DNA from: an uncultured Planctomycetia bacterium
GTDB taxonomy: Bacteria > Planctomycetota > Phycisphaerae > FEN-1346 > JAACEH01
Length of the DNA: 52,076 nucleotides
Direction: 5' to 3'
NCBI GenBank assembly: GCA_903929765.1
Contig: CAIYVX010000029.1
Location: 1-52,076 of the forward strand
The notes under the pieces are model-generated. The model saw only the letters and a program-made list of their open reading frames with translations, had not been told where the DNA came from and did not search any database. The position numbers and the translations under genes are program-made. Shown here piece by piece: positions 1 through 52,076 of the stretch; position 1 is the first letter of the stretch, and each line of letters opens with the position of its first letter.

Positions 1-312
1 CTTGTCGGCGGAGACCAGGTCGTACTCGTAGTTCTGCTCGTTCACGACCGTGCCGTCGGGGTCGGTCAGGCTCTTGAAGTAGACGCTGGTCGGATCGATG
101 TGCTGGGCCACGTCGGCGAACTTGAGGGGTCCGGCCGCCGGGACGTCCATTTCGCGGTCGTCCTTGACCACGGCATAGCCCTGGTTGTAGACCGTGACGG
201 TCACGCCGGGCTTGACCAATTTGTCCTGCGCCGCCGCCGGCGAGGAGCCGTAAACGGCGAGCGTCAGCGCCGCCACGGCGGTCAGAGACAAAAACTTCCA
301 CGTGAGCTTCAT
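1..312 (-). CDS. DUF4139-like exported protein, C-terminus cut by window edge
   Basis: Reading leftward from ATG at 310-312, 104 codons stay open to the window edge, so only the N-terminus is present. An AAGGAG ribosome site lies at 319-324, six bases before the start. Residues 1-28 form a typical signal peptide (basic start, hydrophobic core, AAAQD cleavage region), so export is likely. The mature part has the pattern VTVYNQGYAVVKDDR, then a LKFADVAQHIDPTSVYFKS segment and an EQNYEYDLVS segment, which I recognise as the start of DUF4139-type proteins. Their biochemical function is not established. The family assignment rests on motif memory only. Confidence 0.7.
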   Translation of the reverse strand, partial: MKLTWKFLSLTAVAALTLAVYGSSPAAAQDKLVKPGVTVTVYNQGYAVVKDDREMDVPAAGPLKFADVAQHIDPTSVYFKSLTDPDGTVVNEQNYEYDLVSADK

Positions 313-428
313 TTTTTTCTCCTTGTACTGGACCAGGGAAATGGCCGATGAGGCCATTGTACCGAAAGATTGGACGGCGGAGCGCGGCGAAAGTTTCAAA
401 AAAGTTTCAGAAAAATTGCGAAAAAGGG

Positions 429-523
429 AGCCACACCTTGTCCCCCGGCTTTGTGGGGGCAGGGTGTGCTGAACGAAAACACACCCTGCCCGGCGATACG
501 GCCCGCCGGGACAAGGTGTGGCA
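429..523. repeat. Repeat family A, copy A1: long head-to-head palindrome
   Basis: Left arm 429-468 and right arm 480-522 are imperfect reverse complements with an 11-base centre, giving a potential hairpin of about 40 bp. Outer ends read CCACACCTTGTCCC and its complement; inner ends read CAGGGTGTG and its complement. The unit resembles the A2-A4 elements (GTGCCACACTTTG...CAAAGTGTG) but is doubled and more diverged. It lies between the divergent DUF4139 and murA genes. The rest of 313-643 holds no gene that I can see. Confidence 0.75.
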
Positions 524-538
524 CCCCGTAACTGGCGC

Positions 539-565
539 TTGTACTTTCTCCAACTCGGGTATAAT
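539..565 (+). promoter_or_regulatory. Candidate sigma70-like promoter for murA
   Basis: TTGTAC at 539-544 and a perfect TATAAT at 560-565 are separated by 15 bases, a little short of the usual 17. It starts 16 bases downstream of the A1 palindrome and about 80 bases before the murA start. Confidence 0.45.
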
Positions 566-643
566 GTAGCAACAGACTGAACCGCAACAACTCCCCGGCG
601 GCGGGTCACGCGCCGCCCTTTAGTGCAGAAGGACGATTCCGTT

Positions 644-1939
644 ATGGACATGATGGTCATTGAAGGCGGGCGAACGCTTCAGGGTTCGGTCAGGGTCAGC
701 GGATCGAAGAATGCGGCCCTGCCGCTGATGGCGGCGGCCCTGCTGGCCGAGGGCCGCACGACGCTGCACAACGTCCCGGACCTGATGGACATTCGGACCA
801 TGGCTTCGCTCCTGCGGTCGCTCGGGGCGGAGGTGGTCCGCAACGACGGCGACCTGGAAATCGAGGTCCGCGACGAAACGCCGATCGAGGCTTCGTACGA
901 CATCATGCGGACCATGCGGGCGGGCATCTGCGTGCTGGGACCGCTCTTGGCCCGGCGGCACGGGGCCCGGGTTTCCTATCCCGGCGGCTGCGCCATCGGG
1001 TCGCGGCCCATCGACCTGCACATCAAGGGCATGGTCTCGCTGGGGGCGAAAGTCAAAACCGAGCACGGCTACCTGGAATGCCGGGTGGGGCGCGGCGGAT
1101 TGACCGGCCGGGAAATGTACCTCGGCGGGGCCTACGGCTCGACCGTTCTGGGCACGGCCAACGTGCTGATGGCCGCCGTGCTGGCACGCGGCACGACGGT
1201 GATCGAGTGCGCCGCCTGCGAACCGGAGGTGGTCAATCTGGCCGAGTTCCTGACGGCGATGGGGGCGCAGATTGAAGGCGCGGGCACGGCGCGACTCATC
1301 GTTACCGGCGTCAAAAAACTGAAAGCGACTCAGTGGCACACGATTCCCGACCGCATCGAGGCGGCGACCATGCTGATGGCCGGAGCGGTGGCCGGCGGCA
1401 AGGTCACGGTGGAAGGCGTGCGGCGCGATCACCTGGTGGCGGTGCTGCACAAGATGAACGAAATGGGTATCAAGGTCAGCCACGACGGCAACGGGGCTCT
1501 GACGGTGACGGGCCGCAAGCGGTTCCGGCCGGTGGACGTGACGACGATGCCGTATCCGGGCTATCCGACCGACGTTCAGGCCCAGCTCATGACGCTCTTG
1601 TGTCTGACCGACGGGATCAGCGTGGTGACGGAAAAAGTTTACCCGGACCGGTTCATGCACGTGGCGGAACTGGGCCGCATGGGGGCCGAAATCCGCAAGG
1701 AAAACAACACGACCATCGTTCACGGCGTGCGCGGCCTATCGGGCGCGCCGGTGATGGCGAGCGACCTGCGGGCCTCGGCGGCGCTGGTGCTGGCCGGGCT
1801 GGTGGCTCGCGGCGAAACCGAAGTGCGGCGCATTTATCATCTGGATCGCGGGTACGAAAACCTGGACGCGAAGCTGATCAAGTTGGGGGCGAAGATCACC
1901 CGGAAGGAACAGCCGGCGGGAGAAGTGCTGAAAGATTGA
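644..1939 (+). CDS. murA: UDP-N-acetylglucosamine 1-carboxyvinyltransferase
   Basis: Cytoplasmic enzyme that transfers enolpyruvate from PEP to UDP-GlcNAc, the first committed step of peptidoglycan precursor synthesis and the target of fosfomycin. The 431-residue product has the family's usual length. SGSKNA at residues 20-25 supplies the conserved Lys/Asn pair. PGGCAIGSRPIDLH contains Cys116, matching the catalytic, fosfomycin-reactive Cys115 of E. coli MurA. The end, YHLDRGYENLDAKL, is also typical. An in-frame GTG exists at 623, but AAGGA at 629-633 is well spaced for ATG 644, and MDMMVIEGG fits known N-termini. Single gene, followed directly by repeat C1. Confidence 0.97.
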   Translation: MDMMVIEGGRTLQGSVRVSGSKNAALPLMAAALLAEGRTTLHNVPDLMDIRTMASLLRSLGAEVVRNDGDLEIEVRDETPIEASYDIMRTMRAGICVLGPLLARRHGARVSYPGGCAIGSRPIDLHIKGMVSLGAKVKTEHGYLECRVGRGGLTGREMYLGGAYGSTVLGTANVLMAAVLARGTTVIECAACEPEVVNLAEFLTAMGAQIEGAGTARLIVTGVKKLKATQWHTIPDRIEAATMLMAGAVAGGKVTVEGVRRDHLVAVLHKMNEMGIKVSHDGNGALTVTGRKRFRPVDVTTMPYPGYPTDVQAQLMTLLCLTDGISVVTEKVYPDRFMHVAELGRMGAEIRKENNTTIVHGVRGLSGAPVMASDLRASAALVLAGLVARGETEVRRIYHLDRGYENLDAKLIKLGAKITRKEQPAGEVLKD

Positions 1940-1949
1940 GGGTTATTTT

Positions 1950-2040
1950 ACCCCTCCCCCTTGACGGGGGAGGGTGGCCCTTGAGGGCCGGGTGGGGGTG
2001 CACCTGTTTCGCCCAAATCACGGAGAACTGCTGTTGTCTT
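1950..2040 (+). repeat. Repeat family C, copy C1 (left inverted repeat of the DUF559 unit)
   Basis: A hairpin (CCCCTCCCCC TTGA CGGGGGAGGG) is followed by a GGCC...GGCCGGGTG segment and GGGTGCACC. Positions 1950-1979 are identical, inverted, to 2520-2549. The copy is also similar over its full length to C5 (40507-40599), including the shared tail TTTCGCCCAAATCAC, so the unit is about 90 bp rather than just a hairpin. Confidence 0.85.
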
Positions 2041-2434
2041 TTCTCTCCTCTCCATTGACTGGAGAGGTTAGGATGCGGTTGACGACTGCGAAAATCACGG
2101 TCACCACGCCATTCAAATCTCTCAGCACCTCGTCGTTCGTGAAGCGAATTATCTTCAATCCCTGCCGTTCAAGAAATTCCTGTCGCCGTTCGTCCTCGTC
2201 CCCGCGCCCATTGTGGCTGCGACCGTCTAGTTCGATGACGAGCCGGACCGCTGCGCAGTAGTAGTCAGCTACATAGGGACCAACCGGCTGTTGCCGCCGG
2301 AACTTCAACCTGGTGCACCGTCCGTCCCGCAACCTGCCCCAGAGCAGCCGCTCTGGAACCGGCGCTTTCCGGCGTAACTGGCGGCCGCGAGCGACCATCT
2401 GCTCCGAGACCGGCGGATTCTCGCGTTCCATCAT
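2018..2434 (-). CDS. DUF559 (Vsr-like endonuclease fold) protein
   Basis: 138-residue protein. The core FRRQQPVGPYVADYYC ... LVIELDGRSHNGR ... RRQEFLERQGLKIIRF matches DUF559, a small domain related to very-short-patch-repair and other PD-(D/E)XK-type endonucleases. The EFL-type acidic residues (VIELDG) and the preceding FRRQ strand are present, so the fold looks intact. Nuclease activity is an inference from the family. The start is one of two adjacent ATGs with GGAG upstream. The last ~18 codons (SPVNGEERKD...) are encoded by a C-family hairpin at 2044-2070, so the C-terminus is repeat-derived. The gene sits exactly between inverted repeats C1 and C2, unlike any other gene here. Confidence 0.85.
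   Translation of the reverse strand: MMERENPPVSEQMVARGRQLRRKAPVPERLLWGRLRDGRCTRLKFRRQQPVGPYVADYYCAAVRLVIELDGRSHNGRGDEDERRQEFLERQGLKIIRFTNDEVLRDLNGVVTVIFAVVNRILTSPVNGEERKDNSSSP
2044..2070 (-). repeat. C-family hairpin within the DUF559 3' end
   Basis: CCTCTCC ATTGACT GGAGAGG is a diverged version of the C hairpin. It lies inside the DUF559 coding region and is translated as part of its tail. Confidence 0.6.
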
Positions 2435-2492
2435 CGTCTCCGGTGAAACAGCAAAAAAAGCAACGACAGCAACCAGCGAAATAAATGCAACC

Positions 2493-2550
2493 GGTGCACC
2501 CTCACCCGGCCGCTGAAGCGGCCACCCTCCCCCGTCAAGGGGGAGGGGTG
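2493..2550 (-). repeat. Repeat family C, copy C2 (right inverted repeat of the DUF559 unit)
   Basis: The reverse complement of C1: 30 bases identical (2520-2549 against 1950-1979), followed by GGCCGGGTGAGGGTGCACC in both copies. With C1 it brackets the DUF559 gene, hairpin ends outward. Confidence 0.85.
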
Positions 2551-2575
2551 AAGAAGAAGCAAAACAGACATCCGC

Positions 2576-3343
2576 CTATTCAAATCGCTTCTTGGGCTGG
2601 ACGCCTTCCAGGGGGGCGGACAGGGGATTGCCCGAGCCTTCCGCCGCAACCAGTTTCCAGGCGTCATTCACGCGGACATATTGCAGGCGCAGGTCGAGGT
2701 TCCAATTTTTGAAGGTCAGACGGTAAATCGCCACGCCGTCGAGCCGGGTCTGCTCCGGCGCGACCTCGACCGGCTGCATGACGAGGACCTGGAGCTTGCG
2801 GCTGTAATAGTCGCCGCCTTCGTAGAGCAAGTAGTGCGTTTGGGCGATCCATTGGCGGCGGTCGTGCGGCACGGCGCCGCCGTTGGCGGCCAGGCGGTCG
2901 AGAAGGGCGTCGTAGCGGTCGGCCAGGAGGTCGCCAAGGTCGCCGTTGACCGAGGCCAGAAGCTGATCCTGGAGCAGGAGTTCGGACCGCTGGTGCAGGC
3001 CGTGATAAAGCAGCGAACCGGCGATGAAGAGGAGCGAGAGACCGAGGGCGATGCGGGCGGGCTGGAGGCCGACGCGGGTGCCGCCGCTCGTGCGGATGCC
3101 GCGCATGGCGAACAGGGCGAGGAGGACCGAGGCCAGGGGAATGATGATCAGAATGGGTAAGCGGTAACGCACCAGCGGCAACGGCAGGTAAGGCTGATAG
3201 GCGGCCGGGAGGAGGGCCAAAGCCCCGATGGCGGCGAGGATGAGGGCGAAGACGGCCCAGCCGCTGATGGCGGCGTATTCGGGTTCGACGGCCCGGTCGA
3301 GATGGGCCTCGTCGGGCCCGGGTTTGCGGCGCTGGTCGATCAT
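2576..3343 (-). CDS. Membrane protein of unknown function
   Basis: 255 residues; I do not recognise the family. Three hydrophobic segments are visible: roughly 30-48 (ISGWAVFALILAAIGALAL), 62-80 (LPILIIIPLASVLLALFA) and 100-115. They are followed by a soluble C-terminal half (about 120-255) that ends in a beta-rich stretch (VAIYRLTFKNWNLDLRLQYV). The layout suggests a small inner-membrane protein with a large water-exposed domain. ATG at 3341-3343 has AAAGGA upstream. Monocistronic; the end abuts repeat C2. Confidence 0.7.
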   Translation of the reverse strand: MIDQRRKPGPDEAHLDRAVEPEYAAISGWAVFALILAAIGALALLPAAYQPYLPLPLVRYRLPILIIIPLASVLLALFAMRGIRTSGGTRVGLQPARIALGLSLLFIAGSLLYHGLHQRSELLLQDQLLASVNGDLGDLLADRYDALLDRLAANGGAVPHDRRQWIAQTHYLLYEGGDYYSRKLQVLVMQPVEVAPEQTRLDGVAIYRLTFKNWNLDLRLQYVRVNDAWKLVAAEGSGNPLSAPLEGVQPKKRFE

Positions 3344-3499
3344 GTCCGATTCCTTTGGGCGTCTTTGGGGTTAAAATTTTGTAGTTGCCGCCCACCCCGA
3401 AGAGCGAGTATATCCGGGGCGCGGCCTGCGCGGCAAGATGGGAATTTTTTCTTGTCGAACCAGGGGTGAGTCACTATTTTTGGAACCGATGGCTTTTAG

Positions 3500-3552
3500 A
3501 AGAAGAACACACTTTGGCCCCGATACGGCCGGGGCTTCAAAGTGTGGCACCC
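3500..3552 (-). repeat. Repeat family A, copy A2
   Basis: On the minus strand it reads GGGTGCCACACTTTGAAGC...CAAAGTGTGTTCTTCTT. This is the same element as A3/A4 but with a GCCGTATC loop instead of GCTTTGC. It lies just before the HtrA-like gene. Confidence 0.85.
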
Positions 3553-3582
3553 GGAGATCCACAGGGCATTTGAGAGGTTGAT

Positions 3583-5001
3583 ATGAGACGCTATATATTC
3601 ATCATTCTGGCAGCACTTTCCCTGGCGGTAATCTGGAGTTTGTCTCGTGGCGTGTGGGCCGATGCCCCGGCCCAGAGCCAGGCTCCGGGGCCGGTTTTTG
3701 AGCGGCGCACGCCGGTGGTGCTGGCGGTGCAGCGGTGCGGGCCGGCGGTGGTCAACATCGCCACGCGGCGCGAGACGGTGGAGCGCGATCCGTTTTTCCT
3801 GGGTCTGCCGGACGTTTTTCTGAAGAATCTGCCGCCCGGCGCGGCCGAGCATCGTCGCGTGGTGCAGAGCCTGGGTTCGGGCGTCCTGATTCACGAGGAC
3901 GGCTACATCGTGACCAACGCCCATGTGGTCCAGAGCGGCGGGGAGATCAAGGTGCTGCTGGCCGACAAGCGCGAGTTCGACGCGACGCTGGTCTCGGCCG
4001 ACACGGAGAACGACCTGGCCATTATCAAGATCAGCGACGGCAAGGCGTTTCCGGCGGCGCAACTGGGCACTTCCAGCGACCTGATGGCCGGCGAGACGGT
4101 GATCGCCATCGGCAATCCCTTCGGCTACACCAACACGGTGTCCACGGGCGTGGTGAGCGCGGTGGACCGGACGCTGGACTTCGAGGGCGGGGTGAAATAT
4201 GAAGGATTGATTCAAGTCGATGCACCGATTAATCCCGGCAACTCCGGCGGGGCGCTGCTGAACATCAACGGCGAGGTGATCGGCATCAACGTGGCCATCC
4301 GGGCCGACGCCGAGGGTATCGGATTCGCCATTCCGGTGGACCGGGTGCGGGAGGACCTGGCGCGGCTCTTGAATTTTCGCAACGTGAAGCGGCTGTGGCT
4401 GGGGGCGCGGCTGACGGAGGACCGCCGCAAGGACGCCGCGGGGCGGTGGTGGTCGACGGTCCGGGTGGCCGACGTGGAGCGTGATTCGCCGGCGGCCAAG
4501 AGCGGTTTGGCGACGGCCGACGTACTGGAAAACGTCGGCCCGCACGCGGTGCGGTCGCTCCTGGACTTTGAAACGGAAATGATGCGGCGCGCGGTGGGCG
4601 ACACGATCAAATTGCGAATCAGCCGCGGCGGGGCGGAAAAGACGCTGGAAGTGACGCTCGGGCAGGCGCCGAAGCCGGACGGGGCGAAGCTGGCCCTGGA
4701 ACGGCTGGGGCTGCACCTGGAACAGATGACGGCGGCGCTGGCGAAGAAGGGGCGCAGCGCGATCGACAGCGGCCTGATGGTCACGGGCGTCGAGCGCGAC
4801 AGTTCGGCGGCCAAGGCCGGTTTCGAGGCCGGCGACGTGATCGTGCAGGCCAACACGCACCGGCTCAAGGAGACGACGGACCTGGGCTACGTCCTGTCGC
4901 CGCTGGAGGAAAATGCGAAGGTGGTGCTCCAGGTGGTGCGCGGGCGGTTCGCCGTTCATGTGGCCGTGCCGGTGCGCGGCAAGCCGAATCTGTTGCACTA
5001 G
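3583..5001 (+). CDS. HtrA/DegP-like trypsin-type serine protease with two PDZ domains
   Basis: 472 residues. Residues 1-27 form a signal peptide or signal anchor (IFIILAALSLAVIW), placing the enzyme in the periplasm or at the membrane. The protease domain (about 45-260) carries the full triad: His114 in TNAHVV, Asp144 in ENDLAII and Ser221 in NPGNSGGAL. Two PDZ-like segments follow, about 270-360 and 370-465 (DSSAAKAGFEAGDVIVQAN in the second). Members degrade or refold misfolded envelope proteins; this role is inferred from the family. The start ATG has GAGAGG nearby. It stands alone, with an A2 repeat in its upstream region. Confidence 0.92.
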   Translation: MRRYIFIILAALSLAVIWSLSRGVWADAPAQSQAPGPVFERRTPVVLAVQRCGPAVVNIATRRETVERDPFFLGLPDVFLKNLPPGAAEHRRVVQSLGSGVLIHEDGYIVTNAHVVQSGGEIKVLLADKREFDATLVSADTENDLAIIKISDGKAFPAAQLGTSSDLMAGETVIAIGNPFGYTNTVSTGVVSAVDRTLDFEGGVKYEGLIQVDAPINPGNSGGALLNINGEVIGINVAIRADAEGIGFAIPVDRVREDLARLLNFRNVKRLWLGARLTEDRRKDAAGRWWSTVRVADVERDSPAAKSGLATADVLENVGPHAVRSLLDFETEMMRRAVGDTIKLRISRGGAEKTLEVTLGQAPKPDGAKLALERLGLHLEQMTAALAKKGRSAIDSGLMVTGVERDSSAAKAGFEAGDVIVQANTHRLKETTDLGYVLSPLEENAKVVLQVVRGRFAVHVAVPVRGKPNLLH

Positions 5002-5094
5002 GCGCAGTCCAAAGCATTTCTCGTTTGACTGTCGGCAGGTTCCATCGGACAATAGCACTTTGTTGAATTGTGAACAATTCGGAGGATTTTCCGC

Positions 5095-6786
5095 GTGAGC
5101 GAAAGCGATTTAAAAGCGGGCGGCGCGGCGCGAGAAAAGCCGTGGACCGACCGGGATATGCCCTGCGTTTATTGCGGGCAGGCGGTGGCGCGCGAGGTGG
5201 AGCGTTGCCCGCATTGCAAGGCGAGCTATTCGCTGGCGGTGCGGCGCGCCAGCCGCGAGATCGAGGGGCCGTGGTTCTATATGGAGCCGCGCAACCTGTC
5301 CAACCGCGGGGTCGATTTCAATACGATGCTGAAGATGATCGAGAAGGGGCGGCTGAAGCGCGACAGCGTGGTGCGCGGGCCGACGACGCACCAGGACTGG
5401 ATGTTTGCGGCCGAGGCGCCGCTCTTGAGCAAACATCTGGGCGTCTGTCCGCACTGCTTCAGCCCGGCGAGACCGGAGCAGGAATTTTGCGACCAGTGCG
5501 ACCGCTTTCTCGACGAGCGGCCGGGGCGGCTCCGGCCGGGGGCGAAACAGGCGAAGAAGACGAACTTCTTTCCGGCCCGCGATGAAACCGAGGAGAAGTT
5601 GGCGGCGTCGCTGGTGACGCACGATCTGGCGGCTGCGGCGGCCGAGGCGGCGAAGGAAGAGGCGGCCGAGCGCGAGGCGGTCGTGCGTCCGGTCGAGGAG
5701 CCGCAACTGGGCAATTTGCCGGAAGTGCAGTCGATGGCGGGGCAGCGGCCGCACGGCGGCGAGACGGGCGAGACGAAACGGCCGAAGGTGAAGCTGCACA
5801 TTCTGGCGCTGCTGACGGTGGTGACGGTGGTGCCGCTGGGCCTCTTGATGTTGTGGCTGCCGCTGGAGTGGGTGATGCCGGGGAGCATCGACCGGGAGGG
5901 GACCACGGCCTATAACGTGCATCACAACCAGGTGATGGTGCGGACGGCCATTCTGGGGGTGTTCGGGGGCGGGAAGTCGAAAGCGCCGACCGACGATTCG
6001 CAGGTGGCCGAGCTACTTCAGGAGGGCGACACGGCGGCGGAGAACGGCGAACTGGAAAAGGCCCTGGAGATATTTGAACAGGTGCGGGACGACAACAAGG
6101 GCAAACCGTTGGCCAGGTCGGCGGAGCGGAAGCTGGCGGCGGTCAAGGAGACGATCGCCAATCGTGATCGACATCGGCAGGACGTCATGGACCGGATGCA
6201 ACGGATCAAGGACGCCCTGAGCGCGGGCAAGAGCGAGGAGGCCCGCAGGCTGCTGGCGGTGGTTGGGGCGGAGGATCGGGCGATTGCGCGGAAGCTGGGC
6301 GTGGACGTGGCCTCGCTGGAAGATCGCATCGGGTTGCTGGAGGTGCAGAAGCGCGACGAGGCGCAGCGGGAACGGCTGCGGGGCGAAGTGAAGAACCTGT
6401 TAGACAAGGCGAACCGGGCGACGGAGGCGAAGCGTTACAAGGTCGCGCTTGAAGTTTACGAAGAGATCGCCAACAAATATCCGACGGACTATCTGCCGGC
6501 GGGGGTGAAGTTGAACGAGTTGATCGCGGAAACCAAAGCTCGGATGGCGCCGCCGACGGAGACGGCCAAGAGTTCGGAGACACCGGTGGCGCCAGCGCCC
6601 ATCGATACGGCGGCCGAGGCGCGGCGGCTCTGGGTGGAATTGTTGAGCCTGGAGGTAAAGAAAAAATACGGCGAAGCGCTGAAGAAGAGCGACGAATTGA
6701 TGGCGTTGCCGGAGAAAGATCGGCCGGCGGCGCTGGCGAAGAAGATCAAGGATTTGAAGCGCGGGGAGTTGTTCGGGGAAGAATAA
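5095..6786 (+). CDS. Zinc-ribbon / GYF_2-like protein with one membrane segment and TPR-like C-terminus
   Basis: 563 residues starting at GTG with GGAGG at 5081-5085. Residues 24-42 are a CxxC...CxxC zinc ribbon (CVYCG, CPHCK). Residues about 60-115 (GPWFYMEPRNLSNRG ... RDSVVRGPTTHQDWMFAAE) resemble a GYF_2/DUF4339 module. A second CxxC pair (CPHCF, CDQCD) follows near 120-140. A hydrophobic segment at about 235-258 (ILALLTVVTVVPLGLLMLWL) anchors it. The rest is helical, with VAELLQEGDTAAENGELEKALEIFEQV resembling tetratricopeptide repeats. Function unknown; a membrane-tethered scaffold is plausible. The next gene starts 8 bases downstream, suggesting an operon. Confidence 0.75.
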   Translation: MSESDLKAGGAAREKPWTDRDMPCVYCGQAVAREVERCPHCKASYSLAVRRASREIEGPWFYMEPRNLSNRGVDFNTMLKMIEKGRLKRDSVVRGPTTHQDWMFAAEAPLLSKHLGVCPHCFSPARPEQEFCDQCDRFLDERPGRLRPGAKQAKKTNFFPARDETEEKLAASLVTHDLAAAAAEAAKEEAAEREAVVRPVEEPQLGNLPEVQSMAGQRPHGGETGETKRPKVKLHILALLTVVTVVPLGLLMLWLPLEWVMPGSIDREGTTAYNVHHNQVMVRTAILGVFGGGKSKAPTDDSQVAELLQEGDTAAENGELEKALEIFEQVRDDNKGKPLARSAERKLAAVKETIANRDRHRQDVMDRMQRIKDALSAGKSEEARRLLAVVGAEDRAIARKLGVDVASLEDRIGLLEVQKRDEAQRERLRGEVKNLLDKANRATEAKRYKVALEVYEEIANKYPTDYLPAGVKLNELIAETKARMAPPTETAKSSETPVAPAPIDTAAEARRLWVELLSLEVKKKYGEALKKSDELMALPEKDRPAALAKKIKDLKRGELFGEE

Positions 6787-6794
6787 TACGACCC

Positions 6795-7184
6795 ATGCCG
6801 CGATTCGTGGTTCAACATCATGTACTGCCCGATGGCGACGGCCATTGGGATCTCATGCTCGAAGCGGGCGCGGTGCTGTGGACGTGGTCGCTGCCGCACC
6901 CGCCGGACGAGGCGGCGCGGCTGCCGATGTCGGCGCGGCACCTGGGCGACCATCGGGCGGCGTACCTGGATTACGAGGGCGAGGTGAGCGACGGACGCGG
7001 GCGGGTGGAGATTCACGACCGCGGGACGTTCGAGTGGGCGGAGGAGGGCGGGGCGGGCCAGGAGACGCATCTGGTGGACAGGCTGGAGTTTGTGCTGGCC
7101 GGGGAGAAGGCGCGGGGACGGTTTCGGTTGAAGCGCGAGCCGAAGATGGGGAAGGATCTGTGGCGGTTGGGGCGGGTGGAGTAG
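6795..7184 (+). CDS. Stand-alone LigD-type 3'-phosphoesterase (PE) domain protein
   Basis: 129 residues. FVVQHHVLPDGDGHWDLMLE and the later RGRFRLKRE match the phosphoesterase domain that forms the N-terminus of the bacterial NHEJ ligase LigD, which trims 3'-phosphate or ribonucleotide ends. The conserved His (QHH) and HWDLMLE acidic/His motif are present. No polymerase or ligase domain follows and no Ku gene is nearby, so it is an orphan PE protein; orphan copies are known in bacteria and archaea. It probably shares a transcript with the preceding zinc-ribbon gene. Confidence 0.85.
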   Translation: MPRFVVQHHVLPDGDGHWDLMLEAGAVLWTWSLPHPPDEAARLPMSARHLGDHRAAYLDYEGEVSDGRGRVEIHDRGTFEWAEEGGAGQETHLVDRLEFVLAGEKARGRFRLKREPKMGKDLWRLGRVE

Positions 7185-7203
7185 TCGTAAAGAACGGCAG
7201 AAA

Positions 7204-7316
7204 CGGCGAATATCCAACACCCAATAGCCAATATCCAATCATGAAGTCAGATTCCGGAGCGGGAGGTTTTTCACTTCATGATTGGATATTGAGTGTTGGA
7301 TATTGGATATTCGCTG
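7204..7316. repeat. Repeat family D, copy D1: large AT-rich palindrome
   Basis: Left arm 7204-7247 (CGGCGAATATCCAAC...CATGAAGT) and right arm 7273-7316 (ACTTCATGATTGGATATTG...TTCGCTG) are near reverse complements around a 25-base centre with ATTCCGGAGCGGGAG. The composition is much more AT-rich than the surrounding genes. The right half recurs, via the minus strand of D1, at 40622-40704. Confidence 0.88.
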
Positions 7317-7382
7317 TTTCTCGGTTGTTCGCACAGTCGGGCCAGCCGACCGTGGCAGATTTTCCGAACACCAACTGACGGT

Positions 7383-8153
7383 TTATTTTTTATCGACCCG
7401 ATGTCCGATGATGCGGAGGCAATGGTCGGAGGGTTCGACGGTTTCGATGAAGAGGCCCTGGTCGGTGGTTCTGAGGACGGCCGGTTCGCCGTGAAGAAGA
7501 TGGTGCATGGCGCGGAGGGCGGCGAGGTCTGCCTGGCGGCCGAGGAGGATTTCCTCGGGGCGGGCGGCGCTGGAGGTGGTGGCGACGAAGGGTTCCGGGG
7601 CGGCGTCGCTTCCAGCAGCGCGGGCTTCGGCCTTTCTTAGCCGCAGATCCACGTCGTTGTTCATGAGTTCGCGGATGGCGGCGGGCAGGGGCAGGCGTCC
7701 GGCGGAGGCGCCGGCGAGGTCGAGCTGGAGGTTGCCCTCGGTGGTGGCGCTGGGGGCGAGGCGGAGCGACACGACGGAATGTTTCCCGCGATAATCGACG
7801 TCGGCCATCAGGCGGATGCCGTTGGTGTCGAAAACCACTTGCGGATTGTTGAGCCAGGGGGGGAGCTTGCGGAGCTTGGCGGGCGGGAGCAGGCGAATCT
7901 GGCCGTTGATCATTTCGTCGACAAAGGTGACGTCGAGCGGGGTGCCACCGGAACGGTCGCTCAGGGTGTTGGCGACCTTCGTTCCGACGACGAAGAGCTT
8001 GGCGGCCTGGTCCTGGAGACGGTCCGGAGAGAAATCTTCCGGCCGGGTGTAGCCCGACGGGGGGGTGTCAATCAGCAGATAGACGATCAGGCCCGCGAGC
8101 AGGGCGGCGACGATGACGAGTACCAGGCCGTAGGCAATGGTGCGGCGATCCAC
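7383..8153 (-). CDS. Membrane-anchored protein of unknown function
   Basis: 256 residues from GTG at 8151-8153, chosen because AGGAGAAG sits just upstream. The open frame continues further up to 8399 but has no better signal. Residues about 4-28 (IAYGLVLVIVAALLAGLIVYLLI) are a single N-terminal membrane anchor, with the bulk outside the cytoplasm. The soluble part contains VTFVDEMINGQIRLLPPAKL and LPAAIRELMNNDVDLRLRKA. I do not recognise a family. Its lipid- or DNA-related role cannot be inferred. Convergent with repeat D1. Confidence 0.65.
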   Translation of the reverse strand: MDRRTIAYGLVLVIVAALLAGLIVYLLIDTPPSGYTRPEDFSPDRLQDQAAKLFVVGTKVANTLSDRSGGTPLDVTFVDEMINGQIRLLPPAKLRKLPPWLNNPQVVFDTNGIRLMADVDYRGKHSVVSLRLAPSATTEGNLQLDLAGASAGRLPLPAAIRELMNNDVDLRLRKAEARAAGSDAAPEPFVATTSSAARPEEILLGRQADLAALRAMHHLLHGEPAVLRTTDQGLFIETVEPSDHCLRIIGHRVDKK

Positions 8154-8464
8154 GAACTTCTCCTGGAAAAAACCGATTTTCAGTGCGAATATCGGAATGT
8201 TACGCGGAAAAGTTTGTGGCGTCACGCGATTTCCGGGAAAATCGGAAGTAATTCCGCCGCCGCCGGGCCTGATGCTCGTGGGTGAATCTGGCCGATATAG
8301 CTTGTGGAGCATGGAAAGTGTCTCCAAACGGTGACGTTTCCCCGGTAATTTTCGGGGCAGGCGGCCGGGCGCTGGACGCTGCGCGCGAAACGGGTACAAT
8401 GGGTGGAATGGCGGCCGGCGAGAATCCGGGAACCAGCCAGAAGAAGAAACAGAAAAAAAGAAGT
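8154..8464. other. Long leader region between the membrane protein and clpC
   Basis: No gene was recognised. It holds GATTTCCGGGAAAATCGGAAG-type imperfect symmetry near 8228-8250 and a weak promoter-like pair (see 8373-8400). Purine-rich AAGAAGAAACAG tracts lead into repeat C3. Confidence 0.5.
8373..8400 (+). promoter_or_regulatory. Weak candidate promoter for clpC
   Basis: TGGACG at 8373-8378 and TACAAT at 8395-8400 with a 16-base spacer. It is plausible but far (about 180 bases) from the clpC start. Confidence 0.25.
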
Positions 8465-8510
8465 GACACCCTCACCCTACCCTCTCCCCTCAAGGGAGAG
8501 GGGTGAAGAA
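8465..8510 (-). repeat. Repeat family C, copy C3
   Basis: The minus strand reads CACCCCTCTCCCTTGAGGGG...GGTAGGGTGAGGGTGTC. It lacks the GGCC...GGCC middle of other copies. It lies in the clpC leader. Confidence 0.8.
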
Positions 8511-8529
8511 GAAACAGGAGAAGCAACAC

Positions 8530-8549
8530 GGGCGACATTTATGTCGCCC
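8530..8549. repeat. Short perfect hairpin in clpC leader
   Basis: GGGCGACAT TT ATGTCGCCC, a 9-bp perfect stem, 31 bases before the clpC ATG and 20 bases after C3. This is the only copy in the window. Confidence 0.6.
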
Positions 8550-8580
8550 CTACAAAAGACGAAGAAGGGACGGACGAGCG

Positions 8581-11121
8581 ATGTTTGAACGATTTACGGA
8601 TCGGGCGCGCAAGGTGATGGCCCTGGCCAACCAGGAGGCCCAGCGGTTCAACCACGAGTACGTGGGGACGGAACATCTGCTGCTGGGGCTGGTGAAGGAA
8701 GGCACGGGGGTGGCGGCGAATTGCCTGAAGAACCTGGGCGTCGACCTGAAGAAGATACGCATGGAGGTTGAGAAGATCGTCAAGAGCGGCCCGCAGATGG
8801 TGACGATGGGCAAGCTGCCGCAGACGCCGCGCGCGAAGAAGGTGATCGAATACGCGATCGAGGAAGCGCGGCTGCTGGGGCATAATTACGTCGGCACGGA
8901 GCATCTGCTGCTGGGGTTGCTGCGCGAGCAGGATGGCGTGGCGGCGCAGGTGCTGATGAATCTGGGATTGCGTCTGGAGGACGTGCGCGAGGAAGTGCTG
9001 AAGCTGCTGGGGGCGGCGCAGGAGATGACGGGCGAGACGGAGTTCGATCAGCCGCAGGCGGGCGGCGAGCCGGGGGCGGCGCCGGGGCCGCAAAATGGCG
9101 GGGCACCGGGCAAGCCGGGGACGAAGTCGAAGACGCCGGCGCTGGACAGTTTCGGGCGCGACCTGACGGAGTTGGCGGCCGAGGGCAAGCTCGATCCGGT
9201 GATCGGGCGGAAGAACGAGATCGAGCGGCTGATGCAGGTCCTTTGCCGGCGGACGAAGAATAATCCGGTGTTGCTGGGCGAGGCCGGGGTGGGCAAAACG
9301 GCCATCGTCGAAGGGCTGGCCAAGAGCATCGTCGAGGGGAGCGTGCCGGAATTGCTGCGGGCGCGGCGGATCGTGGTGCTGGACCTGGCCCTGATGGTGG
9401 CGGGGACGAAGTACCGCGGGCAGTTCGAGGAGCGAATCAAGGCGGTGATGAACGAAGTGCGGCGGGCGAAGAACATTATTCTGTTCATCGACGAACTGCA
9501 CACGCTGGTGGGGGCGGGCGGAGCGGAGGGGGCGATTGACGCCTCGAACGTGCTGAAGCCGGCCCTGTCGCGCGGGGAAATTCAGTGCATCGGAGCGACG
9601 ACGCTGGATGAGTACCGGAAATATATCGAGAAGGACGGGGCGCTGGAGCGGCGCTTCCAGACGATTATCGTGGAGCCGCCGTCGGCGACGGATACGATTG
9701 ACATTCTGCGCGGGCTGCGCGACCGGTACGAGGCGCATCACCGGGTGCAGATCACGGACGAGGCGCTGCGGACGGCGGTGGAGTTGTCGAACCGGTACAT
9801 CACCGGTCGGTGCCTGCCGGACAAGGCGATTGACGTGATCGACGAGGCGGGAGCGCGGATTCACCTCAAGGCGATGACGCGACCGTCGGCGGTGGCCGAC
9901 GTGGAAGCACAGCTCGACCGGCTCAACGGCGAGAAGGAAGAGGCGGTGGCCCGCAGCGCTTACGAGCGTGCGGCGGAGTTGCGCAACCAGATTGACGAGT
10001 TGCGGCTGCGCAAGGAAGAGATGTTGCGGCAGTGGCGCGACGGGGCGAAAGAAGTGGACGGCGTGGTCGATGCCGAGGTGGTGGCCGAGGTGGTGTCGAA
10101 GATGACGGGCGTGCCGCTGACGCGCCTGGAGAGCGAAGAGACGCAGCGGCTCTTGCGGATGGAAGACGAGTTGCACAAGAAGATCGTGAGCCAGGACGAG
10201 GCGATCAAGGCGATTGCGAAGAGCCTCAGGCGCAGCCGGAGCGGGCTGAAGGATCCGCGGCGGCCGATGGGCTGCTACCTGCTGATCGGGCCGACGGGCG
10301 TGGGCAAGACGCTGCTGGCGAAGACGCTGGCGGAGTTCATGTTCGGCTCGGAAGAGTCTCTGATACAGATCGACATGAGCGAGTACATGGAGAAGCACAA
10401 CGTGAGCCGGCTGATCGGGGCGCCGCCGGGCTACGTCGGGTACGAAGAGGGCGGGCAGTTGACGGAACGGATTCGCCGGCGGCCTTACGCGGTGATTTTG
10501 ATGGACGAAATTGAGAAGGCCCACAGCGACGTGCACAACATGCTGCTGCAGATCATGGAAGAGGGCAAGCTGACGGATTCGTTCGGGCGGCACATTGATT
10601 TCCGCAACACGATTCTGATTCTGACCTCGAACATCGGGGCCAACATCATCAAGAACCAGGCGGGCCTGGGGTTCCGGCAGCGGGGCGAGGACGCCGATTA
10701 TGAGAAGATGAAGGCCAGCCTGACCAAAGAAGTGGAGCGGCACTTCCGGCCGGAGTTCCTGAACCGGTTGGACGACATGATCATGTTCCGGAGTCTGACG
10801 CGCGAGGACATGCAGCGAATCGTCGATCTGGAACTGAACAAGATTAAGGTGCGGCTGACGGAAAAGAACCTGAGCATGATTGTCAAGGACGACGCCCGGG
10901 AACACCTGATCGAGAAGGGGTTCAATCCGGAGTTCGGGGCCCGGCCGTTGCGGCGCGCGGTGGAGAACCTGATCGAGGACTACCTGTCGGAGGAGTTGCT
11001 GCGCGGCTCGTACAAGGGGATGGACACGATCACGGTGACGGTGCGTGACGGTCATCTGTTCTTCGAGGCGACGAAGGAACAGGGCGTGCAGCCGGTTTCG
11101 GCGCATCAGGAAGGGACGTAG
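8581..11121 (+). CDS. clpC: ATP-dependent Clp protease ATP-binding subunit ClpC
   Basis: 846 residues. AAA+ unfoldase that feeds substrates to the ClpP peptidase in the cytoplasm. It begins [13 protein letters not shown], the standard ClpC N-terminus, so ATG 8581 is preferred over upstream in-frame codons from 8503 that lie in the repeat. Two Clp-N repeats (about 1-150, each with GTEHLLLGL) are followed by AAA module 1 with Walker A GEAGVGKT near residue 235 and Walker B FIDELH. Then come a UVR-like/M-domain coiled region (about 410-480), AAA module 2 with Walker A GPTGVGKT near 570, and the ClpB D2-small domain. A GCCGCC/GGCGGC hairpin overlaps the stop. clpP and mcsAB are not in the window. 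Confidence 0.97.
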
Positions 11122-11174
11122 CCGCCTTTCAGGCGGCGAGAGCAGTAGAGCATGAGAACAATAGAGCAGAATTG

Positions 11175-11204
11175 TTGACGCCGGAATCCCAAAGCGACTA
11201 CAAT
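11175..11204 (+). promoter_or_regulatory. Candidate promoter of the mlaEFD operon
   Basis: TTGACG at 11175-11180 and TACAAT at 11199-11204, with an 18-base spacer, about 60 bases before the mlaE start. This matches a sigma70-type promoter well. Confidence 0.6.
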
Positions 11205-11265
11205 GGCCGTGGCTATTGATGACCTCACCCAGTTCTGGCCGTGGTAGACCCGGAGGAGTATTCTG

Positions 11266-12096
11266 GTGCGCCAACGTTCCATGTCGATGATCGCCTCGGT
11301 CGGGGCCATGACCGAGGACACGGTGGCCGAGTTCGGGGCCATGAGCCTGTTCACCGCCCGCATGTTCAGTTGGATTTTCCGCTCGTTTACCCGCTGGCGT
11401 CTGCTGGCGCCGCAACTATACGAAATCGGGGTGCGGAGCCTGCCGGTGATTTTCGCCACCGGGGCCTTTATCGGCATGGTCATGGCCGTCCAGGTCTATT
11501 TCCAACTGGCCGACCTGGGCTACAAGCAGTTCGCCGGCCTGCTGATCAACATCAGCGTGGTCAAGGAACTCGGGCCGGTTCTGGCCGGAGTCATGCTCGC
11601 CGGACGTGTCGGCGGTTCCCTTTCGGCGGAACTTGGGACGATGAAGGTGACGGAACAGATTGACGCGCTGACCACCCTGGCGGCCAACCCGATTCGCTAC
11701 CTGGTGGTGCCGCGCTTCCTGGCCTGCCTATTTCTGATTCCTTTCCTGACCGTCTACTGCGACTGCATCGGCGTCCTGGGCGGCTACGCCGTTGTGGTCT
11801 GGATCTACGGCGGCTCGGCTCACGATTACTGGTTCTACAGCCAGCGGAGCATCGAAACCTTTGACGTGCTGGCCGGCGTCTCCAAGAGCTTCCTCTTCGG
11901 GGCGGTGATCGCCCTGGTCAGTTGTTACAAGGGCTTCAACTGCAAGCCGGGGGCGGAGGGCGTGGGCCGGGCCGCCACGGAGTCCTTCGTCCTGAGCTTC
12001 ATCTCCATTCTGATCATAAACTTCTTCATGGCCGTCTTCTTCAAGGCGTTTTACGGGGCGATCTGGGGCCTGGTGCCGAGGGGTATGGGGTCATGA
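11266..12096 (+). CDS. mlaE: MlaE-family ABC transporter permease
   Basis: 276 residues from GTG with GGAGGA eight bases upstream. Integral inner-membrane permease of an MCE-type lipid transporter. It carries the family segments GAFIGMVMAVQVYFQL, KELGPVLAGVMLAGRVGGSLSAELGTMKVTEQIDAL and the C-terminal KGFNCKPGAEGVGRAATESFV, with about five hydrophobic helices. It overlaps mlaF by 4 bases (ATGA), so the three genes are translationally coupled. MlaA/B/C homologues are absent here. Lipid trafficking across the envelope is inferred from the family. Confidence 0.92.
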   Translation: MRQRSMSMIASVGAMTEDTVAEFGAMSLFTARMFSWIFRSFTRWRLLAPQLYEIGVRSLPVIFATGAFIGMVMAVQVYFQLADLGYKQFAGLLINISVVKELGPVLAGVMLAGRVGGSLSAELGTMKVTEQIDALTTLAANPIRYLVVPRFLACLFLIPFLTVYCDCIGVLGGYAVVVWIYGGSAHDYWFYSQRSIETFDVLAGVSKSFLFGAVIALVSCYKGFNCKPGAEGVGRAATESFVLSFISILIINFFMAVFFKAFYGAIWGLVPRGMGS

Positions 12097-12920
12097 GGGC
12101 GACGGTCGAGGAACTTTCAGCCAAGAGGCCCGTGCCCAAAGCGGGCGAGGACGTGGTCTGCCTGGAGGGCCTGTATAAGAGCTTCGGGCCGCTGAAGGTT
12201 TTCGACGGCATCGATTTGAAGTTCCGCTACGACCAGACCACAGTCGTCCTGGGGCGTAGCGGGACGGGTAAGAGCGTGCTGCTGAAGCACATCATCGGGC
12301 TGATGAAACCCGACGCCGGGCGTGTGGTGGTCTTCGGCCGCGACCTCCAGGAACTCGACCAGGCCGAACTCGAGAATCTGCGGCTGCGGTTCGGGATGTT
12401 GTTCCAGAGTTCGGCCCTGTTCGACTCGATGGACGTCAATGCCAACGTCGGCTTTCTGCTCTATGAGCATACGAACCTGAGCGAGGCCGAGATTCGCAAG
12501 ATCGTCCGCGAGAAGCTGGACATGGTGGGCCTGAAGGACGTGGAGAACCGGATGCCGGAGGAACTGTCTGGGGGGATGAAGAAGCGCGTGGCTCTGGCCC
12601 GGGCCATCGCCATGGATCCGCAGATCATCCTCTACGACGAACCGACGACGGGGCTGGACCCGGTGACGGCTGACAGCATCAACGATCTGATTGTCAAGAT
12701 GCACAAGCAACTGAGGAACACCAGCATCGTGGTCACGCACGACATCGTCAGCACGTTCAAGATCGCCCACCGCATCGTCATGCTTCACGAAGGGAAAATC
12801 ATTCTCGACGAAACGCCCGAGGGCGTGCGCAACAGCACCGACCCGCGCGTCCAGAGTTTTATCCGCGGCGACGCCAGCCTGGAGGCGGTCGCCGCCAAGA
12901 AGACCGGAGAAGAAAAATGA
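12093..12920 (+). CDS. mlaF: MlaF-type ABC transporter ATP-binding protein
   Basis: 275 residues starting at the ATG that overlaps the mlaE stop. The open frame extends upstream only as an artefact of mlaE. Walker A GRSGTGKS, Q-loop MLFQSSALFDSM, signature LSGGMKKRVALARA, Walker B IILYDEPTTGLDP and switch His in VVTHD are all present, so it should be an active ATPase. It powers the MlaE permease in the cytoplasm. A C-terminal extension after VMLHEGKII carries the DPRVQSFIRG motif typical of MCE-system ATPases. ATGA overlap with mlaD downstream. Confidence 0.94.
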   Translation: MRATVEELSAKRPVPKAGEDVVCLEGLYKSFGPLKVFDGIDLKFRYDQTTVVLGRSGTGKSVLLKHIIGLMKPDAGRVVVFGRDLQELDQAELENLRLRFGMLFQSSALFDSMDVNANVGFLLYEHTNLSEAEIRKIVREKLDMVGLKDVENRMPEELSGGMKKRVALARAIAMDPQIILYDEPTTGLDPVTADSINDLIVKMHKQLRNTSIVVTHDIVSTFKIAHRIVMLHEGKIILDETPEGVRNSTDPRVQSFIRGDASLEAVAAKKTGEEK

Positions 12921-13939
12921 GCGAACGACGGCGCAACATTATTCTGGGCATCTTCGTCCTCCTCTCTCTGGCGGCCCTGGCCGTGGCGATCCTCAAGCTG
13001 ACCGACATCACCAGCAAGGTCAAGAGCGGTTACGACGTCAAACTGCGACAGGCCAACAGCGCCGGGGTTTTGCCGAGCCAGCCGGTCCGGTACCTGGGAG
13101 TCATCGTGGGTACGGTGGCCGACCTGCGGTTCCTGCGCGACGGGCAGGGCGTCGGCCAGGGGGTGGAAGTGACGCTGCACATCAACAGCGACGTCCAGTT
13201 GCCCTCGAACGGACTGTTCACGGTTTCTTCCGGGGGGATCGGCCTGGGCGGGGTTTATATCGACATCGTGCTGCCGAAACAGGCCGACGGCAAGACCGCT
13301 CCGCCGAGTGCGCCTCTGCCGCACGACGGCACCGGCGTTCTCGCCGTTTTGTACAGCCCGTCGCTCATGGACAAGGTCGACCAGGTCGCGGCCAAGTTCG
13401 ACGACGTCGGTAAGGTGGTCAAAAACCTCGAGGAAATCACCGCTCCGCGAACCCTCGCCGAGGTCCAGTCCGGCAAGGCCGCACCGAACCTTTCCTCGGC
13501 CATCGCCCAGTTCGATCGCACCCTGGCCGAATGGGGGTCCGACGAAAACACCGCCCACCTCCGCGACCTGCTGAAGAACCTGGCGGACAGTTCGGCGAAG
13601 CTGGACAGGACGCTGGAGTCGGCGAACGTGATGTTCGGCAAGGCCAACACGACGTTCGACAAGGTGGGGTCGGACTTCGGCGAGGTGAAGGACAAGGCCG
13701 GCAAGGTACTCGACAAGCTCCATGAAGATTCGGACAAGGTCTCCAAACTTCTCGACACGTTTAACTCGCTGGCCAAGGGCGTACAGGACGGCCAGGGGAC
13801 GCTGGGCAAGCTCCTGAAGGACGACGATGTCGCCAAGTCCCTGGAACTGCTGATCCTCCAGATCAACGCCACCGTCAAGGACGCCGACCGGCTGATCATC
13901 AAGCTGGAAGAGCAGGGGCTGATGCGTAAGGGGGGGTGA
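12917..13939 (+). CDS. mlaD: MCE-domain (MlaD-type) lipid-binding protein
   Basis: 340 residues. N-terminal membrane anchor at about 8-27 (IILGIFVLLSLAALAVAILKL), then one MCE domain (about 35-125: VKLRQANSAGVLPSQPVRYLG ... LFTVSSGGIGLGGVYIDI). A long helical tail (about 150-335) with repeated VxKxLxxL-like spacing follows, as in proteins that form hexameric rings with a coiled tube. It is the substrate-binding part of the transporter, facing the periplasm. Start ATG overlaps mlaF by 4 bases. The tail is longer than in E. coli MlaD (about 180 aa total), more like the larger MCE proteins. Confidence 0.9.
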   Translation: MSERRRNIILGIFVLLSLAALAVAILKLTDITSKVKSGYDVKLRQANSAGVLPSQPVRYLGVIVGTVADLRFLRDGQGVGQGVEVTLHINSDVQLPSNGLFTVSSGGIGLGGVYIDIVLPKQADGKTAPPSAPLPHDGTGVLAVLYSPSLMDKVDQVAAKFDDVGKVVKNLEEITAPRTLAEVQSGKAAPNLSSAIAQFDRTLAEWGSDENTAHLRDLLKNLADSSAKLDRTLESANVMFGKANTTFDKVGSDFGEVKDKAGKVLDKLHEDSDKVSKLLDTFNSLAKGVQDGQGTLGKLLKDDDVAKSLELLILQINATVKDADRLIIKLEEQGLMRKGG

Positions 13940-13945
13940 GTTGGA

Positions 13946-14725
13946 TTATTTTGCTTCCGGCAGATAAATCGTAAAGGTCGCCCCGTCGCCGGGCCGGCTG
14001 ACGACGCGGATGTCGCCGCCGTGGGCCTCGACGACCTTCTGGGCCAGCCAGAGGCCCAGGCCGGTGCCGGCGTCGCCGTCGAAGCCGTCCAGGCCGGCTT
14101 TCTTGGTCGTGAAAAATGGATCGAACAACTGCTTCATGTGCTCGGGCCGGATGCCGCAGCCGGTGTCGCCGACGGACAGGGCCACGCCCTGCTTCTGGCG
14201 ACCGACCTTGAGGGTCAGCGTGCCGCCGCCGTCGCCCATGGCCTGCCGCGCGTTGATCAGGAGGTTCAGCAGCACCTGGGTCAACTCGACGCGCGAACCT
14301 TCGACCTCCAGCGACTCGTCGAAATCTCGTTCGACAGTGATCCCGTCCTTGACCGGGTCGCGGCCGAGCAGGGCCACGGCCTCGTCCATGATTTGCGCCG
14401 CCTGGAGCCGCACGCGCTCGCCGCCGGAGGCCCGGGCGAAGCCGAGCATGTTGCGAATGAGGGTGGAAGCGGTCTCGCCACAGCCAAGAGTTTTTTCCAG
14501 GGCGCGGCGGTAAACTTCGGGCTTATCGGCGGCCAGGGCCAGATCGGCCTGGTTGATGATGGTCATCAGCAGGTTGTTGAATTCGTGGGCCACGCTCATG
14601 GAGAGCGTTCCGAGGGTGGCCAACCGCTGCGATTGGAAGAGTTGCTGTTCCAGGGCTTCGGCCCGCGCCTCCAGTTCGTCGATCTGGCCGCGAATGTTGG
14701 CCGGCGGTGTGCGCAGACTGGTCAT
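13946..14725 (-). CDS. Soluble sensor histidine kinase lacking a sensor domain
   Basis: 259 residues. A short N-terminal coiled coil (residues about 12-33) leads directly into the phosphoacceptor helix with SVAHEFNNLL. N-box LLNLLINARQAM, G1 DTGCGI, F-box DPFFTTK and G2 GTGLGLW follow. All catalytic motifs are intact, so phosphorylation on the H-box His is expected. There is no transmembrane or PAS segment, so it must receive its signal from a partner. No response regulator is adjacent. ATG 14723-14725 has GGAGGG upstream. It is convergent to mlaD with a 6-base gap. Confidence 0.9.
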   Translation of the reverse strand: MTSLRTPPANIRGQIDELEARAEALEQQLFQSQRLATLGTLSMSVAHEFNNLLMTIINQADLALAADKPEVYRRALEKTLGCGETASTLIRNMLGFARASGGERVRLQAAQIMDEAVALLGRDPVKDGITVERDFDESLEVEGSRVELTQVLLNLLINARQAMGDGGGTLTLKVGRQKQGVALSVGDTGCGIRPEHMKQLFDPFFTTKKAGLDGFDGDAGTGLGLWLAQKVVEAHGGDIRVVSRPGDGATFTIYLPEAK

Positions 14726-14807
14726 TTTGGAACCCTCCCAGGAGCCATACCGATGTGCTCGTAAGAGGGTTTATCGTCCAGATTCGCCGGCAGGTTTAAG
14801 GGGATTG

Positions 14808-15428
14808 TCAGACCGATAACTGGTACAACCCATGCTCTCGAATGTACTCCGCCACGACCGGCGGAACCAGATCGTCGATCTCCCGACCCGCCGTGAGCCT
14901 CGCGCGAATTTCGGTAGAGGAAACGTCAACGAGCGGGGTGGTTTGAACGTCCGCCAGGATTTTCTCCACCGCCTCGTCTCCCAGCGCCGCCCGCAACTCG
15001 GGCAAGCGGCCGAGTTCGACGCCGGGGCGCGGGAGGGTTATGAGCCGCGCTTCCTCCAGAATCTCGCCAAATTGCCGCCAGAGGTGAAAGTCGCGCAGCA
15101 TGTCGGCCCCGACGATCAGAAAAAGTTCCGCCTCCGGCGCCAGCCGCCGCACCTGCCGCACCGTGTCGATGGTGTAGCTCGGACCCTGGCGGCGCAGTTC
15201 CAGGTCGCTGATTTCGGCGGCGGGGAAATCGGTCAGGGCGAGGCGGCACATGGCCAGCCGGTCCACGCCCGCCGCCAGATCGGGATTCGACTTGTGCGGC
15301 GGGACGGCGGTGGGCATCACCAGGACACGGTCGAGTTGCAGATTCAGCACCGCCGCCGCGAGCACGGTGACGTGGCCGCGATGAATCGGATTGAAGGTGC
15401 CGCCGAAAATGGCCAGGCGTTGCGACAT
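14808..15428 (-). CDS. nadD: Nicotinate-nucleotide adenylyltransferase
   Basis: 206 residues from ATG at 15426-15428, preceded by AAAGGA; an upstream in-frame start at 15464 has no ribosome site. IFGGTFNPIHRGH is the nucleotidyltransferase (T/H)xGH signature, and SSTEIRARL is the second ATP-binding motif (ISSTxIR). The enzyme joins NaMN and ATP to make deamido-NAD in the cytoplasm. nadE at 45564 would complete the last step of the same pathway. Divergent from alaS. Confidence 0.95.
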   Translation of the reverse strand: MSQRLAIFGGTFNPIHRGHVTVLAAAVLNLQLDRVLVMPTAVPPHKSNPDLAAGVDRLAMCRLALTDFPAAEISDLELRRQGPSYTIDTVRQVRRLAPEAELFLIVGADMLRDFHLWRQFGEILEEARLITLPRPGVELGRLPELRAALGDEAVEKILADVQTTPLVDVSSTEIRARLTAGREIDDLVPPVVAEYIREHGLYQLSV

Positions 15429-15501
15429 GCGTCCTTTGATAGCCCCCGGCGTCGCTGCTGTCAATACCCCGGTCGCCTCGGAAACGGGTCTGGCCCGGAC
15501 A

Positions 15502-15530
15502 TTGACCGTTTGGGCGGGGGATGGTAAAGT
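15502..15530 (+). promoter_or_regulatory. Candidate alaS promoter
   Basis: TTGACC at 15502-15507 and TAAAGT at 15525-15530 with an ideal 17-base spacer, 53 bases before the alaS start. Confidence 0.5.
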
Positions 15531-15583
15531 GGTCGGTTCAGGGATAGGAGTGAAGAAACAACAGCAAAGGAAAGGTCGTAACC

Positions 15584-18259
15584 GTGAAAACTGATGAGAT
15601 TCGCAGCCGGTACCTGGAGTTTTTCGCCCAGCGCGGGCATCGCCTGGTGGCGTCGGACAGTTTGATTCCGACGAACGATCCGACGCTGCTGTTCAGCGGG
15701 GCGGGGATGAACCAGTTCAAGGAGGAGTTCCTGGGGCACGTGACGGACTTCCGGCGGGCGACGAGTTGCCAGAAGTGCATCCGGACGGGGGACATCGAGA
15801 ACGTGGGGCGGACGCCGTTCCATGCCACGTTCTTCGAGATGCTGGGGAACTTTTCTTTCGGCGACTATTTCAAGCGCGAGGCGATTACCTGGGCCTGGGA
15901 ATTCGTGCTCGGGGAAATGAAACTCGACCCGGAGAAGCTGCACATCTCGGTCTACGAAAAGGACGACGAGGCGTATGCGATCTGGCAGAAGGAAGTCGGG
16001 CTGCCGGAATCGCGCATCTATCGCTTCGGCGAACATGACAACTTCTGGCCGGCGGACGCGCCGAGCCTGGGGCCGAACGGCGTCTGCGGGCCGTGCAGCG
16101 AAATCTATGTCGATCTCGGCGGGGGGTGCGGGCGGCCGACGTGCAGCCCGGCGTGCGATTGCCGGCGCTATGTGGAAATCTGGAACCTGGTCTTCACGCA
16201 GTTCGACCGCAAGGACGGCGGCGTCCTGGCGGCGCTACCGAACAAGAACATCGACACGGGGATGGGGCTGGACCGCATGGCGGCGGTGATGCAAGGCGTG
16301 CCGACGATCCACGACATCGACATGAAGTTGCCGATCGTGCAGAAAGCGGCGGCGCTCACGGGGAAAAAGTACGCCATCGGCGACAAGACCGAAACGTCGC
16401 AACGGCTGCGGCGGATTTCCGATCATGTGCGGTGCGTGGCGATGGCCATGGCGGACGGAGCGCTGCCGGACCGGTACGGGCGGGGTTACGTGATTCGGCG
16501 TCTGATTCGCCGGGCGGCCCTGGACGGGCGGCGGCTGGGCGTGGAGAAACCGTTCCTTTATCAGATACTCGGGACGGTGGTCACGGCGATGGGCGGCGCG
16601 TATCCGGAGGTGAAGGAGCGGATCAGCACGATCGAGAACATCCTCAAGGGCGAAGAGGAACGGTTCGCCGAGGCCCTGGGCAACTCCAAGGGCATCCGCG
16701 AATTCGAGGAAACCCTCGACCGGACGGCGCGGCAACGGGACAAAGTTATCGACGGAGAGAAGATATTTTATTTCTTCGATACCCACGGTCTACCGCTGGA
16801 ATTTATCGAGGAACAACTCCTCCAGGCCGGCGTGACCTTCGACCGGGGGGCGTTCGAGTCGGCCATGGAGGCCCGGCGCGAGGATTCGCGGGCGGGGTCG
16901 AAGATGAGCGACGCGACGATGATCTTCAAGGGCGTGGCCATGTCGCCGGAAGTGCTGGCCGCGTGCCGGAAGCAGAGCCTGACGACGGATTTCGTCGGCT
17001 ATGACGAGATGGAAACGAGGGCCCGCGTGGTGGCCATTCTGGGCGGCGACGGGTTGCACAAGGAAGCCCGGGCCGGGGAGCGCGTGGCCGTGGTGCTGGA
17101 CCAGACTTCCTTTTACGCGACCGGGGGCGGGCAGATCGGCGACACCGGCTCGATCACGGGCGAAGGGGGCCTGGAGGCGGCCGTGAACGACACGTTCATG
17201 GATCACGAGTTCCGGCTGCACGCGGTGGAGGTGCGGTCGGGCCTCTTGAAACTCGGGGCGGAAGTGACGGTGGCCGTGGACCGGGCGCGGCGGATGGACA
17301 TCGGGCGAAATCACACCGCGACACATATCCTCCAGTGGGCGTTGCGGGAGGTGCTGGGCGATCACGTGCACCAGGCGGGCAGCGAGGTCACGGCGGAGCG
17401 GTTCCGGTTCGACTTCACGCACCCGAAGGCCCTGACGCACGAGGAATGGCGGCGCGTCGAGGCGCTGGTGAACCAGCGGATTTTCGAGGACGCGCCGGTG
17501 CGGGCGGCGGAGACGACGCTGGACGCGGCACGGAAGGCGGGGGCGATGGCCCTCTTTGGCGAAAAGTACGGGGAGATCGTGCGGCTGGTTTCGATGGGCG
17601 ATTTTTCGCGCGAGTTGTGCGGCGGAACGCACCTGTCGAGCACGTCGCAGGTCTGCCAGTTCAAGATCGTGTCGGAAGAATCGGTGGCGGCGGGGGTGCG
17701 GCGCATCACGGGGTTGACCGGTCGCGGTGCGGCGGCGCACGTCGTGGAGCGGGAAGAGTTGCTGGACGAGGCGATGGAGCGGCTGAAGGCCAATCCGGCG
17801 TCGCTCTTGCAGCGGATCGACGTACTCCAGAAGGAACTGAAGAGCCAGAAACAGGATTTGCAGAAGGCCCGGAGCATGAGTTCGCGGGCCAGCGCGGAGG
17901 ATATTTTCGCGAACGTCCAGGATGCCGGCGGGGTGCCGCTGGTGGCGGCGGAGATTGAAGGGGCGGATGCGGCATCGCTGCGTGAGGCGGCGGACCTGGG
18001 GCGGAAAAAACTCGCCAGCGGCGTGGTGGTGCTGGGCTGTCGGCAGGACGACAAGGTTTCGCTGGTCGTCGGCGTGACGGCGGACCTGGTGGCCAAGGGC
18101 TTGCACGCGGGGAAGATTATTAAGGAAGTGGCGGCGCTGGTGGGCGGCTCCGGCGGCGGACGGCCGGATCTGGCTCAGGCGGGCGGGAAAGAGCCGGAGA
18201 AACTGGCCGAGGCGATTGGCAAGGCTCGGGAGATTGTGGTGGGGATGGTAAAAAAATAA
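15584..18259 (+). CDS. alaS: Alanyl-tRNA synthetase
   Basis: 891 residues from GTG with AAAGGAAAGG upstream. The N-terminal catalytic domain opens with IRSRYLEFFAQRGHRLVASDSL-type sequence and has motif 2/3 segments (GNFSFGDYFKREAI). The editing domain carries HTATH near residue 580 and CGGTH near 680, the four zinc/editing ligands. A C-terminal C-Ala domain ends with GGSGGGRPDLAQAGG. It charges tRNA-Ala in the cytoplasm and edits Ser/Gly. Full length for the family. Confidence 0.98.
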   Translation: MKTDEIRSRYLEFFAQRGHRLVASDSLIPTNDPTLLFSGAGMNQFKEEFLGHVTDFRRATSCQKCIRTGDIENVGRTPFHATFFEMLGNFSFGDYFKREAITWAWEFVLGEMKLDPEKLHISVYEKDDEAYAIWQKEVGLPESRIYRFGEHDNFWPADAPSLGPNGVCGPCSEIYVDLGGGCGRPTCSPACDCRRYVEIWNLVFTQFDRKDGGVLAALPNKNIDTGMGLDRMAAVMQGVPTIHDIDMKLPIVQKAAALTGKKYAIGDKTETSQRLRRISDHVRCVAMAMADGALPDRYGRGYVIRRLIRRAALDGRRLGVEKPFLYQILGTVVTAMGGAYPEVKERISTIENILKGEEERFAEALGNSKGIREFEETLDRTARQRDKVIDGEKIFYFFDTHGLPLEFIEEQLLQAGVTFDRGAFESAMEARREDSRAGSKMSDATMIFKGVAMSPEVLAACRKQSLTTDFVGYDEMETRARVVAILGGDGLHKEARAGERVAVVLDQTSFYATGGGQIGDTGSITGEGGLEAAVNDTFMDHEFRLHAVEVRSGLLKLGAEVTVAVDRARRMDIGRNHTATHILQWALREVLGDHVHQAGSEVTAERFRFDFTHPKALTHEEWRRVEALVNQRIFEDAPVRAAETTLDAARKAGAMALFGEKYGEIVRLVSMGDFSRELCGGTHLSSTSQVCQFKIVSEESVAAGVRRITGLTGRGAAAHVVEREELLDEAMERLKANPASLLQRIDVLQKELKSQKQDLQKARSMSSRASAEDIFANVQDAGGVPLVAAEIEGADAASLREAADLGRKKLASGVVVLGCRQDDKVSLVVGVTADLVAKGLHAGKIIKEVAALVGGSGGGRPDLAQAGGKEPEKLAEAIGKAREIVVGMVKK

Positions 18260-18261
18260 AT

Positions 18262-18308
18262 GCCATTGCTTTTTCTTTTTGTCATAGTATAATGCTAGTG
18301 GCAATGGC
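18262..18308. promoter_or_regulatory. vapBC promoter flanked by an inverted repeat (candidate operator)
   Basis: TTGCTT at 18266-18271 and a perfect TATAAT at 18288-18293, with a 16-base spacer, form a good promoter. Perfect 8-base inverted arms GCCATTGC (18262-18269) and GCAATGGC (18301-18308) surround it, centred on the -10 region. The spacing and position suit autorepression by a VapB dimer pair; that role is inferred. Confidence 0.55.
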
Positions 18309-18339
18309 GTAGTAATGTGGCAAAGAACGGGAGAGAGTC

Positions 18340-18597
18340 ATGAAACAAGAAATGATGAGCAGGCTGCGAGTCGCCGAGGGCGGGCGGATCGTGATTCCGG
18401 CCGCAGTTCGTGAGCGGCTCGGGATGGAGGTGGGCGCTGATCTGGTCTTAACGGTCGAGGACGATCGGGCTACAATCATGAACGCGAGGGCGGCGCGGCG
18501 GCGAGCGCAGGAGCGCGTCCGTCGCTATATCAGTCCCGACGTAAGTCTAAGCGAAGAGTTGATGGCAGAGCGAAAAAAGGAAGCCCGGCGTGAGTAA
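18340..18597 (+). CDS. vapB: VapB-type antitoxin (AbrB/SpoVT swapped-hairpin fold)
   Basis: 85 residues. Residues 7-45 (LRVAEGGRIVIPAAVRERLG, GADLVLTVEDD) are an AbrB-like DNA-binding domain. The C-terminal half is charged and helical (ERVRRYI ... EELMAERKKEARRE), as expected for the toxin-neutralising tail. GGGAGAGAG precedes ATG. It overlaps vapC by 8 bases. It should repress its own promoter and inhibit the PIN nuclease. Confidence 0.88.
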   Translation: MKQEMMSRLRVAEGGRIVIPAAVRERLGMEVGADLVLTVEDDRATIMNARAARRRAQERVRRYISPDVSLSEELMAERKKEARRE

Positions 18598-18997
18598 GGT
18601 CAATGTTTTCGACACCTCGGCGGTGCTGGCCCATCTTCAGCAGGAAAAAGGCCGAGAGCGTGTGGAGGCGGCCCTCGAAGAAGGTTCCTGCTTGATGAGC
18701 ACAGTCAATCTTTGCGAGGTTCTCGGCAAGCTTTGCGAAAAGGGCATGCCCGAGGAGGAAGCCCGGATCACGGTCGATGAACTGGGGCTGACCATCGTAA
18801 ACTTTGATTCAGAGTTGGCGGCTATCGCCGCCTTCCTGAAAGTTCGGACCAAACCACTTGGAGCGTCGCTGGGCGACCGGGCCTGTCTGGCCCTGGCCCA
18901 ACAGGCGAAACAGAACAAGGTTGTGCCGGTCGTCATCACGGCTGAGCATGCCTGGACCAGGATCGGCTGGCCGTTCAAGATCGCTGTTATCCGGTAA
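18590..18997 (+). CDS. vapC: VapC-type PIN-domain ribonuclease toxin
   Basis: 135 residues from GTG overlapping vapB. The PIN domain acidic residues are visible: Asp in FDTSAVLA (residue 8), Glu in NLCEVLGKL (about 43), Asp in SLGDRACLALA (about 98), and a further acidic/AW position in TAEHAW. An active Mg-dependent RNase is therefore likely. Members cleave tRNA or rRNA; the substrate here is unknown. Followed by a strong terminator at 19024. Confidence 0.92.
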   Translation: MSKVNVFDTSAVLAHLQQEKGRERVEAALEEGSCLMSTVNLCEVLGKLCEKGMPEEEARITVDELGLTIVNFDSELAAIAAFLKVRTKPLGASLGDRACLALAQQAKQNKVVPVVITAEHAWTRIGWPFKIAVIR

Positions 18998-19023
18998 GAC
19001 GAAATTGGAAGCGTAGAAAAACA

Positions 19024-19057
19024 GGACGCGCCACGTTCGCAAGAGCGTGGCGCGTCC
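19024..19057. terminator. Bidirectional intrinsic terminator between vapC and the beta-propeller gene
   Basis: A perfect 12-bp stem, GGACGCGCCACG / CGTGGCGCGTCC, with a 10-base loop, is followed by GTTAATTTT on plus and TGTTTTTC on minus. The convergent gene arrangement fits termination in both directions. Confidence 0.85.
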
Positions 19058-19078
19058 GTTAATTTTGGCGGCGAATCG

Positions 19079-20185
19079 TTACTTGTCTTTCGGCCCCACG
19101 ACGACCAGGCCAAACGTGGGCTGGCCGTCCTGGCCGGTCGCGTTGCAAGGCAGGTAGAAGCGGTGGGTCTTGGGATCGACGGCGATGGTGCGGGCGCCTT
19201 TGGCGGTGGGGAGAGTCTGGACAACGTCGAACCTGGGGTCGTTGATGCGTAAGGACTTGACGGTAAGAAAGTCCTGAATAACGGTGGTTGTGCCGTCTTT
19301 GCCATTGGCGCTAACGACCATTCGGAGTTTCGGATCGAACGCACAGCCATCCACGCCGTTACCCGTTGGCAGAGTGGCCACGACCTTACCACTTGTAGCA
19401 TTCAGGACGATCATCTTTCCACTGGTAGCCGAGAAGAGCAAACTGCCCAACCTGCCGGACTCGTCAATGTCCAAGCCGGTGGGTTCCTGGCCGGGGCTGA
19501 TGGGCCAGTGGGCGAAGACTTTCAGTTCCTTCGAGTCGATGGCGACGACTTCGCTCTTGTCCTCGACGTTGACGTAGACGTGGCCTTTGCCGTCGGCAAC
19601 TGCGAATTCGAGCGTGCCGCCGACTTCGATGGTGGCGGGTTTGGCGTCGGCGGGGGCGGCAGGGTCGATGACGGTGACGGAGCCGTCGCGATGGTTGAAA
19701 CAGAAAACTTTCTTCGAGGCGGGGTCAAAGAGGATGGCGTCGGGACCGGCGCCGGTGGGAATTTTGCGGAGGACTTTCAGGGTCTTGGTGTCGAAGACGA
19801 TGACGTTGCCGGTGGGGTCGCCGCGCTTGCCGCCGGAGGTGATGAAGCCTTCGTTGCGGTCGGGGACCAGGGCGATGCCGTGGCAGCCGGGAGTGTCGGG
19901 GATTTCGGCGAGGAGCTTGTCGGTCAGCAGATCGACGACCATGACGCGGGTGGCCCGGGCGACGTAGAGGCGATGGTTGGAGGAATCGACGGTCAGGTAA
20001 TCCCAGCCGCCGTCGCCGCCGAGCGGGATGGTTTTGAGGACGGCGAGCGGGCCGGAGGATTCGGCGGGTTTGGCGGCTGCGGCAGAAGTGGCCGAAACGG
20101 CCGCGGGGGTGGCGCTGTCGGCGGCCCAGGTTGCGTTGGAACAGGCGACAACGAGAATCACGGACAAGGGCAGGCGAAAGTTCAT
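19079..20185 (-). CDS. Exported YVTN/NHL-type beta-propeller protein
   Basis: 368 residues from ATG at 20183-20185 with AAGGAG upstream; longer frames reach into a repeat region. Signal peptide residues 1-21 (LPLSVILVVACSNATWA) are followed by an Ala-rich linker. Repeated blades carry the YVTN-like pattern: HRLYVARATRVMVVDLLTDKLLAEI, NVIVFDTKTLKVLRKI, SGKMIVLNATSGKVVATL. These propellers usually bind partners or ligands outside the cytoplasm; no catalytic residues can be claimed. It sits downstream of, and in line with, the S10 peptidase gene, so they may be co-transcribed. Confidence 0.82.
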   Translation of the reverse strand: MNFRLPLSVILVVACSNATWAADSATPAAVSATSAAAAKPAESSGPLAVLKTIPLGGDGGWDYLTVDSSNHRLYVARATRVMVVDLLTDKLLAEIPDTPGCHGIALVPDRNEGFITSGGKRGDPTGNVIVFDTKTLKVLRKIPTGAGPDAILFDPASKKVFCFNHRDGSVTVIDPAAPADAKPATIEVGGTLEFAVADGKGHVYVNVEDKSEVVAIDSKELKVFAHWPISPGQEPTGLDIDESGRLGSLLFSATSGKMIVLNATSGKVVATLPTGNGVDGCAFDPKLRMVVSANGKDGTTTVIQDFLTVKSLRINDPRFDVVQTLPTAKGARTIAVDPKTHRFYLPCNATGQDGQPTFGLVVVGPKDK

Positions 20186-20232
20186 TTGAGGCTCCTTAAT
20201 AGAAACAGAAACAAAAACAGAAGAAACAGCGT

Positions 20233-20251
20233 CCCCCAGCAATGCTGGGGG
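20233..20251. repeat. Perfect hairpin between S10 peptidase and propeller genes
   Basis: CCCCCAGC AAT GCTGGGGG with AAGAAACAG-type purine tracts on both sides. It could attenuate or protect the transcript; only this copy was seen. Confidence 0.55.
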
Positions 20252-20290
20252 CTTCATAAGCAGAAAAAGAAAAAACAGCAACGGCAACAA

Positions 20291-21928
20291 CTACATCGCC
20301 GACTTGAAAAATGCGGCAGCGTCGTGGTGGAGAGATTCGAGGGCCGACGGCAGGACGTAGAGCATGTGGCCGGCCGGGTAGTATTTCAGGCTGATGTTGT
20401 CGCGGACGGCCGGGTCGAGGCCGAGGTGGTGGACGGTGTAGCGCTGGGCGGCATAGGCGGTGACCAGGTCGTATTGGCCGCAGCAGACCAGGACCTTGAG
20501 CCGCGTGTTGGCGCTCATGGCCTGCTGTAACGTGCCGCCGACGTTGACGTAGCCGCCTGCGGCCGAGCCCCAGTTCCAGGAGCCGCCCACTTCGGGGTTG
20601 AGAAATTTGTAGGAGAGTTCGTTCTTGTATTTGAGGTCGCGGCGGACGTAATCGTTGAGGCCGGCCACGAGCGGTCCGGCGGTGACGAAAATGGAGGGGT
20701 CGGTCAGCCAGGCTTCCTCGTCGGCCTTGATGCCGGCGACGCGTGCGTCGTAAAGGCCGAGACGGCGGTTTTCCTCGCGGAGGAGTTCGTTGGCGAAGTC
20801 GCCCTGGTCGAGGCGGAGATGGTGCGAGCGGATGAAGGATTTCGACAGGCCGGTGAAGGCGGCCAATTGATCGACGATCTTTTCCCGTTCGCCGTCGCTC
20901 AGGGTGTCGCCTTTGGCGAGGGCGGCGCGGTAATCGGTGTCGGCCCAATGTTCGACTTTGGCCAGGAGTTCGTCGAGGGGGAGTTTCTGGAGATCGGGGA
21001 TGAGTTTTTTGTGGTACTGTGCCGCGGCGGCGTAGGACGGGAGGTAAAGGGTGTAGGGCAGGTCGTTGCCGCGCTCGAAGCGGATGGCCTGGAAATCGAG
21101 GACCGAGGAGATGAGGACGAGGCCGTTGACGGTCATGGCGAGGTGGGACTGGAGGTGGCCGGAGAGGGCGGCGGCGCGGGTGGTGCCGTAACTTTCGCCG
21201 GCGAGGAACTTGGGCGACAGCCAGCGCTGGTAGCGGGTGACGTAGAGGCGGATGAACTCGCCGACGGATTGGACGTCGTTATGGATGCCGGTGAACTCCT
21301 TCAAGTCGATGCCCGAGGCCGGGCGGCTGTAGCCGGTGCCGACGGGGTCGATGAAGACGAGGTCGGTGAAATCGAGCCAGGTGAAATCGTTGTCGACCAG
21401 TTCGACGGTGGTCGGCAGGGCGGTGCCGTCTTTGGCACTCAGGACGCGTTTGGGGCCCAGCGCGCCCACGTGGAGCCAGATGGCGGCGGCGCCGGGGCCG
21501 CCGTTGAAGACGAAGGTGACGGGCCGGGCGGAGTTTTTCGGGTCGGCCGGGTCGCCGGGTTTGCCGCGGGTGTAGGCGACGAAAAACATGTCGGCCCGGG
21601 GCTTGCCGGCCTCGTCCTTGATGGCCAGGCAGCCGGTGGTGGCGGTGAACTTGAACTCCTGGCCGGCGAGGGTGATGGCGTGCTCGGTGACGACAGGTTC
21701 GTCGGCGGCCGGGGTTTTTTCGGACTTTTCGGCCTTGTCGCCCTTATCAGACTTTTCGGTCTGGTCGGGCGCGGACTTTTTGGCATTTTCCGGTGCGACG
21801 GCGGATTTTGCAGCGGTCGCCGAGGCGGCGGAGGCGGGCGGGGATTTCTCATCGACCGTTCCCCAACAGGCGGAGGCCGCAGTGATAAGGATCAGTGCCA
21901 CAGCCAAACGAGCCAGAATTTTTGCCAT
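20291..21928 (-). CDS. Serine carboxypeptidase-like (peptidase S10) exported protein
   Basis: 545 residues from ATG at 21926-21928 with GGAG upstream. An N-terminal signal ends near AASAC (residue 21); it is not a classical lipobox, so lipoprotein processing is uncertain. A low-complexity Lys/Ala/Glu linker spans about 25-80. The alpha/beta hydrolase region shows the S10 signatures FNGGPG (oxyanion region, about 141-146), DPVGTGYS, GESYGT with nucleophile Ser246, Asp in CGQYDLVT and His in PAGHMLYV. The triad is complete, so exopeptidase activity is likely. Probably periplasmic or surface. Confidence 0.88.
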   Translation of the reverse strand: MAKILARLAVALILITAASACWGTVDEKSPPASAASATAAKSAVAPENAKKSAPDQTEKSDKGDKAEKSEKTPAADEPVVTEHAITLAGQEFKFTATTGCLAIKDEAGKPRADMFFVAYTRGKPGDPADPKNSARPVTFVFNGGPGAAAIWLHVGALGPKRVLSAKDGTALPTTVELVDNDFTWLDFTDLVFIDPVGTGYSRPASGIDLKEFTGIHNDVQSVGEFIRLYVTRYQRWLSPKFLAGESYGTTRAAALSGHLQSHLAMTVNGLVLISSVLDFQAIRFERGNDLPYTLYLPSYAAAAQYHKKLIPDLQKLPLDELLAKVEHWADTDYRAALAKGDTLSDGEREKIVDQLAAFTGLSKSFIRSHHLRLDQGDFANELLREENRRLGLYDARVAGIKADEEAWLTDPSIFVTAGPLVAGLNDYVRRDLKYKNELSYKFLNPEVGGSWNWGSAAGGYVNVGGTLQQAMSANTRLKVLVCCGQYDLVTAYAAQRYTVHHLGLDPAVRDNISLKYYPAGHMLYVLPSALESLHHDAAAFFKSAM

Positions 21929-22071
21929 GATAGTTTTCTCCAGGATTAAGCCCAATGAGCAGGCGAGAGGCGATTATCCCGCCGAGGCGGCGATTCGTCA
22001 ACAGGTGAATGGCGCGGCGGTTACAGGAGTTGAAGTTGACGAAGGCCCGGCCCGGCGGCTACCATGTCGCC

Positions 22072-23571
22072 ATGAACTCTCCGTTCGCCCGGCCGGTGCT
22101 GGGCACCTTCGCCGGATATATCGCCGGCCTGGCCGCCAATCTGGTGGTCAGCATCCTGGTCGCCCGGATTCTCGGGCCCGCGGGCGCCGGCGTCATCGTC
22201 CTGGTCCTCACTGGCCCGAACATCCTGGCCCTGGTCGGCAATCTCGGCCTGGCCCGGTCGATCTCTCACTTCCTGCGCCGGCGGCCCTTTGCGGCGGAGC
22301 GTGTGGTTGGCTTCTCGGCGGGAATCAACGTGCTGGTCGGAATCGTGCTGGCCGGAGGCTACCTGGCGATGCTGGGCTGGCTGGGTCCGCACATCGGGCT
22401 GAACCCGGAACGCGATTGGCCGGTGGCGCTGGTGGCGGCGATGATTATTCCGTTTGAGATCGCGTTGCAGGATTGGATGGCAGCATGCCAGGGGTACCAG
22501 CGGTTCGGGCAGCGGGCGGCGATATTGCTGACTTTTCGGTGGGTCTATGCGGCCCTGGCCGCGGGGGCGCTACTGCTGCTGAACCCGACGCCGATGGGGG
22601 TGGTGCTGGCGGGACTGACGGCGTACTTTGTGACGGTGATCGTCGGGGGAATCATGGTCCGCGGGCTGCTGCGGAGCGAACCGCCAGCGGCAAGGGAGGT
22701 TCTCTCGCGGCGCGGCTGGTACCTGGCCATCCTCATCGGACTGGCGGCAGGAGGAGCGGTGTGGCTGGGGTGTCACCGGGAGCTGTCAGCGATTCAAACC
22801 GCGGCGATGGTTGGGATGGGCTACTACCTGATAATCCAAGCGAAGGCGGCGCGGGGCGGCGGCGGGTGGCGGGACGTGGCCGCCATCGCCGATGCGCGGC
22901 TCCTGGTGGGCTACGGCTGGCGGGTACACATTTCGGCGGTGATTTTATTCCTGATTCTTCGCGGCGACATTTACCTGGTCGGCGCCTTGCTCGGCGACTC
23001 GGCCCAGGTCGGACTTTATTCGCGGGCGGGGGCGGTGGCCGAGGTGGCCTTCTATTTTCTGCTGGCCGTCGAGAACGTTCTCTTCCCGGTCCTGAGCGGT
23101 TTGCCGCCGCAGGAAATTCCCGCCGCCGCCGCCGCCCTGTGCCGCCGGGGCCTGCTGGCGGGAGCGGCACTGGTGTTCGTTTTCGAGGCCGCCTCGCACT
23201 GGCTGATCCTGATTCCTTTCGGCCCCCAATTCGCCGGGAGCATCGCGCCGCTGCGGATTCTTCTGCCGGGCGTGCTGGCCATCGGCTTCGTCCAGATGCT
23301 GAATTCCGTTTTCAACGCCCTGGAGCGTCCGTGGCCTCCGGCGCTGGTGGGCGCGGCGGGCCTCGTGACGATGATCGCCCTGGATTTTCTCTGGATTCCG
23401 ACGTGGGGCATCACGGGCGCCGCCCTGGCCTCGCTCGTGGCTTACGGCCTGACGGCAGCGGCCCTGGCCGCCTGGTTCTCCATCTCGACCCGGCGCGGCA
23501 TGACGGAATTTTTCCTGCCCACGGCTGCTGATGCCAAAGCACTGGCGTCACTGCTGCGGCGCTCGAAATAA
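22072..23571 (+). CDS. Oligosaccharide flippase / polysaccharide biosynthesis membrane protein (Wzx/MATE-like)
   Basis: 499 residues, almost entirely hydrophobic, with about 12-14 membrane helices. The N-terminus GTFAGYIAGLAANLVVSILVARILGPAGAGVIVLVL is typical of lipid-linked oligosaccharide flippases (MVF/MATE superfamily). Other typical stretches are GDIYLVGALLGDSAQVGLYSRA and a late IAPLRILLPGVL. It probably moves a lipid-linked sugar across the inner membrane. No glycosyltransferase genes flank it, so the substrate is unknown. ATG 22072 lacks a clear ribosome site. The stop codon runs directly into repeat C4. Confidence 0.85.
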   Translation: MNSPFARPVLGTFAGYIAGLAANLVVSILVARILGPAGAGVIVLVLTGPNILALVGNLGLARSISHFLRRRPFAAERVVGFSAGINVLVGIVLAGGYLAMLGWLGPHIGLNPERDWPVALVAAMIIPFEIALQDWMAACQGYQRFGQRAAILLTFRWVYAALAAGALLLLNPTPMGVVLAGLTAYFVTVIVGGIMVRGLLRSEPPAAREVLSRRGWYLAILIGLAAGGAVWLGCHRELSAIQTAAMVGMGYYLIIQAKAARGGGGWRDVAAIADARLLVGYGWRVHISAVILFLILRGDIYLVGALLGDSAQVGLYSRAGAVAEVAFYFLLAVENVLFPVLSGLPPQEIPAAAAALCRRGLLAGAALVFVFEAASHWLILIPFGPQFAGSIAPLRILLPGVLAIGFVQMLNSVFNALERPWPPALVGAAGLVTMIALDFLWIPTWGITGAALASLVAYGLTAAALAAWFSISTRRGMTEFFLPTAADAKALASLLRRSK

Positions 23572-23620
23572 CCCCTCTCCCTTGGGAGAGGGTGGCCCGA
23601 AGGGCCGGGTGAGGGGTTGA
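23571..23620 (+). repeat. Repeat family C, copy C4
   Basis: ACCCCTCTCCCTTGGGAGAGGGTGGCCCGAAGGGCCGGGTGAGGGG lies 3' of the flippase gene, its first base being the last base of the TAA stop. Two stacked hairpins are possible (CCCTCTCCC/GGGAGAGGG and GGCCC/GGGCC). It could serve as a transcript end. Confidence 0.82.
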
Positions 23621-23667
23621 GGCTGGAAACTTCCGTGACGAGAAGAGTAATCGAAAATAAAATATTT

Positions 23668-25068
23668 ATGAACAAAACAACTTCTTTCCCCATTATCCTC
23701 TCCCGTTCCCTGCCGGTCCCGGCAAGTTTCGATTCTCTCTTCCGCCGCCTCGCGCGGGAAAATCTTCCGGCGGCGCTCGATTCGGCCAGCGGTCCGGCGG
23801 CGCTCGGGCGTTTCACCATTCTCGCCTGCGATCCCTTCCGCATCCTGCAATTCGACGGCACGCAGAGCGCAGGGGGAAGTCCGTTCCACGCCCTGCGCGA
23901 AGAGTTGGCCCGCTGGCGGTTGCCGGAAACCTCCGACGACGTGCCGTTGCGGGCCGGGGCGATTGGCTTCCTGGGATATGATTTAGGCCGCTACATTGAG
24001 CGGCTCCCGGCGCGGGCTCGCCGCGACATCGCCCTGCCGGAAATGTATTGGGCCTTCTATGATTCAGTTCTGGTCCTCGACCGCCGCACCGGCATGGCCA
24101 CGGCCTGGGCCGCCGATCTGGCCGGACGCGATCCGGAGATGATGCTGCGGCGCTGGGAGAAAATCCTCGAGGAGAGCGGCGAGAGCATAAACATGGCCGC
24201 AAGCGGCCATGCCACCCCGGTGTCGCTGGAATGCAACTTCACCCCCGAAGCTTATCTCGCCGCCGTTGGCCGGGCCAAAGAATACATTGCCGCCGGGGAC
24301 ATTTTTCAGGTCAACCTGTCGCAGCGGTTCACCGCGCCGCTCGTGGATTCGCCGGCGGAATTGTACCTGCGGCTGCGGCGGACCAATCCCGCGCCGTTTG
24401 CTGCCTACCTTGCCGCCGACGATTGGGCGGTGCTGTCGAGTTCGCCCGAGCGCTATCTCAGCATCGCCGGCCGCGCCGTCGCCACGCGGCCGATCAAGGG
24501 CACGCGCCCGCGCCGCGATCCGGTCCGCGATCCCACGGTGGCGGAATTCAACCGCCGCAGCGTCGAGGAGCTGCTTGCCAGCGCCAAGGACGCCGCCGAA
24601 CTGGCCATGATCGTCGACCTGGAACGCAACGACCTCGGCCGCGTCTGTTCCTACGGCTCGGTCCGCGTCACAGAGCGCCGCACCGTCGAGGAATACGCCG
24701 GCGTCTTTCACACCGTGGCCCAGGTCGAGGGCCGGTTGCACGAGGGCCGCGACCTGGTGGACCTATTGCGGGCCACCTTTCCCGGCGGCTCCATCACCGG
24801 CGCACCCAAGGTCCGGGCCATGGAAATCATCGACGAACTGGAACCCACGCGCCGCTCCGTCTACACCGGCGCCGTCGGCTACATCGGCTTCGACGGGCGA
24901 ATGGACCTGAACATCGCCATCCGCACCCTGCTCGTGGATCGCGGCCGCGTCCACCTCCAGGTCGGCGGCGGCATTGTCGCCGATTCCGAGCCGGAGGCGG
25001 AGTTCGAGGAAACGCTGGACAAGGCCCGGAGCCTGTTCCATGCCCTTGGCGTTCAAGCCGACACATAG
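23668..25068 (+). CDS. pabB: Aminodeoxychorismate synthase component I
   Basis: 466 residues from ATG 23668 (weak ribosome site). With glutamine amidotransferase PabA it turns chorismate into 4-amino-4-deoxychorismate for folate. The chorismate-binding core shows GDIFQVNLSQRF, PIKGTRPRRDP (the Lys of PIKGT favours PabB over TrpE, which has PIAGT), MIVDLERNDLGRVC and GGSITGAPKVRAMEIIDELEP. pabC follows, supporting the folate role; pabA is not in the window. About ten codons (24190-24218) in the linker between the N-terminal domain and the core are a copy of palindromic repeat B. Confidence 0.92.
   Translation: MNKTTSFPIILSRSLPVPASFDSLFRRLARENLPAALDSASGPAALGRFTILACDPFRILQFDGTQSAGGSPFHALREELARWRLPETSDDVPLRAGAIGFLGYDLGRYIERLPARARRDIALPEMYWAFYDSVLVLDRRTGMATAWAADLAGRDPEMMLRRWEKILEESGESINMAASGHATPVSLECNFTPEAYLAAVGRAKEYIAAGDIFQVNLSQRFTAPLVDSPAELYLRLRRTNPAPFAAYLAADDWAVLSSSPERYLSIAGRAVATRPIKGTRPRRDPVRDPTVAEFNRRSVEELLASAKDAAELAMIVDLERNDLGRVCSYGSVRVTERRTVEEYAGVFHTVAQVEGRLHEGRDLVDLLRATFPGGSITGAPKVRAMEIIDELEPTRRSVYTGAVGYIGFDGRMDLNIAIRTLLVDRGRVHLQVGGGIVADSEPEAEFEETLDKARSLFHALGVQADT
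24190..24218 (-). repeat. Repeat family B, copy B1, inside pabB in frame
   Basis: The minus strand reads GGGGTGGCATGGCCGCTTGCGGCCATGTTT-like sequence, the same head (GGGTGGCATGG) and palindrome (GGCCGC...GCGGCC, then CATG) as B2-B4. It is translated in the pabB frame as NMAASGHATP without breaking the frame. Confidence 0.7.
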
Positions 25069-25073
25069 GGAAT

Positions 25074-25107
25074 GGGTGGCATGGTCCACGCTTGCGTGGC
25101 CATGCAA
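25074..25107 (+). repeat. Repeat family B, copy B2
   Basis: GGGTGGCATGGTCCACGCTTGCGTGGCCATGCAAAG. Stem CATGGTCCACGC / GCGTGGCCATG. Located in the pabB-pabC gap, just after the pabB stop. Confidence 0.85.
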
Positions 25108-25145
25108 AGTAAACCGTACCAACAGAAGAAAGGAATTATGTCTTC

Positions 25146-26006
25146 ATGTCAAAAGTTTATTTAAACGGCGAAATACTCCCCCTCTCCGAAGCCCGCCTTC
25201 CGGCCCTCGACGCCGGGCTCTTGCTGGGTGCGGGCTTATTTGAAACGCTTCGGGCCTACGACGGCACGGTCTTCCGCCTCGCCGACCACCTGGACCGCCT
25301 CGACGCTTCGGCCAAAGCCCTCGACATTCCGATTCAGGAATCCTCCGAAGAACTCACCCGCGCCGTCGCCGCGGTACTTGAAGCCAACGACCTCCGCGAT
25401 GCCCGCTGCCGCCTGACCGTCACGCGCGGGCCGCTCCCCGCCGAGGGCGAAGGAATGCCCCCGGTACGACCGACCTGCCTCATCACCGCCGGGGCCATGA
25501 CGCCCTACGCCGATGAGCTTTACGCGAAGGGCATGACCGTCATCGTCAGCGACGTCCGCGTCAACGACAAGGATCCGACCTGCGGCCACAAGACCACGAA
25601 TTACCTGACGAACCTGCTGGTGCTGCGCGAAGCCCACGGTCGCGGGGCGCAGGAAGCCCTGCGTTTCAACGGTCCCGGCCGCCTGGCCGAAGGGTGCATC
25701 AGCAACGTTTTCGTGGTCAATGGCGGGCGGTTGCGCACGCCGCCGGTAGGGGAGGGGTGTCTGCCCGGCATCGCCCGCAAGGTCGTCCTGGAACTGGCCC
25801 GGGCCGAGGGGATTGAGGCGTCTGAAGAACCCATTGCGGCGCAGGAAGTGCTGAACGTGGAGGAAATGTTCCTGACCAACACGATCATGGAAGTGATGCC
25901 GGTCTGCCGCATCGAGCGGCATCCCATCGGTGAAGACCAGCCTGGTCCGGTGACGCAGCGGCTGGCGGCGGCGTATAAAAAGTGTGTGGAGTCGGCTAAG
26001 CCGTAG
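25146..26006 (+). CDS. pabC: Aminotransferase class IV, probable 4-amino-4-deoxychorismate lyase
   Basis: 286 residues, AAGGA before ATG. PLP fold-type IV enzyme. MSKVYLNGEILPLSEARL start, GAGLFETLRAYDG, the PLP Lys149 in CGHKTTNYL, and EGCISNVFVV / NTIMEVMPV phosphate-binding segments are present. By its position after pabB it most likely releases pyruvate from aminodeoxychorismate to give p-aminobenzoate. D-amino-acid or branched-chain aminotransferases share the fold, so the substrate is inferred from context. Confidence 0.85.
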   Translation: MSKVYLNGEILPLSEARLPALDAGLLLGAGLFETLRAYDGTVFRLADHLDRLDASAKALDIPIQESSEELTRAVAAVLEANDLRDARCRLTVTRGPLPAEGEGMPPVRPTCLITAGAMTPYADELYAKGMTVIVSDVRVNDKDPTCGHKTTNYLTNLLVLREAHGRGAQEALRFNGPGRLAEGCISNVFVVNGGRLRTPPVGEGCLPGIARKVVLELARAEGIEASEEPIAAQEVLNVEEMFLTNTIMEVMPVCRIERHPIGEDQPGPVTQRLAAAYKKCVESAKP

Positions 26007-26430
26007 CGTGGCGCTTTTCGCCGCCCGGCAGGAGGGCGGGATCGAAGGCCCAGTCGAGGTAGCCCTGGCGGACGATGGCCAGGTATTCCGGGTCGGGCGG
26101 GGCGAAGGGATGGCCCGATTTCATCTGGTAGGCCACGGCGTCGAAGCGCTGGCCGTCGGCGGCGCAGACCGAGAAAGTGCGCCGCTCATACAATCGCGGA
26201 CAATCCTCATATTCGTCGAGCCAGCGCAGGTCGCCGGGGCCGAGCCGGTAGAGTCCGCCGGGCACGTGCCGCCCCGGGGCCGGCATCAGGTCGGCCCAGA
26301 AGCGAAAGACCAGGCGATAGTCGTCCAGCGTCGCCGGCCCGAGCGGCGTAGAGTTAGGGCACCAGAGGGCCATGTGATTGCGATTGAGATTCGCCCCGTA
26401 GGCGAAGTATAGTGTGCTGTCTTCGGCCAT
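25996..26430 (-). CDS. Gamma-glutamylcyclotransferase-family protein
   Basis: 144 residues from ATG 26428-26430; an earlier in-frame start at 26466 is less likely because STLYFAYGANLNRNHM is the usual family N-terminus. YGxN is the substrate-binding loop. DEYEDCPRLYERR holds the catalytic-type Glu. GGLYRLGPGDLRWLDEYE and AVAYQM complete the fold. Members form 5-oxoproline from gamma-glutamyl amines or peptides. It is convergent with pabC and overlaps its end by 11 bases. Confidence 0.85.
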   Translation of the reverse strand: MAEDSTLYFAYGANLNRNHMALWCPNSTPLGPATLDDYRLVFRFWADLMPAPGRHVPGGLYRLGPGDLRWLDEYEDCPRLYERRTFSVCAADGQRFDAVAYQMKSGHPFAPPDPEYLAIVRQGYLDWAFDPALLPGGEKRHATA

Positions 26431-26508
26431 CGAAAGTCCCAGTTTAACCCAAGCCATCCTGACCACCGGAGGATACCACGGAGCCTGGATGGAAACAAGA
26501 GCGCCGCG

Positions 26509-27786
26509 TTAGCCTTCGCCACGCATCAGATCCTCGTACGTCTCCCGCGTCCGAATCACGCGGAAGGAATCGTGATCGACCAGCACCTCGGCCGGGCGCG
26601 GCTGCGAATTGTAGTTCGAGGCCATGGCCATGCCGTAGGCCCCGGCGGAGAAAATCGCCAGCAGGTCGCCGCGGGCCACCGGCGGCAGCGGTCGGTCCTT
26701 GGCCAGAAAGTCCGACGACTCGCAGATCGGCCCGACCACGTCGCACTTCTGGAGGCCCTTGAGCGTCGGCTCTTTGACCCGGTCGACCGGCGACAAATCG
26801 TCGCCTGGCGCCACCGGCCAGACAAAATGAAAGGCGTCGTAGAGCGGCGGGCGGATCAGGTGGTGCATGCCCGTGTCCAGGATGACGAAGGTCCGGTCGC
26901 CGCCGGTCTTCACATATTGCACCTGGCCGACCAGCACTCCGGCGTTGCAACTGACGTAGCGGCCTGGCTCCAGCACGATCTTGAGCTTCTGATCCTTGAC
27001 CAGCGGGATGATGGCCTCGGCGTAATCGTCCATCATGACCGTCTGGCCGGCCTCGTACCAGGCGGCAAAGCCTCCGCCGATGTCCAGGGTGTCGATCTTG
27101 TAGCCGGCAGCGCGAAGGCGATTGATCAGTTCGAGCGTCTTGGTGATCGCTTCGACGTAAGGGGCCGGCGTGTAGACGGGCGAGCCGATGTGCAGGTGGA
27201 CGCCGACCAGTTTGGCGGCTTTGGCGTGGCCATAGCGGGCGAAAAATTCCTCCGCCCGCCGCAGATCGACGCCGAACTTCGATTCCCGTTTGCCCGTGGC
27301 CGTGTGGCGATGGGTCTTGGGATCGACGTCGGGGTTGACGCGCAGGGCGCAGCGCGGCTTCTTGCCCAGTTCGCCGGCCAGGCGGTCGATGTTCTCGAAC
27401 TCCGCCTCGCTCTCCACGTTGAACATGAACAGCCCTTCGCTCAGAGCGTAGCGGATTTCTTCATCGGTCTTGCCGACGCCGGCGTAGAACGAGCGGTCGG
27501 CCTGGCCCCCGGCCTTGAGGACGCGGAACAGTTCGCCGCCGGAGACCACGTCGAATCCGGCGCCCAGGCCAGCCAGCAGCCGCAGAATTTCGACGTTCGA
27601 GCAGCTCTTGACCGAGTAGCAGATCAGCGGGTCCAGGGCGGCGAAGGCGTGGGCGATCTTGTCGTAATGTTCGCGCAGCGTCCGGGCGGAGTAGATGAAG
27701 ACCGGAGAGCCGACCTGCCGCACAATGTCGGCCACAGCCACGTTCTCGGCGAATAGCCGCCCGGCTCGATATTCAAAATAGTCCAT
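26509..27786 (-). CDS. lysA: Diaminopimelate decarboxylase
   Basis: 425 residues. PLP enzyme of fold type III that converts meso-diaminopimelate to lysine. PLP Lys60 in CYSVKSCSN, GGGFAAWYEAG for the PLP phosphate, EPGRYVSCNAGVLV, and the active-site Cys in GPICESSDFLA are all seen, as is the C-terminal substrate region (GAYGMAMASNYNSQPRP). GGAG ribosome site before ATG. It lies 33 bases downstream of argH on the same strand with a perfect hairpin between. Confidence 0.96.
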   Translation of the reverse strand: MDYFEYRAGRLFAENVAVADIVRQVGSPVFIYSARTLREHYDKIAHAFAALDPLICYSVKSCSNVEILRLLAGLGAGFDVVSGGELFRVLKAGGQADRSFYAGVGKTDEEIRYALSEGLFMFNVESEAEFENIDRLAGELGKKPRCALRVNPDVDPKTHRHTATGKRESKFGVDLRRAEEFFARYGHAKAAKLVGVHLHIGSPVYTPAPYVEAITKTLELINRLRAAGYKIDTLDIGGGFAAWYEAGQTVMMDDYAEAIIPLVKDQKLKIVLEPGRYVSCNAGVLVGQVQYVKTGGDRTFVILDTGMHHLIRPPLYDAFHFVWPVAPGDDLSPVDRVKEPTLKGLQKCDVVGPICESSDFLAKDRPLPPVARGDLLAIFSAGAYGMAMASNYNSQPRPAEVLVDHDSFRVIRTRETYEDLMRGEG

Positions 27787-27800
27787 AATTCGTTCTCCGC

Positions 27801-27818
27801 GTGGTTGCCAGCAACCAC
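27801..27818. repeat. Perfect hairpin in the argH-lysA gap
   Basis: GTGGTTGC CA GCAACCAC, an 8-bp stem. On the minus strand it reads TAGGGTGGTTGCTGG, so it begins in the argH stop codon and shares the GGGTGG head with family B. It may modulate argH-lysA transcript ends. Confidence 0.6.
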
Positions 27819-27819
27819 C

Positions 27820-29202
27820 CTACGATAATGATTTTTTCCAGCGTTTGACTTCGGCGGCCACCAGGCGACGGCCGCTGGAGCCGGAGCTTCGGTAGCGCTT
27901 CACCACGTTCAGCGGTCCGAGGTAATCATAAACGCCGCGCTCAATGCGGCGGCTGAAGCGCTGGAACAACTCCAGCGGCGCCTCGGACAATTCAATTTTT
28001 CGCTCGGCGCACGCCGCCACGATCCGCCCGACGATGCCGTGCGCATTGCGGAACGGTTCGCCCCGTCCGACCAGATATTCCGCCAGGGCCGTCGCGTCCA
28101 GATAGCCGCCGCGGCAACGGTCCAGCATCCGCGTCGCGTTGAACCGCCCGTGACGAACGATTTCGGCGGCCAGGGCCAGCGAGCTGCGCACCTGGTCCGC
28201 CGCGTCAAAAATCGGGGGCTTGTCTTCCTGCAAATCGCGATTGTACGCCAGCGGCAGCCCCTTCACCAGCACCAGCAGTGTGGTCAGGTCGCCGTAGACG
28301 CGGGCCGCCTTGCCGCGAATCAGTTCCAGAACATCCGGGTTCCGCTTTTGCGGCATCATGCTCGAACCGGTCGAGTAGGCGTCGGGAATCTGAAAATAGC
28401 CAAATTCGTTGGAGCACCAGAGAATCCAGTCCTCGGCCCAGCGGGAGAGGTGCTGCTGAATCATGGCCAGGTCGAAGGCCAGTTCCAGAGCGAAATCGCG
28501 GTCGCTCACGGCGTCGATGGAGTTGCGGGCCACCGCTTCGAAGCCGAGCAACTCGGCGACGCGCTGGCGGTTGATCGGCAGCGTCGTCCCGGCCACGGCC
28601 CCGGCGCCCAGCGGCAAGATATTGATACGGCGGCGCGTCTCGGCCAGGCGCTCGCGGTCACGCCCCAACTGTTCGACGTAGGCCAGCAGGATGTGGGCAA
28701 GGAGCGCCGGCTGGGCCGGCTGAAGGTGCGTGTAGGCCGGCAGGACAACGTCGGTGTTTTTGGCCGCCTGGTTGACTAATGCTTTTTGCAGCGCCACGAC
28801 GAGCGCCGTCACGGCGTCGCATTCCTCGCGGGCCCAGAGGCGCAGGTCGAGGGCCACCTGGTCGTTGCGGCTGCGGGCCGTGTGGAGTTTTCGCCCGGCC
28901 GGCGTGCGGCGAATCAGGGCCGCCTCGATGTTCATGTGAATGTCTTCGAGGCTCTCGTCGAACGGGAAAGTTCCGGCCACGATCTGGCGCTCGATGGCCG
29001 CCAGGCCCCGGCGAATCGCCGCCAGTTCGCCGGCCGTGAGCAGTCCGACTTCGCGCAGCATCCGGGCGTGGGCCAGGGAGCCGGCGATGTCCATGCGGGC
29101 CAGGCGGCGGTCATAACCGATCGAGGCGACGAATTTTTCGACGCTCGCCGCCGTGGCTTCCTGAAAACGTCCGTGCCAGAGTTTGTTGCCCGTCTTGGCC
29201 AT
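27820..29202 (-). CDS. argH: Argininosuccinate lyase
   Basis: 460 residues from ATG 29200-29202 (MAKTGNKLWHGRFQ is the classic N-terminus; longer frames reach 29265 without support). It cleaves argininosuccinate to arginine and fumarate. The fumarase/aspartase signature GSSMMPQKRNPD is intact, with the catalytic Ser loop, and LHTARSRNDQVALDLR and THLQPAQPALLAH are present. Cytoplasmic homotetramer by family. Likely co-transcribed with lysA. Confidence 0.97.
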   Translation of the reverse strand: MAKTGNKLWHGRFQEATAASVEKFVASIGYDRRLARMDIAGSLAHARMLREVGLLTAGELAAIRRGLAAIERQIVAGTFPFDESLEDIHMNIEAALIRRTPAGRKLHTARSRNDQVALDLRLWAREECDAVTALVVALQKALVNQAAKNTDVVLPAYTHLQPAQPALLAHILLAYVEQLGRDRERLAETRRRINILPLGAGAVAGTTLPINRQRVAELLGFEAVARNSIDAVSDRDFALELAFDLAMIQQHLSRWAEDWILWCSNEFGYFQIPDAYSTGSSMMPQKRNPDVLELIRGKAARVYGDLTTLLVLVKGLPLAYNRDLQEDKPPIFDAADQVRSSLALAAEIVRHGRFNATRMLDRCRGGYLDATALAEYLVGRGEPFRNAHGIVGRIVAACAERKIELSEAPLELFQRFSRRIERGVYDYLGPLNVVKRYRSSGSSGRRLVAAEVKRWKKSLS

Positions 29203-29327
29203 TTTTGATTTTCCGTATGGTAAAGGACAAACGACTATCGTAACGGGCCGGACCAAAGGATTCAAGCTTTAACAGCAGGCTTCAGACCAAAGCCTTAAGT
29301 CTTCAGCCCGTTAGCCCGCCTTTTTTG

Positions 29328-29355
29328 TTGACACTCCATGAAGGCCACATATAAT
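29328..29355 (+). promoter_or_regulatory. Strong consensus promoter for the HEAT-like protein gene
   Basis: TTGACA at 29328-29333 and TATAAT at 29350-29355, both perfect, with a 16-base spacer. It is the best sigma70-type promoter in the window and predicts a leader of about 120 bases before ATG 29482. Confidence 0.75.
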
Positions 29356-29481
29356 CGCCGTTTCCAATGGCTTGTTGAGCCAGTGGTTATGATTTTGTAC
29401 GTTGTCCGGATGGGGTTCTCGCGAGGGCGCCCCGAGTCTGGTTTGCGCCGATGCAATCGGAGTCCTGATAAGGAGAGATAC

Positions 29482-31830
29482 ATGGTGTCTTCCGGCCTGA
29501 AACAAGCGGCGATCTGTCTGGCGTTGGCGGTAGCGATGGTGTGCGGCTACACGGCCGTGGCGATGGCTGCGGATGAGACGCCGAAAGCGGCGACGGCCAA
29601 GCCGGCCGAAGCGGCCCCGGCGGCGGAGCCGGCCTCCTCGGCCGCACCTGCCGAATCTCTGGTGCCGCCGGCCCCGGTCGTTCCGGCTCTGGGCTTGCCG
29701 GTGGAGCAGGTCTCGGTCGAACTCCAGAATAATTTTGCCAGCATGGTCCACTATTATAAGATCGCCCGGTTCGACCTGGCCACGAGCTTTGCCCAGGCTG
29801 TCCTGGGGGGCACTCCCGACGCGGCCATGATGGTGGCCATGGTCGAGACGCCCGAAGCCGGCTACAGCCTGCTGGCCGAAATGGCCGCTTCCGAAAACGC
29901 CGAACTGGCCGGTGCCGTCAAAAATATCAAAAAACTGGCCGAGGAAGGCATCTACGCCAAACGCAAGGATGGCAAACGGATCATGGCTGCCTTCGAAGAT
30001 CTGCCAAAGAACCAGGCCCTGTTCCGCCAGGGGATGATGGAATTGAGATATTCCGGCGAGTACGTCGCCCCCTACGCCCTGGCCATTCTTGCGGACAACA
30101 CCCGTCCGGCCGCCCTCAACGCCACGACCCGCGACGCCCTGGTCGTCATCGACAAGCCGGTGGTCTATCCGCTCGTCCTCTCGCTGGCCACGACCGACGA
30201 AAACCTGAAGCTCCAGGTCATCGGCCTGCTGCAAAAGATGAATTACAAGCTGGCCGTGCCGGCCCTGAAGGCCTTGGTCGAGAACCCGGCCTCCACCGAC
30301 GCGGTCAAGAAGGCCGCCACGGAAGCCGTGCTGGCCATCGGCGGCAAGGCCGACCTCGAGACCCCCGCCAAGAAGCTTTACTACGATCAGGCCAGCCTGT
30401 TCTACTACGGCAAGCTGACCGTGGTTAACGATCCCTCGCGGCCGGTGACCGACGTCTGGGGCTGGATTCCGGGGCAGGGCCTCAACTATCGGCCGGCGCC
30501 CACCGCGGTGGTCAACGACCTGTGCGGCGCTCGGGCCTGCGAACTCGGCCTGGCCGCCGAACCCAACGCCCTGGAACTGGTCGCCCTCTGGACCAGTATT
30601 CAGATGGATGTGAATGCAAAATACGAACAGATCGGCGGCGGACTGAAGAATCCCTGGTCTCCGCCGGCCATGCCGACCACGGCCTTCTTCGGCCGGGCCA
30701 TCGGCCAGCAGTATCTGCTCGACGTGCTCGACCGGGCCCTCACCGATAACAACGTGCCCGTGGCCCTGCAGGCCATCACCGCCCTGGAGAAGGTGGCCAA
30801 GGAAAGCTTCCTGGCCGCCGGCATCGGCAAGAAGGGCAGCCCGCTGGTCGCCGCCCTGGAATATCCGGATCGCCTGGTTCGCTTCGGCGCCGCCTTCGCC
30901 ATCGTGGCCGTCGAGCCGCACAAGCCCTTCGGCGGCGCGGATCGGGTTGTCCCGGTCCTGGCCGAAGCCCTGAACCTGGAAACCGGGCCGAGCGTCCTGA
31001 TCATCGATGGCAATGCCAACAACCGCAATCGCCTCAAGGGCGAGTTCCGCCAGGCCAACTGGTCGGTCACCGAGGCTTCCTCCGGCAATGACGGCGTCAG
31101 CAAGGCCCGCGGCATGGCCCGCATCGACGCCATCGTCCTGGCCACCAACGTCGAGAAGGTCGATTACGTCGAAACCCTCCAACTGCTCCGGGCCGACTTC
31201 GCCACGGCGATGGTCCCGGTGGTCTTCCTGAGCGGCACCGAGGAACTCGTCAAGTTCAGCTACCTCAAGGAAAATCAGAAGTACATCGACGAGGTGCCCG
31301 CCGGCGCCACCGCCCTGGTCATCCTCGACAAGGCCAAAGTCCTCAGCGCCGCTGCCGGGGCCGTGGCTCTGCAACCGGCCGCCTCGCACAAGATTGCTCT
31401 TCGCGCCGCCAAGACGCTCGACTTCGTCGCCACGGCCAACCTGTCGTTCCCGGCCCTGCCGGCCCGCGCCGCCCTGCTGACGGCCATCGCCGGCAAGAGT
31501 CAGGATCTGATCATCACCTCGCTGTCCGCCCTGGCCCAGATGCCCGACAAGGAGATCGAGCAGCGGTTCGCCGAAACGGCCCTGGCTCCCGGCGCCACCA
31601 AGGAAGTTCAGATTGCCGCCCTCAACGCCGTGGCCGAAGCCGCCCGGCACATCGGCAACAACCTTCAGAGCGCCACGGTCACCGCCCTGATGAAGCGGAT
31701 TTCAACCGAGACCGACAACGACATCCGCGACGCCGTGGGCACGGTCATCGGTTCGCTCGACCTCGAAGCCAAGCTCTCCTCCGAACTGATCCGCGACCAC
31801 GCCGTGGAACACGAAGCCGCAACGAAGTAA
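29482..31830 (+). CDS. Exported HEAT-like repeat protein with embedded degenerate receiver-like domain
   Basis: 782 residues from ATG with AAGGAG, chosen over an upstream in-frame ATG at 29338 that lies within the promoter. Residues 1-32 form a signal peptide (AICLALAVAMVCGYTAVAMA), followed by a Pro/Ala-rich linker to about 70. Helical pairs resembling HEAT/Armadillo repeats fill about 80-500 and 600-780. At about 504-590 a beta/alpha segment starts VLIIDGNANNRNRLK and continues EASSGNDGVSKARG, IDAIVLATNVEKVDY and MVPVVFLSG, following the order of a response-regulator receiver. The phosphoacceptor Asp is replaced (VLATN) and the acidic pair is D-G, so it is unlikely to be phosphorylated. Function unknown. 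Terminator at 31858. Confidence 0.75.
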   Translation: MVSSGLKQAAICLALAVAMVCGYTAVAMAADETPKAATAKPAEAAPAAEPASSAAPAESLVPPAPVVPALGLPVEQVSVELQNNFASMVHYYKIARFDLATSFAQAVLGGTPDAAMMVAMVETPEAGYSLLAEMAASENAELAGAVKNIKKLAEEGIYAKRKDGKRIMAAFEDLPKNQALFRQGMMELRYSGEYVAPYALAILADNTRPAALNATTRDALVVIDKPVVYPLVLSLATTDENLKLQVIGLLQKMNYKLAVPALKALVENPASTDAVKKAATEAVLAIGGKADLETPAKKLYYDQASLFYYGKLTVVNDPSRPVTDVWGWIPGQGLNYRPAPTAVVNDLCGARACELGLAAEPNALELVALWTSIQMDVNAKYEQIGGGLKNPWSPPAMPTTAFFGRAIGQQYLLDVLDRALTDNNVPVALQAITALEKVAKESFLAAGIGKKGSPLVAALEYPDRLVRFGAAFAIVAVEPHKPFGGADRVVPVLAEALNLETGPSVLIIDGNANNRNRLKGEFRQANWSVTEASSGNDGVSKARGMARIDAIVLATNVEKVDYVETLQLLRADFATAMVPVVFLSGTEELVKFSYLKENQKYIDEVPAGATALVILDKAKVLSAAAGAVALQPAASHKIALRAAKTLDFVATANLSFPALPARAALLTAIAGKSQDLIITSLSALAQMPDKEIEQRFAETALAPGATKEVQIAALNAVAEAARHIGNNLQSATVTALMKRISTETDNDIRDAVGTVIGSLDLEAKLSSELIRDHAVEHEAATK

Positions 31831-31857
31831 GCCGTTTAGCTTGAGCCGCAATTAACC

Positions 31858-31895
31858 ACGGGCGCGATCCTCTCCGGGTCGCGCCCGTTTTCTTT
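31858..31895 (+). terminator. Intrinsic terminator after the HEAT-like gene
   Basis: ACGGGCGCGA (31858-31867) pairs with TCGCGCCCGT (31879-31888), followed by TTTTCTTT. A strong stem with a U tract. Confidence 0.88.
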
Positions 31896-31940
31896 ATGCC
31901 GTTTCTTCTGTTGTTTCTTTACCCACAAACCCCAGACGCC

Positions 31941-31976
31941 GGGTGGCGTGGTTCACGCGCAGCGTGGCCATGAACC
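31941..31976 (+). repeat. Repeat family B, copy B3
   Basis: GGGTGGCGTGGTTCACGCGCAGCGTGGCCATGAACC, nearly identical to B4 (40439-40473), including the upstream TTTCTTTACCCACA context. The intergenic stretch 31831-32224 holds terminator, B3, A3 and E1 and no visible gene. Confidence 0.88.
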
Positions 31977-32020
31977 AACGACTCTCACTGAGAAAGTTGT
32001 TGCTTTGCCGTTGCCGTTTC

Positions 32021-32080
32021 CGGGTGCCACACTTTGAAGCCCCGGCTTTGCCGGGGCCAAAGTGTGTTCTTCTTTGTCCT
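32021..32080 (+). repeat. Repeat family A, copy A3
   Basis: All 60 bases are identical to A4 at 45350-45409. GTGCCACACTTTG and CAAAGTGTG arms surround an inner GCCCCGGC TTT GCCGGGGC hairpin, ending GTTCTTCTTTGTCCT. Confidence 0.93.
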
Positions 32081-32133
32081 CGGAAGGGGGCCCTGGTCAC
32101 CGCTGTTTGCCGCTATGTTCAGGGACACAGATT

Positions 32134-32160
32134 TGCCACGGCGGGTCTTGTCTGCGGTGA
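32134..32160 (+). repeat. Repeat family E, copy E1 (degenerate)
   Basis: TGCCACGGCGGGTCTTGTCTGCGGTGA, a mutated relative of E2 at 38929-38954. Confidence 0.6.
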
Positions 32161-32224
32161 GCCAGGCGGAGCCGTCACGCCGCGCGAACTCGCCAGGCCA
32201 AATCTCTCAGTTACAAATAAACCG

Positions 32225-34639
32225 CTATTGTTCCGCCGGCGTCGCCGGGCTTGCCGAACTCGCCGCCGGGCCAGAGGCCGAGAGCGTCGAGGCGTAGAGG
32301 ACCAAGTTGACCGCTACCGCCCGGGCGTCGTCGGCCTCGTAGCCCCGGCAATCAAACGCCGCGCAGCCCGTTTGCCGGAACATCACGTCAAAGGGACTGT
32401 AAACCCCGACCATCTTCTCGCCCAGATAAATGCCCAGCAACTCCGGCATCGGCATACCCATCCGCTCGTCACGCAAGGCAAAAGTGTAACCCACGCCCTT
32501 GATCAAATACCCGCGCGCATCGCCGGGCAAGGCGCCGCTGATCAGGGGACTCAAGGCGTCCATTTTTTTGAAGGTCAGGCCGGCCGCGGCAACCATGTCC
32601 CGCAACGACTTGTCGAACCGTTTGTCACCCAGGGCCGACTCGGCAAAGAGGAACCCGCCGCCGGAGAGGTAATTCTTCAACCAGGTCCGGCCCGCAGCAT
32701 CAAGGTCGCAACTGGTCCGGCCGGTCAGGTAGAGCATGGTCGTCGCCGACGGCACGGCGGCGCCGGGCACGACCGGGTCGGCCTCGGTGATCGTCAAACC
32801 GCACAATGAGTTAGTCGCCGTCGAGAGCGTCTCCCACTGGTGATAGTTGCGGGCGACGTTCCAGTCGCCGCCGTGGCGCAGGCGGGCCACGGTGATGGTG
32901 TCCAGGCTGCCCTTGACCGGCGTCGTCGCGGCATAGCGCGGGTCCGTACCGATCTCGTGGGTTTCCAGCTTGCCGCGCAACTTGCCACGATCGGTGGTGT
33001 AGGCCCAGAGGTTGCTGCCCAGGTCGAAAAGGCCCTTGCTCTTGTCAATATTGTTGGTGTTCCAGGCGCAGGAGAGGTCCGTCGAGGCGTAGAGCAGGAA
33101 GGTTCGTGTGCCGTCGCTGGCGCCCCAGAGCGGGGGCGGGGTCATAATTTTCACGTCGGCGGTCCAGAGCGGATGGGTCTTGTCGAGCTTGCCGAGTTCC
33201 CATTCCGGCCAGATTTCCAGGCAGGTCTTCCGCCAGGCGGCGTCAACGCCCTTATTGCCGCAAGAGGCCTCGAAGAGGATCGTGCCGCCGGTGTCGGTGA
33301 AGTCGCGAAGCTTTTTCTTTTCCTCAGCGGTGGGCTTGAACGCATTCTCGGCGGAGAGGTAGAGGATCGGGGCGTCGTGCATCTCCTGGACCGGAACCTG
33401 GAGGTTGATGACCTGCCAGTTGATCTGCTGTTCCTTGACGTCGCCGACGTAGTGGGTCAGGTTGGCCAGATCGTGGGGATGGAGATCCCATTGGGAACCA
33501 TGTTGCAGCTTGTTCATGAGGATCGGCCCGCGGCCCTTGATCAGAAAGAGGAGGGCGAAGGCGGTGTTGGGGACCGCCCCGCCGATGCCGTTGGAGACGG
33601 CGCCGGAGCCCTGCATCTGTCCGATGATGGCATGGGCGCCTTCGGCGTACCAGTTGTGGGGGCCGAGATATTTGAAGCCGGTGGCGATGGCGACGCGTTC
33701 GACGGCGTAGAGCCAATAATAGATGCCGACACTGGAGAAAGGAACGATGGCCAGAGGATTATCCCGAGTCTCAAAATTATCTCCGAGCCATTTGGCGCCG
33801 CGCGCGATAGCCAGGTCGACCTGCGGATTGCGATGACCCGAGGAACGGCCATCGCGGCAGGGGCAGCCCAGCCCCGGAGCGAGCATGTCGCGGGTGATGA
33901 GCAGGCTGGCCACGGCGGCGGCGGTCATCGAGCCGTAGCTGGCATGATCGTCATAGGGGGGGCGGCCATAGTTCCAACCACCGTCAGGTCGCTGTTTATC
34001 CAGATAGAGTTCTTGGACCTTCACCCAGACCTCGGTGGGAATTTCCACGCCGCAGAGGGCGGCCTGTTGGAGACCGAGGACCGCTAACTGGGTATTTGAG
34101 AAGTCCCAGGCGGCGGTGGCGCCCTTGGCCGCCTTCCGGTAATCCCAGGCCCCATTGACCAACTGGAAGTCGGCCAGCATCTTGGCGTCGCGCCCCATAG
34201 CCTTGCGCAGGCCCTCTTTCTTCACGGCTTCATGTTTGTGTTCGGCCTGGCGGTAAAGTTCGGCATAGAGGATGAGTCGAAACCCGAGAACATAAGTCGT
34301 ATCCGGGTCCAACTCCCGCAACGCGGCCAGGCCCTTCTGAAATTCCGGCTTGTTCGTCTCGTGGGCATAGGCCAGGGCCGTCAGGGCACAGACGTCCAAG
34401 CCCCCGAGGTTGTTGGGGTAGTCGCTCCACCGTCCGGTCTCTTTGATCTGGCTCCCATAGAGGGAGGCCACACCTCGGGCGATGGCCGCATCGACCTCCT
34501 GGGACGTAACGTGTGGCGCGGGCACAAAGTCGATCTGGGCCGGCGCCGACTCTGCCGCCGTGTTACTGTCACCCCGAGCCGGCCAGGCTAGCATCAGAAC
34601 CGCCGCCAGTGCGACCACCGAAGTCCAGCTAACTTTCAT
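32225..34639 (-). CDS. Exported DUF4159-domain protein with prenyltransferase-like repeats
   Basis: 804 residues. Signal peptide 1-23 (VVALAAVLMLAWPARG). About 45-400 is an alpha-barrel region with squalene-cyclase/prenyltransferase-type repeats (QRPDGGWNYGRPPYDDHASYGSMTAAAVASLL; NGAWDYRKAAKG). About 420-620 is a DUF4159-type domain (DAPILYLSAENAFKPTAEEKK, FTDTGGTILFEASCG). A second similar segment lies at about 635-780 (LYLTGRTSCDLDAAG, LSGGGFLFAESALG). This domain order is characteristic of planctomycete-type proteins of unknown role; carbohydrate or lipid handling cannot be decided. Monocistronic; ATG lacks an obvious ribosome site beyond AGAAA. Confidence 0.8.
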   Translation of the reverse strand: MKVSWTSVVALAAVLMLAWPARGDSNTAAESAPAQIDFVPAPHVTSQEVDAAIARGVASLYGSQIKETGRWSDYPNNLGGLDVCALTALAYAHETNKPEFQKGLAALRELDPDTTYVLGFRLILYAELYRQAEHKHEAVKKEGLRKAMGRDAKMLADFQLVNGAWDYRKAAKGATAAWDFSNTQLAVLGLQQAALCGVEIPTEVWVKVQELYLDKQRPDGGWNYGRPPYDDHASYGSMTAAAVASLLITRDMLAPGLGCPCRDGRSSGHRNPQVDLAIARGAKWLGDNFETRDNPLAIVPFSSVGIYYWLYAVERVAIATGFKYLGPHNWYAEGAHAIIGQMQGSGAVSNGIGGAVPNTAFALLFLIKGRGPILMNKLQHGSQWDLHPHDLANLTHYVGDVKEQQINWQVINLQVPVQEMHDAPILYLSAENAFKPTAEEKKKLRDFTDTGGTILFEASCGNKGVDAAWRKTCLEIWPEWELGKLDKTHPLWTADVKIMTPPPLWGASDGTRTFLLYASTDLSCAWNTNNIDKSKGLFDLGSNLWAYTTDRGKLRGKLETHEIGTDPRYAATTPVKGSLDTITVARLRHGGDWNVARNYHQWETLSTATNSLCGLTITEADPVVPGAAVPSATTMLYLTGRTSCDLDAAGRTWLKNYLSGGGFLFAESALGDKRFDKSLRDMVAAAGLTFKKMDALSPLISGALPGDARGYLIKGVGYTFALRDERMGMPMPELLGIYLGEKMVGVYSPFDVMFRQTGCAAFDCRGYEADDARAVAVNLVLYASTLSASGPAASSASPATPAEQ

Positions 34640-34874
34640 TTCTCATAAACCTTTCTGTAACCCCACCGTAGAGCCGGCGGCCAGGTAAAAAAACAGAACT
34701 TCGCCGACAGGAAAGTCTACTCTGGCGGTCAGAATCCTTCAAGCCAATTCCCGGACCCCGCCATGGTCGCTATTAATGCCAATTAGTTCACAAAACAGCG
34801 GATAGGGTGGGGACGATTCGGGCAAGTGGAAGCCGGCGGCGAAACGGAAGCCAACGCATTGTGCCGGGGAAAGT

Positions 34875-35402
34875 CTACAACTGGCGACTATCGTAGGCCC
34901 AGTGCAGCAAAGCCTGACGCTGGACCGGACGACACGAGCAATCGCCTTTCCGGCAGTTCTTTCGAATCTGGGCGACGTGTCGCCGGAGGGCCTGCCACCG
35001 GGCGATCTGACGCTCGTCCTCGCCCGGCATGCGCCGACCCAGGTAATAGCGGCAATACCACTGAAACCACCCGCGGGGATCGTCCGGATGCAGCCAACCC
35101 TTCTGTCGCCAATGTGACAGCGGCAGACTGGCGTTGACCCTGAAGAAGTTCAGTTCCGGGTCGTGTCTCTCGTGGCAAAGTCGGGCGTGCTTGAACCAGT
35201 CTGCGGGAAACTCCCCGGTGCAGTCGGTCAGGTATCTGCCCCCGAAAACCCCTAACCGGAGCATCTGTTTGGGCGTCAATTGCGGCTTGAAATCCGGGTG
35301 AAAACTGCGACCGGCAGGGCAGACCAGTTCGTACCGGTAGCCCTGCTGCATCAGGTCATTAACGGTCACGACTTTCCTGATGAATCGACTCGGGCGGCGC
35401 AT
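34875..35402 (-). CDS. Conserved 175-residue protein of unknown function
   Basis: Starts at ATG 35400-35402 with GGAGGGAA upstream. I recognise the pattern RVTVxDLLxxGYxYEL...AGxxFxPxFxPxLTPxxMLxLGVFGGxYxTDC, here TVNDLMQQGYRYELVCPAGR and LTPKQMLRLGVFGGRYLTDC. The conserved block GWLHPDDPRGWFQWYCRYYLGRRMP and the end RPVQRQALLHWAYDSR also fit. This is a widely conserved hypothetical family in bacteria and some eukaryotes; no function is known to me. Trp- and Tyr-rich, soluble. The same frame stays open upstream to about 35585 (see findings). Confidence 0.85.
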   Translation of the reverse strand: MRRPSRFIRKVVTVNDLMQQGYRYELVCPAGRSFHPDFKPQLTPKQMLRLGVFGGRYLTDCTGEFPADWFKHARLCHERHDPELNFFRVNASLPLSHWRQKGWLHPDDPRGWFQWYCRYYLGRRMPGEDERQIARWQALRRHVAQIRKNCRKGDCSCRPVQRQALLHWAYDSRQL

Positions 35403-35643
35403 CTCATTCCCTCCAGGATGGCCAACTTCACTTCCTTTCGGATCCTTCAGGCCGAAGGCGGCAAATTCGTAGACCACGACATCATATCGCACACCCTGCG
35501 CCTCGGCGATGATTCTTCCGGTGGCCCGGGCGAGGTGGGCCGGGAATCCGCGTGGGTACGAGCGGCAGGAGAGGTATGATAGCAGTTACACGCCCGGGGG
35601 TTGAGTCGGGCGGGATGGCCGGAAAACTGAGGGTTATGGTGGA

Positions 35644-36618
35644 ATGACACAGATCAAGGACTTACCCGACAAAATCCGCCTCGGCATTTCCTCCTGCCTG
35701 CTCGGCCAGGCGGTCCGCTACGACGGCGGGCACAAGCGCGATCCCTACCTGGTCGAAACTCTCGGCCAGTTCGTCGAATGGGTGCCGGTCTGTCCCGAGG
35801 TCGAGTGCGGCCTGCCGGTGCCGCGCGAGGCCATGCACCTGGTGGGCGATCCGGCCGCGCCGCACCTGGTTACGGTGCGGAGCCACATTGACCACACGGA
35901 GCGGATGCTCCAGTGGGCCAAACGGCGCGTCGCCGAGTTGGAACGGGAGAACCTCTGCGGCTTCATCTTCAAGTCGAAGTCGCCCAGTTCGGGCCTGGAA
36001 CGGGTCAAGGTTTATGGCGGCGACGGGGCGGGCGTGGGCGAAAAAGTCGGCGTGGGCTTGTGGGCCCGGGCCTTCATCGAACATTTTCCCCTGTTGCCGG
36101 CAGAGGAGGAAGGGCGGCTCCAGGATCCCTTGCTGCGCGAGAATTTCATCGAGCGGATCTTCGTGCTGAAACGGTGGCGGGATTTTCTCCGGGACGGCGG
36201 CCGCCGCGGCGGGCTGGTCGAATTTCACGCCGATCACAAAATGCTGATCATGTCGCACAACGAAGTGGCCATGCGGCAACTGGGGAAGTTGGTGGCCGGT
36301 GCCAAGGCCGGGAAGCCCGGCGAGGTGCTGGCCCAATACGAGTCCACGATGCTCAAAGCCCTGAAGCGGCTGGCCACGCCGCGTCAACACGCCAACGTGC
36401 TGGAACACCTGATGGGCTTCCTTAAGAAGCACCTCTCCGCCGACGAGAAACAGGAATTGCTTGCCCTGATCGACCAGTTCAAGCAGGGGCTGGTGCCGCT
36501 CATCGTCCCGATTACTCTGCTGGACCACTACGCCCGCAAGTACGACGAATCTTACCTGTGCCGCCAAGTTTACCTCCATCCGCACCCGCTCGAATTGAAA
36601 CTACGCAATCATGTGTGA
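35644..36618 (+). CDS. DUF523-DUF1722 fusion (YbgA-type) protein
   Basis: 324 residues. N-terminal DUF523 (about 10-155): IRLGISSCLLGQAVRYDGGHK and VPVCPEVECGLPVPREAM with conserved cysteines. C-terminal DUF1722/YbgA (about 185-310): HADHKMLIMSHNEVAMRQLG, LLDHYARKYDESYLCRQVYLHPHP. The fusion is common in bacteria; YbgA-like domains are linked to photolyase neighbourhoods and to thiouracil desulfuration (TudS, DUF523), but the role here is unproven. ATG at 35644 with GAGGG upstream. Confidence 0.88.
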   Translation: MTQIKDLPDKIRLGISSCLLGQAVRYDGGHKRDPYLVETLGQFVEWVPVCPEVECGLPVPREAMHLVGDPAAPHLVTVRSHIDHTERMLQWAKRRVAELERENLCGFIFKSKSPSSGLERVKVYGGDGAGVGEKVGVGLWARAFIEHFPLLPAEEEGRLQDPLLRENFIERIFVLKRWRDFLRDGGRRGGLVEFHADHKMLIMSHNEVAMRQLGKLVAGAKAGKPGEVLAQYESTMLKALKRLATPRQHANVLEHLMGFLKKHLSADEKQELLALIDQFKQGLVPLIVPITLLDHYARKYDESYLCRQVYLHPHPLELKLRNHV

Positions 36619-36924
36619 GGATCTGGAGGCCGCACCTCAGGAGCATATCGCCTGGTCTACATGGACCGAAAATTGGTTGGCTGATGCTCATGACATTGAC
36701 TTCCCCCGCCACATCAGCCACAATGGCCGCTCCAACGTGCCGGCGGCTGGCCTTCTGAGTTTGTGTTGGAAGAGCATGGCACGGGCGATGTTTCGGCGGT
36801 CTGCCGCCAGGCGATGAAGCGCATCGCCCAGGCGACTTGGTGATATATGGCGCACTACCGAATTAAACCCCAAATTGGTTTTGGCCGAAGCCGAAATTGT
36901 TGTCAGTGCTTGTAAAACTACAAC
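36619..36924. other. 306-base gap before tRNA-Leu, possible gene remnant
   Basis: No intact gene seen. Short open stretches exist (a 68-codon frame at 36611-36817, and a different frame ending EEHGTGDVSAVCRQAMKRIA at 36765-36840), but neither has a convincing family match or ribosome site. It may be decayed coding sequence. Confidence 0.4.
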
Positions 36925-37011
36925 GCGCGGGTGGCGGAACTGGCAGACGCGCAGGACTTAGGATCCTGTTCCCGAAAGGGATTGCGGGTTCGACCCCCGC
37001 CCCGCGCACCA
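36925..37011 (+). tRNA. tRNA-Leu, anticodon UAG
   Basis: The cloverleaf was built by eye. Acceptor GCGCGGG (36925-36931) pairs CCCGCGC (37001-37007), followed by discriminator A and an encoded CCA. D-arm GGCGGAACTGGCAGACGC. Anticodon stem CAGGA/TCCTG around loop CTTAGGA gives UAG, reading CUN leucine codons. A long variable arm (TTCCCGAAAGGGATT) marks it as a class II tRNA. T-arm GCGGG-TTCGACC-CCCGC. Confidence 0.96.
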
Positions 37012-37077
37012 AAAATCTGTACGCCGTGCCGTTGCTGTCTCTTTTTCTGTTGTTGCCGTTCCTGAGGCCTGCTTTCC

Positions 37078-37764
37078 ATGTCCGAAGTCCGCCTCCTCAC
37101 TTTCCTGAACCTGCCGTGGTCCGCCGGCCTGGTGCTCATCGCCGCAGGCATCCTGCTGCTGGTCTGCGGATCGCGCTGGCGCGATTTTTCCCTGGTGCTG
37201 TCCACCTCCTTCCTGGCCGGCGCCGCAGCCCTGGTGGCCCTGCCGGCCGTGCCCTTCAACCCGGCCTGGCCGGCCGTGGCCGTCTGCCTCGTCGCGGGAC
37301 TGCTGACGATTATTTTCCGCCGCGCCGCTCAGACGATTCTCTGCGGCGCCGTCCTGGCGGGCGCCCTGACCCTGGCGGCGCACCTGCTCAGCGGGCGGCC
37401 TGCGGCGCAGTACGTCATCGCCGCCCTGTCCAACAACCGGCTCCTGACCGTGACGGCCGTCCCCGACGTCATTCATTCGCCCTGGCTGCTGGGCCTGGCT
37501 GCGGCGGGACTGCTGGGCGGCGTGATTTTCGCACTCCTGCGGCCAGACTTTGCTCTGCGGGTGACGATGGCCCTTGATGGTGGTCTGGCCCTCGTGGCCG
37601 GGCTGACGCTGGTCTCCGCCGAGTTTTTCTCTCGGCAACTGCCCCCCGGCTATCCGATGAATTACTGCCAGGTGGGCGTAGCGGCCTGGCTCGGCCTGGC
37701 GGCGCTGGGCGTTCTGGCGCAGCAGGCAACCGACAAATCTGATCGGGCCGCAGACCCGAACTAA
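37078..37764 (+). CDS. Multi-pass membrane protein of unknown function
   Basis: 228 residues with about seven hydrophobic helices (for example LVLIAAGILLLVC, VLSTSFLAGAAALVAL, AVAVCLVAGLLTIIF, ILCGAVLAGALTLAA, LLGLAAAGLLGGVIFALL). A short charged tail follows. No family recognised. Shares the topology of the next gene, 14 bases downstream, so the two are likely co-transcribed. Ribosome site weak. Confidence 0.65.
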   Translation: MSEVRLLTFLNLPWSAGLVLIAAGILLLVCGSRWRDFSLVLSTSFLAGAAALVALPAVPFNPAWPAVAVCLVAGLLTIIFRRAAQTILCGAVLAGALTLAAHLLSGRPAAQYVIAALSNNRLLTVTAVPDVIHSPWLLGLAAAGLLGGVIFALLRPDFALRVTMALDGGLALVAGLTLVSAEFFSRQLPPGYPMNYCQVGVAAWLGLAALGVLAQQATDKSDRAADPN

Positions 37765-37778
37765 GAAAAGGAAGTGCC

Positions 37779-38471
37779 ATGAATAACTGGATCGCGCAAG
37801 CCAACCAGGCCCTGGCCGATCTGCCCCAACGCATTGACCAGGTCGATTGGCGCGTGGCCATCGTTCTGGCCGCCGTCGGGCTGCTCTCGATTTTCTACGG
37901 CTACAAAATTTTCAAGGCCGTCATCACGCTCTACTGCGCCGTGGTCGGGGCCTCGCTCGGCTGGTGGGTGGCCGCCAACTGGTTCCATCAGCCGGCCTTC
38001 TGGTGGGTGGGGGCCTTGGCCGGCGGCCTGGTGCTGGGCCTCATCGCCTGGCCGCTGGTGAACTTTTTCGTCGGCTTCTGGGGCGCCGTGGCCGGCGGAC
38101 TCCTCGGCTACGCCCTGGCCCGCGCCACCGGCGACCCCGCCGTCATCGCCATTGCCGTCATCGTCGGCGTCGTCGTCTGTGCCATCCTGGCCCTCGTCCT
38201 CCTGCGGCTCATGATTATCGTCACCACCAGCGTCGTCGGCTCCTACATGCTCGTCGTCGGCCTCTTCGTGCTGCTCTCGCTCATTCACGGCGTGGCCAAG
38301 CCCCTGCGCGAAGCCATTCTGCCGCCCCACGCCAAGCACTACATCCTGCCGCTGGTGATCTTCGTCCCCGCCCTGATCGGCGTGGTCCTCCAACTCTATC
38401 AGACCGAATCCGGCGGCAAGGGCGGCAAGAGCGCCAAAAAATCTTCCGGCGGTGAAGCCGAGGAAGAATGA
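37779..38471 (+). CDS. Multi-pass membrane protein with DUF4203-like topology
   Basis: 230 residues, AAAAGGAAG ribosome site. Six to seven membrane helices with Gly-rich turns (YKIFKAVITLYCAVVGASLG, FWWVGALAGGLVLGLIAW, FVGFWGAVAGGLLGYAL, IIVTTSVVGSYMLVVGLFVL) resemble DUF4203-type proteins, but this is a weak match. The cytoplasmic tail is rich in Gly, Lys and Glu (GGKGGKSAKK...EAEEE). Operon with the preceding and following small membrane genes. Confidence 0.7.
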   Translation: MNNWIAQANQALADLPQRIDQVDWRVAIVLAAVGLLSIFYGYKIFKAVITLYCAVVGASLGWWVAANWFHQPAFWWVGALAGGLVLGLIAWPLVNFFVGFWGAVAGGLLGYALARATGDPAVIAIAVIVGVVVCAILALVLLRLMIIVTTSVVGSYMLVVGLFVLLSLIHGVAKPLREAILPPHAKHYILPLVIFVPALIGVVLQLYQTESGGKGGKSAKKSSGGEAEEE

Positions 38472-38498
38472 ACTGAGAGAGGGCAGGGGAGCGGCAAT

Positions 38499-38918
38499 AT
38501 GACGACAGTGGAGCCGGTAATTCAGACTTCAACAGAACGCATCGGCCGCATCGCCGCCCTGGTGCTGCTGGTCATTTCCTTTCTGGCCGTGGCCGGCCTT
38601 GATGGCCTGACGACGCTGTACGTCATTCCGAAATTCGATAAAATTTTCAAGGACTTTCACACCACCTTGCCCGACGCGACGGTCTTCCTGATCCAGTTTT
38701 CCGACTTTGTCCGGCTCAATTGGTATGTTTCCATGCCGATGTTCTTCGGGGTTTACACCGGCCTGTTCCTGCTGGCGCTGAACCGGGAGCGGAAATGGTG
38801 GCTCTTTGTTCTCGTCCTGTCCATCATGATTACCTTTCTTTCCGTTTTGTCAGTTTGTTTCGTGACCATTGCCCTGTTCCAGCCGCTGGTTAGTTTGATC
38901 CAATCTGTTAAATCTTAG
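38499..38918 (+). CDS. Small membrane protein resembling a GspF/PilC transmembrane fragment
   Basis: 139 residues, GGGGAG ribosome site. Three hydrophobic segments (about 19-40, 76-93, 98-125). The loop LTTLYVIPKFDKIFKDFHTT followed by LPDATVFLIQFSDFV resembles the GspF/PilC pattern VxPKFxxIFxDFxxxLPxxTxxLxxxSxFL, but the large cytoplasmic T2SSF domains are missing. It is therefore not a working type II secretion F protein by itself. Role unknown; the same loop recurs in the next gene. Confidence 0.65.
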   Translation: MTTVEPVIQTSTERIGRIAALVLLVISFLAVAGLDGLTTLYVIPKFDKIFKDFHTTLPDATVFLIQFSDFVRLNWYVSMPMFFGVYTGLFLLALNRERKWWLFVLVLSIMITFLSVLSVCFVTIALFQPLVSLIQSVKS

Positions 38919-38928
38919 CCGCCGGATG

Positions 38929-38954
38929 TGCCACGGCGGGTCTTGCCCGCCGTG
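38929..38954 (+). repeat. Repeat family E, copy E2
   Basis: TGCCACGGCGGGTCTTGCCCGCCGTG: perfect 9-bp stem CACGGCGGG/CCCGCCGTG with a 5-base loop. Between two small membrane genes. Confidence 0.7.
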
Positions 38955-38989
38955 CGAAGACCGGTTGCTCTGCAACGAAGGAGTGAACT

Positions 38990-39382
38990 ATGGACCCACA
39001 ACCAGAAATAGCCAAAGAATTCACACCGCCGCCCGCCCGCCCCCTCTCCTGGTCTTCCATCATTTCAATGGCCCTCTGCGGCCTGGTCGGCCTGTTCGTC
39101 CCGAGTTTCTACGCCGTCCCGCGCATCGCCGAAATCTTTGATGATCGCCAGGCGGCCATTCCCGCCGCCGCCCGGACCGGCATCGCCATCGCCGCCCAAC
39201 TGCGCAGCCATTGGCTGCTGCTGGGCCTGGCGGCGCTGCTGGTCTTTGCGGCGCTCGGATTTTTTGTCGAACGGCTGCGCGGCCGCAGTCGCTTTCTGGC
39301 CGTCGTGCTGGTTCTGGCGGCGCTCTTGTGTTATCCTGTGTTCCTCTTTGCGGCCATGTATGGGCCGGTGAGTCGGCTTTAA
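38990..39382 (+). CDS. Small membrane protein, likely paralogue of the preceding one
   Basis: 130 residues, AAGGAG ribosome site. Three hydrophobic segments (about 22-40, 74-90, 102-122). YAVPRIAEIFDDRQAAIPAA sits at the same place as YVIPKFDKIFKDFHTTLPDA in the protein at 38499, with the same spacing to the next helix, so the two look like diverged tandem duplicates. Function unknown. Confidence 0.65.
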   Translation: MDPQPEIAKEFTPPPARPLSWSSIISMALCGLVGLFVPSFYAVPRIAEIFDDRQAAIPAAARTGIAIAAQLRSHWLLLGLAALLVFAALGFFVERLRGRSRFLAVVLVLAALLCYPVFLFAAMYGPVSRL

Positions 39383-39395
39383 GGAGATGTGCGAA

Positions 39396-40397
39396 GTGAA
39401 AACCCGCGACCGTTTTTGGGGCGTTATCAAGCGAACGAAAATCGACCGCCTCCCGATGACCGAGTGGGCCTCGTGGTGGAAAGACGCGACCATCGCCCGC
39501 TGGTACGGCGAAGGCTTGCCGCTCTCTCTCCAGGACGACTTCGCCCTGCGGGCCCATTTCGGCCTGGACGACTGGCGACAATCCTGGCTCCGAGGCGGGG
39601 CCGCAGACATGCCGCAGGCCGCTTCGCACGGAGCGCCGCTCATCCACACGCGCGCCGACTACGAGGCGTTCCAACGCTACCTCTGGCCCGATCCTCAGCC
39701 GCACCTCGACGAACTGCGCTCCTGGAAAGCCGCGCACCAGAAAGGCGATTGCGTCGTCTGGGTCACACTGGAAGGGTTCTTCTGGTTCCCGCGCATCCTT
39801 TTCGGCATCGAGCCGCACCTCTACGCCTTTTACGACCATCCCGACCTGATGAAGGAGATCAACGCCCGCCTGACCGAGTACCACATTGCCTGCGTCAAGG
39901 CCATCGGCGAAGTCCTCCAGCCCGACTTCTTCACCTTCGCCGAGGACCTTTCCTACAACCACGGGCCGATGCTCTCCAGGGAACTGTTCGACGAGTTCAT
40001 CGCTCCGTATTACCGCGAACTGCTGCCGCATATCAAGAAGCTCGGCTCGGTGAGCGTCATGGACTCCGACGGCCAGGTCGAGCCGATCGGCCCGTGGCTG
40101 GAGTCCTGCGGCATGGAAGGCATTCTGCCGCTGGAACGCCAGGCCGGGGTGGACGTGGCCAACCTGCGCCGCGATTATCCCGCGCTGGTCATGATCGGGG
40201 CCTTCGACAAGATGACCATGCCGCGCGGCCGCGAAGCCATGCGGGCGGAGTTTGAGCGTCTGCTGCCAGTCATGCGCTCTGGACGGTTCTTCCCCTCCTG
40301 CGACCACCAGACCCCGCCGGGCGTGTCGCTGGAAAATTATCATATTTATCTGGATTTGTTCAAAGAATACGCCGCCCGCGCCGTCGAAGGCTGGTGA
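39396..40397 (+). CDS. Uroporphyrinogen decarboxylase-family (URO-D-like) protein
   Basis: 333 residues from GTG 39396; AAGGAG at 39381-39386 is ideally spaced for it, but touches an in-frame ATG at 39387. Begins MKTRDRFWGVIKRTKIDRLP, a common start for URO-D-like methyltransferase-type proteins. TIM-barrel segments include FFTFAEDLSYNHGPMLS, LFDEFIAPYYRELLPHIKK, MEGILPLERQAGVDVANLR and the end FFPSCDHQTPPGVSLENYHIYL. True HemE decarboxylases have a different N-terminal signature, so a methyltransferase or unknown role is more likely. No corrinoid protein is adjacent. Confidence 0.82.
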   Translation: MKTRDRFWGVIKRTKIDRLPMTEWASWWKDATIARWYGEGLPLSLQDDFALRAHFGLDDWRQSWLRGGAADMPQAASHGAPLIHTRADYEAFQRYLWPDPQPHLDELRSWKAAHQKGDCVVWVTLEGFFWFPRILFGIEPHLYAFYDHPDLMKEINARLTEYHIACVKAIGEVLQPDFFTFAEDLSYNHGPMLSRELFDEFIAPYYRELLPHIKKLGSVSVMDSDGQVEPIGPWLESCGMEGILPLERQAGVDVANLRRDYPALVMIGAFDKMTMPRGREAMRAEFERLLPVMRSGRFFPSCDHQTPPGVSLENYHIYLDLFKEYAARAVEGW

Positions 40398-40438
40398 AAC
40401 TGCTGTTTCTTTTTCTTCTTACCCACACCCCACCCGCT

Positions 40439-40473
40439 GGGTGGCATGGTTCACGCGCAGCGTGGCCATGAAC
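40439..40473 (+). repeat. Repeat family B, copy B4
   Basis: GGGTGGCATGGTTCACGCGCAGCGTGGCCATGAAC. First member of the composite B4-C5-D2 that fills the 310-base gap 40398-40707, which has no gene. Confidence 0.88.
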
Positions 40474-40506
40474 GGAAGACGCCCGACCGGGAGGCTGTGG
40501 GTTTCT

Positions 40507-40599
40507 TCACCCCTCTCCCTTGACGGGAGAGGGTGGCACGAAGTGCCGGGTGAGGGTGTACCGGTTTCGCCCAAATCACCACAGACTGCCGTTGCTTCT
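40507..40599 (+). repeat. Repeat family C, copy C5
   Basis: CACCCCTCTCCCTTGACGGG...GTGGCACGAAGTGCCGGGTGAGGGTGTACCGG, with a tail TTTCGCCCAAATCACC and CTGCCGTTG shared with C1. The fullest copy of the family. Confidence 0.9.
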
Positions 40600-40621
40600 T
40601 TTTCCGTTCCCAGGTAAAACA

Positions 40622-40704
40622 AATATCCAACCCGAACTCAGACTCCCACTCCGGAATCTGACTTCATGATTGGATATTGAGTGTTGGTTATTGGATATTC
40701 GCCG
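40622..40704 (+). repeat. Repeat family D, copy D2
   Basis: AATATCCAAC then CTCCCACTCCGGAATCTG and ACTTCATGATTGGATATTG...ATTCGCCG. Matches the minus strand of D1, with a shortened left arm. It ends a few bases before the M28 peptidase stop codon. Confidence 0.88.
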
Positions 40705-40707
40705 TTT

Positions 40708-42582
40708 TTATTCCTCGCCAGCCCCGCCTGCCTCGTCCGCCGTCCGCATCTCGACCAAACCTCCGCGTTCCAGCACCCGGAAGAACCGCAGCAAATCGGG
40801 CATCGGATGGTCGAACTCAGTTCGCACCAGGGCGGCGATCTCGGCCACCGTCCGCCGTCCGTCGGCCCAATAGCAGGCCGTGACGTAGAGCATGGCCCAG
40901 CGCGGGTCAGTGAAACCGTCGCGCTCCGCCTCGGGGATGCCGTCGAAGGTCGGGGCGCCCCAGAAACGGCGAACCGGAACACTCGTCCGCGCCTCGGCCG
41001 ACTCTCGCGCCGTCACGCCCCCGTCGCGGTCCTGCACCAGTCCCGCCAGGTCCAGTTCCGGCAGCCGCGCCGCCAGTTCCGCCGCCCGGCGACCGCCCAG
41101 CCGCGCGGTCCAGAGTATGCGGACCCGCGCCCGATCCAGAAAAAAGGTCCGCCGGGTTTCTCCCAGAGCGCCGCCCTCGGGGAAATCCGCCGCCGCGTCC
41201 TCGGCCACGGCCTCGGCCAGGTCGTCGGCCTCGGCCGCCCCCGCTTCCGCCAGCCACCGGACATAAGCCGCCGCCGCCACGGTCACTCGCCGCACGGCAT
41301 CCGCGCTCAGCCCCGACCAGTCGTCACTCGAAGTATGCCAGTGCCACGGCGACTTGATGACCCCCACCAGGCCCGCGCCGCCCGCTGCAGGATCGCACAT
41401 CATGTTGTCCGACAGGCTGTGCGGGCCGAGCTTGGCCGGGCGGGCGCCGGGAAAATTTTCCGTCAGCCGCATCGCCGCCCGAAACAGGGTGTCGGCCGCC
41501 GACGGCGCCGCCTCGCTTGTCATTTGCACCGGCGTGGGCCGCTCCGCGCTCTCGGGATTGCCCACGCCGTCCAAGTTGAGGCCCGCCAGGAGATGTTTGA
41601 GCAGGTCGCTGCGCCGGCTGTAAAAACCATAGGTCCCGTAACATTCGCTGGTCAGCAGAATCCGCACGCGCCGCCGCGGCGTGGCCATACCCGCCATGAG
41701 TCGCAGGGCTTCCATCATGGCCCCGCCACCCGAGGCATTGTCGATGACCCCGATTTCAAAGAGGTGCCCGACCAACAGAATCTCTTCCGGCGACCGGCCC
41801 GGCAGCACGGCGGTCACCACCGGCAACCGCCCTGGCCCGACCCGCCCGCCGACGCGGGCCTCGCACGTCACCGGCCCGCCGGTGAGCATGTTCCGCAGCC
41901 GCTGCCCCGTCGTCGGTGAGACGACAAAGCCGGTCATGCGGTGCTCGTCGGCGAGAAGCGCCCAGCCGCCCTCATCGTCGGCCCAGTTGTTGACCCAGCC
42001 CAGGGCCTCCGGATGACGCTCGGATTGGGCATTGAAACAGGTGACTACAGCCGCCGCCCCGACCTCCGCGGCAAATAACTTCATCTTCCCGCCCGGCCCG
42101 CGCCGCGTCAGAATAAACGACCCGCGGAGAGCCTGCCGTTCGGCCGCGCTGACCTGCGCCGGATCGTCCACCAGCACCAGCGGCCCGCGCACCCCGCCCG
42201 CCGGCGTCGGCTCACTCCACATCACCGACGACAGCGGCTGGGTCGCCCGGTCGCAGAGTACCTCCTCCTGCGGCGACACGATCCGCAAAATGCTCTCGCC
42301 CGCTTCCCAGGCCAGCGGCATCGTCCAGGACTGCATCCGCGTCCGCCCATCGGCCGGCAACTCGACGATCTCGACCTCGTCGGCCCCGAGGCGACGCAAC
42401 TCCTCGGCCGCATAGTTCGCCGTCCGCCAAAACGCCGTGAAGTCCGACGGCAGATCGCTCTGCCAGAAATCATGCACCCAACCGAGCGCCGCCCGCTCGT
42501 CGTACCGCGCCGCAAAGTCCGCGATCAGGCCCGCCAGCCGCTCATCCAGTTTTCGCCCCACACCCGCTCCTGCTTGCGCCAT
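40708..42582 (-). CDS. M28-family-like metallopeptidase with C-terminal helical extension
   Basis: 624 residues. The central domain (about 240-440) has the M28 zinc-site order: VGHLFEIGVIDNASGGGAMMEAL (His and bridging Asp), TSECYGTYGFYS (Glu pair position, here Glu-Cys), LAGLNLDGVGN (Asp) and HWHTSSDDW (His). A PA-like domain precedes it (about 100-215, GPLVLVDDPAQVSAAER and AAVVTCFNAQSERHPE). The C-terminus holds a winged-helix-like segment (TVAEIAALVRTEFDH...LRFFRVLERGGLVEM). No signal peptide is seen, so it is probably cytoplasmic. The E-to-C change at the general-base pair position could alter catalysis. It lies 15 bases after gyrA on the same strand. Confidence 0.8.
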   Translation of the reverse strand: MAQAGAGVGRKLDERLAGLIADFAARYDERAALGWVHDFWQSDLPSDFTAFWRTANYAAEELRRLGADEVEIVELPADGRTRMQSWTMPLAWEAGESILRIVSPQEEVLCDRATQPLSSVMWSEPTPAGGVRGPLVLVDDPAQVSAAERQALRGSFILTRRGPGGKMKLFAAEVGAAAVVTCFNAQSERHPEALGWVNNWADDEGGWALLADEHRMTGFVVSPTTGQRLRNMLTGGPVTCEARVGGRVGPGRLPVVTAVLPGRSPEEILLVGHLFEIGVIDNASGGGAMMEALRLMAGMATPRRRVRILLTSECYGTYGFYSRRSDLLKHLLAGLNLDGVGNPESAERPTPVQMTSEAAPSAADTLFRAAMRLTENFPGARPAKLGPHSLSDNMMCDPAAGGAGLVGVIKSPWHWHTSSDDWSGLSADAVRRVTVAAAAYVRWLAEAGAAEADDLAEAVAEDAAADFPEGGALGETRRTFFLDRARVRILWTARLGGRRAAELAARLPELDLAGLVQDRDGGVTARESAEARTSVPVRRFWGAPTFDGIPEAERDGFTDPRWAMLYVTACYWADGRRTVAEIAALVRTEFDHPMPDLLRFFRVLERGGLVEMRTADEAGGAGEE

Positions 42583-42597
42583 GTTTCGGGCCGGCGA

Positions 42598-45195
42598 TTA
42601 CTTCTCCCCGCCCTCGTCCGCCCCAGCCTCTTCCATCTTCTCCGGCGGCGTCGCGTCGCCGGCATCCTCCGCTTTTTCTTCCGGCGCCACCCGCGCCACG
42701 GCCTGCAGCGTGTCGCCCTCTTTCAGCGTGATCACCCGCACGCCCTGAGTGGCCCGGCCGATGACCCGCAAGTCTTTCAGGCCGATGCGCTGAATCATGC
42801 CCTTGGAGGTAATCATCACCAGATCGTCGCTGTCGCGGACCGCCATCATGGCGATCACGGGGCCGTTGCGATCCGTGGTGCGGATGTTGATGATGCCCTG
42901 TCCGCCGCGGCCCTGGAGGCGGTATTCCTCGAACTCGGTCCGCTTGCCGTACCCGTTCTCGCAAACCGACAGGAGCGTGGCCGTGTTGTCGACGACAGTC
43001 ATTCCGACCACCGCGTCGCCCTTGTGCAACCGGATGCCGCGCACGCCGGTGGTGGCCCGTCCCATGGACCGGCATTCCTTTTCGTGGAAGCGGATGGCCA
43101 TGCCCAGGCGCGTGGCCAGGACGATCTCGTCGCTGCCGTGCGTGATCTGCGCCCCGATCAGCGCATCGCCCTGGTCGAGGTTAATGGCGATGATGCCACC
43201 CTTCTTCGGATGGCTGTAGGCTTCCATGTCCGTCTTCTTGACCGTGCCCATGGCCGTGGCCATGACCAGTTCGCCCTTGAACTCCCGCACCGGTATCATC
43301 CCCGCGATCTTCTCGCCCTCGCGCATCGAGAGGACGTTGATGATCGCCCGGCCCCGGCTCTGCCGCGAAAGTTGCGGGATGTCGTAAACCTTCAGCCAGT
43401 AGCAATGGCCGAGGTTCGAGAAAAACAGGATGTAATCGTGCGTCGAGGCGATGAACAAATCTTCGATGAAATCGTTGTCCTTCGTCTCGCCGCCGACAAT
43501 GCCCTGGCCGCCGCGACCCTGCCGGCGATAGGCCGAAACGGGCGACCGCTTGATGTAGCCCTCGTGGCTGATGGTCACGACGACGTTTTCCTCGGCGATC
43601 AGGTCTTCGATGTTAAAGTCGCCGACCTCGCTCGTGATTTCCGTCCGCCGCGCGTCGCCGAACTTGGCCACCATTTCGTCCAGGTCCGTCACGATAATGT
43701 CCAGCACCAGACGCTCATCGGCCAGGATGGCCTCGTAGCCCTCGATCTCCAGACGCACGGCCGCCCACTCGTCGCGCAGTTTCTCGATTTCCAACCCCGT
43801 CAGCCGCTGTAACTGCATCGACAGAATCGCGTCCGCCTGACCGTGGGTGAAACTGGCCGGCTCCGCCAGGGCCTTCAGCACCAGCTTGTTGGCCGGATCG
43901 GCCGCCTTGCCGGTCAGATTCTTGAACGCAAACTCCCACTTCCGGGCCATCAGCCGTTCTTTGGCCGTCGCCACGTCCGGGCTTTTCTTGATCAGCTCGA
44001 TAATCTCATCGATGTTCGCCACGGCGTACAGGAGGCCGACCAGGATGTGCTCCCGCTGGCGGGCCTTGCGCAGGAGGAACGCCGTCCGCCGCCGGATCAC
44101 GTTCTTGCGGTGCTCGACGTAAAGTTCCAGGAACTCCTTCAGCCGCAGCGTGCGCGGCCGGTTGTTCACCAGGGCGATGTTGATGATCGAAAAGTTCGAC
44201 TGGAGCGACGTGTATTCATACAACTGATTGATGATCACGTTGGCGTCTTCGCCGCGCTTCAACTCGATCACCAGCCGCATGCCGTCCCGGTCGCTCTCGT
44301 CGCGCAGGTCGGAGATGCCCGGAATCTGGTTGGCCTTGACACAATCGGCGATCCGCTCGATGATCGACGTCTTCAGCAGGTTGTAGGGAATCTCGGTCAC
44401 GACCAGGCTCTGCTTGCCGCCGCGACCTTCCTCGACGTGCATCTTGGCCCGCACCGTCACCTTGCCCCGGCCCGTGGTGTAAGCGTCGTAAATGCCCTTC
44501 GTGCCGCACATGATCCCGCCGGTCGGAAAGTCCGGACCCTTGATGAACTTCATCAGGTCCTTGTCCGTGCAATCCGGCTTGTCGATCAGGTGCTTGATTC
44601 CCGCCGCCACCTCTTTCAGATTGTGCGGCGGAATGCTCGTCGCCATGCCCACCGCGATGCCCTGCGAACCGTTGCAGATGAGGTTGGGGAATTTGCCGGG
44701 CAGCACTTCCGGCTCGGTTGTCGTCTCGTCATAGTTCGGGACGTAATCGACAGTGTCGAGTTTGAGGTCTTCGAGCATCGCCTCCGTTACCGCCGTCAGG
44801 CGCGCTTCGGTATAGCGCATGGCCGCCGGCGGATCGCCGTCGATGGAGCCGAAGTTACCCTGACCGTCCACCAGCCGGTAGCGCATGTTGAAATCCTGGG
44901 CCATGCGCACCAGCGTCGGATAGACCACGCCTTCGCCGTGCGGGTGATAGTTGCCCGACGTGTCGCCGGCGATCTTCGCGCACTTGCGGTACCGCCCGCG
45001 CGCCGACAGCCCCAGGTCGTTCATCGCCACCAGGATGCGCCGTTGCGACGGCTTCAGCCCGTCCTCGACGCGCGGCAAAGCCCGGCTGACGATGACGCTC
45101 ATGGCGTAGGTCAGGTACGATTCCTTCATCTCGCTTTCGATCTGAAGGTCTTCGACGTGATCGTTGTTATTCAATTGCTGGATGCTCTCTGCCAA
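42598..45195 (-). CDS. gyrA: DNA gyrase subunit A
   Basis: 865 residues if translation starts at TTG 45193-45195, which has GAGG seven bases upstream; the frame extends to another TTG at 45264 without a ribosome site. Introduces negative supercoils with GyrB. SRALPRVEDGLKPSQRRIL, GNYHPHGEGVVYPTLVRMAQ and the catalytic Tyr in AAMRYTEARL are present; the quinolone-region Ser83 position is in HGEGV. The C-terminal pinwheel has a QGRGGQG GyrA box in the first blade and the same heptapeptide again in a later blade (YRLQGRGGQGIINI). An acidic tail ends the protein. gyrB is not in the window. Confidence 0.97.
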   Translation of the reverse strand: MAESIQQLNNNDHVEDLQIESEMKESYLTYAMSVIVSRALPRVEDGLKPSQRRILVAMNDLGLSARGRYRKCAKIAGDTSGNYHPHGEGVVYPTLVRMAQDFNMRYRLVDGQGNFGSIDGDPPAAMRYTEARLTAVTEAMLEDLKLDTVDYVPNYDETTTEPEVLPGKFPNLICNGSQGIAVGMATSIPPHNLKEVAAGIKHLIDKPDCTDKDLMKFIKGPDFPTGGIMCGTKGIYDAYTTGRGKVTVRAKMHVEEGRGGKQSLVVTEIPYNLLKTSIIERIADCVKANQIPGISDLRDESDRDGMRLVIELKRGEDANVIINQLYEYTSLQSNFSIINIALVNNRPRTLRLKEFLELYVEHRKNVIRRRTAFLLRKARQREHILVGLLYAVANIDEIIELIKKSPDVATAKERLMARKWEFAFKNLTGKAADPANKLVLKALAEPASFTHGQADAILSMQLQRLTGLEIEKLRDEWAAVRLEIEGYEAILADERLVLDIIVTDLDEMVAKFGDARRTEITSEVGDFNIEDLIAEENVVVTISHEGYIKRSPVSAYRRQGRGGQGIVGGETKDNDFIEDLFIASTHDYILFFSNLGHCYWLKVYDIPQLSRQSRGRAIINVLSMREGEKIAGMIPVREFKGELVMATAMGTVKKTDMEAYSHPKKGGIIAINLDQGDALIGAQITHGSDEIVLATRLGMAIRFHEKECRSMGRATTGVRGIRLHKGDAVVGMTVVDNTATLLSVCENGYGKRTEFEEYRLQGRGGQGIINIRTTDRNGPVIAMMAVRDSDDLVMITSKGMIQRIGLKDLRVIGRATQGVRVITLKEGDTLQAVARVAPEEKAEDAGDATPPEKMEEAGADEGGEK

Positions 45196-45563
45196 GTGAT
45201 TCCTCGCCTTTCCTTCTGCCGCTGGAAAACGCCCGCTCTCTGCGGAATTGTGCCCACAAACCAAGCCGGAATTTTACCCCTTTGCCGCCGTCCACGCAAT
45301 GATTTTCGCACTCAGATTTCCTGCGGTTTTCAGGGTAATTTCTGGAATCCGGGTGCCACACTTTGAAGCCCCGGCTTTGCCGGGGCCAAAGTGTGTTCTT
45401 CTTTGTCCTACCTTGCCTGTGGATAGCATGGACCGGCCCAGACCGGCCAAGACAAATTTGCCGCGACTCTTTCTCCGACTTCACGATTCTGCGGTTCGAT
45501 ATTTGACCTTCGCCGTTCTTCTTTTCGCTTTTCCCGTTCGACTTTATCCCGTAAGATTAAACC
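45196..45563. other. Divergent gyrA-nadE intergenic region
   Basis: Holds repeat A4 and pyrimidine-rich DNA; no gene seen. Both gyrA and nadE promoters should lie here, but I could not fix either one confidently. A stretch around 45500-45525 (GATATTTGACCTTCGCCGTTCTT) weakly resembles the end of family D. Confidence 0.6.
45350..45409 (+). repeat. Repeat family A, copy A4
   Basis: Identical over 60 bases to A3 at 32021-32080, 13 kb away, in the same orientation. Confidence 0.93.
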
Positions 45564-47219
45564 ATGAAAATCGCCCTGGCCCAGATTAATCCCACCGTCG
45601 GCGACATTGTCGGCAACGCCGACCTGATTCGCCGCGACATTCGCCGCGCCCGCGACGCCGGGGCTAGGCTCGTCGTCTTTCCCGAACTGGCACTCCTCGG
45701 CTATCCCCCGCGCGACCTGCTCCTCAAGAGCGACCTCGTCGCCGCCAACCTCGCCGCCATCGAATCTCTCGCCGCCGAGACGCGCGGTATCGCCGCCCTC
45801 GTCGGTTTCGTCGACCGCAACTCGTCCCACGTGGGCCGACCGCTGCACAACGCCCTGGCCGTCCTCGATGACGGCCGCTTCGTCGCCCGAAAACACAAAA
45901 CTCTTCTGCCGACCTACGATGTTTTCGACGAAGCCCGCTATTTCGAACCCGGCCCGGCCGCCGTGGTGGTCGAAATCGGCGGACTGCGACTCGGCCTCTC
46001 CGTCTGCGAAGACATCTGGAACCCCGAAGACCAGGACCTCCGCAACCTCTACCCCGAAGACCCCATCGCCGCCCTGGCCGCCCATAAGCCCGACGCCATC
46101 GTCAACATCTCCGCCTCGCCGTTTGTCCTCGGCAAATACGACACCCGCCTGGCCCTCCTGCGCCGCCAGGCCGCGATGCACTGCCTGCCCGTTCTCTATT
46201 GCAACCAAGTGGGCGGCAACGACGAACTGATTTTCGACGGGGCGTCGATGGCGATGGCCGCCGACGGCCGCATTCTGGCCCAGGCCCGCGACTTCGAGGA
46301 AGACCTGATTATCCTCGACCTGCCGCCACAAGGAAATCATGGCCCGTCTGCGCCGGACCATGCCACCCAACTTCGCCAGCCGCGAGCCGGCGTTGCCTCG
46401 CTGCACGGGGCGCTGGTGCTGGGCCTGCGCGACTATTTCCGCAAGTGCGGCTTCACCGACGCCGTCCTCGGACTTTCCGGCGGCATCGACTCCGCCGTCG
46501 TCTGCTGCCTCGCCGCCGAAGCCCTCGGACCGGACCACGTCACCGCCGTCGCTCTACCCTCTCGCTACACCGCCGCCCAGTCCAACTCCGACGCCGAACT
46601 CCTGGCCCGTCGCCTCGGCGTCCGCTTCGCCACCATCCCCATCGCCGAAGTCCACCAGGCCTACGAACAGGCCCTCGCCCCGGTCTTCGCCGGCTGCGCG
46701 CCCGACATCACCGAAGAAAACATCCAGGCCCGCATTCGCGGCGTGCTCTTGATGGCCATGTCGAACAAGTTCGGCAGCCTCCTCCTGGCCACCGGCAACA
46801 AGAGCGAATTGGCGACCGGCTATTGCACGCTCTACGGCGACATGTGCGGCGGACTGGCCCCCATCGGCGACCTGCCCAAGGGCCACGTTTACGAACTGGC
46901 CCGGCACCTCAACCGCGACGGCGAAATCATCCCCGCCGCCATCCTCACCCGCCCGCCCACCGCCGAACTCAAGCCCAACCAGACCGACCAGGACACCCTG
47001 CCGCCCTACGACACCGTTGACCGCGTCGTCCAGCTTTACGTCGAAGAACTCGCCTCCACCGACGACCTCATCGCCGCTGGCATCGACCGCCCCACCGCCG
47101 AACGCCTCGTCCGCATGATCGACAACGCCGAATACAAGCGCCGCCAGGCCGCCCCGGTCCTCAAAGTCACCGGCCGCGCCTTCGGCATGGGCCGCCGCAT
47201 GCCGATTGCGAAACGGTAG
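45564..47219 (+). CDS. nadE: Glutamine-dependent NAD synthase
   Basis: 551 residues. The N-terminal nitrilase-type glutaminase has the triad Glu41 (PELALLG), Lys112 (HKTLLPTYDVFDE) and Cys148 (SVCEDIW). The C-terminal ATP-pyrophosphatase synthase has SGGIDSAV, the P-loop, then TGNKSELATGYCTLYGDMCGG and KPNQTDQDTLPPYD. It converts deamido-NAD to NAD with glutamine as ammonia donor. nadD in this window makes its substrate. ATG with no strong ribosome site. Confidence 0.97.
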   Translation: MKIALAQINPTVGDIVGNADLIRRDIRRARDAGARLVVFPELALLGYPPRDLLLKSDLVAANLAAIESLAAETRGIAALVGFVDRNSSHVGRPLHNALAVLDDGRFVARKHKTLLPTYDVFDEARYFEPGPAAVVVEIGGLRLGLSVCEDIWNPEDQDLRNLYPEDPIAALAAHKPDAIVNISASPFVLGKYDTRLALLRRQAAMHCLPVLYCNQVGGNDELIFDGASMAMAADGRILAQARDFEEDLIILDLPPQGNHGPSAPDHATQLRQPRAGVASLHGALVLGLRDYFRKCGFTDAVLGLSGGIDSAVVCCLAAEALGPDHVTAVALPSRYTAAQSNSDAELLARRLGVRFATIPIAEVHQAYEQALAPVFAGCAPDITEENIQARIRGVLLMAMSNKFGSLLLATGNKSELATGYCTLYGDMCGGLAPIGDLPKGHVYELARHLNRDGEIIPAAILTRPPTAELKPNQTDQDTLPPYDTVDRVVQLYVEELASTDDLIAAGIDRPTAERLVRMIDNAEYKRRQAAPVLKVTGRAFGMGRRMPIAKR

Positions 47220-47276
47220 CGGCCAATGTAACGCTGCCGGAGAATGTCGTTTTTTTTCAATCGAAAGGATGCCGCC

Positions 47277-48290
47277 ATGAAATCCGCTGCAATCACTCTT
47301 TTGTTGTGCCTGGCTTCCATGGTCGCCGTGGCCGCGACCAGCGATAAACAGGCTTCATCGGTCATTGCCGCCAAGCCCTTCTGTAAACTCATCTTCAAAA
47401 ACAACGGCTTCGCCATCCTGCCGCTCGATGAGTTGGACAAGAGCGGCAGCAACAAGGTACTCCAGATGTTCCTGCAGTCCACCGACCACTTCGCGCCGAA
47501 CATCAGTGTGACGACACAGCAATATACCGGCAGCGCGGCGGGCTACCTGGCGATGACCATTAAGCAGTGCGAGGAGATGAAGTGGAAGGTGCTTTCCTCG
47601 AAGGCCACCACCGACACGATGGTGTTAGAGTATGTCGGCACCGCCCAGGATTTGAACCTGCACTTCTACCAACAGGCCGTATTCACTTCGAGCACCGTCT
47701 ATCTGGCCAATGCCACGGCGTTGGAAGACCAGTGGGAGGGGACCGCATCGCTGCTCAAGTCCTGTGTCGGCCAATTGAAAGCCAACCAAGGAGCCGCGGC
47801 GATCGCGCCAGACAAGTCCGGCAACAAGCTGGTTTTCAAGAATAACGGCTTTTCCATCCCGGTCCTCGAAGAACCCGGTAAGGTGGTCGAGGGGCGGGTT
47901 CTGGCCATGTTCCTCCCGCCCTCGGACGGATTTTCTCCGAATGTGGGTGTCAATACCGGCCCGTTCACCGGCACAATAGCCGAGTATGCTGCTGAGTATA
48001 AGAAGGAACTTGAAGCCAGCGGGTTCAAGGTCGAATCGGAGAGCCAAAAGGACGACGGGCTAACGGTCGAGTTTTCCGGCGTAGCCCGTGGGAGGAGTGT
48101 TCACGGCTGCCAGAAGGTCGTGTTCAAGGACGGAATCATCTATCGCGGCATAGCTATGGCGAACGAGAACCAATGGAAGGTTTCCGGGGCCAAACTCAAG
48201 GCCTGCGTGGATAGCCTGGAAGTCCTGTCAACCGGCAAATCGGCTGCACCTGCCGCCAAGTCAGCCAGTTCTGCCAAGGCTGCGAATTAG
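47277..48290 (+). CDS. Exported protein with two tandem copies of an unknown domain
   Basis: 337 residues from ATG 47277 (AAAGGA upstream; the longer frame from 47244 lacks support). Signal peptide residues 1-19 (SAAITLLLCLASMVAVAA). Two copies of a ~130-residue domain follow: copy 1 about 33-165 and copy 2 about 180-310. Each opens KLxFKNNGFxIxxL, has a PNxxVxTxxxTG segment, then YxGxAxxxxxHxxQxxVF and ends W..ASLLKSCVGQLK / WKVSGAKLKACVDSLE. The pattern recalls PsbP/DUF1795-like folds, but this is not certain. An Ala/Ser/Lys-rich tail ends it. Confidence 0.72.
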   Translation: MKSAAITLLLCLASMVAVAATSDKQASSVIAAKPFCKLIFKNNGFAILPLDELDKSGSNKVLQMFLQSTDHFAPNISVTTQQYTGSAAGYLAMTIKQCEEMKWKVLSSKATTDTMVLEYVGTAQDLNLHFYQQAVFTSSTVYLANATALEDQWEGTASLLKSCVGQLKANQGAAAIAPDKSGNKLVFKNNGFSIPVLEEPGKVVEGRVLAMFLPPSDGFSPNVGVNTGPFTGTIAEYAAEYKKELEASGFKVESESQKDDGLTVEFSGVARGRSVHGCQKVVFKDGIIYRGIAMANENQWKVSGAKLKACVDSLEVLSTGKSAAPAAKSASSAKAAN

Positions 48291-48311
48291 AGATTAAGAC
48301 ATGCTGTTAAA

Positions 48312-48641
48312 TTATGGATGCGGCGTGATGGCGATGATCGTGATTTCGCGCTGGCCGGGACCATAACACCAGAAGACGCGGTAGGCGCCGGGCGTGCGGT
48401 TCTGAGCGTAGGCCTCGAAGACTTTGCCCACCGGGTCGAAGGGATTGGCGAGCGAAAGGAATTCGTGCGTCTGAAGCCCCGGATGGCGGGGATTGGAAGA
48501 GAGCAGCCGGATCGTCTTGGAGACCTGCTTGTAGAGGCCTTCCTGCTTCGAAGATTTGACCGTCTTGCGGCGTGACTCGGCGGCGCTCTTGATGCGATCG
48601 AAGTCGGCCCTGGCTCGGACGGTCCATTTCACGGTGAACAT
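48312..48641 (-). CDS. RelE/ParE-superfamily toxin
   Basis: 109 residues. The fold pattern is visible: VKWTVRARADFDRIKSAA, then helices LYKQVSKTIRLLSSNP, and beta strands FEAYAQNRTPGAYRVFWCYGPGQREITIIAITPHP. The C-terminal R.FW.Y.P and ITPH motif is typical of RelE-type ribosome-dependent or ParE-type gyrase toxins. Which target applies is not decidable. The antitoxin stop and toxin start overlap as TAATG, so translation is coupled. Confidence 0.85.
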   Translation of the reverse strand: MFTVKWTVRARADFDRIKSAAESRRKTVKSSKQEGLYKQVSKTIRLLSSNPRHPGLQTHEFLSLANPFDPVGKVFEAYAQNRTPGAYRVFWCYGPGQREITIIAITPHP

Positions 48642-48904
48642 TAGCGCCGGCCCTCGTCTTCATCCTCTTCTGGCGCCAGTTCTGGCGAGGCCGCAAACTC
48701 ACCCCTGTGGGCCTGCTCCAATCCCTTCAGAACCGAGGCTAGGGCCTTGCGGTTCTTGAACAACCACGCTTCCCGGGACGGCACGGCTTCGGCGGGAATC
48801 AGTTGTACAATGCCGCCTTCGAGTTCCTCGACCAGCACCATCTTGTTGGCAAACGCCGGCCCAAGCGTCAACCGTCCGCGCCCGTCAATTGTTTTCGTGG
48901 TCAT
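48641..48904 (-). CDS. Antitoxin partner of the RelE-like toxin
   Basis: 87 residues from ATG 48902-48904 with a strong AGGAGGTGG site; an in-frame ATG at 48946 precedes the promoter -10 region and is rejected. N-terminal TTKTIDGRGRLTLGPAFAN resembles AbrB-like DNA-binding (beta-strand, RG, LTLG). The acidic C-terminus (EEDEDEGRR) suits toxin contact. AbrB-like antitoxin with RelE toxin is a less usual pairing. Regulated by the overlapping promoter-repeat at 48926-48963. Confidence 0.75.
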   Translation of the reverse strand: MTTKTIDGRGRLTLGPAFANKMVLVEELEGGIVQLIPAEAVPSREAWLFKNRKALASVLKGLEQAHRGEFAASPELAPEEDEDEGRR

Positions 48905-48925
48905 CCGCCACCTCCTCTGAGTCTT

Positions 48926-48963
48926 ATTATAACCCAAATCGGGCATTGGGGCAAATGGGCATT
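48926..48963 (-). promoter_or_regulatory. Promoter with direct-repeat operator for the RelE-type toxin-antitoxin pair
   Basis: On the minus strand, TTGCCC (48954-48949) and TATAAT (48931-48926) have a 17-base spacer. On plus, CAAATCGGGCATT (48935-48947) and CAAATGGGCATT (48952-48963) are direct repeats covering the spacer and -35. They are likely binding sites for the antitoxin. Confidence 0.65.
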
Positions 48964-49000
48964 ACCCAAAAATTGCCGCCAGCCAAACACATTGCGCTCC

Positions 49001-49034
49001 CAAGAAAAAGGGGGGGCCAGAAATTGGCCCCCCG
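49001..49034 (-). terminator. Intrinsic terminator of the dockerin-type gene
   Basis: On the minus strand GGGGGGCCA pairs TGGCCCCCC around ATTTC, followed by CTTTTTCTT. Twenty-five bases after the stop codon. Confidence 0.88.
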
Positions 49035-49058
49035 CATCTGGTGATTATCATTCACATT

Positions 49059-52000
49059 TTACGGCAGACTGTGGCCGACCAGGGATTGTATCAGCCGTTG
49101 GTCGGAGGCCGTGATCACGCCGTTGCTGTCAATGTCGAACCTGGCGGTGGCCGGCGTGACCGGAAGGCCGATGTAGCTGCGCTCCGCGGCGACGTCGGCG
49201 GCGGACACCCGGCCCGAGCCGGTCACGTTCCCCGCCAGCAGGCCAATTTTGACCGACTTGACGCCCAGCACCGGCCCGCCGTTGGCGGCGGTGATAAGCG
49301 GGTTCAGGGCGAAGGTATACCACTGCTGGTCGGGCAGGGGGGCGGACAAAGTCACGGTGAGGATCCGGCCTGTTACGTCGAGCGAGGTCGAGGAGATGTA
49401 GCTGGAGAAGTTGGTTCCATTGGTGCCGGTGATCGTCAGGGCGTTGATGCCGGAGAGGTTGATCGTCGGGGCGAAGAGTGGCGAGTCGAAGGCGATCTGG
49501 AACTTGACGGCTTTGCTGCGCGGCTCGATCTGGCCTTCGGAAGTGGTCACGGCGAGGTCGCCGACACCTCCACTGTGGGTGGCCACAACCGCCCATCGGG
49601 TGACGTTGGCCGGCGTGATGGGCCAGGTCGGCAAAACGCGTGCCGTGGCCCCGTTGAGCTTGCCGGCCATGTAGTCCATGACTTTGATGCTCGAGCCCAT
49701 GTTGCCGCCGTCGCTGGCGGCGCCGCTGGCCGGGCTGCCGGCCTGGAGCGTCAGGTCTATACTGCGGCTGGTGCTGGGGTTGTTCTTCCAGTCCAGCAGC
49801 GACCGGGCGAACATGCCGTAACTGAACTTGGCGTCGGAGGGGGTGAACTCGACGTAGCCGGAACTGGCGCTGAGGGCGGTGATCTGCCGCAACACGCCGT
49901 CTAAACCCACCTCAACGTAATCGCCCACGGCCATGTAGGGGATGGCCAAGGTCTCGGCGAGATAGACCCGGTTCGGCCGGAATTCGCCGGCCTGAGCGAA
50001 GTAGACGGCTGAGCCATAGGCCGGAACGTTCGTGAACCTGGGGTCGGCGTAGAGGCCGTGCGTGTCCTGGCTGGTGCTGGCCACATACTGGTAGAAGTTC
50101 AGGGAGTCGTTGATGCTCGGACCTTCGAAGTAGAGGTTATAGTCGACGTTGCCCAAATGGCCCCAGGGGCCCCCAGGATGGCCCGTGTCGATGAGGTTGT
50201 TGGAAGAAGTCAGACTGCCGTAGACGGTGGCGACGTAGCCATAGAGCGGGAAGACGAAGGTGTTGTGCGTCACGACCGGGTTGACGTATTCGCCCTGGAG
50301 CATGTAGCCGGCCGTGCACATTACCGTGTTGCCGATATAGTTCGTGTTGGAAGAGCTGTTTTCCTGGGTGCAGTCTCCGGTGAACATCAGGTTGTTGAGA
50401 ACCCAGAACCGCGTGGCGGTGCTGTCGTCCTGGATGTTATCGGGATGCCCGCCCCACCAGATGTCGTGAAGGTAATTGCCGGAGATGGTCACACTGGAGA
50501 GGAGGCCGGAGATGTTGTCTTCGTAGCTGAAGGCGACCTCGTTCTCGATGATCGCCGACGAGGGTCCGAAGTTGGGAACGCTGATCCCGATGCCGCCGCC
50601 GCCCCAGTTGCCGTTGTCATCCAGCGGACTGAGGGCCCAGCCGTTCCAGGTCACGATGTTGTGCAGAATAGTGATGTTAGTGTTCCCTCCGCCGGCGCCG
50701 ATGCCGGCGCAGCCGTTGTCATGAACTACGCAGTTGCGGACCACAATGTTCGAGGCCGAGCAGCCATTGTAGCAGCCGAGGCCGTTGTTGTAGCCGCCGC
50801 GGACCTCCAGGCCGTCGAAGACCCAGTTGTTCTGGTTGCCCCATTCGAGGATGTAGCGGTTGCGGCGCGGAGCCTCGAACTGGTGGCCGTCGGGACGCCC
50901 GCCGCCGGCGGGCCAGACGAAGAGGCGGTAGTTGCTGCCGCTGTGCGCGACCGTCCACTGGCCCGGATTGCTCATCAACTGCACGAGGTTGGCGATGTAA
51001 TAACGGCAGTTGGAGGGGCTCGGGGACCAGGTCGGGATCCAGGCGCCGGCCCACGGGCTGTTAATAGTCAAGGTGTGCGTTCCCGGAGCGTAGCTGCTGA
51101 TCGTGAACCAGAACTGAGTATTATAGTCATACATATACATATAGATTCCGCCCCCAACCCAGTAATTCGCGTCCGTCTGGGTCAGGTTGACCGTGTCGAC
51201 CAGGGTGCTGGGCGAGGCCACGGCGTTCGGCACCCACCAGGACGAGTACGGTGTCTGGGCCAGCGAGAGCCGGGCGTCGTCCTGCCAGACCTGCGTCGGC
51301 TCCCAGGGGAGGTCGGTGTAATAGATGTTGGTGTAATTGGCGTTACCGCGGGCCGTGGCCGCGGTGCACGGCGTCCAGTTCGGACAGGTCTGCCCGAAGG
51401 AACCGGTGGTGCAGGGAATCGCGTCCGCTCCCGTCACCACCACGCGGTCGCCGGGGTTGCCCTTGAGGACAATGGGGCTGGTTAACGTGCCGCTGCTCCA
51501 GATCGACGGCGATTCGCGGTAGACGCCCTGGAGGACGACGATGGTCGTCCCGGCCGTGGCCTGGCTGGTGGCCTTGTTGACGGTCAGGAACGGCCGGGCC
51601 AGCGAACCGACGTTGGTGTCCGAAGCCGTCGGGTTGAGGTTGTTCACGTAGGAGCCCGTGGTGTAAACGGCCGTCAGCGTGGTATTGCCGTTGATGGTCA
51701 ACTGCGTGGTCAGAGCGCCGGAGTTGGAGATCAGGCTCCCGCCGCTCAGGTTCCAGTGGTCCAGGACGTAGCCGGCGTTGATGGTCGAGGTGGCGATCGT
51801 CACCACCGTGCCGCCGACGTAACCGGCCTGGCTCGGCGTCACCGTCGCCGTGCCCTGCGAGGTGACGATAGTCAGGGAGCCGGTCGCGTCGAAGTTCGCC
51901 GAGAGCGTCACGTTGCCCTGCACCGTCAGCGTGGCCACCGACGAGGTGAGCGGACTGACCGTCCCGTTGGTCACGTTCCAACTGGCGAAGCCGTAGCCGG

Positions 52001-52076
52001 AGCTGGCCGTGGCCGTGACCGTGGCCGTATTGCCGTAGTAATACGTGGCCTGGCTCGGCGAGACCGACGCATTGCC
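49059..52076 (-). CDS. Large secreted parallel beta-helix protein with InlB-type repeats and dockerin-like C-terminus; N-terminus cut by window edge
   Basis: 1005 codons remain open to the window edge with no start. Seen N to C: InlB B-repeat-like units at about 1-135 (YYYGNTATVTATASSGYGFASW, GYVGGTVVTIATS, GYVLDHWNLSGGS). A DUF1565-like segment follows (VGSLARPFLTVNKATSQATAGTTIVVLQGVYRES), then a right-handed beta-helix from about 390 to 650 with many Asn-rich coils (NIVVRNCVVHDNGCAGIGAGGGNTNITI). The last ~60 residues (GRVSAADVAAERSYIG ... ARFDIDSNGVITASDQRLI) have two Asp/Asn Ca-loop-like motifs of a dockerin type I, although the first loop is partly degenerate. Probably surface or extracellular, perhaps carbohydrate-active (pectate-lyase-like fold). 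No catalytic site identified. Terminator at 49001. Confidence 0.85.
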   Translation of the reverse strand, partial: GNASVSPSQATYYYGNTATVTATASSGYGFASWNVTNGTVSPLTSSVATLTVQGNVTLSANFDATGSLTIVTSQGTATVTPSQAGYVGGTVVTIATSTINAGYVLDHWNLSGGSLISNSGALTTQLTINGNTTLTAVYTTGSYVNNLNPTASDTNVGSLARPFLTVNKATSQATAGTTIVVLQGVYRESPSIWSSGTLTSPIVLKGNPGDRVVVTGADAIPCTTGSFGQTCPNWTPCTAATARGNANYTNIYYTDLPWEPTQVWQDDARLSLAQTPYSSWWVPNAVASPSTLVDTVNLTQTDANYWVGGGIYMYMYDYNTQFWFTISSYAPGTHTLTINSPWAGAWIPTWSPSPSNCRYYIANLVQLMSNPGQWTVAHSGSNYRLFVWPAGGGRPDGHQFEAPRRNRYILEWGNQNNWVFDGLEVRGGYNNGLGCYNGCSASNIVVRNCVVHDNGCAGIGAGGGNTNITILHNIVTWNGWALSPLDDNGNWGGGGIGISVPNFGPSSAIIENEVAFSYEDNISGLLSSVTISGNYLHDIWWGGHPDNIQDDSTATRFWVLNNLMFTGDCTQENSSSNTNYIGNTVMCTAGYMLQGEYVNPVVTHNTFVFPLYGYVATVYGSLTSSNNLIDTGHPGGPWGHLGNVDYNLYFEGPSINDSLNFYQYVASTSQDTHGLYADPRFTNVPAYGSAVYFAQAGEFRPNRVYLAETLAIPYMAVGDYVEVGLDGVLRQITALSASSGYVEFTPSDAKFSYGMFARSLLDWKNNPSTSRSIDLTLQAGSPASGAASDGGNMGSSIKVMDYMAGKLNGATARVLPTWPITPANVTRWAVVATHSGGVGDLAVTTSEGQIEPRSKAVKFQIAFDSPLFAPTINLSGINALTITGTNGTNFSSYISSTSLDVTGRILTVTLSAPLPDQQWYTFALNPLITAANGGPVLGVKSVKIGLLAGNVTGSGRVSAADVAAERSYIGLPVTPATARFDIDSNGVITASDQRLIQSLVGHSLP

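Follow-up and report, generated by a model that had tools for sequence, protein, structure and literature searches.

The window analysed here (the whole stretch of DNA, 52,076 nucleotides) contains a DUF559 gene framed by inverted REP palindromes, and the block they form, in our judgement, quite probably pairs REPs with an enzyme in the manner of a RAYT/REPIN system, the enzyme being an unrelated nuclease, DUF559. We infer a mobilising role for DUF559, which is probably the partner, not recognised until now, behind the spread of these palindromes. The window element is not a RAYT, because its enzyme is not of the Y1 HUH type, and it is not a classical transposon, because no target-site duplication is seen. 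On balance, we also favour the broader view that a second, RAYT-independent class of REPs and REPINs exists in at least seven bacterial phyla, in which the Vsr/EDxHD nuclease DUF559 would copy GC-rich palindromes genome-wide.

The layout of the element agrees with a sequence-only reading of the same DNA. Segments 1950-1979 and 2520-2549 are exactly inverted, as that reading had claimed (30/30 bp), and the extended outer arms (1947-1979 and 2520-2552) are 97% complementary. Both arms continue toward the gene in the way described (1986-2008 and 2489-2511, 91% complementary), and the DUF559 open reading frame (2018-2434, minus strand; Pfam DUF559, E = 7.4e-34) lies between them. The third hairpin, said to encode the C-terminus of the protein, is present in diverged form at 2046-2068 within the 3′ end of the frame, with 74% agreement with the left palindrome as the reference copy. 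As noted earlier, no target-site duplication is seen at the ends of the element (1946/1947 and 2552/2553). Each arm combines the palindrome CCCTCCCCC-TTGAC-GGGGGAGGG with a small second hairpin and with a gene-pointing tail of type GGGTGAGGGTG. As single DNA strands, the REP units are predicted to form bulged or double hairpins (fold z -2.2 to -4.5). The features of the window are as follows.

623..1939, plus strand: MurA-like gene left of the block, marking the insertion junction (open reading frame; gene order kept in same-order relatives)
1947..1979, plus strand: left outer arm, with palindrome core at 1952-1974 (CCCTCCCCCTTGACGGGGGAGGG); 185 matches to the core pattern genome-wide
1976..1989, plus strand: second small hairpin of the left REP unit (GGCCCTTGAGGGCC), from sequence; z = -3.1 for the unit folded as single-stranded DNA
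1986..2008, plus strand: left inner tail, toward the gene, 91% complementary to 2489-2511
2018..2434, minus strand: DUF559 gene, 138 aa, predicted EDxHD/Vsr-type nuclease (open reading frame, Pfam, AlphaFold model, PDB fold match)
2046..2068, plus strand: diverged third hairpin, encoding the protein C-terminus (74% to the left palindrome)
2489..2511, minus strand: right inner tail, toward the gene, 91% complementary to 1986-2008
2508..2523, minus strand: second small hairpin of the right REP unit (GGCCGCTGAAGCGGCC), from sequence; fold z = -3.7
2520..2552, minus strand: right outer arm, with palindrome core at 2525-2547, complementary to the left arm
2576..3343, minus strand: convergent membrane-protein gene right of the block, marking the insertion junction (open reading frame; spacer in genome G005)
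8480..8502, minus strand: gene-free palindrome of the window-element family (unit about 8465-8510)
40503..40594, plus strand: gene-free REP unit of the window-element family, with homology into the 3′ end of the DUF559 frame (81% over 53 bp)

The last two entries bear out the earlier observation that the same hairpin family occurs in the window without the gene (8480-8502 and ~40503-40594). Across the 3.83-Mb genome, a pattern allowing one mismatch finds 185 such palindromes, and the reversed-pattern control finds 0. Besides the gene in the window there is only one other standalone DUF559 gene in this genome. It, too, lies between inverted palindromes, which belong to another subtype and are 100% complementary over 49 bp. 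The window holds further repeats of other kinds. A second dispersed palindrome family (TCCGGGTGCCACACTTTGAAGCCCCGGC...) is found at 3500-3555, 32019-32080 and 45348-45409, with two copies identical over 62 bp. An AT-rich inverted pair (ACTTCATGATTGGATATTGAGTGTTGG) with 49-bp arms 25 bp apart occupies 7199-7321, and a further copy of this repeat lies at 40643-40707, ~50 bp beyond the gene-free unit at 40503-40594.

Framing by palindromes is general for DUF559 genes and extends across phyla. Within the same class, long inverted repeats lie on both sides, within 350 bp, in 16 of 19 standalone DUF559 loci (scores 16-49), and all 414 of 414 control windows for these loci score 12 or less. A cross-phylum set was assembled from 80 loci that are the best matches to a planctomycete query, not a random sample; among the 71 with full flanks, scores reach at least 14 in 49 and at least 18 in 44, as compared to 18 (~1%) and 3 of 1773 control windows, respectively. 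Clear arms (score of at least 17) are found in Planctomycetota, Pseudomonadota, Chloroflexota, Rokubacteria, Nitrospira, Binatia and Cyanobacteria, among others. Of the 71 loci, 22 lack clear arms, which counts against the DUF559-REP pairing. In Bradyrhizobium, inverted palindromes frame 61 of 70 DUF559 loci. The sequence-only reading had named relatives without such flanks as evidence that would speak against it; the relatives proved to be mostly framed (16/19, 49/71 and 61/70 loci). The arms are most commonly arranged as CCCTCTCCC-loop-GGGAGAGGG, followed by a second hairpin or a short linker and then by GGGTGAGGG. Outside the class, palindromes are abundant (8-461 copies) in most DUF559 genomes tested.

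An AlphaFold model of the window protein (pLDDT 84) was compared with the PDB, where the solved DUF559-like protein 3hrl matched first, followed by the homing endonuclease I-Bth0305I (3r3p; E = 4e-4, prob 1.0); the match to Vsr (1vsr) was weaker (prob 0.91, E = 0.21). The predicted fold is thus of the EDxHD/Vsr nuclease type. Pfam returned DUF559 and a weak REase match only for this protein, and the Y1 HUH tyrosine nuclease domain (PF01797) was not found. Residue E28 is conserved in 168 of 169 loci and D57, H74 and D81 in 169 of 169 each, where H74 (like E68) carries a bias in that 80 of the 169 loci were found with patterns including the ExDGxxH stretch. We take E28, D57, H74 and D81 to correspond to the letters of the EDxHD motif, and on this correspondence the active site appears intact in DUF559 loci. 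Thirty-nine DUF559 genes show dN/dS of 0.07-0.09 and no stops, and the gene is under strong purifying selection. Elsewhere, two planctomycete copies (L021 and L029) carry an in-frame stop, and some DUF559 copies are therefore decaying. Six further loci (L003, at G000:C97:76399-76608, and L031-L035) hold a partial DUF559 match inside open frames of about 950-1220 codons; this match probably marks a nuclease domain within a large protein, where the fold is put to another use.

The arms are matched to each other and to the protein they frame. In 56 elements from outside Bradyrhizobium, arm similarity is 0.49 within an element versus 0.14 between elements, and in 46 of the 56 the best-matching right arm is that of the same element. 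Arm similarity also follows protein similarity in this set (Mantel rho 0.28, p ≤ 0.0005), a correlation to which common descent contributes. Bradyrhizobium contains at least six REP subtypes, each with its own DUF559 type, a pairing assigned by inspection of the best-matching query and locus rather than from a tree; orthology contributes to it, because most DUF559 types keep their locus. These comparisons indicate that the REP subtype follows the DUF559 clade.

Presence of the gene and number of palindromes go together. Among 61 class genomes, 13 with and 48 without standalone DUF559, at least ten palindromes are found in 13 of 13 DUF559 genomes (10-383 copies) versus 9 of the 48 others (Fisher p = 7.6e-8), and a rank test of palindrome count against DUF559 presence gives p = 2.6e-7, both statistics ignoring relatedness. 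The nine genomes with at least ten palindromes yet no standalone DUF559 count against the pairing; they could reflect loss of DUF559, gaps in the MAGs or another enzyme. All 15 Bradyrhizobium genomes in the A state (DUF559 type A at pheS-pheT) carry further A-type REPs, and 29 of the 84 others have none (p = 0.0012). It counts against the pairing that A-type-like REPs are also present in many Bradyrhizobium genomes that lack the A-type gene at this junction; the pattern used also catches the related A2 subtype.

Empty sites, which the sequence-only reading had proposed to look for, exist both at the window junction and in Bradyrhizobium. The spacer between the MurA-like gene and the convergent membrane-protein gene is 636 bp here versus 19 bp in the same-order genome G005. 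The pheS-pheT junction of Bradyrhizobium is found empty, with DUF559 type A and its REP, with DUF559 type B and another REP, with a single REP, with two arms and no gene, or with other genes, and these states require at least 31 changes on the flank tree. Homologous exchange could lie behind part of these changes. Synonymous divergence at this junction is higher for DUF559 (dS 0.8-1.0) than for pheS and pheT (dS 0.2-0.35). In some species (L165-L168) the junction holds an unrelated small gene, by eye presumably an ASCH-domain protein, or other genes, and it is therefore a general insertion spot. A 4-bp GTGA/ATGA considered as a target-site duplication at pheS-pheT was set aside: it flanks the whole insert, not the arms, and its presence on both sides is explained by selection, because stop and start codons are needed.

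Gene-free derivatives were found as well. Close gene-free pairs of A-type REPs in Bradyrhizobium are convergent in 13 of 15 cases and mostly 85-139 bp long, which is REPIN-like. One of these pairs, the 257-bp element L291, has kept both arms and both coding ends and lost the middle of the DUF559 gene; it sits about 25 kb from a parent-type element, and its site is empty in the sister species G183. In genome G062, the 279-bp insert at the pheS-pheT junction (L163) has two inverted arms but lacks a DUF559 frame, and the arms of the DUF559 gene found elsewhere in that genome (L092) share its loop.

The gene-bearing unit itself moves rarely, because 258 of 275 close Bradyrhizobium DUF559 pairs share their locus. 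A search for recent whole-element movement between unrelated Bradyrhizobium sites gave a best pair only 81% identical. An identical DUF559 pair in genome G097 (L227/L228, G097:C16) was rejected as a recent transposition since it lies inside a longer inverted duplicate; that duplicate (>4.6 kb, 100% identical, on one contig) is a recent duplication or an assembly artefact. The earlier suggestion that DUF559 mobilises the palindromes, or is carried by them, is thus supported in part. The cross-phylum link, the clade-specific subtypes and the gene-free and deleted derivatives speak for it, and the 258/275 pairs at the same locus speak against a freely jumping 600-bp block. A block fixed in place while the repeats move independently had been named as evidence against the suggestion, and this is partly what we find, as the repeats have spread far more than the gene, which is also the case for RAYTs (PMC8049555); but empty sites and site turnover indicate that the block has been gained and lost over longer times.

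In the mechanism that we propose, DUF559 would recognise the folded, bulged REP hairpin, or a convergent pair of hairpins, and would nick or cut it. Strand processing or break repair may then insert copies of the REP pair at new sites. An enzyme of the Vsr type that recognises distorted DNA could, by analogy, nick a bulged hairpin. The ~185 gene-free copies would represent non-autonomous derivatives. The DUF559 gene, like a RAYT gene, mostly stays in place as the repeats spread.

Several other explanations must be weighed against a mobilising DUF559. Another enzyme, RAYT/Y1 or other, might spread the palindromes, with DUF559 persisting between REPs as safe spots or being moved by REP recombination. 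Palindromes do occur in genomes without standalone DUF559, and genes other than DUF559 also occupy the pheS-pheT junction. IS elements are, moreover, known to insert into REPs (PMC1525189). We regard this account as unlikely. Although palindrome and Y1 counts show a weak correlation (rho 0.41), Y1_Tnp counts in the class genomes do not differ by DUF559 presence (p = 0.21), and genome G018 has DUF559 and 10 palindromes with no Y1 match. None of 20 Y1/RAYT loci in palindrome-bearing planctomycete genomes (L267-L286) has a DUF559-type palindrome within ~1 kb, which disfavours RAYT as the mobiliser. Most of them carry different inverted repeats of their own (e.g., GAGCCCGCTTCAGCGGGCTT, AGCCCAGGGCCTTTGGCCCTGGGT), so the method recovers the known RAYT-REP link and separates the DUF559-REP link from it; the Y1/RAYT hairpins of these genomes are apparently a separate REP system. 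The agreement between REP subtype and DUF559 clade likewise argues against a carried gene.

Alternatively, DUF559 might act in a homing-like manner, cutting REPs or junctions so that the gene-bearing copy spreads by gene conversion; the moving unit would then be the gene with its homology arms, and REP-only copies would be by-products. I-Bth0305I is the nearest functionally characterised fold, and the higher dS of DUF559 than of its neighbours is expected if the insert is exchanged. It also fits that one junction alternates between DUF559 type A, DUF559 type B, a single REP and no insert (≥31 changes), but the same alternation is expected from ordinary homologous exchange of the junction. Since gene-bearing copies are far fewer than the gene-free ones, which occur as convergent pairs, and since unrelated sites rarely hold whole elements, we regard homing as improbable. 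It is very improbable that the pairing is a coincidence, with DUF559 serving the host, for example in Vsr-like mismatch repair, and the hairpins being terminators or general intergenic palindromes beside small genes. Terminators on either side of one gene would not have loop and tail sequence in common, or match ~185 copies elsewhere in the genome, and such pairs occur in about 1% of control windows at the same loci. Strong purifying selection on the gene would suit a host role, as would the DUF559-domain protein VsrA of Caulobacter, which is SOS-induced, functionally linked to a cytosine methyltransferase and treated as a mismatch-repair nuclease (PMC12907096). A repair role of the Caulobacter protein does not exclude the DUF559-REP pairing.

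If DUF559 does mobilise these palindromes, a role can be assigned to a large family of unknown function, and a widespread class of RAYT-less REPs, for which to our knowledge there has been no known enzyme so far, gains both an enzyme and a mechanism. Long-lived enzyme-repeat pairs of the RAYT kind would then have arisen at least twice from unrelated nucleases, and the "Vsr-like" DUF559 proteins now discussed as repair enzymes would acquire a second reading. We found no paper on a link between DUF559 and REPs (or inverted repeats) in the open-licence literature, and earlier publication elsewhere is possible.

Among known systems, I-Bth0305I and Vsr share with DUF559 the fold and the invariant E, D, H and D residues. 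DUF559 consists of one short domain and lacks the extended DNA-binding region of I-Bth0305I, and it differs from both enzymes in its setting, which is between inverted REPs and not in an intron or beside a methyltransferase. Derivatives such as L291, which are internally deleted and without an intact gene but retain the inverted end on each side, resemble MITEs, except that no target-site duplication and no classical DDE transposase are seen; unlike classical transposons and MITEs, there are no near-identical gene-bearing copies at unrelated sites (best 81%). The CGTC-tagged and untagged REPs (PMC3733652) are by their description similar, as abundant palindromic repeats without association to a RAYT or transposase gene, whereas the palindromes here have a candidate enzyme partner. 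The closest likeness is to RAYT (TnpA-REP)/REPIN systems (PMC3116915, PMC8049555, PMC8266576), in which a small chromosomal nuclease gene is also flanked by inverted palindromes, the same palindromes are dispersed as singlets and convergent doublets (the doublets here being the Bradyrhizobium A-type pairs), and each enzyme has its own repeat subtype. RAYT genes mostly stay at one locus while their repeats spread (PMC8049555), as does the DUF559 gene. The two systems occur side by side within genomes, each with different repeats, those of DUF559 being of the CCCTCTCCC type with a GGGTGAGGG tail, and they differ in their enzymes: RAYT is a HUH tyrosine enzyme, and DUF559 is predicted to be a metal-dependent nuclease of the EDxHD/Vsr type.
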